Shown here piece by piece: positions 1-64,000 of a stretch of DNA of 64,000 bases. Origin of the DNA: Macrotrachela quadricornifera (taxonomy: Eukaryota; Rotifera; Eurotatoria; Philodinida; Philodinidae); contig JAJEKB010018239.1 of the NCBI GenBank assembly GCA_022393335.1, positions 1 to 64,000 of the forward strand. Direction: 5' to 3'. Made by a program: the position numbers and the translations under genes. The notes under the pieces are model-generated. The model ran no database searches and was not told where the DNA came from. It saw only the letters and a list, made by a program, of their open reading frames with translations. Positions within the stretch are counted from its first letter, which is position 1; every line of letters begins with the position of its first letter.

Positions 1-1482
1 CTTTTTCTTATTGTTCATATTTTATTTTAATAGATGATAACTACTTTACCATCTGTTCGTATATACTAAAAAAACAAAAATAATGTGTTTGAATGATAAT
101 TATTTAATTTACCATAGGAAGAAATAGTATTAATTTATAGTTTACTAATTACTATCATTGAATATAAGAGTGTCATAGGTGATTACTACAGATCATAAAC
201 ATCCATATGAATTGATACTAACAAAGACAATAAAGAAGTGTAAGAGGTAAAAAAACTAAAAACAAACCATATTTAACGACCGATGCAAAAGTCTTGGCAC
301 AAATGTCGAGAACTGTGGTATTTGAACAGAAACTACTAGAGATCTAATTCTTTCACCATTATATAGACCAAAGTATGTTCTTCAAACACACATCTTGAAA
401 AAAGTTTTTGATGAAGTTCGGGGTTTTCAAATTTTGAGTTTTCAAAACCGCTAAAAAACGGTTTGTAACTTATGATCTTTTTTCGTGCCTTTTTAAGTTT
501 AAAACAACAGTATTCTTGTCAAATTAATAGATAATGAGCTGAAACTTTCAGTGAATCAAGTCTGAAGTATAGGCTTTTCAAACATCTTACTCCAAAATTT
601 ATGCGTATCCATGGTAATCCACAATTAGGCTTTTAAGCGAAAGCACATCAGTTTTCGGGCTTTTAGAGTACAGTTTAGATAATTTTATGAAAACAAACTT
701 TTTAAACTAGTCCAAAAGATGCAGTTTTTCAAGACCTTTCAGAATCCGTATGAAAAACTACGAATGAGTGTTTTTATGTTCTAAAAATCAGCTAAAAACG
801 ACCAATGAATAAAACAGCATTTTTACGCTAATTTCGTCATAATTAAATCCTTTTATAACTCGGCCAGATTATGTCCAATCGAACGAAGTTCTTTTTTGAA
901 TTGTAGCTGCGGAGCTACTAAATTTTCGTAGCATAGCGAAAAATGATGAAACTTACAGAGAAATGTATTATCGTAACATTTCCTAATTTCGCATGGTTAC
1001 AAGAGGTTTTTAGTGGTTTTTGAAAAATTAAAATTTGAAAACTTTCATTTTACCAGAAACTTTTTTCAATAAGTGTGTTTGAAAGCACACACTTTGATCT
1101 ATATAATGGTGAAAGAATTAGATCTCTAGCACTCTCTCTTCAAATAATACAGACCTCGACATTTGTGCCAAGACTTTTGCATCGGTCGTTATTTGCTTTG
1201 AGAAACATCCAACATGGTAATCGAAAGAAAAGAAAAAAAACATAAAGGTAACTTTTACAGCAGTATGAAAAAGTACATGAGCCTTTTTCTCTTTCGAACA
1301 TGTTGGAAAGTAATATTTCAGAATGATTCATTCTTCATCACATGTTTATGAAAAGTTGTCAAATCAATCGGAAGTAAAAATATTTATATCCTTACATACA
1401 TTTTTATAGTTATTTTAACATATATATAACGGCATAAAGATTGATAAAATAGATATTTTTACTCTATTAAAATAGTTATACA
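1..1482. other. Gene-free stretch with one inverted-repeat element
   Basis: No convincing coding exon was found on either strand. Bases 275-1190 are an inverted-repeat element, listed separately. The last 60 bases before the first gene are AT-rich with a TATATATAA-like run near 1421-1430, which could be its promoter, but AT richness makes this weak. Confidence 0.5.
275..1190. mobile_element. Non-autonomous DNA element with long terminal inverted repeats
   Basis: The left end, AACGACCGATGCAAAAGTCT, is repeated in inverted orientation at the right end. The match continues inward for roughly 150 bases with some mismatches, for example the block around 340-362 against 1101-1128. The tetranucleotide ATTT lies directly outside both ends (271-274 and 1191-1194), consistent with a 4-base target duplication. 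There is no transposase, so this is a MITE or foldback element of about 916 bp. The superfamily cannot be assigned. Confidence 0.85.
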
Positions 1483-3132
1483 ATGGTCAATAATGTTGAT
1501 GAGTCGACAACAACGATTCACAAATTTCGCTTTGCTTCAGGTCAAATTTTATCTCTCGATGCAGATCAAATAGAAAGAATTCCATATTTAACAGCTATGG
1601 TTTCATCTGCAAATCATTTTTCATCAATACGCGATGAAGATGGTCATTATAAACTCGATCCACATATTGAATATAAATATTTTTCTTTTGTACTTGAACC
1701 ACTTTCATTTCATTCGGTTCGGCAACTATTTACTTGTCTACCTAAATCAAATGATATCATACCAATTATTGCTCTTCTTGATTTTCTTGGTATTGGACCA
1801 CAACCAGATCCTACTTTGAATGATGTTAATTCAACGTTCTTTTCAAATTTAGTCTATAGTCCTTTATTAGAAACATATTTACAAATAATTCGACCACCTA
1901 TTATTCAGGACATGGCTGTTCGATTTGCTATTGCAATGGCTAAAGAAGAATATGATTTTACAAAGCCTAAAGTAGTTGATCAAATATATTGGTTCATTAT
2001 GTTCATCCTGAGTGCTCACAAACTATTCGGATCTCGTCTTCGTCATCATGTACATAAAATTGCTGAACACTGTTTTTCTCTATTCAAATCGCGTTTATTA
2101 AAACCTCTCAACAAACTTGTACTTAAAATAGCAAAAGATGTAAAAAAATTGAATCTAACTATGGATGATGATGATGATCTCAATTGTGACAAAGAAAGCG
2201 AGTGTCCGTTGGAACAAATAATGGATCTAATTGATGAGGATCATTACTATCGATATCTTTTTACCAGATCTCCATCACTGACAGAACGACACAATCTTTT
2301 GCTTCATCGAACATACACAAATTCACGCTATTCATCAAATCGGTGGTTTTGGGATCCATATCAGATACCTAATGAAGAGACACTTTTTCAGCCAATATAT
2401 AAACGCGTATCAGAGATTATGTATGAACGTTTACAAAGTGAAATATGCCGACGTGCAGTGACTGAAATACATAGGTGTCCATCCATCTTCGTATCAACAG
2501 CACGTGATGAAGGTACAGCATTCTCTTTATTTTCAAGTACATCTTTAAATTTTAAAAAAGCATTTCTGTTTGGGTTAGTTGACAGTAGCAGATTTCAACG
2601 TGATCATGTACTAACGGACACTGATAAACGAATATTACGTGATATATTTGAGAGTCAACATGTACAAGAAGAGATACGCAAACATATATTAGAAGAAATA
2701 CGTGTATTAACACCAAAACTAGAAAGAAGGTATGGTGAATTAGTAAAAGAAGTACGAGAATATGAACAAAATCACGGAATATCACATGAACCGGATTTAT
2801 GGTTTGATATTTATGTGTATGGCCAATCGATATTTGAATATATCCAGGAAGAAGCGCTGTCGTACGAGCTAGCCCTGGATAAGTTACATCAGTGTTCAAT
2901 ATTGGTAACACAGATGCAAGAACGTGTGCTTCAAACATTGTATAATGTAGCAACAGAAAGAATGATAGAATGGAAAAACACGGAACAAGAAATCGTTATC
3001 CTCCGTCGAAATCTATCGATATGCCCATTATCAGTAAAATCTTTTTTAACATCAAAAGCGATAGGTCACAATTATCGGATCGTTCCAAAAAAACTATTAC
3101 CAAAAGTTCAACTGAAACATTCAGCACGTTAA
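1483..3132 (+). CDS. BTB/T1-like domain protein, single exon
   Basis: This is an uninterrupted 549-codon frame starting at the first ATG after an AT-rich leader. Residues about 13-105 look like a BTB/T1 (KCTD-type) fold: a short FRFASG hairpin, then the conserved-looking IPYLTAMV helix, a DPHIEYKYFSFVLEPL segment where KCTD proteins have their R-x-P-x-x-F element, and a helical end. The rest is mostly alpha-helical and charged, with an acidic run DDDDDL near residue 230 and heptad-like helices in the C-terminal third. No signal peptide or membrane segment is visible. The lack of introns contrasts with most genes here and could mean retroposition or membership of an expanded lineage-specific family. 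The BTB assignment rests on the pattern only, and the cellular role is unknown. Confidence 0.75.
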   Translation: MVNNVDESTTTIHKFRFASGQILSLDADQIERIPYLTAMVSSANHFSSIRDEDGHYKLDPHIEYKYFSFVLEPLSFHSVRQLFTCLPKSNDIIPIIALLDFLGIGPQPDPTLNDVNSTFFSNLVYSPLLETYLQIIRPPIIQDMAVRFAIAMAKEEYDFTKPKVVDQIYWFIMFILSAHKLFGSRLRHHVHKIAEHCFSLFKSRLLKPLNKLVLKIAKDVKKLNLTMDDDDDLNCDKESECPLEQIMDLIDEDHYYRYLFTRSPSLTERHNLLLHRTYTNSRYSSNRWFWDPYQIPNEETLFQPIYKRVSEIMYERLQSEICRRAVTEIHRCPSIFVSTARDEGTAFSLFSSTSLNFKKAFLFGLVDSSRFQRDHVLTDTDKRILRDIFESQHVQEEIRKHILEEIRVLTPKLERRYGELVKEVREYEQNHGISHEPDLWFDIYVYGQSIFEYIQEEALSYELALDKLHQCSILVTQMQERVLQTLYNVATERMIEWKNTEQEIVILRRNLSICPLSVKSFLTSKAIGHNYRIVPKKLLPKVQLKHSAR

Positions 3133-5757
3133 TTCAATTATTTTTTATTGCAATTATGTATATTCAGGAAGTTTTCAATAGCATAAATCTGTAAGAAAAA
3201 CAATCAGTGTCGTAATTTATTTTAAGAAAATAAAATACAAAGAAATTTTATTTGTGTGTATCGAATACATAAATAAAGCATTTATAGGATAAAAAGAAGG
3301 AAATGATGATATAGCAAGTAATAGCCGGCAATATTTTGAACATATTCATCAGTGAATTCTTCACAATATGTACATTTTTATTAGTTAGTGTAGCAATAAG
3401 TAAGAAGGAATAATGTAGACATCATTTAATTAATATCTTTTTTTTGACAACTATGAACATCAGTTTCTTGATATTTCTAAACTATTCACAATAAAATCTT
3501 ATATATATATAGAAATAATTTGATGACATTAGCACTATAGACATCTCAAATATAGATTACATAATCAAGGTTATCCTGTTTACAATATATTTTCTATCTG
3601 AAATTATGACATTGATAATGGTAACTAATAAAACTGGTTTATGATGAATAAAATTTTAACGCACGTTTGGTTGTTCGCTTACATGTATCGTAAATAATGT
3701 AGAAACAAATTTATAAATATCTAATACAATTAATTAGGAGATAGAACTGTATAAGGACTCGTTCTATCTATCCTCTTTCATGTGATATTAATAAACAAAT
3801 GGAGATTATTCATTCTTTATTCAAGTCGACACTTTTAAAGGAATCATTTAGTTTCAATTCTGTGCATCGGGTAGAACACAATGAATATTGACTACACAAA
3901 AATTACTGATAATTTACGAAGGATATCGGAACCTTATCTTTTTCGCGAATCCAATATCTTCTGAAAGAAATAGTTTGTGAGCTAAAATTTTCAATATACT
4001 CTGGTCATAACTATACCTATCTGTGGATGAAACATCAAGTTGAAACACCATTATTTAATTTATTGGTGTATATAGTACGGCAAACGAAAATCACAGTAGA
4101 ACGACTATAACTCTGAAGTGAAAGGCTAAGAAGACTTATTCTATTTTGGCTTATCACATCTCGCTCAAGTCTATCGTATTCATAAAATTTAAATTTGAAA
4201 ACAATTAATCATTAGAAATGATTTCTTCGTTAGCTTATCTTTACACGAAATCGATTCTTATCTCTATCATGTCTCTTAAATAATCATACAAAATAATTCA
4301 AAAAGAACTTATGTTTTGTCTATATGATGTTAGACTTGCATTTGCAATTAAATAAAATTCCGTGTAGTTATTATTATTATTATTTCATTGATCTATCCGA
4401 CTGAACAGATAGAAAAGAAAATGAATAGGTTAATTTTAATAGTATTTCCTGAAAGACCCAATATGACAAAATATTAATATGGATTGTCAAGATTATGAAA
4501 AAAATTTATCAACTTATTTTGGCTTCAGCAAAACAGTCAAATATACTTTTCTATAGTCTTGTTCACTGTCGATTGGTGGTAGCTGTTTTGACAATTTTGT
4601 GTCTTTCGAAGTTATTACACTGTTAGTTTATATTTCCAAATGTGATAGTATTTCAATAACACGAATCATAAAACTGAGTGTATATTCGACAATTATTGTT
4701 GTATACTTTAGTTAAGTATTACTTTGCGGATATCTTCATTTGTATCAATGATTTTTGGTATGTTGGCATTGATTGTGTAAAAATCATTTCTTACTAGCAA
4801 AGTTTCATGTATATTACAAGTATTACCTAGTGATATGTGAACTTTAACTTGTCTATTTTGACAATTTGTCTAAATAAAACAATACGATATAGGGTACGAG
4901 TTTATCATATATAATAGTTTAGATGAATATCATTACATTTCAACTGCATCAATAAATGTGTTAGAATTATGTGTGACATGTCTTTAAAATTTCCATAAGC
5001 AGTAATATATTAACTCAAATTCTAATAGAGTAAAACATAAACGTATCAGACGCCGTATTATCTAATAAAATTCAGTTTATCAATCTATAGAATTTATTTC
5101 AAAATTTCATAATTTTTATTAAGAATAAAAGGTAACTCAAAACTTTATTTAAAAACAGTTTTTTTTCATTCCTAATTTCACTAGAGTATTTATTCTATCT
5201 TCCACAGCTGCTATTCTCTGACTGTAAACAGTGCGATATAAATCAATCTTATTATGGATCATGAAACTGCACTACACAATTTGTTCGAACCTATAGGATC
5301 AAAAATAATATTCTTTCGATCAATAAGGTTAGATTCAGAGGTTTTAAGACTAAATTCAACTGTAAACTGTGTAGCTAGGTGATATTGTTATAAATTTTGC
5401 GGTACGACAAATGTTGGTGGTGTGTGTAATCAGTTCAATTTCAAATAACCATGTATTCTGGCTCTTAGACACCACATATTTCTGTTTACTATAAGTGTTT
5501 GTGTCAAAATAAAATATTTTTGAAAAAATATATGCTACAAAATTTAGGCATCAGCACATACAGAATGGGTCAAAACTCACTCTATCAAGGAAAAATTGAA
5601 TATATTGCCTTTTTTCTATTGAAATCAATAGTAATATTTAACGAAGAGTCTCTCTAGGCGTGTCTCTATGATTGGCAAAAAAGCAACTCGTTTACTCGAG
5701 CTAACATTTTACTGTTCTTCAAAAATGGTTTTATGTATTAACACAGATATTTAAATA
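3133..5757. other. AT-rich intergenic region, nothing recognised
   Basis: About 2.6 kb between the convergent BTB-like and OGFR-domain genes. Stops are frequent in all frames, and no inverted repeat or exon-like segment with good splice sites was recognised. Confidence 0.5.
3229..3234 (+). terminator. Candidate poly(A) signal of the BTB-like gene
   Basis: AATAAA lies about 97 bases after the stop codon at 3130-3132. In DNA this AT-rich the hexamer is not specific, so this rests on position only. Confidence 0.4.
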
Positions 5758-6836
5758 TTATGAATCTAATCCATCATCATTATCATTATCTTTCTTGTCT
5801 GATGATAAGGACATATTTTGAATTTTTTCTCTTATTGATGATTGTGATGATGGTCGAATAGCACGATGTGCTTTGGGTGGCCATAGTCCTTTATTTCGAT
5901 ATTCAATCAATTCTCGTGCATATGTTCGAATGGTACGTCGTTCATTTTGACTACGTAGAGTTTCAATCCAATAATCCTTACATGATTGAAGACAATTTGG
6001 TAACATATTTTCTATAATACTCTCATATAATATTTTTTCCAGAAAAGGAAATTTAAGATATTCATAATCGAATTCACCCAAACATTTTAAAATGCGCTAT
6101 AAAGTAAAAAATATATATAATTAATTAAAATTTATTATTTATAAACATACAGTAATACGTAAATAATTATCTGGCGATGCATTAAAATTTCGAAAACGTG
6201 CTTTATAAGAATCATTCGGTAAACGATGTATTTCACCTGTTCTTTCATTCACTAATTCAAAGCCATAATAGTCGAGCCTAAAATAATAATTAAAGTATAC
6301 TATTTTACTATTTGTTTATAAAATTTCATTTAACGTTGAATTTCGTATTTATATGAAAAAAATAAAATTTATTATTCAGACTTACATAAGTTCATAAGAT
6401 TTTAAAATGCGTTCTAATGCTGTTTCATCTTTTTTAATTTTTTCAATTTCATGTTTTTGTAATGGTTCAGCAGACAGATTAGGACCTTGTTCTTGTAATG
6501 GAAACAACCATTCAATATAACCGTCATGGACTTCTAATCTTCTATAATGACCAAACCATTTCTTATGTATATTATCAATAAAATCACCATTTGGGCGAAA
6601 ATTTCGTTTATTTGTATAAAATTCATAATTATGATTTATTCTTGGGTTTTGTCGAACAGATGGATAATTGTTACGATATTCAGCTATATCTCGATGAGCC
6701 CGTGAAGAATAACTTGAATCATCATCAGAGTCATAAAAAGTACTGCGAATTCTAGGTAAAGAAGCTAATGATCGTGTGATAGGACCAGATCGACGTTGAA
6801 TGGAATCATTCTTATTATCTTCATCATCATTATGGA
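5758..6836 (-). CDS. OGFR-domain protein (opioid growth factor receptor family), 5' end missing
   Basis: Three exons were resolved: 6836-6386, 6277-6151 and 6096-5758, with GT-AG junctions that keep one frame (305 codons). The protein carries the OGFR N-terminal domain in order: a WFGHYRRLE segment, HDGYIEWLFPLQEQG (compare HgYIQWLFPl in the family), SYELMLDYYGFEL, the tG-x-I-H-R segment, FRNFNASPDNYLRITRILKCLGE, and a final helical part. Vertebrate OGFR binds met-enkephalin and acts in nuclear growth control, and the domain also occurs in other animals. No opioid function can be inferred here. The C-terminus is short and acidic (DNDNDDGLDS) without the vertebrate repeats. No start codon was found: the frame runs open at 6836 behind a good acceptor (ttttttcag), so at least one upstream exon is missing from this model. 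Confidence 0.85.
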
Positions 6837-7892
6837 CTGAAAAAAAGTGTTTGATTTTGATCGAATATTGGAATCAATATCTATTTTTACTCTCTGAAGA
6901 TTGAAATAATTGATTTTATTATAAATAGAAACTAATTCACTAATTTTTGCTGACTGATCTTTAAAGTTTGGATAAGTTTTATCTCTTTTTTTTCTCAGTT
7001 ATAAAATATTGATCGCGCAAGTGTTTATCATCGATATTTTAGTATTGTTTCCCCTTCTATGACAGTCCGATGTTCCAATCAAAAATAACATTCTCAACAA
7101 TAGTTTGAGACAACAATTAAATTACTTTATAGGACATAAGTTTTGGAAGTATAATATACGTTAATATCTACGTAGGAAACATTGTTTGATAAGCATGATT
7201 TTTTTTTGACAGACTACGTCTTGCAAGTCAAATTAAATGTTGCAATGTAGCGCGGAGGCAAGCTCAAATCTAGAAAAGCTCTTACCAGTAGAGATTTATA
7301 TGTTGGAGCGTAACATCGTAGATTCATGACATGCATTATTAAATAAATTTAGCTAATTAATCAAACTAATCATTGCAGGCAGAACAGATTTTTAAACGAA
7401 TATGTTCGCAACTAAAATATCGAAAAAATACTTTGTAACTTCCACAAAGTGTTATTAATCCTAATGGTTGAATAGATGATTACTAATACGCTACCCTTTT
7501 CCTTTTCTTCCAATAATTACAGAAATATAGTGGAGATCACTTTGCATAGTTAAATTTACATGCAATTACTCATTATAAATGATCTAAGTATCCAAAATTT
7601 AAAGGTATGATTAAAGTTCGAAAAAATAAATTTTAGAAATCATCATAATTTGTTACAAAGCATGTAGATCGATCAAAAATTTAAGTACAGAAATTTACTA
7701 ACAGCTTCTCCAATTATGTTTCCGTTACATCTGGTTTTAAATGCTTTTACAAAAGGATGGTATATTCACAATTTTGTCATAATATCCTTTTTAAATATTA
7801 GTAGTATTTGAAATTTGACCATTTAAGAGAGACATTTACTTTTTTGAAAATTTGAACATAGCCGAAAGTTTATGAATTGAAAGGGATTTCTA
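6837..7892. other. Intergenic region, should hold the missing first exon of the OGFR-domain gene
   Basis: No convincing first exon with ATG and a phase-matching donor could be chosen. A weak donor-like GAGTAAAA lies near 6893 on the minus strand, but the frame in front of it has stops and no ATG. Nothing else was recognised. Confidence 0.4.
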
Positions 7893-8465
7893 TTATAATA
7901 TCATGCAATTTTCATTCATATCAGTGCAAGTATAAATAGTATACATACAATTTTGAACGTCGACAATAATCTTGGTCACAAGCGATGTTGAATCTTGTCG
8001 AATAGTAATCTTTAATGGCTTATTGAGTGCTTCTGTTAGCCGTGCCAGTTCTGTATTCCATCGAAATAAATCTGTTTCAAAAAAGTCATCTTCTTGTCGA
8101 CTGTGACGTAGTTGATCAGTCAACTTGTTCAATTGAATTTCTATCTCTGCAATATGGCCAGTAGTATACTGAAATAATAGTTGTCGGGCTTCGTTTGCTG
8201 CTTGTCGAATCGTGTTTATTGAGTCATTTTCCCACGTATCAATTTGTTGCATCAATGGATCAAGCTGAGGGCGAGAATTTTGTTCAATAAGTGTTTGCCG
8301 AAAGAGATCACGAGCCGCTTCTACATCATCCAACTGTTTGCAGAGTTCTTGATGATGATCAGTCACATGACTAAAACAAAAATCTTTTGAACAACCTCCA
8401 CATCGTAATGTAGCTTTTTCCTTGTTACATATAGTGCAACGATTTTTATTAGTAGTTGTAGCCAT
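7893..8465 (-). CDS. Small zinc-finger and coiled-coil protein (B-box/TRIM-like)
   Basis: A single exon of 190 codons. Residues 10-38 form a compact Cys/His cluster, C10-x2-C13-x8-C22-x2-C25-x4-C30-x2-H33-x3-H37-H38, which fits a B-box, HIT or MYND-like zinc-binding module better than a RING. Residues about 40-150 are charged, hydrophobic-spaced helix typical of a TRIM-type coiled coil. The C-terminus (about 150-190) is short. Larger proteins with this head-to-coil layout usually carry an NHL, B30.2 or similar domain next; none follows here, so this is either a short family member or a truncated copy. No introns. Function is unknown; a scaffold or ubiquitin-ligase-like role would be conjecture. 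Confidence 0.75.
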   Translation of the reverse strand: MATTTNKNRCTICNKEKATLRCGGCSKDFCFSHVTDHHQELCKQLDDVEAARDLFRQTLIEQNSRPQLDPLMQQIDTWENDSINTIRQAANEARQLLFQYTTGHIAEIEIQLNKLTDQLRHSRQEDDFFETDLFRWNTELARLTEALNKPLKITIRQDSTSLVTKIIVDVQNCMYTIYTCTDMNENCMIL

Positions 8466-9426
8466 GTGTTGAGTATTTTAACGATCGTATATCAAGAATA
8501 AAACTATAGAAGAAAAATAAGAAAAGAAGGCTGTCATATTTCACCATATGTTAACATGTGACTCAAAATATGAGTCATTCTTCAATATACATACATTATT
8601 GTGGGAGTTAGAATGCTCGTTACCAACTATTTCCCCTTTATTCAGAAAAACACTCACTATATATACTAATAAAACGGGCAAAATAACACACTATAAAATA
8701 TCAGGAAAAATCCGAAGAAAATAACATGGACAAAAGAATAATGACCAAAAGAGTGGTGGAATAAAGCCGCACTCGTAAAGGATATGGAAGAAGAAGAGAA
8801 AAAAAATGATAGGAAAAATCCAAAATCATAGCGAAGAGAAAAGAGAGGGAGTGAGAACAAAAGTCTATGTGAGGTTCGAGTCATCTATATATGATGACAG
8901 AACGCAGAAAAGATGAAAAAAAAGAATGTCTTATATCCTAACAGTGAGAAAAACGAAAGAAGGAAAAAAAATGCTTTTGATGTAATAATTTGTACAAGCG
9001 AAAGATTTATTCTCAATTAACATTGATTATGAGTTTAATACGCTAAGCATTATTTCATATAAGCAATTGATCAGACTATTACATCGAATTTAAATTAGTT
9101 TCTACTAAAAGTTTGCAATTATTATAATATGACCACAGTGACATGCATCTTTCTCATGATATCACTTCTTGATCAATAGCAATTCTTTTCATTCAATGCT
9201 ACAAATACTACAAAGATAACGTGAGCAATATTATACTATTTAGATCACCACCAAAAGTTTAATAATATAAATTTCAAGATGATTTTCTTTGACAGCAAAG
9301 CTTAGTTGTTTTTTTTTATCTGTGTTTCTGAACTTTCCAAGAAGATTAGTCACAGTCTAATGCAAACTGGATTTTAGCATTTGTTAAGATTGTCTTGTAA
9401 ATACACTGATCATTTCTCAAGAGTGA

Positions 9427-9490
9427 ACTTATCCAAATGATAACTTACTTTTGAGTTCAGACTCAAAAGGGAGTTATCATTTGGATAGGT
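9427..9490. repeat. Short inverted repeat (hairpin)
   Basis: Two arms of about 29-30 bases sharing TATCCAAATGATAACT in opposite orientation, with only about 5 bases between them. The RNA or single strand would fold into one long stem. It may be a very short foldback or MITE. No gene is close. Confidence 0.8.
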
Positions 9491-11031
9491 TTCCTCGTTA
9501 GTCTAACAATAGAGGTGTGTCTGCTGTAACCCGCAGATATTGAACATATTCAAATTAAATGAAAGCCCTCACTACCAAACTAACAAGTTTAAAATATTAT
9601 GCGCTCATAGGGTACTTAGAACACACTATTTGAGTTTCAAGATATGTAGGATAGAACATAGTGTTATTCAGGCTGAATATAGGGTTTGTAGGTGCTTTCT
9701 TTCATATGGCTCGAACTACACTATATTTTGTCCTTAGAATAATAGGATGAATTTTTCTGTACCTTATAAAAAATGATGTTTTCTATCAGACACCAAAAAC
9801 TTTTACTCTATTATTACAAGTAACGCTCATCGCTTAGACTCGCTTAGCCCTCGACTGAATCGCTAAGGGAAGGAGCAATAGAAGATAAAACGCCCCTTCC
9901 CCGTTTTCGGAAATCAATTTTGTCTTTCCAATTTTATTAGTTTTAGTGTCAGAATTCTATTTTTATCAAAATCACACAATTTGATGCATTCTACATGGTA
10001 CCCGGATTCGATTTAGTCATTACCCTTTCACCCTATGCTATATGGTATAAAAGCAAATAAGATAGGAGTTATTATAGTGAATTTTGGTTCCATCATTCAT
10101 CGTTATACTTAGTCAATTTATATGTCAAATTAAAGTTCATCCATGTTTCTATACAATGGTAAATAAATAAATTAGAATAAATAGCTTTATTGCTCTTTTT
10201 TCAACCTGAAACCATATTATTAGTATATATGTTTGGATAGTATATAGATATGACATATATAGTTCTATCGATGATGGAGAGTTTTTGATTAAATGAAACA
10301 TATAGGTCCAAGTTAGATTATATGTTAAACAATAGATCTGATTCGAATCTATCAAATGATGGTAAAATATCTACAGAAGAAATGGATAAGATAGTATACT
10401 GAGGCTAAGAATGAGAATAGTCTTACATTATATAGTGTGTACGTAGACTATAGTAATGCTACACAACCTTTTCAGTATTTAAAATAAAGAATTTTAATGA
10501 GCTTTATATATTCAGTAATAGGTTTGAGTAAAAGTAATCAAACTGCTATGTAGACTCTTCACACATGGATTGCTATAAGAACTGTTGTTCCTGATTTTGT
10601 GAATTTTATTTGACTCAATACAGAAAACGCTCCGAATTAGGACACACAGTCATTGAGCAAAATATGGTGTCATACGATACATACAGAGATGTAGTTTTAC
10701 ATGGCATGACTCTTCTTTGACTACTTTCTTTAGAGGACAGATGATTTGAGCCTCATTAAGTGAATCTGATGAAGGTATAGTGATTAACATATAATCTAAA
10801 ATGATGTGAACGTCTTATATCACCAAGAACTATCTATCATGATAATGACACATATATACGCACTATGATGGGATATACAGTTCTGCTCTGATTGTTTCGT
10901 TCCTTAATTCATTTACCCACTTTCCCCCTAGATCGTATATTATCATTTGAGATATCTGACCCAAATCTATCATTTAATATCTAATCTTATCCAGAGTTCC
11001 ATATTTCATATAATCAAAAACACCGTATTAT

Positions 11032-11055
11032 CATATATATATATATATATATATA
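11032..11055. repeat. (AT)n microsatellite
   Basis: About twelve uninterrupted AT dinucleotides. Confidence 0.9.
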
Positions 11056-11153
11056 GGTGGTGAATCCATGGGAAAGCTTAACACATTCTGCGAAAATTCA
11101 TTTCAGTAACTCGAATGTTTGGGAGTTCATATTTGAAGGATAGATAGATGAAT

Positions 11154-11363
11154 ACTAGGCTAGCAAAATCTCTAGAGGATTTAATACTTTCAATGCATTG
11201 TTACCGAACTACGACTCTGAAATAAAACGAGGTGTATGCATATATTATGAAAAATGTGTTTTGATTTCAATAATATAAAAATCCTTTTACTTTTAAAGAA
11301 CGTCATAGTTCAATAAGAATGCAGTGAAAGTATAAATTCTCCGAAGATTTTGCTAGTCTAGCA
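11154..11363. repeat. Foldback inverted repeat, about 60-base arms
   Basis: Bases 11154-11214 and 11301-11363 are imperfect reverse complements (shared core GCTAGCAAAATCT against AGATTTTGCTAG), with an 86-base spacer. This is probably a decayed MITE. No target duplication was identified. Confidence 0.75.
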
Positions 11364-13138
11364 CATTCGCTACGATGGGACCTAGTGGTAGGTCCCACTT
11401 TATTTTAACAAGAAATTTAATAGCAAAACGCTTTCGGTTTCTTTTTCACCTTACGCACAAGATTACATATAATGTATTATTTGCTCAACTATCGCTATTA
11501 TTTGAATTGTTCATCGCATAACACGGTACTTCTCGTTGACACAATCAAGATAGGAGATTTTTATTTTCATTGCTACCATATGACTCTATTGTTTTGATTT
11601 TGTTTCCTGCTTGTCTTATAGAAGCCAGGACAGCATCTTGAGACAATGCGGATAGATCGATTCCTTCCTTCGAGCTTGTGATTATGAAGTAATCGAAGTT
11701 TAATCCGTTCCTATTGTGTAGTACATCTAAGAAAATGCCCAACAAACTTTAGTTATTATTCAGTTTGACATGAAAGACGATCACCTGTATAATGATATCA
11801 AGAAGAAAAAACCTACTAACACACGCTGAAATGACCAACTAGTATCTTTATCAGATGATGAATGTGCATAAAAAAAAGAATATGCTAAAATTATTTTCTA
11901 CGAAAATCGAATCATGATGAATGTGTTAAAAATGTTAAAAACTAAGGAAGCGAATATGAAAAAGTGTATGATGCATGCAACGATAATCATTCAAAATTCA
12001 TAAAAATTCCCAGTGATTGTGCAATCTAAATTTTACCAATCGAAATGACTTCAAAACTTGATTTCAATTGATTCTTTATGTCTATTCCATGATTTTACTG
12101 AATAATTATTTATATTTAATAGAATCTTCTCATTCACATATGTTGGAAAAGTATTACTAGTTCAGAAATAACACGGCAAGCAATAATAAATTTTTTGAGA
12201 AATTTTGATTCCGTAGAAAAGATCTTTACAATTAGCAGCAAAATTTTCAAGTCAAATAGGTGTCAAGAAGAAAATGAACATATCGGATAGTCAACACTTA
12301 TTGAAGATTGATCATAATTCAGAATAAGGTTCATTTATCTAGAGATTAAAATATGTTCTTTTAGTGAATATAATAAACAGAAAAGTAGAAGAATAACATA
12401 TTCGTATTTTTATCGTAGTTTATCATAACCTTAAGAGCTATGACAGAAACAGAATGTTCAACTCTTATCAAAAATAAGAGAAAGCCGATATTAATTGTAT
12501 GATTACAATCATTTAGAACAGAAACCTGTCGAGGTTGATGTTCTAAACGATTACTGTGAAGGGCTAGATGTGATCATGCAAGGCAATTTACGATCGTATT
12601 TATACAGAGATGCCATATTTATCCCTCAAGTATTTGATAACAGCAAAAAATGCCATACGACCTTGCTAAATATCGATCTTTTTGAACTGAATCTATTCGA
12701 CCTATAACTTCGATAATGTCAAACATGAAAGTTAATGGCTTATCGTTTTAACTGTTTTTTCACTGACTAAGTTTCAAGATCGAAATATATGTAAGTACCA
12801 AAAATGCGTTTGATATACTCCATGTTTTAGACGGATAACAATTTGTTCAATAGTGAATAGATCAGCGTCATGATATTCGGGTGTTCGGTCGATACGTTAT
12901 TCTCTTTTATGATTAATCATCGCTAGTCTCGGAATCTGATATCAATTAATCATACTCTCTAATATACTGGAACAAGTTCGTCGAGCGGGTGTATGTCATT
13001 ATGTTAACTCCTACTATTTAAATGCTTTTTCATCGCTGGAGAGTTATACAAAACATCTTCAAGTAGCTTGAATGATGTATTTTTTATTGTTGAAAAAAAT
13101 AGAAATGTCTCTGGATTAAGCGAGCAAAATATGAGTAT

Positions 13139-13144
13139 GTTTAT
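13139..13144 (-). terminator. Candidate poly(A) signal of the cysteine-rich peptide gene
   Basis: AATAAA on the minus strand, 30 bases after the stop codon of the 13174-13464 gene, an ordinary spacing for a compact transcript. Confidence 0.5.
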
Positions 13145-13173
13145 TCAATAGTCTTATCTTCATTCAGACGTAT

Positions 13174-13464
13174 TTACGGTTTATCTTGTTCTGCTGCCGA
13201 TGCTGAAGTGTTGAAACGTGGTGCGCTGTCAGCATTGCCAAGTGTTTTGGCGTTGATCGGTGCGGTGTCCTTGTTCAACTGGCTAGCTGATCGACCGAAT
13301 CCCAAGCGGCAACACATTTTAACACCGTTAATGACACAACATTGAGGATATGCGCACGAACAATAACCCCCACTTATGCATTTCGTGCAGATTGCTGTAT
13401 ATGCTTCATTGAACATTATCATGGTCATAAGAAGAGCAAGTCCAAAGATGAGAACTCGAACCAT
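13174..13464 (-). CDS. Secreted small cysteine-rich peptide precursor
   Basis: A 96-codon single exon. Residues 1-24 are a classic signal peptide (basic start, Leu/Met/Ile core, ending EAYTA). The next 30 residues hold eight cysteines in the pattern C26-x2-C29-x5-C35-x-C37-x4-C42-C43-x7-C51-C52, which would give up to four disulfides. Residues about 55-96 are a low-complexity Ser/Ala/Asn/Asp tail that may be a propeptide. A TATA box lies about 82 bases upstream of the start and a poly(A) signal 30 bases after the stop, so this looks like a complete short gene. Paired CC motifs occur in many defence, antimicrobial and venom-like peptides, but I recognise no specific family and assign no activity. 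The region upstream is duplicated (13548-13920). Confidence 0.8.
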   Translation of the reverse strand: MVRVLIFGLALLMTMIMFNEAYTAICTKCISGGYCSCAYPQCCVINGVKMCCRLGFGRSASQLNKDTAPINAKTLGNADSAPRFNTSASAAEQDKP

Positions 13465-13545
13465 ATTGAGTGTAGTGTTGCTGTAAATGAAGGCGATGAT
13501 TGAGTAGTAAAAAGTTGAATGTAAGTTCAGTGAAATTTGAGCGCG

Positions 13546-13553
13546 TTTTTATA
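13546..13553 (-). promoter_or_regulatory. TATA box of the cysteine-rich peptide gene
   Basis: TATAAAAA on the minus strand in the context CCTATAAAAACGCGC. A start about 30 bases downstream would give a leader near 50 nucleotides before the ATG at 13464. The GC-containing flanks make it stand out from background AT. Confidence 0.7.
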
Positions 13554-13920
13554 GGCAGACTACATCCGTTTTCCTCCTACCTTATTGCAATAAACTTCCT
13601 TATTCGTTTATGATTTCCTTTTGTACATTCATTCTATGTCATGTTTTTTACACCCGACAATTACGTGCACAATATATACATATTGTAGGTAGTGTTATAT
13701 TATACATAATTTGCAACCTGTTCTTATCTTTTAGGCAAAATTGATAATTTTCTTTTTTCGTTCTAGCTATACTCTGCAATAAATTTACCTTTCCATTTAT
13801 GTCTTCTTTTTTGTACATTCAGCCTATATCATGTTTCACACTCGAAAGTCACATACACAATGTATACTTATTGCACTATTATGCTATATTTTTTTACCAA
13901 GTAAATTGCGCACCTTATTT
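13548..13920. repeat. Imperfect tandem duplication upstream of the peptide gene
   Basis: Two diverged copies of a unit of about 190 bases, roughly 13548-13730 and 13730-13920. Shared landmarks in the same order are TGCAATAAA (13584 and 13776), TTTTGTACATTCA, TATxTCATGTTT, CACAATxTATACxTATTG and a TTGCxACCT block. The first copy begins at the TATA region of the peptide gene, so the duplicated unit includes promoter-proximal DNA. Confidence 0.75.
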
Positions 13921-14553
13921 ATTAGCTGCTACTTTCTATCAATGTCCTTTGCTCTCATATGTATATGACGCATATTCAAAGCAAGCTACTTCTCAGTCAA
14001 TAGTGATTTTCACAGAGCAATATAACTAGTCCTTTTCATTATAGTCTGCTTAGTCTTCAAGGTTTTGTTCTCGATGTAGTGTATCACGACGAGATCTTGC
14101 AGCTAAACTTTATTCATCATATTAAATAATATGTATATGAGTGAATCGTAACTTTTTAGTACAATTGGTGAAAAAGAACGAAAGCAGCCAAAACAATTTC
14201 TGAGCAGTGTATTTTATTACACCCTATGCCTATATTGTACGGCACAAAGGACAGAGGTGTATAAGACCACAAATTGGTTCATTGGTATTTTCTCTTATAA
14301 GCCCTATTGAATTTTATGCCAGTAGAAAGAGAATATTGAGACGAGCATTTTGATACTAAATTTATAGTGTTTCGGTCGAGTTTTGAAAACTTATAACTAT
14401 TAACAAAATTGCTCATTTTTCGTTTATTTCTTCAATAAATGATGTGTAGATAGTGAGTTCAATTTTGTAATAAATACATAAAATAAAATGGAACTTAAAT
14501 AATGAATTTGAGACCTCTTGAATAGGACTTCAATTCTATATATGAATCATCTA

Positions 14554-15387
14554 TGGATTATTTGATTCAGTAGACTTCGATACTAAATTCTTAGTATGCA
14601 CTATTGATATAATGTCTATATTTGTGATTTACAATAATTTTGTGACGAATAATTTATCGTAAAACTTGAAGGTACCAAAATTCTGGTTTAGCTCATTGAA
14701 TAACTCTTTGAAAGAGCTACAAAATCTTATGTTTCCGAATAGTTTAAAAAATATGACCTCATAAAAATGTCAGATTTTGAATCAGTGTTAAAAACTGAGC
14801 CGAACTATATACAATTCAAATGTTTTAAAGATTTTTCATTAACGGCAATTTAACTGGTGAAGCTAAGTGCTTCAGCCTTAATGATATTAATAAAAGAAAA
14901 ATACCTACAAATATGCTATGTATAGTCTTCTCAAAAGACGTGACTTTTGAAGGTGTTATGAAGGCATCCTTGGGGACGAGTAGGGTGAATTTTTCGAAAA
15001 AAAATGAAAAGTCTTTGCAAGATTTGAACTATATGTAGTTCGACTCGGTTTTTAACGCTGATTCAAAATTTGACATTTCCTTCAATACAAGAATTATTTT
15101 TTATAATAAAATATCCTTACAATCAACGAAAAAAGCGTAAAAATTGTGGTTCAAAGACGTTTTCCCTCAAAAATTTTTATGAGGCCATATTTTTTAAACT
15201 ATTCAGAAACATAAGATTTTGTAGCTCTTTCAAAGAGTTATTCAATGAGCTAAACCAGAATTTTGGTACCTTCAAGTTTTACGACAAAGTATTCGTCACA
15301 AAATCATTGTAGATCACAAATATAGACATTATATCAGTAGTGCATACTAAGAATTTAGTATCAAAATCTACTGAATCAACTAATCCA
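14554..15387. mobile_element. Non-autonomous DNA element with ~280-base inverted repeats and TA duplication
   Basis: The left arm from TGGATTA at 14554 matches the reverse complement of the right arm ending TAATCCA at 15387. Long near-identical blocks include the one reading TTTGTAGCTCTTTCAAAGAG on the right arm. TA lies directly outside both ends (14552-14553 and 15388-15389), the target duplication of Tc1/mariner-like transposases. No transposase is left inside. The 834-bp length and long arms fit a foldback or MITE mobilised by another element. Confidence 0.85.
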
Positions 15388-16077
15388 TATTATGCACCCG
15401 CGTGTTTTCAGGTTTAAATTACGTTCTTTGATACTTTATTCACTATTGAAAAAATGATTAAAAATTCAGTAAAAGGTCCATAAGCAAAAAAATCCTTTTA
15501 GACTTTTGCTAATACGGCTGAGATCTGATTGTGTATCAAATAGGAGTTCCAACGAAGAGTGTCAGCTTGAAATATTCCCTCAAGCATTTTTCTTGGCATC
15601 TGCGCAACTTATTTAAGTGGCTATTTGAGGCAACTAACAACAAAATATGCTCTAAGATATTGCGGACACCATTAGTACGTTATTTTCTAAAACTTTAGGC
15701 AGAAGACGAGGCATCTGGATGCTCCCTACCTTAGGATGTTGTTGCGTGAAATTAAAACAAAAAATCTGGTCCCACTATCCTCACCCGTCCCCCCTTCATT
15801 CAGAGACCGTGACCGATAAATCGTTAAAGACCATCAGAGATATTTAATTGGAAGACTACAAATATCTAATTTACAATGTAAATAGTTCCATCATGTTTCA
15901 CATTTTCAATCCTGCAGGATTTGCGCTGAAAGCTTGTTTTTCAGAGTATCGGAAACAGAACATACGAATGACAGAACCAATTTTGTTCGGTTCTTTCTCC
16001 ATTTTTTGGACTAATTTTAATACGGTTCAAGTCTCTTCGTACCAATGTTGAATGCTAGCCTTTGTGAGAAAACATGT

Positions 16078-16420
16078 GATTGGCTGAAATTCCAGCTGAA
16101 AAAACCTGATTGATCAAGAGCTGGATAGTCCACAGCTCTGATTAACTCAAGATCGTAGCTTAAAGGAAGTTGATTAGACGAAGGTTGAATTATGAAATTA
16201 TCTGCATGGTCGCTTCTCAGTCTGTAAGACCTGATCAGACGAGAGCCAAGTGTTAAAGTATCTGATTGGAGGACAGTTAGATATCGAAAATATATGATTG
16301 GCTGGAACTGGAGCCTGAAAAAATCCCATTCAAAATTACAGCTAAAGAAACCCGATTCGTTAGGAGCTAGATGGTCAACAGTTCTGATCGGCTAAAAATT
16401 GAAGGTGAAAAAATTTGATT
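16078..16420. repeat. Degenerate direct repeats around a GATTGGCTGAA motif
   Basis: The phrase GATTGGCTGAA, followed by an AGCTGAAAAAACCTGATT-like and an AGCTGGATxGTCCACAG-like part, recurs near 16078, 16303 and 16387 with many changes. This suggests an old, decayed tandem array of units of about 70-100 bases. The order is clear but the copies are too diverged to fix the unit length. Confidence 0.5.
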
Positions 16421-16799
16421 GAGCAATGGTTTTATAGTAGAAACGTCTGCTTGGATTCGAGTGTGATCATAAAGCTCAACCTTTAAGTCTATATTCTTTT
16501 GAATTCGTCGAACAGACACATAGGCAAACACATTTTACCATTTTTCATATGACTTTGCCTTCAATCTACGGAGCAAGATGAATTTCTTCACGTACATGGA
16601 TATATCGCAGTGAAAGGAATTGCACTTGATATAACTAGAAAATTAACTTTTATAATACTAGAAAAAAATGTAAATAGGTTTTCGGAAGTGCTATAAGCTC
16701 AGGATTGATATTAACTCTAACCATTATCTTTATGTAGAAATTGTAACAAAAAAATTCGTCTATGAACGAGATTAAACTGATGAATATGTTGATCGATAA

Positions 16800-17441
16800 G
16801 TGTATCAAAAAAGTAAATAGCTTCCAGAAAAATGACTTCTAATAACAATCTCTACAGCTATATAGATGATGTCTTTGTCACATGGAATAAGTCTCGAAAC
16901 TAGATTATCAAATAGGCAAAACTTTTCTACTTCTCAAAAGTATTCTATCCATAACAGTTTATCACAAGCCAGCAGCGGAATTCTATGCTTATCCAAACAC
17001 CTCTTACAGAAGTTGTGAGATAGTCATCTACGATTGAAACATTTCATAAAGGCCGACATTGTATTAAACTAAAATTATTATATAATGGATAAGTCTCATT
17101 CATCTATCCTCAAGAAAACTACTCTAATTCTTAACATTCTTTCTAGTTATCCGAGTTCAATCATGGAGAACGAATTTCAAAAGTTTCTTCTCGAATATAC
17201 ATCATCCTAATCATTCCTACCATTTCTTGAAAATGAAAAGACTTTTTGTCTCATGCACAATAAAATCATGGATCAACCAAAAATTCATCAGTCACAAGCA
17301 GCGCTCCGTGCCGGTACGGCAAATATCAACGATGCTCAAATAAATGAAGAACCAGATCCTAAACTCATTGTCGATAATAGAAATTATCGAAGTACAATGA
17401 ATGATTTGATACGTAAAAGACTAAAACAAAGTTCTTATTAA
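16800..17441 (+). pseudogene. Penelope-like retroelement relic (reverse transcriptase fragment)
   Basis: In broken frames on the + strand three pieces follow each other as in Penelope-like elements. SYIDDVFVTWNKSRN at about 16850-16912 contains the catalytic YxDD motif of the reverse transcriptase. VYHKPAAEFYAYPNTSYRS at about 16957-17013 matches the VYHKPAAE block downstream of it. GYPSSIMENEFQKFLLEY at about 17145-17198 matches the next conserved helix. Stops and frameshifts lie between the pieces, so the copy is dead. A 62-codon frame at 17253-17441 continues in the right direction and may be the linker region, but that part is not assigned. No GIY-YIG endonuclease was seen; absence could be decay or an endonuclease-less type. 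Confidence 0.75.
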
Positions 17442-18435
17442 AATACCAGCCTTTTAAAAATAAGTAGTCTTTCACGAGATATGCAGAACAATTGATATTG
17501 ACAATACTAAAGAACTGCTAGTTTTATTGTCTAGAATGCTGCAGAAAGACCAACAACAATCTGAATCTACAACTTATGTGCCGTAAGCCATCTCAAACTA
17601 CAGATACACAGCAATAACAGATCGCTATCATAGATTATTTCACAACAATAGAAGAAAATTGGCAATCTCCTTCATAAACACTTTCCAAAAATTTTTTTTT
17701 GTCCTCCCTGAGTTGTTTAACTCTCTTTTTTTACCTTCTTCATAAAACATTTTAAATTCGAAATCTTTTGAGCAACTATAAAGCCAACCAGTCATAGAAG
17801 CAAGATATTATCAGAAATAAAACTCAATTTTTATGTAAAGACAACACAATAATGAACTAAGTGTATTGTAAAATTCAAAATAGACTGTGTCATCTAAATG
17901 AGTTCTTTGAGCAAGTGTGAAACTAGTTGTGGCAATTTAGATTCACTTTCGCTTTCACCCTCAAAAACTTGAATCTGTATCATATATAAAATCGAACAGT
18001 AGGTATTCTAACGACGACCTATAAGTTGTCGCCCTTTGTAGCATTATAGAAACTGTTAGAAAATACGAAAAGTTCTGACGTTCATACAAAGCGATTGATT
18101 TGTTGTTTAAATTTAATATATGAGAATGTATACGCTAGCTTAGCAAAACCTTCATAACAGTATAATATATAATCATGAGTAGTTAAAAACGTGTTCTCTT
18201 TAAAATGAATCTATCAGTTTCTACTGAGGACAAATAAAAGGTGTGTTACAGATATTTTGCGAGAGTAAGAGACTGACATGGAAATTGGACTATCATTGCA
18301 TTCACTTCACAAAGCAACAAAATTGCTTCTCTAATTCAAGAGAAACTGCCTGTTCTTCAGTTCTCGATGCGAAGATCTTGTTGCAAAAAAGCATGAGTGA
18401 ATCAATTGATGAGCTTTACTTGTTTTTATTTCTCA

Positions 18436-18441
18436 TTTATT
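18436..18441 (-). terminator. Candidate poly(A) signal of the M20 gene
   Basis: AATAAA on the minus strand about 69 bases after the stop codon. If used, the gene is expressed as an ordinary animal transcript despite its bacterial look. Confidence 0.4.
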
Positions 18442-18509
18442 GGCTTGATTGTATCCTTAGTTCTCACGATGGGTGAATAAGCTTCATGGAGCCTAAAATT
18501 TGTGATGAT

Positions 18510-19775
18510 TCAATGTGTGTCTAAGGTCGTTTCATTCAAAAAGTCGAACGCAGTGAGTGCAAAAATTTCGCCAAGAGCTCGGAGCTCTTCAATATAGACA
18601 TGTTCGTCGGCTGCGCCCATGTTATGCGAGGTTAAACCACATACAACTGAGGGCACTCCATGTTTACGATATAACCGAGCATCCGATGCTCCAACCCGCA
18701 TGTTGACCACCGGCTCGATGCCCAGACGATACTTACAATTTTTTTCGAGTAGTCTTATTATCTCGTGGTTAGGATCAGTCCAGCTAGGCTCGTATCGTCG
18801 TGTTATTTCCAGTTTTACGCCAGGATGATTTGAGACGATGTCCACAATTCGACTTTCGACTTGAGCGACTGACACTCCTACTGGTAAGCGGACATCAGCG
18901 GTTGCGGTAGCATGATCTGCAATTAGGTTCGGTAAGTGGCCTCCACTTATGGTTCCAAACGTGATCGTTACGGTTCGAAGAACATCACTTTCACCTTTTC
19001 CATTTAACAACTCGGATCGTGCAGTAGAAGTAGTAATAGCATGGAGAACTTTGGGTGGAGAAAGCACAGGAAAATCGCGCAGGACCTTTAATTCTTGCAT
19101 AACATCCATCAATTTCTCAATAGCACTCTCTCCTCTGTGTACATGAGCAGCATGGGCCGACTTGCCGGTCACCTCAAGACTCAGCCAGATCATGCCCTTC
19201 TCACCAAATCGTAATACTTGTGGCGAGCCAGTATCTGCACTGATCATGGCATCGCCAGCTGCGTGAGGGACAGCTGTCAATAGATATTGGGTGCCGTTGG
19301 TACCCATGCTTTCTTCGTCTCCGACAAATGTAGCGACAATTTCTCCAGAAAAGGATTCGCGAATTGCAGCGAGAGACCGGAGAGCAAAGATAATGGCGGC
19401 GATGCCACCTTTCATATCCGATACTCCAAGGCCATACAACTTTTCCTCCCTCTCCTCGCCGTTAAAATCTGTGGACCATTGTTCGGCGTTGATGAGTGGG
19501 AATGTGTCCATGTGCCCATTAAACACCAACCGACGTCCTTGCCGACCACTACGAATTCGGACAACCAGATTCATGACGTGAGGTAGAGTTCGATAACGCT
19601 CGACTTCCGCATGGATACCTTCAAACATAGACTCGATGACGCTGGCAATGCCATTTGTATCGCCGGGTGGATACATGCTTGGGACTGCTATCAGTGCGCG
19701 TGTGATATCGACTACTTCGTAACTAGATTGAGCAAGAGTGTTAGCTAGATCTTTACGCAATGCAGTTGTATCCAT
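18510..19775 (-). CDS. M20 family metallopeptidase (ArgE/DapE/CPG2-like), likely horizontally acquired
   Basis: A single 421-codon exon of full length for bacterial M20 enzymes, which hydrolyse amide bonds of acylated amino acids or dipeptides with two metal ions. The metal and catalytic signature is complete at the front: FNGHMDTFP (H88, D90), GVSDMKGG (D120 as bridging ligand), GDEESMG (E154 as general base, E155) and ADTG (D181). The C-terminal ligand region reads SHNMGAADEHV instead of the usual A-H-x-x-x-E. The dimerisation lid (GKSAHAAH to about residue 300) is present. Base composition differs sharply from its surroundings: 31 of the 60 bases at 19501-19560 are G or C. No intron is present, while most neighbours have several. 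An acceptor-like TTTTTTTAG lies 29 bases before the ATG. Substrate cannot be told. Transfer from bacteria is an inference needing a phylogeny. Confidence 0.93.
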   Translation of the reverse strand: MDTTALRKDLANTLAQSSYEVVDITRALIAVPSMYPPGDTNGIASVIESMFEGIHAEVERYRTLPHVMNLVVRIRSGRQGRRLVFNGHMDTFPLINAEQWSTDFNGEEREEKLYGLGVSDMKGGIAAIIFALRSLAAIRESFSGEIVATFVGDEESMGTNGTQYLLTAVPHAAGDAMISADTGSPQVLRFGEKGMIWLSLEVTGKSAHAAHVHRGESAIEKLMDVMQELKVLRDFPVLSPPKVLHAITTSTARSELLNGKGESDVLRTVTITFGTISGGHLPNLIADHATATADVRLPVGVSVAQVESRIVDIVSNHPGVKLEITRRYEPSWTDPNHEIIRLLEKNCKYRLGIEPVVNMRVGASDARLYRKHGVPSVVCGLTSHNMGAADEHVYIEELRALGEIFALTAFDFLNETTLDTH

Positions 19776-22767
19776 ATGAACAACTTAATGATGTACGCTT
19801 CTTTGTCTAAAAAAATGATAAGAACGACTCCGTGTATGGACAGCCCAAGAAAAGCACGGTCAAACTCACTTTCACACTAACTACAATACACTTACTTGCA
19901 GTGAAGAATAAGAAAAAGAAAAATGAAGAGCTGCAAGCACACGATAGCATACAAAAAAGATAAAAATAACTAGTGCCGATTTTTTATCTTTCTGTTCTCC
20001 GTCGGACAATATTGCACGTCATCGCCTACTGTCGAGGGGCTCACTTGAAATAATTAACTGCTTTTGAGCTCATAGTATGTTCATAAAGGAGTATCAGAAA
20101 GGCTAGGAAAAGCCTAAAAGAGTTAAAATGTTCGTTCTCATAGATCTTTAAAGATGAATTATAACCTTTCTACTGAGTTTTGAACCATTTTTTCGATATT
20201 GATAAAAAAAACGAATTGGGGAGTTTTAACTTGAAATCTTGAACATTCGTAGATCTACTCATCTTTAGAAGGCTTCCATTTAAATGTTACGTAATTTTAA
20301 ATAAAAACTAAGTAAATAAGTTCAATGTCCTAGCAAAATATTAGAATTAAAATGACATAAATATCTAAGTAAGAAGTTTAATTCTATAGTTATTGTACTA
20401 ATAAAGCTTTTATTGCTTTTTGTGGTCGTCTTCTTTTTCTTTTTTTTCATCCAGTAATAGGCATACCCTCTGTTAATGAAAGTGGTTTCGAAAACTTTAA
20501 CGTCTGAGAATAGGAGGTATTTTTGAAAAGAAGAGTAACATTCAAAAGCGTCAACATCTTAAATCTGTACTCAGGCACACCCTTATTCGCACGAATCAAT
20601 GAAAATAGATTCTTAGAAACTTTAATTTTAACGGAGAATTTGTCAATTTTAGCGCATTCGTATATTGATATGAGCTTTGAATGGTAGTGAAAGCCTTCTT
20701 TTAACAAATTATCTCCTCTGTACACTCACACCTACACTCTAAATTTTAAGTAAACTTCCAATGACTGATACTTATATAAAAATAAGGTGAATGAATGTGA
20801 CTATTTACTAAAAATGGAAATCACAAAAGAAATCTTGATAAACTAATATAGATCAAGTGTAAAAAAAACAAGAAACACAAAAAAGAAATTATTGCATTGG
20901 AGTATCTTCGAAGAAAAAAATATATGCATTCAAGCATGACATCAAAACAAAAAATATAGATGAAAAACACATCTATCGTGCTGACATTTCAATACATACA
21001 AAAGAAAATGGTCAGAGAAAATGTACACGTTATACTACCATAAAAAATTCATCCAATTTTGGGTATTCATACTTAGTTATTATCAGAAATTAATTTAGAT
21101 ATTTCTTATCTAACGTAACAAATATTTTTATTACTGAGAAACTATAACCTATCTGAGTGTTCAATATTTTCACTTAGCAATATCCAAGGGGGAAACAGCG
21201 GATTTGAGATTTTATAGATTTCAAATCCAAAAAAGATTTTTTTGGATTTTTGAGATTTTTTTGGGATTTAAATCCAAAAAAATCCGCTTTCCCCCTTGGT
21301 CGAATGTTAACAAATTTATTACCAAAATTATCAGCTCAAAAAGCGCTACAAATCCTGAAAGTTTCAATCGATTTGGACGTGATCGCCGGATCGACTGGCT
21401 AGATCCCTTGGGTACAACCTATAGTTATTATAGACGAAGAAAGCCGAAAACATCACTTATAAGTTTCAAGACCGCTCTCATTGAAAAACGTTGATGGTCG
21501 TTTAAGATATCAATTTTAGATAAGTATATTATCTGATAGCCTAAAGCCTAAACTTTTATATTCAATATATATTACCGGCCACCACGTCGATTTTTATAAT
21601 ATTTATTTGCGTGTTTCCCATCTCCTCCTTCTCCCATCTAAGTAAGTCGATCTTTGTGATAAAAATCGACATTACGATGTACATATGATTATGAAGTCTA
21701 AGGCGCAGAGTTTTACAATAAATGTGATTGTTAGTGACGTATTGTTTCTATGAAAGTTTCTGGATAGTTTTTAGCTTTTCTGCCAAACAAATCGATGTTT
21801 TTCTAACATACAGACAAATACTGCGAATAAGACGTTTAAAATTTCTTTTTTCTTTATTAAACTATTTTATCACCAAAGCAGAATTCTCGACTCACTTTTT
21901 TATGTGTATATGGAAGAATACGTTTAATTGTAGAACATGATACGGTTCGATTTTAAAAGATTAGATTTATTTTATCAAGTAAGAGAAGATTTTTGTCAAG
22001 AAACTTTGTTTTTTAGAGAATTATTCAGGAGGTGTTCAACTTTCGACCTGTTTCTGTCGTATAAAAGCTAACAATTTGAAAAGAAAATGGTTCTATTATG
22101 TCTTGCATTCAGGTTTGTTCTTTGTTACAAGATATTATGAAGAAGTATAACAGAAATTTTGACGGTTGGATGTGTAATTTTTGGCCTTAGTTGAGTGAAT
22201 ATCTTCTGAAAACTTTTTGATATTGAGCTGAAAATTTTACCATAATCTCTTTACTGCAGCTCGAATACAGTCTCAAAATTTCATACAATTTGAATGTACT
22301 CGGATCAATATCGATTTTTGAGTGTGGAAGGAATGCCTTAAGTCAAAATATTTTGTTCTATAGAAATCTATTGATGGATTAGCTCAGCTAATTGAGGATA
22401 CAATAAAATCCTGATCTGCTCACTCGTTTGAACGTCCAACTTGTGAGCCTGTAAAAGGTTTTGTGGGTGGATCTGGGAATGGGTTACAAGCCAGGCAGAT
22501 TGATCTGAAATGGCTCAATCCACCAATATCCTACTTTCCTAAATGAACGACCAGACGACAAAGCGTTTTGACATATCTTTCAAATTTCTCAAAAGCATGA
22601 CGTGAGAAAAATCTGAATGCTATCATATATTGAGACGCATTGAACACATTACTACTTAATTGAGATATTCACTTCTTATTAAACAAGATATATTTAAACA
22701 ATTTTTTAAGTTCTGCAGTCTTCTTGCTGATTAGTCCTCATTTATCTAAAGTGTTTTTCCCTTAAAG
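19776..22767. other. Intergenic region with one small inverted-repeat element
   Basis: Holds the 116-bp element at 21184-21299. A 92-codon frame on the minus strand (20447-20725) lacks an ATG and a recognisable product and was not accepted. Upstream exons of the membrane-protein gene that follows should lie here or farther left, but none could be placed. Confidence 0.4.
21184..21299. mobile_element. 116-bp MITE-like inverted repeat
   Basis: The left end CCAAGGGGGAAA, followed by CAGCGGATTT, mirrors the right end AAATCCGCTTTCCCCCTTGG. The interior is a stack of ATCCAAAAAA/TTTTTTGGAT palindromes. No gene is inside and no clear target duplication was seen. Confidence 0.8.
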
Positions 22768-23471
22768 TTGATGATGCAATACCTGAATTCAATGTAAGTG
22801 TCATCTTTTTAAATATAACATATAGTATTATTTCATTGTCCAAGAGAATAAGACTATTTGACATGATATTAGTTCGCTTTAGAGAGATATGAGAGAACGA
22901 AAAAGAAAATTTATTGGTTAAAGAAGACGACTAATGAAAGAACTCAACGAAAAACAAAGAAAAGAATGATCAAATATATAGATGATGGCGTCATATTTGA
23001 GATGTGGGGTGTCAATTACCTTTTTTCTTTCGTCGTATACTAGTGTCATATAGAGAAGCTATCTATACATTTTATCACTCTTCTCTTTCGTTTGTTCTTT
23101 TTATTTTTTCCATTGAATTCTTTTCCTTGGTCGTCTTTTTGAACCAATAAATGTTTTTTCCAATTCTCTCATATGTTTACAATTAGCTAGTACCAAATAT
23201 CATAATTTTATTTGTTGAAATTTTCGTTTTTCTATCTTTTAGTATGATGATGTTGCACCACCTCTTGAATCGCCATCACTTCTACCAGCACCAACTGGTA
23301 AGTGATATTCACTTCAACTCCAACTAATATTTTAATGATTGGTTTTTTTTAAATATTGCAGAAACAAATATCATTAATATAATTGCAGAACATCCAATGT
23401 TGGTCATTACTACTACTGTAATTGTAGGAGTACTTGCTGGTATATTTATTGATAGAAAAATATTAAAATAA
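22768..23471 (+). CDS. 3' exons of a small tail-anchored membrane protein, 5' end missing
   Basis: Three exons join in one frame: 22768-22793, 23243-23297 and 23362-23471, each flanked by good sites (AATgtaagtg, cttttag, CTGgtaagt, attgcag). The product ends DDAIPEFN, then YDDVAPPLESPSLLPAPTE, then a C-terminal hydrophobic segment (MLVITTTVIVGVLAGIFI) and a short basic tail DRKILK. A soluble Pro-rich part followed by one membrane helix and a few basic residues is the layout of tail-anchored proteins of the mitochondrial outer membrane or ER. The family is not recognised and the start lies upstream. The first intron (about 450 bases) contains a foldback repeat. The first exon is only 26 bases, so that join is the least certain. 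Confidence 0.6.
22886..23174. repeat. Foldback repeat inside an intron
   Basis: The left arm, beginning ATATGAGAGAACGAAAAAGA, and the right arm, ending CCAATTCTCTCATAT, are imperfect reverse complements over about 100-130 bases. They share TTTATTGGTT and AAGACGAC blocks. The element sits wholly inside the intron between exons 22768-22793 and 23243-23297 and accounts for most of its length. Confidence 0.7.
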
Positions 23472-23581
23472 TTTTATCAACATCATCATCATCATTATCT
23501 ACAATTGGTTTTACAACGAAATGATATTGATATATTAACAGTAAGTATTATTTAAATATATACATAATTTATTGTTAAATA

Positions 23582-25970
23582 CCCAGGTCGAAGCTGAGCC
23601 ATCGGATTCTGTCAGATCTGTTTCAATTCGATGAATTCGGATGACTGAATCCGACAGGATTCCGACTGTCGGAATCCGATCGGATCTCAATTGAATCCAT
23701 TAACTTTCGACAAACTCAGATTATCGGATTCCGATGAAGTCGGATGGATGGATCCGATAGGATTCAGTTATCGGAATGCAGTCGGTTCCGAGCAGCTAGA
23801 AGTCGGATTACAATGCATCCTATCATTTGTATGGAATTCATTTCTAGCAAAAGCGATTTTATAGACTTTATAAAAGTTAGCTGAGGCACGCAACAAATTG
23901 TGTAAAATGGAGGATGACTATTGCAAAATGGCTAAATTGGATCCCGTAGAGAAGTATAGGTAAAAAGAAAAAAGAAAAAAAGCTGAGGGGAAGTAAGGAG
24001 AAGTTTGGATGGAAATATTTCACACAAAAAATTGAGTTTTTAGTGAATTTTGGCGCGCTGATTCTGAATATCATGTTTATTTTCCACCAACAGCAATTTT
24101 AAATAACGAAAACCTGAAAATATTTACTATTTTTATGGCATTTTCTATAAAAATTCAGTTTCTTAAAATGTTAATTTTTTCGTTGAAACTAAAAATCTCC
24201 GTCGAATGATGTCGTGATCCTGTATCCTTACATCAGTCCCAATAAAAATATGATTAAAAGGAAACAAATCGAGCGGGGGGAGGATATGACCCATGGAAAA
24301 AGCACCAACTCCTTTACACATCGTTTGTTTATATTGAAAATCGGGAAGAAGGATGTAAAAAACGATTTATTTCTAATGTAAATAGGCAAACCTCTTTTGG
24401 TAAACATGAGAATGAGGACAAATAACAGCCTTTACAAATTTTAGATATTATTTGACCTGTCCTTCGATTGGTGCGTATTGTTATAAATAATGATTCTTTT
24501 TAGCACTACGAAGTTATAGTTTATATAGATATAGCAGCAAGATTTTTGTTTGAAACGCATAATTTCATAGTCTCATTATAATGACACTATTTTAAATTCG
24601 AAATTCGATGTCTAGTAATGCACATTTGAACTAACCTAGCTTTTGGAATCCAATTTCTATCATTTTTGAATGATATTCGATGATTTTCAAACATAATGTT
24701 TACCATTGAGTTTCAAGTACATATTGTATTTGGAATCTGCCCTAAGAACTGAATCGACCCATGTGTATTTGAATTTGTTATAATGACTTTTATTTCTCCG
24801 TCAATATTTTAATCCTGTGTGTTTCCACGGATATGTGATAAGATAGATTTCATCAAAAAGTTACTTGGACAATCCCAAAACTATTTATAACCTTGTGAAA
24901 TGCTGTTTTAGCAAAAAAAAGATTCCTGAATAAGTAATAAAGTAGTTGTTTTGATAGAATTTATTTTTTCGCATATTTCTGACGGAGATCACCAGTAAGA
25001 AATTGACCGAAAAACAAGCCACCGAAACAACTTCTAACATAGATGGATTGATTCAGCTGCTTATTCTGATTTCAAATATGATATCTGCTTGAAGCCGAAT
25101 AGTGATCATTATGTTCAAAAATCATCGAATGGGAGCCAAAAAAAGATAAAAATTGGGCCACAGGAACAGGGCAAGAGTAAAAATGTTGTGGTAGACGTCG
25201 AATGTCGCATTGAAAATAGTTTCATTAAAAAGAGCATACTCTGTAAAATCGGGCTATTTTATAAAAAACAACTATATATTTTCCGACACAAAAAATTTCG
25301 GTGCCTCTTCCTATTGCGAAAACTAAATTTCCTTCTTTTTCAGCACAATCTAGTTTTTCAAGTGGGAGCACTTAAGAGTGTGGGAATAAGGTTATAGATA
25401 TCAGAATATATTTGTAAGGATCAATCTATCAGGCTACAGTAACAAACGTGTAGATGTGAGGGTATAAGTACACGTGCATACGTGTGAGTACATAGATATA
25501 AGAGCATACCTGTAACGGTATACGCTCAAACATATAGGTTAAGGAAACGGGCTAGGAATATAAATTTAAGGGTATAGGCATAAGAATATAGGTATAAGGG
25601 TATAGTTTTAAGAATATAGGCATAAGGGTATAGGCATAAGGATATAGGTTTAAGCGTATAGGTATAAGGGTATAGGTTAAGACTATGGATTTAACAGTAT
25701 CGGTTTTAGAGTATTTGTATAAGGGTAAAGGTACGATTATAGGAGTATAATCAGAATTGTATAGTTACAGAGCATAGATCTTTGCCATTATTTTTATAAT
25801 TCTAATTATTTATTACATATTTAAAGTTATAGTAAATAGGAAAGAGAACAACTATAGAACACTGTTTTAAATCCGACCTAATCCTGTCAGATCTCTTATG
25901 TTTCGTCGTAGAATCCGATAAAATCCTGCCGTATCCATTCATCAGAACTGGTCGGAAGCTTCGACCTGGG
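23582..25970. mobile_element. 2.4-kb non-autonomous DNA element with TA duplication
   Basis: Both ends carry the identical 14-base inverted repeat CCCAGGTCGAAGCT, and TA lies immediately outside each (23580-23581 and 25971-25972). Subterminal DNA at both ends is packed with copies of CGGAT/ATCCG, often as TCGGATTCCGA palindromes (about 23600-23815 and 25870-25945), which may be transposase binding sites. The interior has no transposase-like frame but holds a minisatellite (25568-25735). Insertion was about 110 bases after the stop of the membrane-protein gene. The TA duplication suggests Tc1/mariner-like mobilisation. Confidence 0.85.
25568..25735. repeat. 14-base minisatellite (AAGGGTATAGGCAT units)
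   Basis: About ten consecutive units of the form AAGGGTATAGGCAT with point changes (for example AAGAATATAGGTAT). More diverged units extend on both sides, from roughly 25430 to 25770. It lies inside the 2.4-kb element. Confidence 0.85.
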
Positions 25971-28058
25971 TAGTGATGCAGTTTTTTTAAAATTATTTAT
26001 ATAGTTGGTTATAAACAAAATGGTGGTGGTATAATTTCATTTTTTTTCTCAACTCTTCTTCTTCTTCTTTTATTTGTATAGTCATATTTTTTGTGTGTCT
26101 GCTCTCATATTGTACTTCTGTTTTTTCATTATCAATTAAAACAATAAATATTTATTTATATCAGATAAATAAATTCTTTACTAAAATAATCATTTAAATA
26201 AATCAAAAACAAATCAATAATAAATGTCTACCCTTATAAGTTAGATTGAAAGATTTTATCAAACTAATTAAAATTTAATATAACAATCATTTAGTCTCAA
26301 CTTATTTAACTTAATTAATCATTATTCAGACATGAATTAAATCAGATATAACAAAAACATTTCGGTACATCTCAAAATAATTTTAAAAAATAAATTTGAT
26401 CGATTTATATCATATAACTATACGAAAACTGTTTAATTACAAATAATAAATACTTATCTGATAAATAAATGTCTTCATCATATAGATATCGATATATCTA
26501 TTTTTAATAAATCGAATTATTTTAATATATATGTTTACTGAAAAAAGAACTTTATTAAATAAAACTGTAAAATAAAATAATATTGTTTTCTTAATGTTAT
26601 TGTATGATTGTAATGGTCGAAGAGTAAAATCTTGATATTGATGATTGATAAAAAAACCACATAATTCGAAAATTTTCTGACCTTTATTCTAGTGGTTAAA
26701 CCTTTACACTTTTCAATTCAATAATAAAATCTACACTTAATCATTATGAATATGTGACAAAACAAAACAATTTTTTTACTATTTTATTTCTAATCTTGAC
26801 ATTTTAATTAATTTACTATATCAACCGAAAATATGTCGGACTTTTTTCATTTTTATTAAGATTATTTATATAAAATACTTTTATGTATTTCGATACGTTA
26901 TTAAATTCTTGTTTTTTTAATAGTTAATAAAGACAAATATCATCGACAACAATATTATAAAAATACAGAATGTACTAAAAGTCCATATTACTTAACAAAT
27001 TTTGATATTTAGATTCTCGATCAAACTCAGATAATATATTTACTTTTTATTTCATATTAAAGTAAATCAACAACTTATTTTCTAATATGAAATAACCATA
27101 TACATTTGTTAGATCCGCAATTCCTGTTGACGTATATATATATTTATTCGAGCTGATAAAACACACACCTCTTACATAGAAAACAACCAGTGTTTATACC
27201 AGTCAAATGTTAAGTGGAATATGGATTATTCCATGATATAAGATATTACCTTTCGAAAATCCATGATTAATACATAAACGTAAGAACAACCACTATCGGA
27301 TCAGACCAAGAGAAACACCAGGGAAAAATACCTGATAGAACGAAAGAAAAGGAGAGAAGAGAGAGAGAGTTATACTTAAAAACATGTATGTGTAACGAAC
27401 GAACCAACGAAAGAGAAAACATATATAAGAATAAAAGAAAAGTATATAGGATAATTCCCTATGGAATGTGTCTTACAAATATTCCATAACAATATTATAT
27501 TCAAAGTTATTATTTTTACTTATAATAGAAAATATTTGATGAAAAATTTTTGTAATTGAACTAATGTATTTGTTAATCCGATTATTTAAGATAAACCGTC
27601 TCGCACAACATTTCAACTTTATTATCAAACGCACAGTTTTTATAGGCATTTAAAAATAATAAAACATATTTTCTATAAAAGTATATGAAATTTTTTCGAA
27701 AATTATAAAATATCAAAATTTTTTCTATTGAAAGTAAAAAAATTTCTAGTTTATCTGTTTTTGATCAATAATGAAAATATCGAAATTTGTTAAATGATAT
27801 GGACTTTTAGTAGATCCTCTACATCAACACTAAAAATTATTTCACTATAATATTAACTATACAATAAAGTTCGACAGATTGGATTTTTCTAAATCAATAT
27901 ATTTGTCACGTCCTGAAAAGGTGTCAAAGAGAAATAAACAATGATACCCTGGACAGTGTTGCCAACTCTTCCGGATTTCTTCCGGGTTCCGGAATTTTCC
28001 GGATTTTTTATGTTTCTTTTTAAAATACATTTGTTTTCTATTTTCAATCCCTTGCAGT

Positions 28059-28205
28059 AATGCATACATCGAAAGTGTTTTTTCAAGAATGAAACACTTA
28101 TTCGATGGATGAAATTGTATGTTAACAGAGCTTATTCGAGATGAACTACAAATTCGATTGAATTCTTCGTTACTCTTCACAGAAGCTTATGAACATTTTT
28201 TATGA
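28059..28205 (+). pseudogene. hAT transposase C-terminal fragment
   Basis: One + frame reads NAYIESVFSRMKHLFDG, stop, then NCMLTELIRDELQIRLNSS and a FTEAYEHFL end. This matches the hAT C-terminal dimerisation domain: the (S/N)A-x-x-E-x-VFS start, the R/N turn and the x-ELIRxELQI helix. The single TGA stands where the family has an aromatic or Arg residue. An acceptor-like TTGCAG lies just before it. No catalytic-core part is left. Confidence 0.7.
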
Positions 28206-28378
28206 AAACTAGAACTGTTAAAAGTTATTCATTCTAGTCAAAAATATTCTTTCAAAAGCCAACGTATTAATTACGAGTAAAAATTATAATATATTTATTC
28301 TCTTTTTCGTAGAGAAGAGTCTTGCAATCATAAATTGTTTGCTTGATTGCTTGTATGTCCGCAGAGAGTCAAAAGAAT

Positions 28379-28696
28379 ATAAGGGTTGACCGAAGGATAA
28401 TCGAGGTCGAGTAACTCGAATCTGCTGTTAGTTTTTTAAAATTTTTTTATGGATCAATATTTTTAGAAAAAGGACCACTTTTTTACAAAAAAAAATTGTT
28501 CATAAGAGTTAGCCAAAGAGTAATCGAAGATGAGGAATTCAAATCTGAAGTCAGTTTTCTAAAAATTTTTTTCGTTCAATTTTTTAAACGAAAGGCAAAT
28601 TTTTAACAAAGAACATTTGTTTTTATGAAGTTTGCTCAAAGAGAGTTGAGGTCAAGGAACTTAAATCTGACTTCGGTTTTTTTTATTTTATAAATG
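28379..28696. repeat. Three diverged direct repeats of about 120 bases
   Basis: Copies begin near 28379, 28502 and 28625. Each starts ATxAGxGTTxxCC/TCAAAG, continues with a CGAGGTCxAGxAACTCxAATCTG-like stretch, and ends in a T-rich run. They fill the middle of the hAT relic. Confidence 0.7.
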
Positions 28697-28901
28697 AATA
28701 GCTTGACGGTAGTTTAGAAGCACGATTTCTACGAGAAAGAACTGAGCGAGTCTTTTGACGAGCGTTACCTGTTTTATATGTCTAGTCTATTGTAGTTTCA
28801 ACTTTGAAATTGATTTTCTTTTGTTATATGGAAATTGAAACAAGTTTTTGTGTGAAAATAATAATAAATGATTTCATTATGAAAGTGATACAGAGAAACT
28901 T

Positions 28902-29043
28902 CCCAGGTTTATCGATACGGTCCGTCATAGGCCGTGATACTGTGACAGTACGGCCATACACGGAACTATTTTAATGGAGTGACGGTCCGTATTTTTGTGC
29001 CTATTATTACGACCGAGTGGCAGACCGTATCGATAGACCTGGG
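28902..29043. mobile_element. 142-bp MITE nested in the hAT relic
   Basis: The end CCCAGGTTTATCGATACGGT has its reverse complement at the other end (ACCGTATCGATAGACCTGGG) with one mismatch. The inside also folds (CGGCCATACACGG against CCGTCATAGGCCG). Its TIR starts CCCAGGT, like the 2.4-kb element at 23582, though the sequence then differs. Confidence 0.75.
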
Positions 29044-29686
29044 TTGTTCTGGGCAATAACAATCAACTGCTAAAAATCTTTTCGGGAAATTTCCGGATTT
29101 TTTTAAAAAACGTTTCCGAGATTTTCCGGATTTCTGATTATGACAGTTGGCAACACTGATCTTTGTACTAAGAAATAGACCATGTTTAACCAAAATTTGA
29201 GAAAAGTTTTTTTGTCAATCAATTGAAAATAAAATAAAGCAGAACTTGCAAGAATAGTATGACCATTGAAAAAAAACTATCACTTTCGATATGAATAAAG
29301 AAGTTTTGTGTCGTGACTTTGTATGCGTCAAATTATATTATTACGTTAATGATTAGGAGCTCGAGTCAGCTAATCGATACAGAATATTTAGTATGGTTAT
29401 TATAAGATAAAGAAAATGAAGAAGACTGGAAGCTGATTTATTGAATATTTCAGATGGCTTTCATATATTGAGTTTGCCTCTATTATCTTTGAACGTGTCA
29501 GATCTTATAGTATTGAAGACTGTCTTGCGAAGCTCTAATTCAAGCCCACCACATTTGATGAATATGGAAAATCCTTCGTATTTTTTTAAAATTTATTAGA
29601 GAGTGAGAAGTGAATGAGAACATGTTTACTCTGTGTTCATGTTTACAAAATATGTTTTGTCATTTTCAATTGATCAATTAGAATGT

Positions 29687-30841
29687 TCATATGAGTTGCG
29701 CCAGAATAATGATGAAAATAAGAAGTAAAATGTTTCGATAACGTTGATCAAAGGTAAGAGACGCTTGTTTCATACAAGCGTTCCTTTTTGTCGTAGAAGT
29801 TGTGGATGTTAATGTGCTAGACAAAATGGTTGATATATTGGACAAAGTGGTATTCAAATAGCTAGTAGTTGATGCTTGAGTTGAAGATGAAGAAGGAGAG
29901 CTAGTGTTACGTCCCGCAGTGCAAGTAGCCAAATTTAAGTTGCAATTGCTTGTAGTGCAGTAGCAAATAGTCGCATTATAGGCAGAAACAGAAGGCGATA
30001 TATATTCTAATCGTACTACTACACTAGTTGCACTTTCGTAGAATTGACTTAAAGCTCTCCCAATTTTCCATGAAAGTACTCGATAAAACTGAGGTTCATA
30101 ATCCTCATAGATCATACTCCATTGATACCAGTCGCCGTTGTTTTCGTTTAACATAAACATACAGGCAACAGCGTGTGTTTTATAATATGTCATATAAGCA
30201 CCTGCATCGATAGGAACCAGAAACTGGTCAGTTATCAATGAATCATTGTATGGATAAACAAAAGTTGAACCTTGAGAAGATGTATAACATGAAATAATAT
30301 TATTTAATTCCGGTACAAGAAATGATAAATTTGGTGGCGGAGAGGATATTGCCTGTACACTAGCCACACAAGTCGAATAATTAAAATTACAATAATTTGT
30401 TGAACAAATGCACAAATCTGTTGCCCATGTTTCGTATGGAAAAGGAGTACATCGTCCATAACCGATGAATGTATTCAGTGGCGAAAAATTAGGCCCACAT
30501 CGGCGGCTTATCCCTCGATAGAGATTGGTCTCCTAAATAGATGCGGCAAAGAAAGAATAAAACTGGCTTCCATTCAATAAAGTACCACTTAGCTTGATAA
30601 ATATGCAGGCATCTCCTAGTGTCATAAATGGATACAGAAAAGGTATACCAAAAAATGAAAAAGCTAGAATGGTGTTTCCAATCATGTCATAATCCGTCCA
30701 ACAGGTAATATTAAGCATACGACCTTGTAGAATCCCTATTGTCGTATTAAGATAAAATCCTACTATAGAGTTTTGCATCACGAGAATCATCAATACAAAA
30801 AGACACACTATTCGAACATGTATCTTTTTCAAATGCGCCAT
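29687..30841 (-). pseudogene. Ly6-like, GPI- or membrane-anchored surface protein interrupted by one in-frame TAG
   Basis: From the ATG at 30841 to the final stop there are 385 codons in one frame, broken only by TAG at 30535-30533. The protein has a signal peptide (residues about 8-27), two related modules each ending in a Ly6-type C-x-C-x(2-4)-C-N motif (LCICSTNYCN and TICYCTTSNCN), a Ser/Thr-rich mucin-like stalk, and a hydrophobic C-terminus (ILLLIFIIILAQLI) suited to GPI attachment or anchoring. Aligning the modules (ACIFIKLSG with ACMFMLNEN, LYRGI with FYRVL) puts the TAG opposite a Tyr codon, so one base change from TAT or TAC explains it. Splicing around it was considered: the nearby GT-AG choices of 31, 53 and 56 bases change frame. 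It could also be a sequencing error or readthrough. The family is not further recognised. Confidence 0.7.
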
Positions 30842-32920
30842 ATTGGAAAAATTTTGTTTGTTCAATTTGTATAATATGTTTCTAGAATTCGAAAAAAGAA
30901 TTTACAAGAAATTAGTAATTGATGTAATCAGTAATTGTGCAAGTATAGTTTTACATAGACAAGGCAGAGCAAAGCAAGTGTTAGTAGATACCTCCAGAAA
31001 GTTGCATGTTGAGGAATCGTTATTTCTTATTGTCTGATGATGACGAATTTTTCATCAATTTTTTTGAAAAATCCAACTAATTTTCTAGAAAGTAATAAAA
31101 ACTACTGAATCCAAGGAATTACTATTGCTCTTTTTTCGTATAAAGACATTTTCACAGAATTAACGTGCCGTTGTAAGGCAAAAGACGAAATTCTGTACGT
31201 TTCAAATTTTTAAGAACAAAAAGGACACAGAATTTTTTTTCTAGCAGTCGCAATTAATTTCATTATATCGCTTGGTTACTGATTGTGTGATTGTATCGAA
31301 ATAAATATTTATAAACAAAAACATATGATCTTAATAAATTAAAACTCTGAATAATCTCATAACTTGAAGTAATGATAATAGAAATACTATTTAATATTAT
31401 TGAGAACTTCATGAATACTAACTATGTGTATTTTCAAGTCACCATTCTTAGTTTTAAAGTCTATTCTTTAAATATTCCTATTGAATAGAATTAATCAATG
31501 ATATTCATCAGGTAGAACTTATTAGGTAATTTTGTTCCAACGAAGCTTCTGTTAGGATAGTAAACTTTACATTTTTACGATATAATTTACTTACGAGAAA
31601 ACATTTTACTCAAAAAGTATGAAACTAGCTAATAAAGTCTATCAAAATAAAACTGGAAAGACGATAAAGAGAAAACAGTGTAAAAAATGTAAGATGAACG
31701 CCTTTTTTCCATTATCTCTTTCCTCATCTGTTTCTCCGTAGAAAAAATAGTTGTTAACATTTGTCTCTTTTCTAAGTTGGAAAAAGTTATAAAAAGAATT
31801 TTCTGTGAAGAGAAATAAATGAAAAAAGAAATATAAAATTTAGTCTTGATTGCCTTACATGGAAAAACTTTAAAATAAAGACTAATGAAATATTTTACGG
31901 GTTTTTCGCAGAAAAATATTTTCTCGCCGTAAATATCTTCTCTTGGTAACATATTTAATGATTACACAGCTTTTTTGCAAACTCACATCCTCAAAAGATT
32001 TTGCGTCAGTCATCTTAATAAAAGTATATGTGTAATCATATAATAAATCTTACAGTTTTTCATCTGAATAATCTTCTTTTCAATAAAATAAAGTTTAACA
32101 TTCAAAACTAATTTTATATTACAAAAAACCGATTGGTCGATACATGTTAAAAATCAATTACTTATGATAAAATACTCGTACTTTAGCATTTAAGAGAAAA
32201 CATAATTTCGTGTAGGAAAAATATGATTATATTATTGGATAGAGCTCGTCCAACTGCACTTGGAACATGTTCCTAGACGAGTCTATGATGGTTTTACTGG
32301 AATATGGTGCTTGATAAAATTATTATTCCTCTCTTACATTTTCTTTTGATTTTTGATCTTTATTTTTTATTCAATAATAATTTTTCTATCATTATATAAA
32401 TTATTATTGATTACGATTATCAAAATACAATGTATTTAAAACATATTTTTAATTCATAACTTTGATTTATTTGATTAATTTTCATAAATGAAAAGGCAAA
32501 ATGTATAGAATTCGTACATATTATCTAAGCATTAATTTCAGAAGATACATAAAACATTAATAAAAATTATTTTTGTGATTATAAATATTTACAGAATTAT
32601 CTGTAAACAAGTCAAGAAACTTTTAACATTTACAATTTGATAGTGATATCTACTGTTCAAAAATTCCTTTTTCAATTATATTATTTTGAATGTTATTATT
32701 CTGTACAGATAAGTATATTGTGTTCGTATGATAGATATACCGTAACTGAGAATCGTACTTTTTGGAGGAACACGAACTCTAGATTTTAGTGTTGCAAAAC
32801 ATATCACAAATACAAAAATTAATTTTCTATTTTATTATTAATTTGAAAAAGTCGCAACAGTACTAACAATAATTCATTGAATTTTTATCAAACGAAATAC
32901 ATTAGAGTACGACATTTAAA

Positions 32921-32947
32921 TACAGTGCTGCTCAAAAGTTTGGTACT
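32921..32947 (+). mobile_element. Solitary Tc1-like terminal repeat
   Basis: TACAGTGCTGCTCAAAAGTT, followed by TGGTACT, resembles the usual TA plus CAGTG...CAAAAGTTTGG ends of Tc1 elements. No inverted partner or transposase was found within the surrounding kilobases, so this is only a leftover end. Confidence 0.4.
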
Positions 32948-33134
32948 ACTTTTTTGTTTTGAGTCGTGTGTCATATTAATTTAGTTTGATTATATGGATG
33001 TAAAGTAGAGACGAAATATTACCTACATACAGGGTGAACCATAAATATCTTTACAATTTTAATCAATGATAGAGACATATTCAAGGGTCATATCGGTAAA
33101 GACAGGTCGAGAGAGATCCTTCTGTAAGTATCGC

Positions 33135-33427
33135 TATTGATCTTAACAAAGAATCTCTCTTAGCATATCTTCATAAATATAAACCGTGAATATGTGTCTA
33201 TCACAGATTAAAAAATCAACCTGTTTAATCGAACCATAATGAAAATATTCAATATTTTTTTTTCGGGAAAATGACTTTTCCGCCATTCTATATACGATTT
33301 TGTTCAAACTTGTGAAAACGTAAAATTTCTTTTGTTGAGATCAGTAGTGATGCTTAATAAAGGATTTCAATAGACATGTCTTTATGAATATGAATTTTGA
33401 ACATGCCTCTATCATAGATTAAAAAAT
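33135..33427. repeat. Two diverged copies of a dispersed repeat
   Basis: Bases 33135-33217 and 33347-33427 align over about 80 bases: the order CTTAA.AAAG.AT, then TCTTxATxAATAT, then TCTATCAxAGATTAAAAAAT is kept. A third, inverted piece (AATGATAGAGACATATTCA) lies near 33064-33082. The first part also recurs in a Rab GAP intron at 55677-55720. Confidence 0.6.
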
Positions 33428-35150
33428 GAGCTCATTTGCTTGAGTCTATCGAAAATACAACATGAAAAGCAAAGCTCAGTGGTCAGAAAAAAATGATACT
33501 ATTGTTGTAAGACACTGCAATAGTTAATTAATCGTATAAAATACAAAACCTTCAGAAAATTTATCGTCCCATTGGACTTCGTCGAACTTTTCCCATTCAT
33601 CATATTAAGAAAAAAATTATGCGAAATTTCATCGAAAAATGATGTCATTATCATCAAAATACTAGACAGCCCGAGACAGAAGATGCTTTTAAATGACTGT
33701 AATACGGTCTGTTTCGCAAATATCTATGTAAAAGTAAACAATAAAATCTTTTTTTTGTTCAAAGATTCACTCTGAATAACTCTAGGAAACCTGTAAGAAG
33801 AAATTCCTATTGACCTGTTCTGATGATTTCTGTCATAATTGAAATGGAAAGAAATGCACGAAAGTGCCATTTTTCATTATGCTATACATAATAAAAATAT
33901 TTAGAAGACTTGTATTTTACGTAGTTTTTCTGCTTATGAAATGATAACTCTGTAGTTCGTTTGTCAAGCAATGCACTGTCAAAAACTGTATAAAAGAAAA
34001 AAAGTAATGTAAACAAAAGTGCACAGAAAAATGAAAAACTCTTTAAAATATTTTCTCCTAGTAATTTAAAAAAAAAGAGTGAATTGATTATTCTACTTGG
34101 CTTGAAAAGAATTCTATTTACATATTGAATGGATGGTTGTTTTTGTCTCTGGTATACCTGACAACCCTAGAGGAAGATACAACATTATTTCGCGGAAAAT
34201 TTTGAAAGACTGGTTCTTTTGCACATTCTGCTTATGAATAGAAAGTATAATAATTTCTTTTCTTCATTAGCTGAATATCTGAATTGTTTTCTCTTCCTTA
34301 TCACACATTCCTGTCTGCATTTCTTTTACTAGGGTTTTTCCCGGAAGTCTTTTTCTTTGAAAAATTATAATTATGCTTATGGAAAGAAGTTCTTGCCATT
34401 AGCAATAACTCTTTAAAAAAACATTTGCTGTGAAAATTCCAACTTACACACAAAGTGTAAAAGAAATAAAATGTTTATAGAACACTAACAAATAGATTTG
34501 TTTTATTTATCCATTATTTAAAAAACTATCTAAAATATAAAAAATTTTCTTTTTTATGATCATCGTATCTTGTGTGCAATCAGAATAGTTAGCACACGAT
34601 TTACTTAATTTTAAATGCTTGTTGTTTGAGTAGATTGATCTGTAGAAATAATTTCTTTGCATATGTTACTTATTTCATAATATAGTAGTAGCCAATTTGG
34701 AAACTAAACGTGTAAAGAAAAAATAAGACTTATGCGGACATCTACCATCAGTGTTCAAATTGTTTAAGTTCCATCTTTTGGCCTTATGTAAATTTCCATG
34801 AGATATTAAAAAACCTAAAAAGGATTAGTTTTTCCATGTCTTTGCTTAACAGTTTTGATTTTCATTTGTATAATTTTATTTATTTCTATTAGATCAGTTT
34901 GTTCGATTGATGTAAAATCATTAAATCTTGACCAGAATCAAAGTAAATAAGACCTACACCTTATTATTCTATCTTTTCTTTTTATTGTACAATAATAATA
35001 TATGAAATCATGAATCATGTTTTCAGTCATTTATTTGTGGTTACAATTTATTTAATACAGAATCTTTAAAATTGATTAGTTATGATTTAATGCATTAAAT
35101 GTAAAAAATGTAGTGTTTGATTCTGTAATATATATCAATAAAAGAATAGT

Positions 35151-36478
35151 TCAACAGTACATTGGAAGAATCTTGGACATTGTGTCGACATACAATGTAC
35201 CATTTCCAAGTGTTGGTACAAGTGATGCAGCTGTTTCAGTACATTCATTCCATGCATAGATGATGATTGTTTGTGCATCAACTGTGTCATTGTATTGACA
35301 TGTGAAATTAATTGCACTTCGAATCAGCTGTTGCAATTCTTCGACAGTTGGTTGAAAATAATGTTCCGGTCCTTCATCGACCCATGGATCAGGTTGTGCA
35401 GCACGTGGACGAGGATCCCAACCAGTGGGAGCTATTGGAACCATCTTTGCTCCAATCTGTTGTGCAGATTGCCACCATCTAAATATTAGGATGAAGATGA
35501 ATGACTTGTTTCTCAAAAAAATTAGCTGACTTTACCCTTGAGCTGAATGAAGTAATTCGACAAATGGAGTTCCCTATCACATAAATAGATAAAAGAGAAT
35601 CATTGAAAAAATTATTTTTATTACTTCTTTGGTTCCACCAGGTAGTGCATATGTTGAAATGGCATCAAATCCAAGTGATGAAGCATGTGATTGAACTTGC
35701 TGAACATTGAAATCCATCAAAACCAAATAAGGATTTTGAAGTCCTATAATGAAAAGATGGAATGATGGTGGATATATAATTATAATTATAATAAACCTTG
35801 ACTAATGGCCAACTGTCTAAACTGTTGAAAAACTTGTCCACTTTCTGTCCATCCTCCAGCACACTTCTGAGCTTCTGCATCATCAAATTGGAATAAATAG
35901 AGAAGTGGTCGACCTCCTTTCACAGTTTGAAATTGTGGTTGTTTCATAAGATCAATGTATTGTTGTTGAAAAATAACATCACAAGGAGATGAACCAAGTA
36001 GAACTAAGGTAAAGTTCAACAAAGATTTGTATGGACTGGAAAGAAATAAATTTAATCCATAAGCTGGATTTTCTGGACAATAGAGATGGGATGTTTGTAT
36101 ATAATATTGTTGACAATATGAATTATTTGTAGTACAAGTAGGTCCAAATGTACAGTATGTATCAAATGCCCAATAATCAATACCTGCATGTTTTGCATAA
36201 AGAATCTCTTGATCCATTATACTTTGTACATCTGCATTAAATGAAATATTGTTTGGTGAAACAACAGATACATAAAATGGGATGCGATAATGAAATTCTG
36301 CTGGACTTAATTCTCGATGTACGTAATATGAAATTTCATCATATTGACCATTAACTTGATTCCAAGCATCCCAACGAATAACTCCAACTGATGGTCTTTG
36401 TTTAGCATCAAGTGCAGTTGAAATTAAGATTGATGATAGAAGAATAATTGTACCGACATACACAAAAGACGAAGACAT
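35151..36478 (-). CDS. Secreted GH99/WbsX-like glycan-active protein
   Basis: Four exons, 36478-35797, 35743-35625, 35573-35536 and 35478-35151, join with GT-AG sites into 388 residues. Residues 1-25 are a signal peptide. Recognisable pieces, in order, are a Trp-rich N-terminal strand (GVIRWDAWN), the AGIDYWAFDTYC segment (the G-I-D-x-F/W-x-F/Y strand of GH99 and WbsX-type TIM barrels), RPLLYLFQFDDAE, GFDAISTYALPG, PTGWDPRPR, and the closing IIIYAWNECTE, which corresponds to the WNEW-x-E block. These are hallmarks of the glycoside hydrolase 99 / glycosyltransferase WbsX-like group. It probably works outside the cell on polysaccharide, but the substrate cannot be named. Four potential N-glycosylation sites are visible. 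Bdelloids often carry foreign carbohydrate enzymes; here the gene has ordinary introns and local base composition, so any transfer would be old. Confidence 0.8.
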
Positions 36479-36888
36479 GTTGAATATTTATTATTTGCCT
36501 TCTCACTTAATAAAAGACGCACACAAACATGCCTATATTTATCACGTTACTGTTATCTACATAGTGGTTAAAAAGTAACTCAGTATTTTAAATTGTTTAT
36601 TACTATCAAACAACAAAAGATATCTTGCTGATTTTTTTTACCATTTTGAAGTATGGACCATAACATTTGGTTCTAGATAAAACAAGTCAATTGATCGTTT
36701 GACTATATAGGACGAAGCACAAATTTCATCTAAATAATGCTGAAAATAATTCATTATTTTGAATAGTTTATTATCCCTATAGGGTAGTTCCGTGGGATGT
36801 CAAACACTATTTACACGAAGTTCTCTAAATCGTTTCATTTATATCTCATTTGATAGACCTCTATGAGTTATGTGTACAGTAAAAAAAT

Positions 36889-37752
36889 GAGGATCTTTTG
36901 ATTTATATTTTTTCACCATCGAAAGAACTCGAGGCTATTCCAAATATATATTTTTGTTTCTGATGACCTATACTATTTGCTCATATGCGATTATTTAATA
37001 TTCGACGACCTAGTAAAAATATCTTCTTGACACAGTGGAAAGCAATAGTAAAATGGTGGTTCGAATGAAATTTCTTAAGCTATATTCCATCATTTTCTAA
37101 TGATGTAGATTCTGTAGAGCCTACGTGACTCTATCAGATTCTATTTATGAAATCTCTTACCCAATGGACAATAGTTGAGAAAAAAACCGCACACTTTTTC
37201 TCTAGTATTACTGGCACTCTAAAGAGGGAATGATTCCCCTTTTAGACCACCAGTAATAATAGAGAAAAAGTGTACAGTTTTTTTTCTCAATGAATCTGAT
37301 AGAGTCACGTAGGCACTACAAAATTCACATTTGCTTTCTACTGTATCAAGAAGATATTTTTAGTATTGCCCATTTCAAAATAAAATGCAGTCGATTGTTT
37401 GTTGAATAACTCAGTATTCACTCTTCCTGAAAAACTTATGATCATTTTATTGAATTTCGACTTGAAAATTTGCCCATAGATAGATCTAGTGACTCATAGA
37501 ATAGAGTAAAATTTCACTTGAAAATATCCATAACGAAACAGAGTCAGACACCAATGTTCAGAAATATTCTTACAATCTTCTAAAAAAGTTCTCTTCTAAT
37601 GACGAAAACTCGAACTCGATAGCGATCATCATTGCTGAGTTATTCAACAAACAATCACATATGGACAGGTACTATAGGTCATCAGAAACAAAAATATATA
37701 ATTGGAATAGCTTTTAGTTCTTTCGATGTTGAAAAAATATAGATCAGGAGAT
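36889..37752. mobile_element. Foldback element, 0.86 kb
   Basis: Outer arms of about 100 bases (36889-36996 and 37650-37752) are imperfect reverse complements, sharing TTTTTGTTTCTGATGACCTAT and ATCGAAAGAACT. A second inner pair (about 37388-37412 against 37632-37656, GATTGTTTGTTGAATAACTC) lies on the right side. An independent palindrome sits at 37014-37364. No transposase was seen. This looks like one foldback inserted into another. Confidence 0.75.
37014..37364. repeat. Inner palindrome of the foldback element
   Basis: The arms run from AAATATCTTCTTGACACAGT on the left to the matching ACTGTATCAAGAAGATATTT on the right, with an inner GAGAAAAAxxxCxxCACACTTTTTCTCTA pair closing on a loop near 37214-37238. 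Confidence 0.8.
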
Positions 37753-38340
37753 TATCAACAGAAATAAGTAAGATAATCTAGTTCATGACATTGGCTATAT
37801 CTTAGAGAAAGTTATTTTCTCAACAAGTACTTAACACTGTTAATTCAATCAACATTTACATATTGTTCGTTTTTCGTTATTATTCTTACTCTTCGTGGTA
37901 CCATTCCATTTTGACATACTCCTCCTAATAATATTTACAAGCTTTATCATCGACTATGTGCAATGCAAATAATTCTTTTTGGTATAACCAGTATTATATT
38001 ATTTAGTCTTTTGTGTGTTACTAAGCATTTTATATGATTTAAAAAAAAAACATTATGAGCAAACATATGTTGTTTAACTTTTTTTATATAAATTATTCAG
38101 TTTGAAATTTCTGGAAAAAAAATATCATAATCATGTGTCTATGTAGACATAAATTAATAATATTATCAACACAATGTTAATTAAAGTTATAAACTTTATT
38201 TCTATATTATCAAATCAAAAAAAAATGTTAGAAGAACATATAACATAATAGAAAAGAAAAAGATTAATGCCAAGCAATGTCTACGACTACTGTTTTTTTT
38301 ATATCTGTTGTAGCTAGTTATCTACATATTGCTCAACAGG

Positions 38341-40846
38341 TCAAAAAATAAGATCTTTAGCAATAGGTAAATTATTAAAAAAATGAAAAAGTATATTAGC
38401 ATAGGAAAGAATTGATGTTGTCATTGAATTTCTATCTGACAATTGACCAAATAATCGATGATAAAATCGATAAGGTGCTAAGGCAAAATGAGCAACTTTA
38501 TGAGATTTAACAAGAGCATAACATGATGCATGAACATTATTAACAATAATTGTACCTTGTTCAGTTAATGGTGCCATAAGACCTTGTTTATAAACATCAG
38601 TTATATCAATAATTTCTTCCCATTGTGTTTCATTTTCATGATTTGATGATAAAACAAGTATTTCATCACCTTTAATTAATTTTTCAGCCCAAATAAAACC
38701 ATTTTTACGTTGATGTATTAAATGACGTTTTGATAATTCAATAATTGAATTTTTCGTACGAATACGTTTATATAAAGCTTGTTCATTAAAATCACGATGA
38801 AGAAATGCAATTATTGGTGAATAAACAATTTGATTTTCTTCATTAATAACACGAACTTTTGAACCAATTTCTAAAGATGATAATTGAGTTTTACCAATAT
38901 TAAGTACATCAACAGTAGCATCTGATGGAAAACATTCCACCTCTAAATAAATAATACATGTAAAATAAAAATAATCTTATCTATAATTAAAATAATAAAC
39001 TTACGTTCACAATAAACACCCTTATTTTTATTACGACATTGACAATAAAATTGATTATCTGGTTTTCGTATACAATGACCACCATTTAAACATGGTGATG
39101 GATTACATGGATCATTACTACATGTTGGACCTGAAAATTCAGGTGGACAACTACAACCACCATAAGGTTCTTCATTTGTTCGAATACATGTACCTAAAAA
39201 CAAAAAATTTTAAAAAGACAATTCTTAATAATTCAAATATTACCTCCATTAAGACAAGGAAATGCTGAACAAAAATCAGTTGAATCACATCTTGGTCCAG
39301 CAAATCCTGTTTTACAAATGCATTTATTAGCTACACAAACACCCTTAAAGAAATATTTCAAATTGAGAACAAACTTTTTTTTTCCCATTATTTTCTTTAC
39401 CTGTGTACCATGACAAGTAGCATCTCCACATGGTACATAACTAAATAAATTACAAGTTAAACCACGAAATACAGGTGTACATAAACATTGTGCTAAAATA
39501 AAAATTTTCAAAAAAACAATTTTATAAAAAAAGAAATTTTTATTTCTACCTTGAGTATTTTCTAATAAAATACAAGTTCCACCATTTTTACTAAAAAATC
39601 AATATTAATTTTAAAATCAAATCTATCTGCTGTTGTTTTTTTTCCTTTTCTTACCAAGGATTTGGATTACAACTAACAGCTCGTACAGATATTTCACAAT
39701 AAAGACCTCGATATTCAGGTGCACATCGACAATAACCTTGAAGATCTCCAACTTCTACACAAGTTCCATCATTTAAACATGGACTTGATGAACAATAACC
39801 ATTTGGTAGTCGAACAGCAATCGTTGCATTTCTATATGAATTTTCACAATAATCACCAATATAACCATCACGACAAACACATATTCCCTATGAACAAAAC
39901 AAAAAGTATTGATCGTTATTTTTTAAAAATTTTCTCTAATCTAACTTTTGTTGTTGCTGTATTTGTAACAAAACAAGTTCCACCATTTTCACATGGATTT
40001 GTTAAACAAAAAACAAATTGTGAATGATTACCAGTTGTAACAGCTAAACTATTACTTAAACTATTTGATCGAACAGTATTTTCATTAGATGAACTTCCTA
40101 AATTCGATATAACAGCTAATGTTTCAGCATCAAATTGTTTATATTCAACATGTGGTAAATTATCATGAGATTTTGCTTTTAATTTCTTTTTTTTATATTG
40201 ACAATAATCACCAGAAAATTCTTCAGAACAATTACATCGTGCACCATAAGCTAAAAAAAATAAAATAAAATATTCTTTATTAGAATTTTCTTTTCTGTTT
40301 TTTTTCAATAAACCTGTTTGTGAACATGTTCCATCATTGTAACAACTATTAGATGAACATAATAGTAAAATTCGACAATCTTTACCGGAATGATTTGGTG
40401 GACATAAACAAATATAATCAGAATTTGCTACATCAACACAAGTACCACCAAACCAACATGGATTAGTATCACATTTGGCAGTTGTATTACATAAACGTTG
40501 ACACGTTTCACCACAAACACCCTTAGAAAAAAAAATTTACTTAAAGAAAAAAACAAATTTTATATTAAATCATAAAATATACTTTAGCACAATGACAATT
40601 TTTCTTTACTAATCCATTTGAAGAACGTAATAATTCACATTCACCACTACGACAATCATCCATTTCACAAAATTCTTTAAAATACAAAGAAAAATTACAA
40701 TACAATATTATTCTATCATTTATTATTTACCAGCATTGATAAAGGAACAAATTAAATAAAGAAAAATAATAAATAGAAAATTCTAAATTATATATTTTTT
40801 TTTCTATTATAATTTATTTAATATTCTTATTTCTTACCTTCATCAT
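38341..40846 (-). CDS. Secreted EGF-repeat protein with C-terminal Hedgehog-type Hint domain
   Basis: Eleven exons give 640 residues: 40846-40838, 40782-40731, 40674-40583, 40521-40314, 40250-39946, 39887-39655, 39590-39550, 39492-39401, 39343-39244, 39193-39005 and 38942-38341. A signal peptide (about residues 1-20) is followed by roughly nine EGF-like modules (repeats of PCxNGGTC and C-x-C...G..C), then a Hint domain starting at Cys444 in ECFPSDATV (compare GCFPGSATV in Hedgehog). Also present are S511-x-x-H514 (usually T-x-x-H), APLTEQGTIIVNNV and ASCYA. The tail, FALAPYRFYHRLF and then a SILSYANILFHFF helix, resembles the sterol-recognition region after Hint in Hedgehog. In that family the Cys attacks its own peptide bond and a lipid, cholesterol in Hedgehog, is attached to the N-terminal part; the EGF part may likewise be released or lipid-tagged here (inference). 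No Hedge signalling domain is present. Confidence 0.9.
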
Positions 40847-41358
40847 TGTATAGAGAAACTTCTATTCAATAGACTCCTTTTTATCAAGTGATACTAATGA
40901 TAATGATGTTCGATCTTTTTCTTATGCAAAGTAAGATAGATCGAAAGAAAATGTATGCGAAAGTTGATCCTGTTCAAATGTCAACATAGTTGAAAATGAT
41001 ACAAGACGTTTGTTTGATTGAGATATACATATACATGTATGTATGACATAAGTAATCAAACAAAGGAGTGATGGCCTTAGATAAGGATTTGATCGTTTTC
41101 TTTTTTGTTTAAGTATAAAGAAGAAAAGAATTCAAGTGCAAATCTTTCTTTGAAAATAAAAGAGAACAAAATGTATTTAAATGACCTTGCCAAAATAAAA
41201 TATGCTAATGTGAAACGAAAGAGAAATTTGTGTTCAAAGGAAGAGATAGACGCGTATACAAACAACAGATAAAAAGAAGGATAAGAAGAAGAAGAAGAAA
41301 AAAAAAGAAGAGATTATTATAAAGTTTGAATAGACAAAACACAATAGAAAAATATTTA
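40847..41358. other. Short intergenic spacer
   Basis: Spacer between the start of the EGF-Hint gene and the stop of the transporter gene, both on the minus strand. It has a purine-rich GAAGAAGAAGAAG run near 41284-41300. No exon was recognised. Confidence 0.5.
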
Positions 41359-44153
41359 TTAAATCGTCTCTTCAGAAATATATTTTGTCGATACATGATT
41401 TGTACTAATTATTATATCAGGATTTTGATTTCTTTGTCGTTCTTTCCATGGTGTTATTGCTAAACGAAATCTCTATTTCAAACAAAAAAAAAAATAATAT
41501 TTTAATTATATAAATTCATATTTTTATTTTACCGTCATAAAATCTCCTTGTTCAATTAGTAATCTATAAATAGCAACAACTGGTATAAATATAATCGATG
41601 ATAATGCAAACATCCAACCAAGTAAATGACTCCAATCAGGATACTAAAATAAATCATTTTCGATTAATTACAAATCAAAAAACAAAACCACTAAATACCT
41701 GATAAAAAAATGGATCAGTTAATTTTCCATATGTTGGACTAATATGTTGAATTAAACCCGAAACAATAATACCCTTAAAATATAAAAAAAAAATATTATC
41801 TTATATAATTTCGAATGTTTTTTTAAATATTTACTCCAAGAAATACAGGTGCAGCAATACACCATGTTCCAAGCCAAAATATTCCTGGTTTTGTTCCAAG
41901 CATTTCTTTAACATCTTCACTTATACGTTTTATTCCATAGAGCCATGATACAGCTATTGCTTCAAAAAAGACCGCAATAATAATTGAATAAAATGCTAAA
42001 TATTCATTTTATATTTTAATATTAAAAACTATCGAAAGAAATAAAAAAAAAAATTTTTTACCAGCATAATTTTGTAATAATTCAACAAAATAAACTCCTG
42101 CTTCCGTACAACTTGGAATTCCAATAAGAAAATAAAAAAGGAATAATATTCCAACAAACTTTTCTCGATGTCGTCGTAAAACCGGAAATTCATCACTTAA
42201 TGCTGTAATTATTGCTTCACTTCCACCAAACTATATAAAAAAAATAAAATAAACATTTTCAATCAAAATAAAAAAATATTACTAAATTACCGATGAATCT
42301 AAACCAAGTGTTAATAACATTAAAAAAAAGAATACAGACCAAACAGGTGCCCATGGCATTGTTGCAATAGCTTCAGGATAGACAATAAAAACAAGTGTTG
42401 ATCCTTGTTCAGCTACATCTTTTATAGCTCGTCCTGATATTTCACTCATATAACCCTAAAACAAATTAATCAAATTAATATTCTATATGATTTCAATTTA
42501 CCAAAAACATAAATATTACAAAACCACTTGCAAAACTTGTTAAACTATTTACTGCTACAGTTATCATTGCATCACTAAAGAAAAATATTCACATAATTAT
42601 TTAAAAACTAAGAGTTTTTTATATACTTACCGAAAAACATTATGATGAAAATCATTATAACTTGCAAATGCCATTAATACACCGAAACCTGGTCCTAATG
42701 AAAAAAATGTTTGTGATGCTGCATCAACCCATACAGATGCATCATTAAGTTTAGTTAAATCTGGTCTAATATAATATTCAATACCCTTCATTGAACCATT
42801 TAAAAATAGACCACGTACCATTAAAATTGTTAAAACAACATAAGGAAATAATGCAGTAAACCAAACAACCTAAAGCAAAAAGGAAAAGAAAATTATTTTA
42901 AATAAATATTAATTTTTATATTGTTACTTTGCCTGATGTTTTAACACCTTTCCACATTGAAAAATAGCAAATAATATAAATTAAAGCAAGACAACCCAAA
43001 TTTTCCCAATTAATACTTCCTAAACTTCCTAAAGTAAAATTACGTGTTTTATCTAAACGATAAACTTGTAAACTAAAATTTAAAAATATTATAATTAAAT
43101 TACAAAAAACCAATATAAAAAATTGTTTTACTGAAAATATTCTTGTGATGGTGAAACAATTTTCAATTGTGTTAATTTTTCTGAACAATTTTCATATAAT
43201 AAATTTTTTTCAAATGATTTTTGTTCACCATAATTTGTTGGTAAATAATCTATTGTATTATTTAATGTATCATTTAATTGATTAATACAATTTTCTAAAA
43301 AATGACGTCGTGTATTAACTGTTGAACAATCTCGTGTATTCCATCGATGATCTAAGATATGTTTTTTTTTTTTAAAAATATTTTAAAAATTAAATAATTA
43401 CATACTGCATTCACTCCATGGTAAAATTTTTCTGAATGATGCAAATAAATAATAAAGACCCCATGATATGACAACATTATAATAAAAATCAGTATAAAAT
43501 GCAATTATAGTTACAGCCCAACCAATTCCAGCTAATAATGGACAAATTTTTCTCCAACATGTTATTGCACCTTGTCGATAATATTGTCCAAGTAATAATT
43601 CCAAATAAAATAAAGGCATACCGCCGAGTACAACTGAAAGAATATATGGAATAAGAAATGCACCTAAAATGAAGAAAATTTTAGATAAATATAAATAGCA
43701 AAAATAAAAGATATAATAGATTATTTTTAAACAAACCTCCACCATTTTTATAGCATAAATATGGAAAACGCCATATATTAGCAAGATCAACAGCAAAACC
43801 AATAATAGATAAAAGAAAATCAAGTTTTTCACTCCATTGTTCACGTATTTCTGTTTGTTCTTCATTTGATTTATTTATTTTAACTTCTTTTGTATTAATA
43901 TTAATAACTGTTACACTATGTTTCTTTTTTTTATTTTGATCATCTTCTGTTAAGATATCATCATGTATCATAGGTGCAGAATTTGTACGATTATTTGGTA
44001 ATAGTGCATTTTCAAAAGAACGTCTTCGTGTCACATCATTCTCATCGCCTGAAAATGAAATTTTATTTGAAAAATGTTTTTTGATTTTATCAATATTAAT
44101 AACTTACGTTCAGCGATATGAAGACTATGATGACTTAATATTCGTTTAACCAT
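41359..44153 (-). CDS. SLC6 monoamine-type neurotransmitter transporter
   Basis: Thirteen exons give 695 residues: 44153-44108, 44048-43737, 43663-43406, 43351-43132, 43072-42928, 42869-42631, 42574-42502, 42455-42291, 42230-42062, 41995-41835, 41773-41699, 41643-41533 and 41472-41359. The sequence follows the Na+/Cl--coupled SLC6 fold. TM1 is [33 protein letters not shown] is next, and a Cys-containing glycosylated loop follows TM3 ([14 protein letters not shown]). Later landmarks are [20 protein letters not shown] (TM6), [14 protein letters not shown] and PDWSHLLGW near the end. Asp103 in FAVD corresponds to the amine-binding Asp of dopamine, noradrenaline and serotonin transporters; amino-acid carriers have Gly there. 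The best call is therefore a plasma-membrane monoamine transporter, clearing amines from synapses. Which amine cannot be told. All TM exons are present and no lesion was seen. Confidence 0.93.
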
Positions 44154-45312
44154 TGGACGGGTTTTATATTCACATGATAATCATGTTGTAATAGAACTTT
44201 GTAAATAAAAATAAAGCAAAAAGAAACTCGACAGGCAAGAAGATTTCTGTTCAATCTTTCATATTTATTCAAAAGATAGAAAAAGCTTTTAATCGACAAG
44301 ATTGGTGGTTTGTCGTTTGTTCTATCGGTATTCTCTCATTCTCTTTTTTTTTATTTTTACCCGATCGTCTTTTCAATAATTGAGCACAATGACAGATTTT
44401 CAAACGACAAAAAAAATAATGTTAAAGCAATCGGAGAATATCGTTATAAATTTTCCTTTTTTTGTCACGAGCATTTACTAAATGCTTTGTTCCCTAATGT
44501 CAATCTGTAGTATGTCTCATTGGTAAATGCACACTTATTTTCATATATATCTATATATATATAAAGATTGTACCTTGACGAACTATCTATAATGGTATGT
44601 CAGAAAAGAAAAGAAAAAAGAAAGAAAGAAATAAACAACAACAATAAAAAAAAATCGATCGTTTTCTTTTTTTTTTTTTTTTCTTATTTAGAACAGGTTC
44701 AAAGAGATTGGAAAAGAAATAGGCTATTTCTTTCTTTTTTTTTCTTCTTCTTTTTACTATATTGATTATAATATAAATGAGCTTGGATTGACAAAGCCGG
44801 ATGCATAAATGAAAAGCATTATTTACCTATTGGCGGCTCGGTCGTTATCGGACGTGCTTCCGTTTTTAAAACGGTCTAAATCGAGATCGATTGTTCTATT
44901 TTGGAGAAAAACGAATATATAGACATTAAACAGAACGTTTATCTTCTTTATTATCAATTCAAACGAAAACAGATTAATAATAAATAAATGAGAATATTTT
45001 TCTACGATATATTAGTAAACAGATATCAATCCATAAACAAAAGAAAAGAATTCTATATCTTATTTACATTAGTCTAAGTGTCATTTAGAAATAAATAATC
45101 AATTGATAAATGAATAAATATGTCAATAATTAACCATATTCTATTTTGCTTAAAGCTTGATATATATATCAAATAACAAAAATAGATTATATACATATAT
45201 CGATCTTTAATTTTGATATATTTATTTAGATTAAAATAAAAAAGAAAAAAACTATACGTATAAAACACTATATAAAAAAAATTAGATATTTTCTTTTTTT
45301 TATTTTTAATTA
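44154..45312. other. Intergenic region upstream of the transporter
   Basis: AT-rich, with long homopolymer runs (poly-T near 44666-44682) and ATATATCTATATATATAT near 44542-44562. No coding signal was found. Regulatory DNA of the transporter should lie here but no specific site can be named. Confidence 0.5.
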
Positions 45313-47266
45313 TTAAAATATAAGAATACCCAATTTAGCTCGATTTTTTTCTAAATCAACTTGTCTTCGTGCACGTCTATCAACTGTATCTGAACAACGT
45401 AATGAATCAATTGAATGTAAAATTTCTCCAAGTTGACGAATTTTTGTTGGTTTTAATGATGATTGATCTATAGTTGTACCAATAGATTGTCGTTTATAAT
45501 TGAAAACTTTTTGTTGTTCATTATCAATTGATTTATATTCATCAGTTTTTATTGCAGAAAATGGTTGAAGTATTTGTTCAATTGAACATGAATGTATTAA
45601 TTCATTTAAATGTGCATATTCACGATCACGAAGACGTGCTAAAGCCATTGTACGTTCGGATGTATCATCTATAACTGTTTCCATCATATCAATTTTACTT
45701 GATGGACGAGATTTTTTAATTATTTTACGATCTTGTTCAATTGAAACAGGTACTTGTGAACGTTGTGTATATTTTCTATATATATTAAAAAATGAAAGAA
45801 AAAAATAAAAATTCGCTTTTTTTTTTTTTTTTAATTAAACAAACCCAATATCATTTTCTTCACTAAGAAATGATTTAGCATCATCATATGTTAAATCTGA
45901 ACCATCTGAAAGACGTGAAATAGGTGGTGAAAAATTCATTCGTTGTTTTTTTATTAAATCATTTTTATCTTTTTGTTGTTTATTATATAATTCTCTTGAT
46001 TCAGCATCCATAGCTTGTCGACGTAATAATGGTAAATAACGATTTGTTGAACTTAAAAATTTTTCTGGATGTAAACGAAATTCTTGTAAAGAATTTTTTA
46101 CTGAATTTATACGTGATAATGAACGTTTAGGTTTTATAGAATGTTTTATTTGTTCATTTGTATTATCAATTGTTGATGATATTGTTCTTATTATTGGAGC
46201 AGAATTTATTGTACGAATATTATATGATGAATTAGATGAATGAATAGCACATGCTGATGTTACATTTCGTGTTAATTGTTTATCTATATTATATGAATTT
46301 GATTTACTAATAACATGAGCAGATTGACTTGGTACATGTGTACCATCAGTATTTATTCGAAATTGTACATGACGTTTTTGAGAATCATCATCAACTGGTG
46401 TTTCACTTTGAATTGTTGGAGTTGGCTAAAGAAAAAAAATTATGAATATTTGACATGACATTTTATATTCTAATAAGGTTTTGTAGTAATACAATATGAT
46501 AAAGAGAATAAAAAAAACATACCGTATCACTTGTAGTTTTACTATCAGTTAATTTTCTACTTATTGGTGATGATCCAATAGATCGAATATGTTTTTGATT
46601 ATGTTTAAGAAATGTTTCAGCAAGTGATCCACTTGTTTGTGTACGTGTATTAGCAGATAAATTTCGTTTCATTGATGGTGGAGTAGCTGATGATGATCGT
46701 GATCGATTTCTTTTAATTGTTGAATTTTCTTCTAAAAATATTGATGGATCAATAGAATCTTCTTCATCATCATTTGTATCAGCATATTTACAACATTTTC
46801 GTACATAATTTAATGTTCTACATTTTCAAAAAAAAAAAAGGAAAAATAAAAATGATTACATGAAATTTTCTTACCGAATTACATTTTGATTATCTTTATG
46901 TTTTAATGCTTGTTTATTAGCAAATAATTTTTGATCAAAATTTCTTTGATCAATTGTTTTTTGTCTTTGTTCACTTAATTGAAGTAAATGAATATTAAGT
47001 ACTCGTCCAGCTTGAGAATATGAACTTTCTGAACGTTTTTGTGCTGATAATGTTCCTAATGCAGCAGATGCTGTTGTTGCTGTATCACTTATTGATGAAC
47101 TTCGTCCTTTATATGCCCAACGTTCAATACGTTGTTTACGAGCAAGAAGATGACCCAAACGTGCAGGAATATTAGCATTTTTATTATGTTCTGTCATACT
47201 AGAACTACGAATTGTTGATACATTCATGGATTTTGGTCTTGTTGTTATTGTTTCATCAATTGCCAT
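45313..47266 (-). CDS. Unrecognised Ser/Lys/Arg-rich protein
   Basis: Four exons, 47266-46875, 46817-46523, 46425-45845 and 45775-45313, give 576 residues with clean GT-AG junctions. The N-terminal exon has a mixed-charge helix (ARLGHLLARKQRIERWAYKG) followed by Ser/Thr/Ala-rich sequence. The middle is low-complexity and basic (NRSRSSSATPPS, KRSLSRINSVKN), likely disordered and phosphorylated. The C-terminal exon returns to helical, conserved-looking sequence (TMALARLRDREYAHLNELI and SCSIEQILQPFSA, then a basic DRRARRQVDLEKNRAKLG end). No signal peptide or membrane segment is present. The composition would suit a cytoskeletal, ciliary or signalling scaffold, but no family is recognised. An acceptor-like TTGACAG ends 6 bases before the ATG. 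Confidence 0.75.
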
Positions 47267-48262
47267 GTTGATCTGTCAAGAAAAAAAATGTAAAACGTCT
47301 AATACAAGGTATTTCGGACAAGTAATTATAGAAAAAAAAAGAAATCTTGCAGACTTACAAAGTCAAGAATTTAATTGATTTTATCGTTTGTGCACTCTGT
47401 TATATAAATTCCTTTCTTTTTTTCTCTCTAAATGTTGCAGTTAGCTGTTTATTTTTGTCTTTTGACTTCTTTCCTTTTTTTTCTTCTTTTTGCTATATAA
47501 AATACAAAAACAATATTATACTGTATGAATATATCGTTGTCCTGACAGCAACAAATCACTTACATCATCAACTAAATAACAGCAGCCCACGACAACAACA
47601 ATATTATCGCTTGCTGTTCAAGTATCGTTTTTTATGAGAAAAAAAATTGCATTACGTGCACAACACGTATGCCGATCGTTACTTGTTTCTATATGCTATT
47701 TAACATATTCCGTTTAATATGTTGTCAAGAAGCTTTATATTCACATAGACGAAAAAAAAAAACTTCAATGTCGCTTCTTACTGTGAACATTAATTATTCA
47801 TATAATATAATGATGGTAGGCAAATAACTAATGAAAACGAATACAATCAATAGTTGATAGACTACCTTGAAAATGAGATGCTTCTTAAGAAAAAATATTA
47901 GTATTGTTAAAAGGCGTTTACAACACAATACATGACTAATGATCTCTTAATGGAACAATATGTCAATATGTTTTTTTGTTATTAATAAAATATCTGTATT
48001 TTATCATGAGAATATTAACATTTAAACGACAATTTTTCTTTCATTTCTACATAAATATTTTTTTTATATATTTATTCCATTTATTATATATATGTTAACA
48101 TACATTTGAAAAATTTATTACTTCAATAAATCTCATAAGCAGTTTTTTTTACATGAATTAGTTATATAAAAAAACAATTCATGAAAATAATTTTAAATTA
48201 AATGGTTTTTTTATTTTATAAAAATTTTGTGTAACAATAAAAACTAAAAATGAAAGTAATTT
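47267..48262. other. Intergenic spacer, AT-rich
   Basis: One kilobase between the start of the unrecognised gene and the stop of the acyl-CoA dehydrogenase, with homopolymer and AT runs. Nothing supported was found. Confidence 0.5.
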
Positions 48263-49977
48263 TCAAATATTTATTGCACTATATTCTTTAATAAGATTGC
48301 CAGCAATAACTAATCGTTGAACTAAATATTTAAAAAAAAAATATAATCATATTAATGTAAATAAAATTTCTTACTTTCACTTGTTCCTTCATATATTTCT
48401 GTTATACGTGCATCACGATAATGACGTTCAGCTGGCATATCACTAACATAACCCATTCCACCCAAAATTTGAATAGCTTGATGGGCATTATATGTAGCAC
48501 ATTCAGATGCAGATAATTTTGCCATTGCAGCAAATTTTGTAAATGGTTCACCATTAGATTTTAATGCTGCAGCTTTCCATGTTAATAAACGTGCCGATTG
48601 TAAACGCATTTCCATATCTATAATAATTAATTAGATTAATTTTTCTTTTTCTTTTTTTATTTATCATTTTACCAGCTAATTTCATTTGTATAGCTTGCAT
48701 TTGTGATAATTGTTTACCAAAAACTTGCCGTTTTTGTGCATAATCAATTGCACATTCAAGTGCTGCTTGAGCAATACCTAATGCTTGACCTGCAATACCA
48801 ATACGACCTGAATCAAGTGTTGTCACTAAATATAGAAAAAATTAAAGAATTGAAATATCTCTTTTTTTTTGTTAAAATATTACTTGCAATTTTAAATCCA
48901 TCACCTTTTTTACCAAGTAAATTTTCTTTTGGAATTTTACAATCATCAAATATAAGATTACATGTTGAACTAGCTTTAATACCTAATTTATCTTCTTTTT
49001 TGCCTAATGATAAACCTTCAGTTGGTTTTTTAACAATAAATGCACTAATGCCTCTATGTTTAAGTGATTTATCTGTTGTAGCAAAAACAACTGCACCTTC
49101 AGCTTCATATCCATTTGTACTAGAATTTTTAAATAATATTTTATAAAAAATAAAAGTTTTTTTTTATATACTTACATCCATGATTTTGTTCCATTCATTA
49201 TATAATGTGAACTATCATATTCTTTAACTAGAGTACTAGCAGCACCTGCATCGGAACCATTACCTAATTGAATAATAGATGAAAATAATTTTAATAAATA
49301 AAGAGAATTATAACAAACCTGGTTCAGATAGAGCAAAACATCCAACACGATCACCATGTAAAAATGGTTTAATAAATTCTTCAATTTGTTTTTCATTACC
49401 ATATTTTGCAATAGGACCCATATAAAGTGACTACAGATATGAAATGTCTTATACTTTTTATTTATTTAGTTTCATTAATAGAAAGCTTACATTATGAGCA
49501 GACATGATAACACCACAACCAGCACATCCACGTGATATTTCTTCCATAGCAATAGCATAAGCAAGTGAATCTAAACCAGAACCACCTACTGATTCATCAA
49601 TTTCAACACACATTAAACCAAGATCACCTAATTTTTTTACCTAAATATTTTTTTTATTATTTAAAAAAAAAAGAACAGGTTTTTTTTTTTTAAATGGAAC
49701 AAACCAATTCTGTTGGGTATCGATGTGTTTTATCAAGTTCACCAGCAATTGGTTTTAATTCTTTATCAGCAAAATCTCGACATGTTTTTCTAAGCATTTC
49801 ATGCGATTCTGATAATGTAAAAAGGGATGAACCAACATGTGTTGACATTGCACATTGTTTAAATAAATTCGCTAAAAATCAAAAACATTTAAATCTTTGT
49901 TTTTTTTTATTTCAAAACAAAAATTAATCACTTCTTTGAACGATTAATTTAATTAAATGGTTCTGTCTTGTAAACAT
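48263..49977 (-). CDS. ACADS: Short-chain acyl-CoA dehydrogenase, mitochondrial
   Basis: Nine exons give 417 residues, near the 412 of the human enzyme: 49977-49932, 49871-49705, 49640-49491, 49430-49319, 49263-49176, 49119-48884, 48825-48673, 48617-48375 and 48321-48263. The enzyme carries out the first step of beta-oxidation of butyryl-CoA-sized substrates, passing electrons from FAD to ETF in the mitochondrial matrix. The start ([15 protein letters not shown]) is a plausible basic targeting peptide. Family blocks line up throughout: [103 protein letters not shown], and [14 protein letters not shown], which holds the catalytic Glu. The match to ACADS is closer than to medium- or long-chain members. 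CTAG stands directly before the ATG, a possible trans-splice acceptor. Confidence 0.95.
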
Positions 49978-49979
49978 CT
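49978..49979 (-). promoter_or_regulatory. Candidate trans-splice acceptor of ACADS
   Basis: The AG of ATTGATATTCTAG immediately precedes the start codon, which would leave no 5' leader from this locus after leader addition. It could also be the end of an intron behind a non-coding first exon. Confidence 0.4.
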
Positions 49980-50100
49980 AGAATATCAATAAAAATAATA
50001 TTAATTAGATACTGTTTCTTTTTTGTTTTAGTATATATATATTTATTAAAAAAAAAAAAAGTAGCACTGTTAAAAATTTTTTTTTTTGTTGTTGTCATAT

Positions 50101-53100
50101 CTAACGACATAAATGTTTAACAACATCTTTAATTAATATCACATTTTTCATAGCATATTTTTTCTGAAGAAATTCTTGTGTTTGTTTCATTTTATTTGAA
50201 TTAGCAAGTATTAATGTTGATGAATGATTATTATCAATTAATGGTGATATATATTTTTCAATAAGATTAAACATAAGTTTTTCATTATATTGAAATAAAT
50301 TTATTTCATTTAATAAATTTTGATATTTTTCAATTGAATATGTATTAAGATATGAATTAATACAAACATTTGTTATACGACCTAATGTTGCTAAATGTTC
50401 CGTAAGTGAACACATTGTTAAATTTTGTGCAGCATTTATACGTTTTGAATCAAAATTTATTTTATGTTCAACAAGATTTTTAAGTGTATCCATTGCACTT
50501 ATATATGCTAATTTTAATTGAGAACATTGAGTTATTGAGAGTAAAATGAGATTCATTTCAAAATCAAAATCAAATGCAACACCATATGCATAACCATTTG
50601 TACGACATGCAGTCCAAAGTGGACCATTTTCCATATCAAGATAGTTTGATAAAATTAATAATGGAACAAAATCTGTTTGAGATATTGGAAGACGTGACCA
50701 ACGAATAACATAACTAAAAAAAATTAGACGTATTCGTTTTCACTGTAATATTTTATTTATTTACCCTGATTCTTCATGTGGACAACCAATAATAGTTACT
50801 GGTGATAATGTTGGAATATGTTTTTCTTTTATTTCTTTTATATGATTATTTTCAATATTAATTTGACTTTTTATTTGACATTCATTTATAAATTCTTCAA
50901 TAATATGCCAATTATCTTTTATTATTTTCATATTTCCACATATAGTTAAATGTATATTTGATAAATTTTTTAAAATAAATAATTTTATAGATTGAAGTTT
51001 TAATAGAATATCTTGTTGATATTTTTTCGGATTTTTACATATTTTTTCTAATAAATTTTTTTGTAAAAATATATTCATTTGATGATAATAATGATTTGAA
51101 TTTGTTGAATTAATTAAAGAATTAAAATATGATTGATATATTATAGAACCATCTTGTAATAATTCAATAAAATTTTTTAATAATTTTTCACATTCTTCAA
51201 TAATTATATTAAAATCATTAAATATTGTACCAAAAAGTACATAACGAAAATATTCAATTGTATTTTTATAAATTTCAAAATTATTTATTGATTGTAAAGA
51301 TATAATAAATGTATCAATATAATGTGTACTAACATAATTTGATTGTATTGGTGATGATGATGATTGTCCACTTGATACATTATATTCAATTATATCGCGA
51401 GATATAAGTTCACAAAAATTATATTTATCTAACTTAATATTTTCATATTGAATTGATGTATGAAAAAGTAATTTAGAAAAAAGTGGAAAATATAATTGAA
51501 GATCATGAGATAGATGTTGTAATGGAATATGTAAAGTATATTTAATAAATTGACTTGTTGGACTATGAAAAAGATCAATATGATCATTATTAGAATCATA
51601 TACTATTTCTGGTAGATGTAATTGATTATTAAATGTTACTGATGGATTGGAAATATTAGCACATTGAGATGATGATTGTTTATTATTTGAACGAGCTTGA
51701 TCGAGTTCATTTTTTAATTTTTCAAGACCTTCTGAACCTAAAGTTTTAACACGTTCGGCAATTCGTTGTTCTTCTTGTTCTAAATAGAAGAAATTAAAAT
51801 GAAATTTTCAATTAATTAAGTATATAATGGAAGATTAGGTGTGTAGTAAATTAAACGAGCTAATTCATAAGATCCACCAGCTCGTTGACTTGTTTAGCAT
51901 ACATTTCAACAACCTTAATCATTCATAATTAGTTATTAGAGGTATAATCCCTTTGTTTTGTTTGAGGAACTCTGCAACACTGAAACTATTCAGATACTTA
52001 TAAAAATTTACAATCTATATGATTAGAAAATTTAGATTGTCATACTCGTCAGAGGTATCAGATAAAGTTTGTTTGATATCAGCGCAATTCTTCGCAGCGT
52101 TCCTTTTTAACATCTATTATGTCGCTGTATAGATCGAAGCTGGTTGCAGTTTGTCATTAGTTTTATTTAATTAGAAAAGAGAACGTAACAGAAGATAACT
52201 AGAACTAAGATCTTATGTAGGATAGTCTGTAAGTTATTATTTACTTTATGAATATAGATTAATCAGATTAGCAAGATGAATTTAACAATTTGATTTTACA
52301 CAAAATATATTCTTTTACCTTGTTGTTCTATTAATAATTCATTACTTGGTTTAAGTAAAATAATAGTTCTTTTTGATGAATCCCATTCTAAAAGATACTT
52401 TTTAATAAGTTCATGCCAATATGTAATTGGTCGATTTAATAAATTTTCTAAATAAGTTTTATTTCGTAAGAATTTATGTAAATTTTGTTCATTATTATTT
52501 TCATGATTTATATTTGATAATGATAATTCTGATATATGATCTAAACAACATATTTCAGTAAGAAAACTATATGGTTCATTTTCAATATCATTTAAATGTA
52601 ATTCAATTTTCTTTTTAATATTTCGTTGTAATTGAATATATAGTTGTTCATTATCTATTTGAGAATTAATAATCGAATAAAGTACAGATGAATATTTATC
52701 CGCAACAATTGTTAAATTATCAATTTCAACACCTAAATAAACCGAGAAAAAATTTAATTATTTTGAGTAATTTTAGAACATATTAGAAAACTTCAGTTTT
52801 TTTTTACTGTAAATGAAATATTTTATAAATAAGTCTAATAGATTGTTTCAAGATAAGAAAATAAATATTTTCAAACCTTCGAATGTAATTGTTAAAACTC
52901 TTTCTGGATAATTATACCAATCATAATCAATAGATGAACAAAGTATATTTGGTATTTCAATAAATTCTTTATAAAAAATTGAAATATCTTCATCAAATAA
53001 TGTTGTTAATAAAATATCAAGTGCTGTATATATTTCAATTTCATAAATTGATTCTAATCGATAACCAAATGCAACTTGTCCTAAATTTTCATCATTATCT

Positions 53101-54575
53101 TCAACAGGATAACAAATTTCTTTATATTCATTCATATTACGTTGAAATATTGAATTATCTGTTTCAATTATTGGTAATAATGATGATGGTGATGATGGAA
53201 CAGATAAATCATCATGTGATACCATTAATTCTGAATCACAAAATGATGATTCATTCCCATCATTTGAAATTAATTGAACAGATAATTTTGTTGTATCAAC
53301 TGATAATAAATTTGTTTTTGTAATAGCATCTGATGATAATGAATTTTCATCAGAACTTGTTCGTTTTATTTCTATAAATGGAAATTTTTCATTATTTAAT
53401 TTAGTTTTTTTTCGTTGATTTTCATTAAATGAATAATTAATAGAAATATTTCCATTCTTTATAAATTCTGAAGAAAAATTTTCTTCTTCAAATTTAGTTA
53501 ATATATTCATTATTTCATCAATATTTATATCACTACCACATAAAATAATAGCAATATTATTTGGTTTATAAAATTTTTTATGAAATATTTTTATTTTATC
53601 TAATGTTAATTCATTACGTATTGATTCAAGACGACCACCAGATTCATAATAATATGATAATTTATCTATCCATAAATCACGTAATATAGAATAAATAAGA
53701 ATTTCATTTGGTTGATTTTCACTTGATTGTATTTCACTATAAACAACACCAGCATCATCACCTGTTTCACCGGATATATGATGTACTTCAGTTAAATAAC
53801 AATCATTTGTTAATAATGGATTAAATATATGATCAAGATAAACTGGAATAAGTGTAGATAATGAATGACGATTAATAGTTGTTAATTCATATGTTGTCAT
53901 ATCACGATATGTTGTAGCATTTGTACCCAATGAATAATATTGAGCAGAAATATAATCAAGATAACCTTGATGAGGATAGTTACGACTACCCATAAAAATT
54001 AAATGTTCTAAATTATAAAAATAGTTTAAAGATTCTTCTTCTCTATCTTAAAAATCCATTTTCAAAACATGGTAGAACTATAGTGGAGAGCTTACGATAA
54101 AATTTGTAGTCTTATATCATGATCAAACAAAAATTAAAAAAGAGCTCATTTGATAAATAAGAATTCTCTGTCCAAATTCATTCTATACATTTAATTATTT
54201 GAAAGAACATATCAAGATGCAGGGATTATCATAGTTTCTTTTTAAAAGCAGAAAAAAGCTAACAAACTTAATTTAAAAAAATGATCTTTCGTAAGTACTG
54301 CATCTCGACATTGAGTTTGAACATAAAAAAATTACAGAGGTTTGATTTAATATTGATTTATAAATAAAAAATAAAATAATTATACCTAATGTATGTGCAC
54401 AACCAGTATCATCATATGGTTTTGTTTGTACACATATCTCAAGTTTAATTAAAGGTAATGGTATATTAACATGATATAATTTCATTCCCGTTTTTTTTGA
54501 TCGATATTTTTCAACATTAAATGCTTGTTCAGAATATGAAGTAATTAAATCAAAATTTGATTGTATACGAGCCAT
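50101..54575 (-). CDS. M16 family zinc metallopeptidase, C05D11.1/Sdd3-like
   Basis: Five exons, 54575-54386, 54007-52877, 52732-52319, 51779-50765 and 50713-50101, give 1120 residues. The inverted zinc motif HTLEH (H61, E64, H65) is split by the first intron but restored on joining. The second zinc-ligand Glu is in GVVYSEIQSSEN (E155). Around it are the family landmarks DDTGCAHTLEH, FMGSRNYP-x-x-G, TNATTYRDMTTYEL, LIPVYLDHIFNPLL, TEVHHISG and KFYKPNNIAIILCG. The size and the TEVHHI block fit the pitrilysin/insulinase subgroup of yeast Sdd3 and C. elegans C05D11.1, with four M16 modules forming a peptide-degrading chamber. Long low-complexity Ser/Asn inserts lie in exon 2 (about residues 260-360). 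No targeting peptide is evident, so it is probably cytosolic. Intron 3 (539 bases) and intron 1 (378 bases) are unusually long for this gene. An acceptor-like CTAG lies 18 bases before the ATG. Confidence 0.9.
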
Positions 54576-55036
54576 TTTTGTAAATAATATTTCCTAGAAT
54601 TAATAATTTTTAACAAAAATACTTAACACATTGAATCATTCATTCTTGTATTGTTATTTATTTTTTTATTCTAAAATAACAATTACACAATGATTAATGC
54701 TATGGACAAGTGAATATTTTAATAAAAAATAGACGATATATAGAATAGAGAGATAATCATATCACATCAAAAAGAAAAAAAAAAAAGAATCAAATGTGAG
54801 CGTGAAGGAGTAAAAATTTTTCACAAGAAAGAAAAAAAATGAGTTATATTAATATAAATGCCAAAATGTTTTGTGCAAATAGACTAGAACAAAAACACAC
54901 ACACGCACACATATACATATATATATATACACACAGATTTTGGCCGTACACAACAAAAGATATTCATATTGCCATTTGTTCTCTCTATATCTATATCTGA
55001 ACAACAATAAAAATATAAGAAAAAAAGCATATGAAT
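54576..55036. other. Intergenic spacer with (AC)/(AT) microsatellites
   Basis: Between the M16 gene start and the Rab GAP stop codon. ACACACACGCACACATATAC-type simple sequence lies near 54894-54935. No exon was seen. Confidence 0.55.
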
Positions 55037-58000
55037 TTAAGCAATTAAATAAAATAATTCACAATTTGTATGATCAAAATTAATTTTATCAATTGCTTTA
55101 AATAATGATGTAACATTTAAATCATCAGGTAAACGTGTTAAAAATTGTAAACAATGAAATGTATCTAATTGACATAAACGTTCTTCATATAAAGATAATA
55201 TAGCTATAGCTGTACGAAATATAAATGCATCTCCATCACGAAAAAATAAATCCCATATACGTGAAACAACATCAAGTGGTAATGATTTTGAATATATTGT
55301 AAAAAACCAATCTAATGCAAAACAATTTGGTTCAATTGACATTTGAATAAAATGTGCACTTAATTTAGGTAAATGATAATTAAGTAATTGATTAAATAAT
55401 TCTAAATATTTATCAATATTATTAAAACGATAAAATGTTTGAAAATATGGACGATTTAATAAATTTGAAAAACATATAAATGAATCAAATAAATCAAGAT
55501 TTAATAAAAACATTGCTGCAAGAAATGCTTGTCCTTGAACATAACCAACTTCAGGACAAAGATATACATATATACAAAGTAATAATTGAAGATATTCTAA
55601 AAGATATATTTTTATAAAAAAATTGAAAATCTTATTAAATGGCTCGAGTAGATGAGATGATTAGTTTTTCTTTTCAATGATACTTAACAGAATCTCTCTA
55701 AGAATATCTTTATGAATATGCTTCTACTATTAATAAAAAAAGAAATCATTGTTATGTAGATATTCAATTTTATCGTTTTTGATAAAGTGATCTTTGGACC
55801 CTGTTGTAAATCAAAATTGATTGTACATCTAACAAATGATGTTATTTTAAAGTTTATAATCAATTATATAAACTGTAGAAAATTGAAATTGATACAATAA
55901 AAGTTTGATACATGACCTATCTTTGATTACAATCATAACAGAAACATTTTTTTTGAAAACTGATCATAATCATGAGTCATAGGGTGCATATTGATCTCTA
56001 TTATGTACTTATATTATTGATTATTATAATAATCCTTTGAATACAATTTAATAATAAATAAATTTTTTATCTATATGTAATTACTAGGCTTCTTTTTTTT
56101 TTTTCAATATAAATATTTTTACTCTAGTCGTTAAAATTATCTCTCATATTTCAAGTATAAATAAATATTTCTTCTTATCTATGTACCGTGATAAGGTCCA
56201 TTTTGTTGAAAAAGACCAAGTTGTGGAAATGTTCTTGATACATCAAGTTGAATAAGTTCAATATATGTACTTGTTGTTTCACTTGAATGTGAATGAGTTG
56301 ATCGTAATTGTGGTGATATTGAATGATTACTACGAGCATCTTCTGCCTATTCAAAAAAAAAAAAAAAATTTTATTTAATTAGAATTTTTTTTGTGTCTAT
56401 TTTATTTACTTGTTTTGTTGCTTCTAATTTTTCTCTTGCCATTTGTTCAAGTTGTGAAAAAAGTTCATGTGTTAAACCAAGATCATTTCCAATAGCCATT
56501 TTCCATATTTTACCTCTTATACCTATAAGAGAAAAGAATATTGAATTTGTTTTTTCAAAATTATTTATCATACGTGGTGGTAATCCATGCCACCATAATT
56601 TATAAGCTTTTGAATTTAATGTTAAATCAGGACAATTACGTATTCCACTATATTTATCCCAATATGGTAATATTTCATGTGTCCAAATTTTTAATGATTT
56701 TGAAACAAATTCTTCACGTTTTAATTTTAAACGTTGTCGTTGTTCTTCTTTTTCATCAAATAATTGTTGAGCACGTTTTGCTTCTAAACACATTTTTTGA
56801 TATTCAACTTGATGTTTAAGTGTTTCTTCATTTGATTTTGGTGGTAAATTTATAGGACGATTTTCAAATATTAAACCCGTACTACTTGTTTTTGTTGTTG
56901 TACGTGGTGTTGATGTTGATGAATTAAAACGATTTGAAAGACGAGATAACCAACTAAGTGAATGTGTTGATGATGAATGTTGATTATTATTATTATTTGT
57001 TGTTGTTGATGATGATGTTGTTAAAAGAGATTGCGTAGAAATTTTTCCTGTTTTTAATGGAATGGTATAAGTTGTAGTTGTAGGAATTATATTTAATTTT
57101 GATTCTTTATCCATTTGATCATCAGTACTTTCTACTGATAGTGTTCGTAAAGTTTCAATAGAATCTTGACTAAAGAATAAAACAGAAAAATTATTTGTTG
57201 TATTTTGTTTTTCCTTGACTAATCAATTCAAATGTAAATATTATTGAAATACTTTCACATACGCAATCTTACGATAAGAATGATTAAATCTATATGATGA
57301 ATAATAATTTACAAAGTATAATTTTTCATTTATAACGGATTAAGTTAGTTTTTTTTATTATGTAATAATACTGGTTAAAAAAGAAAATAGAAAGAATAGA
57401 TATTGATAAACATTTAACTTTCTTATCAGTTATAAAGTATTGTGGTATTTTCTATTAAAATAAATGAAAATTTAAAAATCATATTTTATATTGATTTGAA
57501 ATATCTATTCTAAGTTCAAAATTCATGATCTCATGTAGAAGTGTTATTTATCATATATGAAATTTGATATCGATTATATTGTATGATGAATCATTAGAAA
57601 TGAAACTAGTGAAAAAATAAATTAAATTTCCAATTCTAAAATACAGTCCAGATTAATATCATGTCACGGATCATTTATTTTGTAATGCTATTGGATAAAA
57701 TCTTACGTGATTGTAGTTCGTTCTAATGATGTTTCTGATACACTTCTTGATCGATGAATTTTTTTTGTTGGTGTTATAGATGATGATGATGATTGTTGTT
57801 GTTGTTGTTGTTCATCATCTTTTTTTTTTGATGAAAAAAATGTTGCTACTGTATTAGCAAAACCACTTTTTTTCTTTATTGCTTTTTCATCATTTATTGT
57901 TTGATTAATTTGATCTGATGATGTACAACAAAATTCATTTAAAAGAACGCTATAATTTGACACTGAATAATTTGAAAGACTATTTTTACGTGAACGACGT

Positions 58001-58596
58001 TCACCACCTGTTGACAATTCTATACAAAAAAACAACAAAAATTTTTTTTTTATTTTAAAAAAAATTCTTATTTTACTATCAATATTTGTTTTTGAGCTTT
58101 TTCTTGATAATCTTGATTGTTTATCATCAGCATCATCTTCATCATCAACAATAAATTCAATTTTTGAATTTTGTTTTTGATTATTATTTATATTTGATAC
58201 AACAAATGATGATGATGAACATGATGATGGTGATGATGCTATTTGTAAAAAACTATTATTATGTTCATTTTCTTCATCAATTGGATCTGTATGTGATGTA
58301 CCATGACTAGCTGCACTTAATGTTTTATAACCAGAATCAAGTGAATTTGATTTACGAAAATATTCAGAATTTGTTTCATGTTTTGATAATGATGATGATA
58401 TAATATTTTCATTTTTTGTTTCATTATCAAATGAAAATGCTGATGATGATGATGTCGATGATGATGTTGCAGATTTTATTGATTTAATATCAATTGCACA
58501 TGCTGAATGAGAATTACGAAGTAATGAATGTTGAATTTTTGGAGATGATAAACGTTCACTTGAATGAGATCGATATTCAAATGTTGTTGATGTCAT
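55037..58596 (-). CDS. TBC1D12/TBC1D14-type Rab GTPase-activating protein
   Basis: Six exons, 58596-58077, 58019-57707, 57169-56574, 56522-56410, 56346-56187 and 55596-55037, give 753 residues. The N-terminal half (about 1-370) is low-complexity Ser/Asp/Asn/Gln-rich, including a short poly-Gln run. After a charged coiled region (EKEEQRQRLKLKREEF) the TBC domain starts with [20 protein letters not shown]. The arginine finger motif is present as IQLDVSR (I-x-x-D-x-x-R) and the glutamine finger as GYVQGQ (Y-x-Q). ALDWFFTIYSKSLPLDVVSR and RIWDLFFRDGDAFIFRTAIA follow, closest to human TBC1D12/14, which act on Rab11-linked recycling and autophagy membranes. Introns 58076-58020 (57 bases) and 56573-56523 (51 bases) are multiples of three without in-frame stops, so unspliced reading would insert 19 and 17 residues. 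The first of these lies in the disordered region, the second interrupts [15 protein letters not shown] stands directly before the ATG. Confidence 0.92.
55677..55720. repeat. Dispersed repeat copy in a Rab GAP intron
   Basis: ACTTAACAGAATCTCTCTAA, followed by GAATATCTTTATGAATAT, matches bases around 33137-33180 at roughly 80 percent by eye. It lies within the 590-base intron 56186-55597. Confidence 0.55.
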
Positions 58597-58598
58597 CT
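58597..58598 (-). promoter_or_regulatory. Candidate trans-splice acceptor of the Rab GAP gene
   Basis: TTGTCTTTTAG ends exactly at the ATG at 58596. A pyrimidine tract plus AG with no leader is hard to explain by an ordinary untranslated region, but fits leader trans-splicing or a non-coding first exon. Confidence 0.45.
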
Positions 58599-58842
58599 AA
58601 AAGACAAAAGAAAATGCGTTAATCACTATGCCTCAATGATGACGATAAAAGAAATCGAGGTAGACAAGAAGACAAAAAAAAAGAAAAAAAAAAAAGAAAA
58701 TATCTTTATTAACAACCAATCAATAAAATAACATTCATAGATGTCATTAATGTTTTTTCTTTTCTTTTTAAATAACGAACAAGCAAGCAAAGCGGTAGTT
58801 TCTTTGTCATTAATTTAAATCATTATAATATTCATTGCAAGA
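58597..58842. promoter_or_regulatory. Shared divergent promoter region (Rab GAP / RAD54)
   Basis: Only 246 bases separate the two opposite start codons, so both promoters must overlap here or one lies within the other gene. A poly-A-rich patch is near 58674-58699. No TATA box is convincing. Confidence 0.6.
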
Positions 58843-61800
58843 ATGGTAAAAAAAAACTTTTATGAAGAAAATTTTAAAAAATATATAGTTTTTTTAGCGA
58901 CGAAGTCTTGCACCAAGTACAACTGCTAAACGTTTAATTGATTGTAGTGATTATGAAGATGATTCTGATGATTATGATGATGATGATGGATTGAAAAAAA
59001 ATGGAAAACGTAAACGAAATGAAAAACCAAAAAAAGTAGATAAAAACAAAAATTTATTTGATTTGATTTAATTTTTTTAATTAAGATATATGCGAATGCA
59101 AAAATCTCAAATAAAGGTTATGATACAAGTCAATTTATATCTTCATTTCGTAAAGCACTTGTACCTATTGGAAATCATCCATCAATGAATATTGGAATTT
59201 ATAATAGCGAACATGTAAAGAATTAAAATAATAAATAAAGAAAAATAATGAAGTTTGTTTTTCTATTAGGAAGCATTTATTCGATCATTACTTGCTCAAC
59301 CATTTAAAATTCCAATTCCGAATTATAAAGGACCAATATCAGGTCGTGGTTTAGGTGTAAGACGTATGGGTGGAAGACAAAGTTTATATGATCCTGAAGA
59401 AGAAGGTGCACTTGTTTTATATGTACCACAAGAATTAAGTGAACATGATAAACTTAAAATTGATAAGTAAGCAAAAAAAAAATTTTAAATGAATTTGATT
59501 TAATTTTTAATTATTATACTTTTAATAGAGATAAAGTACAAGTTCATGTTGTTGTTGATCCAGTTTTATCGAAAATACTTCGACCACATCAACGTGAAGT
59601 AAATTATCTATGGTTTTTTTTAAATTCATTTTAAGTAAAAAGAATGTTTTCATTTTTAGGGTGTGAAATTTTTATATGATAGTGTTACAGGTACTCAAAT
59701 TGAAAATTATCATGGTTGTATCATGGCTGATGAAATGGTAAGGAGATAATCAATTTTGAAAACATTAAGATTACTAAGAAGGAAACCTTTCTAGGTGTCA
59801 GAACGTTTTTGAGTCGAGGCTTAGTGTATTCTATAGACGTCGGTGAATTATGTTTATGGTTAAAAGAGTTCGGACGCTTGGCGTGTTTCTCTTGAGATAT
59901 CGAGATTTTAGTGAATTTTCCTTATAGGATCCTACTTTTTCAGCACAACCTTATTTTTTGAATTTTTGACATGACATTTTACATACATAAAGACTTCAGC
60001 TAGACTAGCTCGCAGAAAAATATTCAGAACTTTTCGACGAAGTGTTTTCAAGATATGAAGTGTTCAAATCATGCATGCTGTATATACTATATATAGAAAA
60101 AAGGTCTTATCTTGTCATTCTCATATCTGAAAGAAACTTCGTCGAAAAGTTTTGAATTTTTTTCTGCGAGCTAGCCTAGCCGAAGTCATCATGTGAGTAA
60201 AGTTGCATGCCAAAAATCCAAATTGCCGAATTTCAAGCGAATAATTTTAATACATTCACACGGATTTGATAATTTTTAGAAAGCAATTTTACTAGATTCA
60301 TTTTCATGCATATTTACTTCCTATTAAATGTATCTTATTGAGAAGTAATTGATCTAAATCAGGAAATGAAATTATTCAGAAAAAAAACTCAAGCATAATG
60401 GAGTTTATGAATTTCAGAGCAAAGTTAGTGTATGCAGTTGATTAAGTAGAAAGATAAGATCAACGTTTTGATGATATTTACAAACCTATTGCATTCAGCA
60501 ATTGTAGTAGGTTCCACGAAAAATTAATAAATTGAATAAGCATATCATGAAGTCACAAGCAATACTGGATTACAATGAAGAAAATAAGATATAAATACAT
60601 CAGATCAACGAGGAACATATTACATGTCTCATATGATCTATAAAATAATATAAAAAAATAACATTTAAATTGATATTCGAAAGAGTAATAGTTAATTTCT
60701 ATTCAATTTATCAGAAAAACTGATATAACCTACATAACCATTGTGTAGTTTTGTAAAAGTCTCGTGCAATCTTTACTCTCTAGTATGTCATTCGAAATGC
60801 AAACTCGTTAATCTCAGGCTCGAAGAAAAAAAAAGGAAAGATCTGTGCGACTCATTCGAAGATGCTATATTGACTGCTATAAGAAAAGCATAAAATAACA
60901 ATCAAGAGAAACAAATCATGCGATAGCAAAGAAAATAAAAGCTTTCTGTTTTGATTATAACAAATTTTTTTTTTTATCTTGATTCTTTTAATGAGAAGTA
61001 TCACGCTATTTAACAAATGATTTAAATAACAATAAAGACAAAGCAAATAAAATATTATGTGTAATCTCCTACAAAAGAAAAAAAATAACATAATTTTTGA
61101 AATATTTATTTTTCAGGGTCTTGGTAAAACTTTACAATGTATAACACTTTTATGGACATTATTGGTATATATTATTTAATTAAATTTATTTTCTTCATAA
61201 AAATTTTTCTTTTTCTTCTTAGCAACAAGGACCTGATTGTAAACCAACAATTCAAAAAGCAATTATCGTTTGTCCAGCATCATTAGTTAAAGTCTGTAAC
61301 TTTTATTTAAATTTATATAATTAATATTAAAACTATAATATAAATAATAGAATTGGGATAAAGAAGTACATAAATGGTTAAATGGTCGACTTGGTACATT
61401 ACCTATTGATAATGGTACAAAAGCAGAAATTGAATTACAATTGAGTAAGATTTCTTTCTTTTCTTTTATATATTAAAATTAAATATATATAATAAACAAA
61501 AAATTCTTTAGAAACATTTATGCTTTCTCAAACACGTCGTTCAGCAAATCCAGTATTGATTATATCATATGAAGCATTTCGTTCACATTGTGCTGTACTT
61601 CATAAAGGTACCGTTGGTATAATTATTTGTGATGAAGTAAATATAATATTATATTTAAAAAAAAAAATGTCAATAAATGTCTTATATTTCTATTAGGGAC
61701 ATCGATTAAAAAATGCTGAAAATCAAACTTATGATGCATTATTTAAACTTGATTGTCGTCGACGTGTTTTATTATCTGGTACACCAATTCAAAATGATTT

Positions 61801-64000
61801 ACTTGAATATTTTAGTTTAATACATTTTGTTAATAGTGGTATACTTGGTAAAATTAATAAAATAAAAATTCTTTTGATAAATGAAGATTACTTTTTTTGT
61901 ATTATTTATAATAGGAACAGCAAGTGAATTTCGAACACGATTTGAAAATCCAATTCGACGTGGTCGTGATGCTGGTGGAACTGATAAAGAAGTTCAACAA
62001 GCACAAGAAAAATTACAAGAATTAAATCAATTAGTTAATCGATGTATTATTCGACGTACACAAGCATTACTTACAAAATATCTACCTGTTAAAAGTAAGA
62101 AAATTATTAGATTAATAATCTTTTACAATTATTAGTTTTCTTTTGTTTTAGTTGAACAAGTTATTTGTTGTAAATTAATGCCATTACAAGTTGAATTATA
62201 TAAAAAATTTGTTGAAACTGGTATATCAGAACTTGGATCATCAAGTGGAAAATTTTCTCAATCAGCTTTATCTGTTATTACTAGTTTAAAAAAACTATGT
62301 AATCGTAAGTATATCGTGTTTTTTTTTATTTCATATTTATAATTATGAAATTATTTTAAATGAATATTTTTAGATCCAGCACTTATATTTGAAAAATGTT
62401 TGGAAAAAGTTGATGGTTTTGCTAAATTATTACCTATATTTCCATCTGGTTTTAATATGAAAACAATTGATCCAGTTTTATCCGGTAAGAAAAACAAATT
62501 TCTCTTTTTGTTTTTTTCAAAATAAATCAATGATTTTTTATAGGTAAAATGATTGTACTTGATTATTTACTTGCTGTTATTAAAGCAACAACAAATGATC
62601 GTGTTGTACTTGTTTCAAATTATACTCAAACATTGGATATTTTTGAAAAATTATGTCAACAACGACGGTATGTTAAATTAGATAATTTTCATATAATAAT
62701 CGACTTTGAATTGGGATTGACTTTCATGATGAGAACTTTTCAGTTGTATCGTATGAGATGAGAGGTTTCTCTTAGACCAATTTTGAATTCCCGATCGAAT
62801 TTTTACACAGATAAAGTCTGAATGAGACTTGTTTATTTCTAAAAATTTCAGCTTTTTAGTCATATCTATTTCAAGATATGATTATAAGAAAGTCGATCGT
62901 TAATATAACTTGTAGCAGTGTAAAATATTATAGGTTCATAGTTTAGAATAGGAGCAACTAAAAAGTTTGAAACTTTAAGAATAAATACTTTATCTGTGGA
63001 AAGTTTTAGTTCAAAAGTCTCAATTTGATTTTCCAGGTGAATATGACGAAGATCAGGAAATTTGGCTATAAAACTTAGCAAAAATATGATATCTCAGAAA
63101 TGAAGGCTTGAAAAACTAAACTATTCTACAGTTTTTATATATTTCACTAAGACTAACTTAATATAAAATAACAACATCATTTAAAGATGTGTCAGGTTGA
63201 ATGACTGTACTTTGGCATATTTCTAATTCTTAGATATCAATTTGTTCGTCTTGATGGCTCAATGTCCATTAAAAAACGAGGCAAGATTGTCGATAGTTTT
63301 AATAATCCTGAAGTAAGTTTTTTTCTTTTTTTATTGATTAATTAAATTTTAAATTTATATTTGATTTTATTATTAGAGTTCCGATTTTATCTTCATGTTG
63401 AGTAGTAAAGCAGGGGGTTGTGGTCTTAATTTAATTGGTGCTAATCGTCTTGTTATGTTTGATCCTGATTGGAATCCAGCTAGTAAATATTTTCTTCTTT
63501 TTTTTTTATTATCATATAAATTGAATTATTTTTGTATTTTTTTAATAGATGATGATCAAGCAATGGCTCGAGTTTGGCGAGATGGACAAAAAAAACAATG
63601 TTATATCTATCGTCTTATTTCGGTAATTACAAAATAAAACATAATATTTTTTCATTTATCTATTTTAATTTTAGACGGGTACACTTGAAGAAAAAATCTT
63701 TCAACGACAAGCACATAAAAAAGCGTTAAGTAGTTGTGTTGTTGATCAAGAAGAAGATGTTGAACGACATTTTTCAGCTGATGAATTACGAGATTTATTT
63801 CGACTTAATGAAGATACTCGTAGTGATACTCATGACAAGTAAAATACTATATTTATTTAATTTTTTAATTTGTCTTTTTATTAAATTAGATTTAAATGTA
63901 AACGATGTATGAATCAAATACAAATAAAAGCACCATCTGATGATGCTGATTGTGGTTGTGATTTATCACAATGGCATCATTGTTGGGATAAACGTAATTT
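58843..64000 (+). CDS. RAD54L: RAD54-type Swi2/Snf2 DNA translocase, 3' end beyond the window
   Basis: Twenty exons lie in the window: 58843-58845 (the ATG), 58898-59035, 59086-59214, 59270-59466, 59529-59598, 59660-59737, 61117-61164, 61223-61291, 61351-61444, 61512-61636, 61697-61847, 61915-62094, 62152-62304, 62374-62484, 62544-62667, 63234-63312, 63377-63482, 63549-63622, 63675-63838 and 63890 onward. RAD54 is an ATP-driven motor that works with Rad51 in homologous recombination. Residues 1-8 (MRRSLAPS) equal the human N-terminus. Motif I is MADEM|GLGKT, motif II DE|GH, motif [13 protein letters not shown], motif [14 protein letters not shown], motif [17 protein letters not shown] and motif [16 protein letters not shown]. 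The C-terminal [13 protein letters not shown] and SDTHDKFKC parts are also present. Intron 59738-61116 cuts motif I and holds a foldback. One donor (61292, GTCTGT) is unusual. No lesion was seen; the last residues are outside the window. Confidence 0.96.
59946..60232. repeat. Foldback element inside the RAD54 motif I intron
   Basis: The arms share GACTTCxGCTAGxCTAGCTCG and then CAGAAAAAxATTCxxAACTTTTCGACGAAGT in opposite orientation, with a loop near 60070-60110 rich in TATATA. Weaker matching extends the arms outward to about 59946 and 60232. This is probably a MITE that lengthened the intron. Confidence 0.8.

Follow-up and report, generated by a model that had tools for sequence, protein, structure and literature searches.

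Fly Hh and human SHH carry a Hedge domain followed by a Hog part, in which a Hint fold is joined to a sterol-recognition region. The Hint fold has a cysteine nucleophile at position 1 preceded by Gly, a general-base Asp at position 46 (Asp303 in fly), the His of a T-x-x-H motif, SCYA and APLT..GT, and the sterol-recognition region holds His-Pro-Arg in its first helix and HWY in its second. Passages of the work on these proteins assign the acid at position 46 two roles, holding back premature cleavage and activating cholesterol, and describe faster cleavage with DTT in D303 or D46 mutants (PMC9163320, PMC13060885). In excerpts of one of these studies, processing in fly is greatly reduced by T326A, and the fly Hint mutant D303H is reported to be active with cholesterol transfer kept (PMC9163320). 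An engineered D46H is likewise reported to keep cholesterolysis, with a wider choice of sterol. Extracts of further papers state that each HWY residue matters in SHH (PMC7242414) and describe Hedgehog as singular, or as the sole metazoan protein known to bear covalent cholesterol (PMC7242414, PMC3303847).

Hog domains on new N-termini are already known, and the passages cited here agree with the initial annotation of this locus, which spoke of nematodes and some other lineages (PMC2362128, PMC9695228, PMC5103448). The nematode Warthog, Groundhog and Quahog and the Enoplean Xhog, as one excerpt describes them, place Hog on unrelated secreted N-termini in several genes per genome; the N-terminal parts are of the Wart, Ground or Qua type or are short peptides, and the Hogs have two extra conserved cysteines (PMC2362128). 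Lophohog of molluscs and annelids, the Nematostella Hogs and the choanoflagellate Hoglet also combine Hog with a novel N-terminus and, compared by their descriptions, differ in that the excerpts mention no EGF array on Hog (PMC9695228, PMC5103448, PMC2362128). One Nematostella protein is described in part of the same source as pairing a Hedge domain with two EGF repeats and lacking Hog (PMC2362128).

Here we describe a rotifer protein in which the Hog part follows an EGF array in place of Hedge. The array on Hog and a fixed, natural His at position 46 appear to be new: no report of an EGF-Hint rotifer protein or of a natural His46 was recognised in the open-licence literature, a scope that takes in few subscription papers.

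Gene Structure and the EGF Part

The window, the whole stretch of DNA analysed, is 64,000 nucleotides long and corresponds to contig C3166 of the Macrotrachela quadricornifera genome (450 Mb, 5,695 contigs). Between 40846 and 38341 on its minus strand lies a gene of 11 exons, whose spliced coding sequence of 1,923 nt specifies 640 residues and a stop and whose ten introns are all GT-AG in the splice model. Exon 1 (40838..40846, MMK) starts the leader and exon 2 (40731..40782) supplies its hydrophobic core from residue 4, residues 1-20 forming a hydrophobic leader as judged by eye. According to the splice model, Pfam and a cysteine-pattern scan, exon 3 (40583..40674) encodes a divergent N-terminal Cys-rich module; exon 4 (40314..40521) its end, the first canonical EGF module and the start of the second; and exon 5 (39946..40250) the end of an EGF module, a cysteine-free spacer (residues 138-201) and the start of the next. 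EGF modules continue through exons 6 (39655..39887), 7 (39550..39590), 8 (39401..39492) and 9 (39244..39343), with the last of them in exon 10 (39005..39193), all on the minus strand. Exon 11 (38341..38942, minus strand) contains the entire Hint domain, the sterol-recognition-like region and the stop, so that the Hog domain is confined wholly to the last exon.

The cysteine-pattern scan identified 8 canonical EGF modules from residue 68 onward, Pfam EGF matches the protein over 7 stretches (E=3e-30), and residues 23-62 form an additional divergent Cys-rich stretch; the earlier count of about nine EGF modules is therefore a fair one. Tandem six-cysteine modules behind a leader are those of an EGF-repeat extracellular protein. 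The O-fucose consensus C-x4-[S/T]-C is present in six of the modules. The array had also been called Notch-ligand-like, which holds for its EGF likeness and fails for the DSL domain, no such domain being matched by Pfam even with E values of up to 1 allowed, while DSL exons are present elsewhere in the genome (15 matches). The PDB matches of the EGF part are headed by Notch1 and Delta-like 1, a result that would suit many EGF proteins. Without a DSL domain, identity as a Notch ligand was rejected.

Upstream on the same strand lies an SLC6 (SNF) transporter gene encoding a separate protein. It spans 41407-43874 overall: the later part (41407..42869, minus strand) was located by tblastn with the SLC6 parts of two related proteins, P0006 of Didymodactylos carnosus and P0008 of Rotaria sp. 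Silwood1, and the SNF Pfam match falls in the upstream ORF 43401-43874. The neighbourhood is old, since the same SLC6 gene stands upstream in the window, in two near-identical copies (C114, C115) and in a duplicate (C4621), and since the annotation of P0006 and P0008 fuses the neighbouring SLC6 to the EGF-Hint protein. On the other side of the gene, window positions 36888-37757 hold nested inverted repeats with outer arms of 109 nt, 84% complementary, and an inner palindrome at 37180-37284, perhaps a fold-back repeat element. Elsewhere in the window, Pfam identifies minus-strand ORFs for an M20 peptidase (18513-19784) and an M16 (insulinase-type) peptidase (52851-54047).

Relatives and Copies of the Fusion

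The Hint part was queried against 5.8 billion proteins by a method that reaches only relatives with exact words in common. Six proteins were obtained from 415 candidates, every one with both EGF and Hint domains: P0001, P0002 and P0005 (Adineta ricciae), P0003 (A. steineri), P0004 (Rotaria sp. Silwood2) and the truncated P0006. With the EGF part of P0003 as query, 27 proteins were listed from 176 candidates, comprising the same six, two more EGF-Hint proteins, namely P0008 (truncated) and P0009 of Seison nebaliae, and 19 EGF proteins (Delta, Jagged and fibropellin among them) whose listed Pfam domains include no Hint. The EGF-Hint proteins looked for in other rotifers are thus found in Adineta, Rotaria, Didymodactylos carnosus and Seison nebaliae. 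The Hint-part search and a further one of the same exact-word kind returned no Hedgehog, and are therefore silent on distant Hogs.

The SLC6 fusions demonstrate that annotation errors occur at this locus, and the protein could in principle be an EGF gene and a neighbouring Hint gene wrongly joined. We regard this as scarcely credible. In the alignment the EGF-Hint junction is at the same place in all six matches of the Hint-part query (five from named bdelloids, plus P0001), and the Hint exon lies in an open frame (38976-38341) that offers no Met before Cys444. P0001 fits only the spliced form: its 639 residues come from a contig of 2,064 bases, fewer than the 2,506 that the window gene occupies unspliced with its ten introns, and it is therefore most likely the product of a spliced transcript, of a relative and not of the window gene. 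The duplicate C4621 has the same 11 exons in the same phases and no stops, in agreement with the eleven-exon model proposed initially. Chance or faulty exon joining was thus rejected on the splice model, the shared junctions and C4621; the fusion is real.

Two further copies are near-identical to the window gene, C114 (99.1% over 4.9 kb) and C115 (98.0%), and are probably haplotypes. Between the window gene and C4621, counted dN/dS is 0.43 overall and 0.45 in the EGF and Hint parts alike, by a simple count in an AT-rich genome; with these values and the lack of stops, both halves look constrained. The comparison with C115 gave 0.81 from only 20 changes (5 synonymous, 15 not; in the Hint part 4 of 4 non-synonymous), too few to judge.

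P0009 of Seison, a rotifer from outside the bdelloids, has 1,043 residues, with an EGF array followed by a Hint domain, and shares His46 and S-x-x-H with the window protein. It differs in that its EGF modules number 18 and do not fall into register with those of the window protein; SCYA is replaced by SNYA, Ser stands ahead of Cys1, and Leu takes the place of the Arg in the first sterol-region helix. Homology of the Seison and bdelloid EGF arrays is not shown, because the best-matching modules stand in a different order. In a tree from which 10 of 44 rows were left out (near-copies, partial rows, human fragments), Seison, on a long branch, is placed beside short SNYA Hogs (93/92, not starred), and a topology joining it to the bdelloid EGF-Hint clade was not rejected (AU p 0.344).

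The Hint Domain and Its Active Site

The EGF-Hint reading hung on a profile match, and Pfam Hint (PF01079) matches residues 436-628 at E=1.3e-44, with 152.8 bits against a cut-off of 29.7, over profile positions 5-207 of 213. The nucleophile context ECFPSDATV, S-x-x-H and ASCYA are present as first described, in a Hint region that extends from Cys444 to the end of the protein. By alignment, Cys444 (38932..38934, minus strand), preceded by Glu443, is the nucleophile at position 1; S-x-x-H lies at 38722..38733 and SCYA, corresponding to the fly Cys400 region, at 38515..38526, both on the minus strand. The nucleophilic Cys and the His of T/S-x-x-H that mark Hint/Hog domains are thus in place, together with APLT..GT. 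A Hint fold was predicted as well. The structure prediction called for initially, made on a nine-sequence alignment, has a mean pLDDT of 76.8, with 10-residue blocks of the Hint core at 82-94; a model on seven sequences (43.4) had been set aside before P0008 and Seison were added. Its fold matches are headed by two fly Hint structures, the engineered D46H (6tyy) tied with the wild type (1at0). Likeness to 6tyy extends to the His at the general-base position, but 6tyy is a laboratory mutant, whereas the rotifer His is natural and accompanied by Ser for Thr and Glu for Gly.

Position 46 (38797..38799, minus strand) is where the protein departs from Hedgehog-type cholesterol-transferring Hogs: the general-base Asp of fly and human is His in nine of nine EGF-Hint proteins of the alignment (the window, P0001-P0006, P0008 and Seison P0009). 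The residue before the nucleophile is Glu443, where Hedgehog has Gly. Ser for the Thr of T-x-x-H had been raised as a doubt about processing. The Ser is indeed present; it shows no sign of decay, since it is kept in all seven aligned EGF-Hint proteins (the window and six others), in the M. quadricornifera copies and in Seison. The changes of Asp46 to His and of Gly(-1) to Glu, absent from the initial annotation, are the larger open points for processing.

The same departures could mean that catalysis has been lost and that the EGF protein stays uncleaved, with Hint as its folded, membrane-seeking tail: Asp46, Thr and Gly(-1) are replaced, and HWY is lost, relative to Hedgehog. A decaying domain would be expected to vary at Cys1, at the His of S-x-x-H and at SCYA, yet the first two, and in bdelloids SCYA, remain, the same replacements recur across the aligned relatives, and D303H is active in fly Hint according to the excerpt cited (PMC9163320). 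We consider a dead Hint quite improbable.

The Sterol-Recognition-Like Region and the Acceptor

The sterol-recognition-like region (38344..38511, minus strand) was delimited by the Pfam profile, matched to 207 of 213, and by predicted helices. The initial annotation had called this tail complete, which overstates it. His-Pro-Arg of the first helix (within 38490-38467, minus strand, by alignment) is kept in nine of nine bdelloid-type rows reaching it, but not in Seison, where Leu replaces the Arg. The HWY of Hedgehog-type cholesterol-transferring Hogs is lacking in the second helix, where the same number of rows, again all of those reaching it, read L-S/T/N-Y; in the window this is L-S-Y, with Tyr alone left, at a place aligned with less certainty than the Hint core. 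IHWY or IHW occurs in several other Hogs of the genome. By eye, three SHH first-helix residues are also substituted in the window, Trp372 by Val, Phe377 by Leu (Leu in fly too) and Leu382 by Phe. The last 60 residues, with the predicted helices, have pLDDT 43-64, so that the sterol region of the model is of low confidence.

We propose, with about even confidence, that the product of the gene is a secreted Hog protein of modular build, whose EGF part is self-released at Glu443-Cys444 with a C-terminal sterol ester, most likely formed by way of His46. In the secretory pathway, the Hint fold would convert the Glu443-Cys444 peptide bond to a thioester, and the thioester would be broken, most likely by a sterol hydroxyl that His46 activates in place of the Asp46 of Hedgehog. 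Thioester formation and cleavage are likely on the strength of the residues kept. An EGF part of roughly 420 residues, now sterol-esterified at the C-terminus, would then be freed, and a Hog part of about 197 residues discarded. As in Hedgehog, the sterol would tether the array to membranes or lipoprotein carriers so that it spreads less far, and the array itself may serve in adhesion, in the matrix or as a short-range ligand. We infer a sterol acceptor because the first helix is kept and because of the work on D303H; the case is weakened by the loss of HWY. The Glu for Gly(-1), the Ser for Thr, the first-helix substitutions and the low-confidence sterol-region model also count against this explanation, as do the Seison replacements of the helix-1 Arg by Leu and of SCYA by SNYA.

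Hydrolysis is the main rival to sterol transfer. The Hint domain would self-cleave without sterol, with water, an amine or a thiol breaking the thioester, and the product would be a plain, diffusible EGF array. His46 stands in place of the acid to which, in Hedgehog, both the restraint on premature cleavage and the activation of cholesterol are ascribed, and D303 or D46 mutants are faster with DTT in the passages cited (PMC9163320, PMC13060885); Glu replaces Gly at -1, HWY is lost in every bdelloid-type row, and residue 46 and the SCYA cysteine vary in the wider M. quadricornifera Hog family. But hydrolysis needs neither His-Pro-Arg nor the two predicted helices, which bdelloid relatives keep, and D303H is reported, in the excerpt cited, with cholesterol transfer kept (PMC9163320). 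We take this outcome seriously but lean against it.

A conserved EGF array would be a second cargo of Hog, unrelated to that of Hedgehog, and the fixed His46 offers a natural test of the laboratory base swap, in which activity was kept and sterol choice became looser. Covalent cholesterol has reportedly been described, in a later report, on Smoothened. On a bolder reading, which we think unlikely, rotifers have a natural base-swapped Hog catalyst, with His46, with Ser in place of Thr and with Glu at -1, and the sterols that it joins to an EGF ligand are not cholesterol, or not cholesterol alone; the lineage would have lost Hedgehog and multiplied its Hogs. The EGF-Hint proteins would then form a system for signalling or adhesion that is sterol-tagged, separate from Hedgehog and older than the split of bdelloids and Seison.

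Hog Domains and Hedgehog in the M. quadricornifera Genome

The Hint domain is far from single in this genome: 110 exon matches were found on 64 contigs, and merging them leaves 72 places, a count that takes in haplotype copies. An alignment was made of part of these places, 34 rows in addition to the window gene; position 46 is covered by 33 of the 34, with 18 His, 10 Asp and 5 other residues, the last (Thr, Arg or Lys) possibly misaligned. Both residue 46 and the SCYA cysteine are variable across this wider family. A Hog tree was computed without column 46 and without 10 of 43 rows (near-copies, partial rows, human fragments); good support was obtained for 13 of its 30 inner branches. It unites the nine EGF-Hint rows in a single clade (100/99) with a long stem, and among the rows with either Asp or His at position 46 at least four changes are needed. 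Within the large set of Hogs in this genome, the EGF-Hint proteins make up a single clade.

The Hedge domain (PF01085) is absent among the Pfam matches of the window protein, as the initial annotation had it, and the whole genome yielded 0 candidates, with other families of the same genome, and no Hedge-bearing genome, as controls. Exon matches were found for Wnt (45), the Patched superfamily (14, with a profile that also matches in three archaea), Frizzled (8) and DSL, and the exon-wise search therefore works in this genome. Hedgehog may have been lost in this bdelloid. A Hog family without a Hedge candidate resembles C. elegans, which, according to the excerpt cited, has retained Hog proteins without Hedgehog (PMC2362128). 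In a phylum far from that of C. elegans, the same pattern is thus met again, an apparent lack of Hedge beside dozens of Hog places, and a comparison becomes possible of why Hog domains outlive Hedgehog.

The N-termini of other Hogs in the genome were surveyed by eye in their ORFs. Those on C4619, C4660, C4170 and C5657 are short secreted Cys-containing peptides, some arranged head-to-head, with leader, peptide and Hint in one open frame and SNYA for SCYA. On C4660, C4619 and C4170, neighbours of opposite orientation share near-identical Hog parts but not their leaders, a pattern that recent copying or gene conversion might leave. The Hogs of C2440 and C4582 have a small Cys-containing N-terminal domain, and those of C1635 (near 8250-9191) and C4388 (near 320-1310) seem to start with a basic tail followed by a single membrane segment and a Thr-rich stretch, after which the Hint part comes. 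A partial Hint match (35.4 bits, E 1.8e-6) at C898:506563-506817, on the minus strand, lies within an open frame of 8,488 residues.
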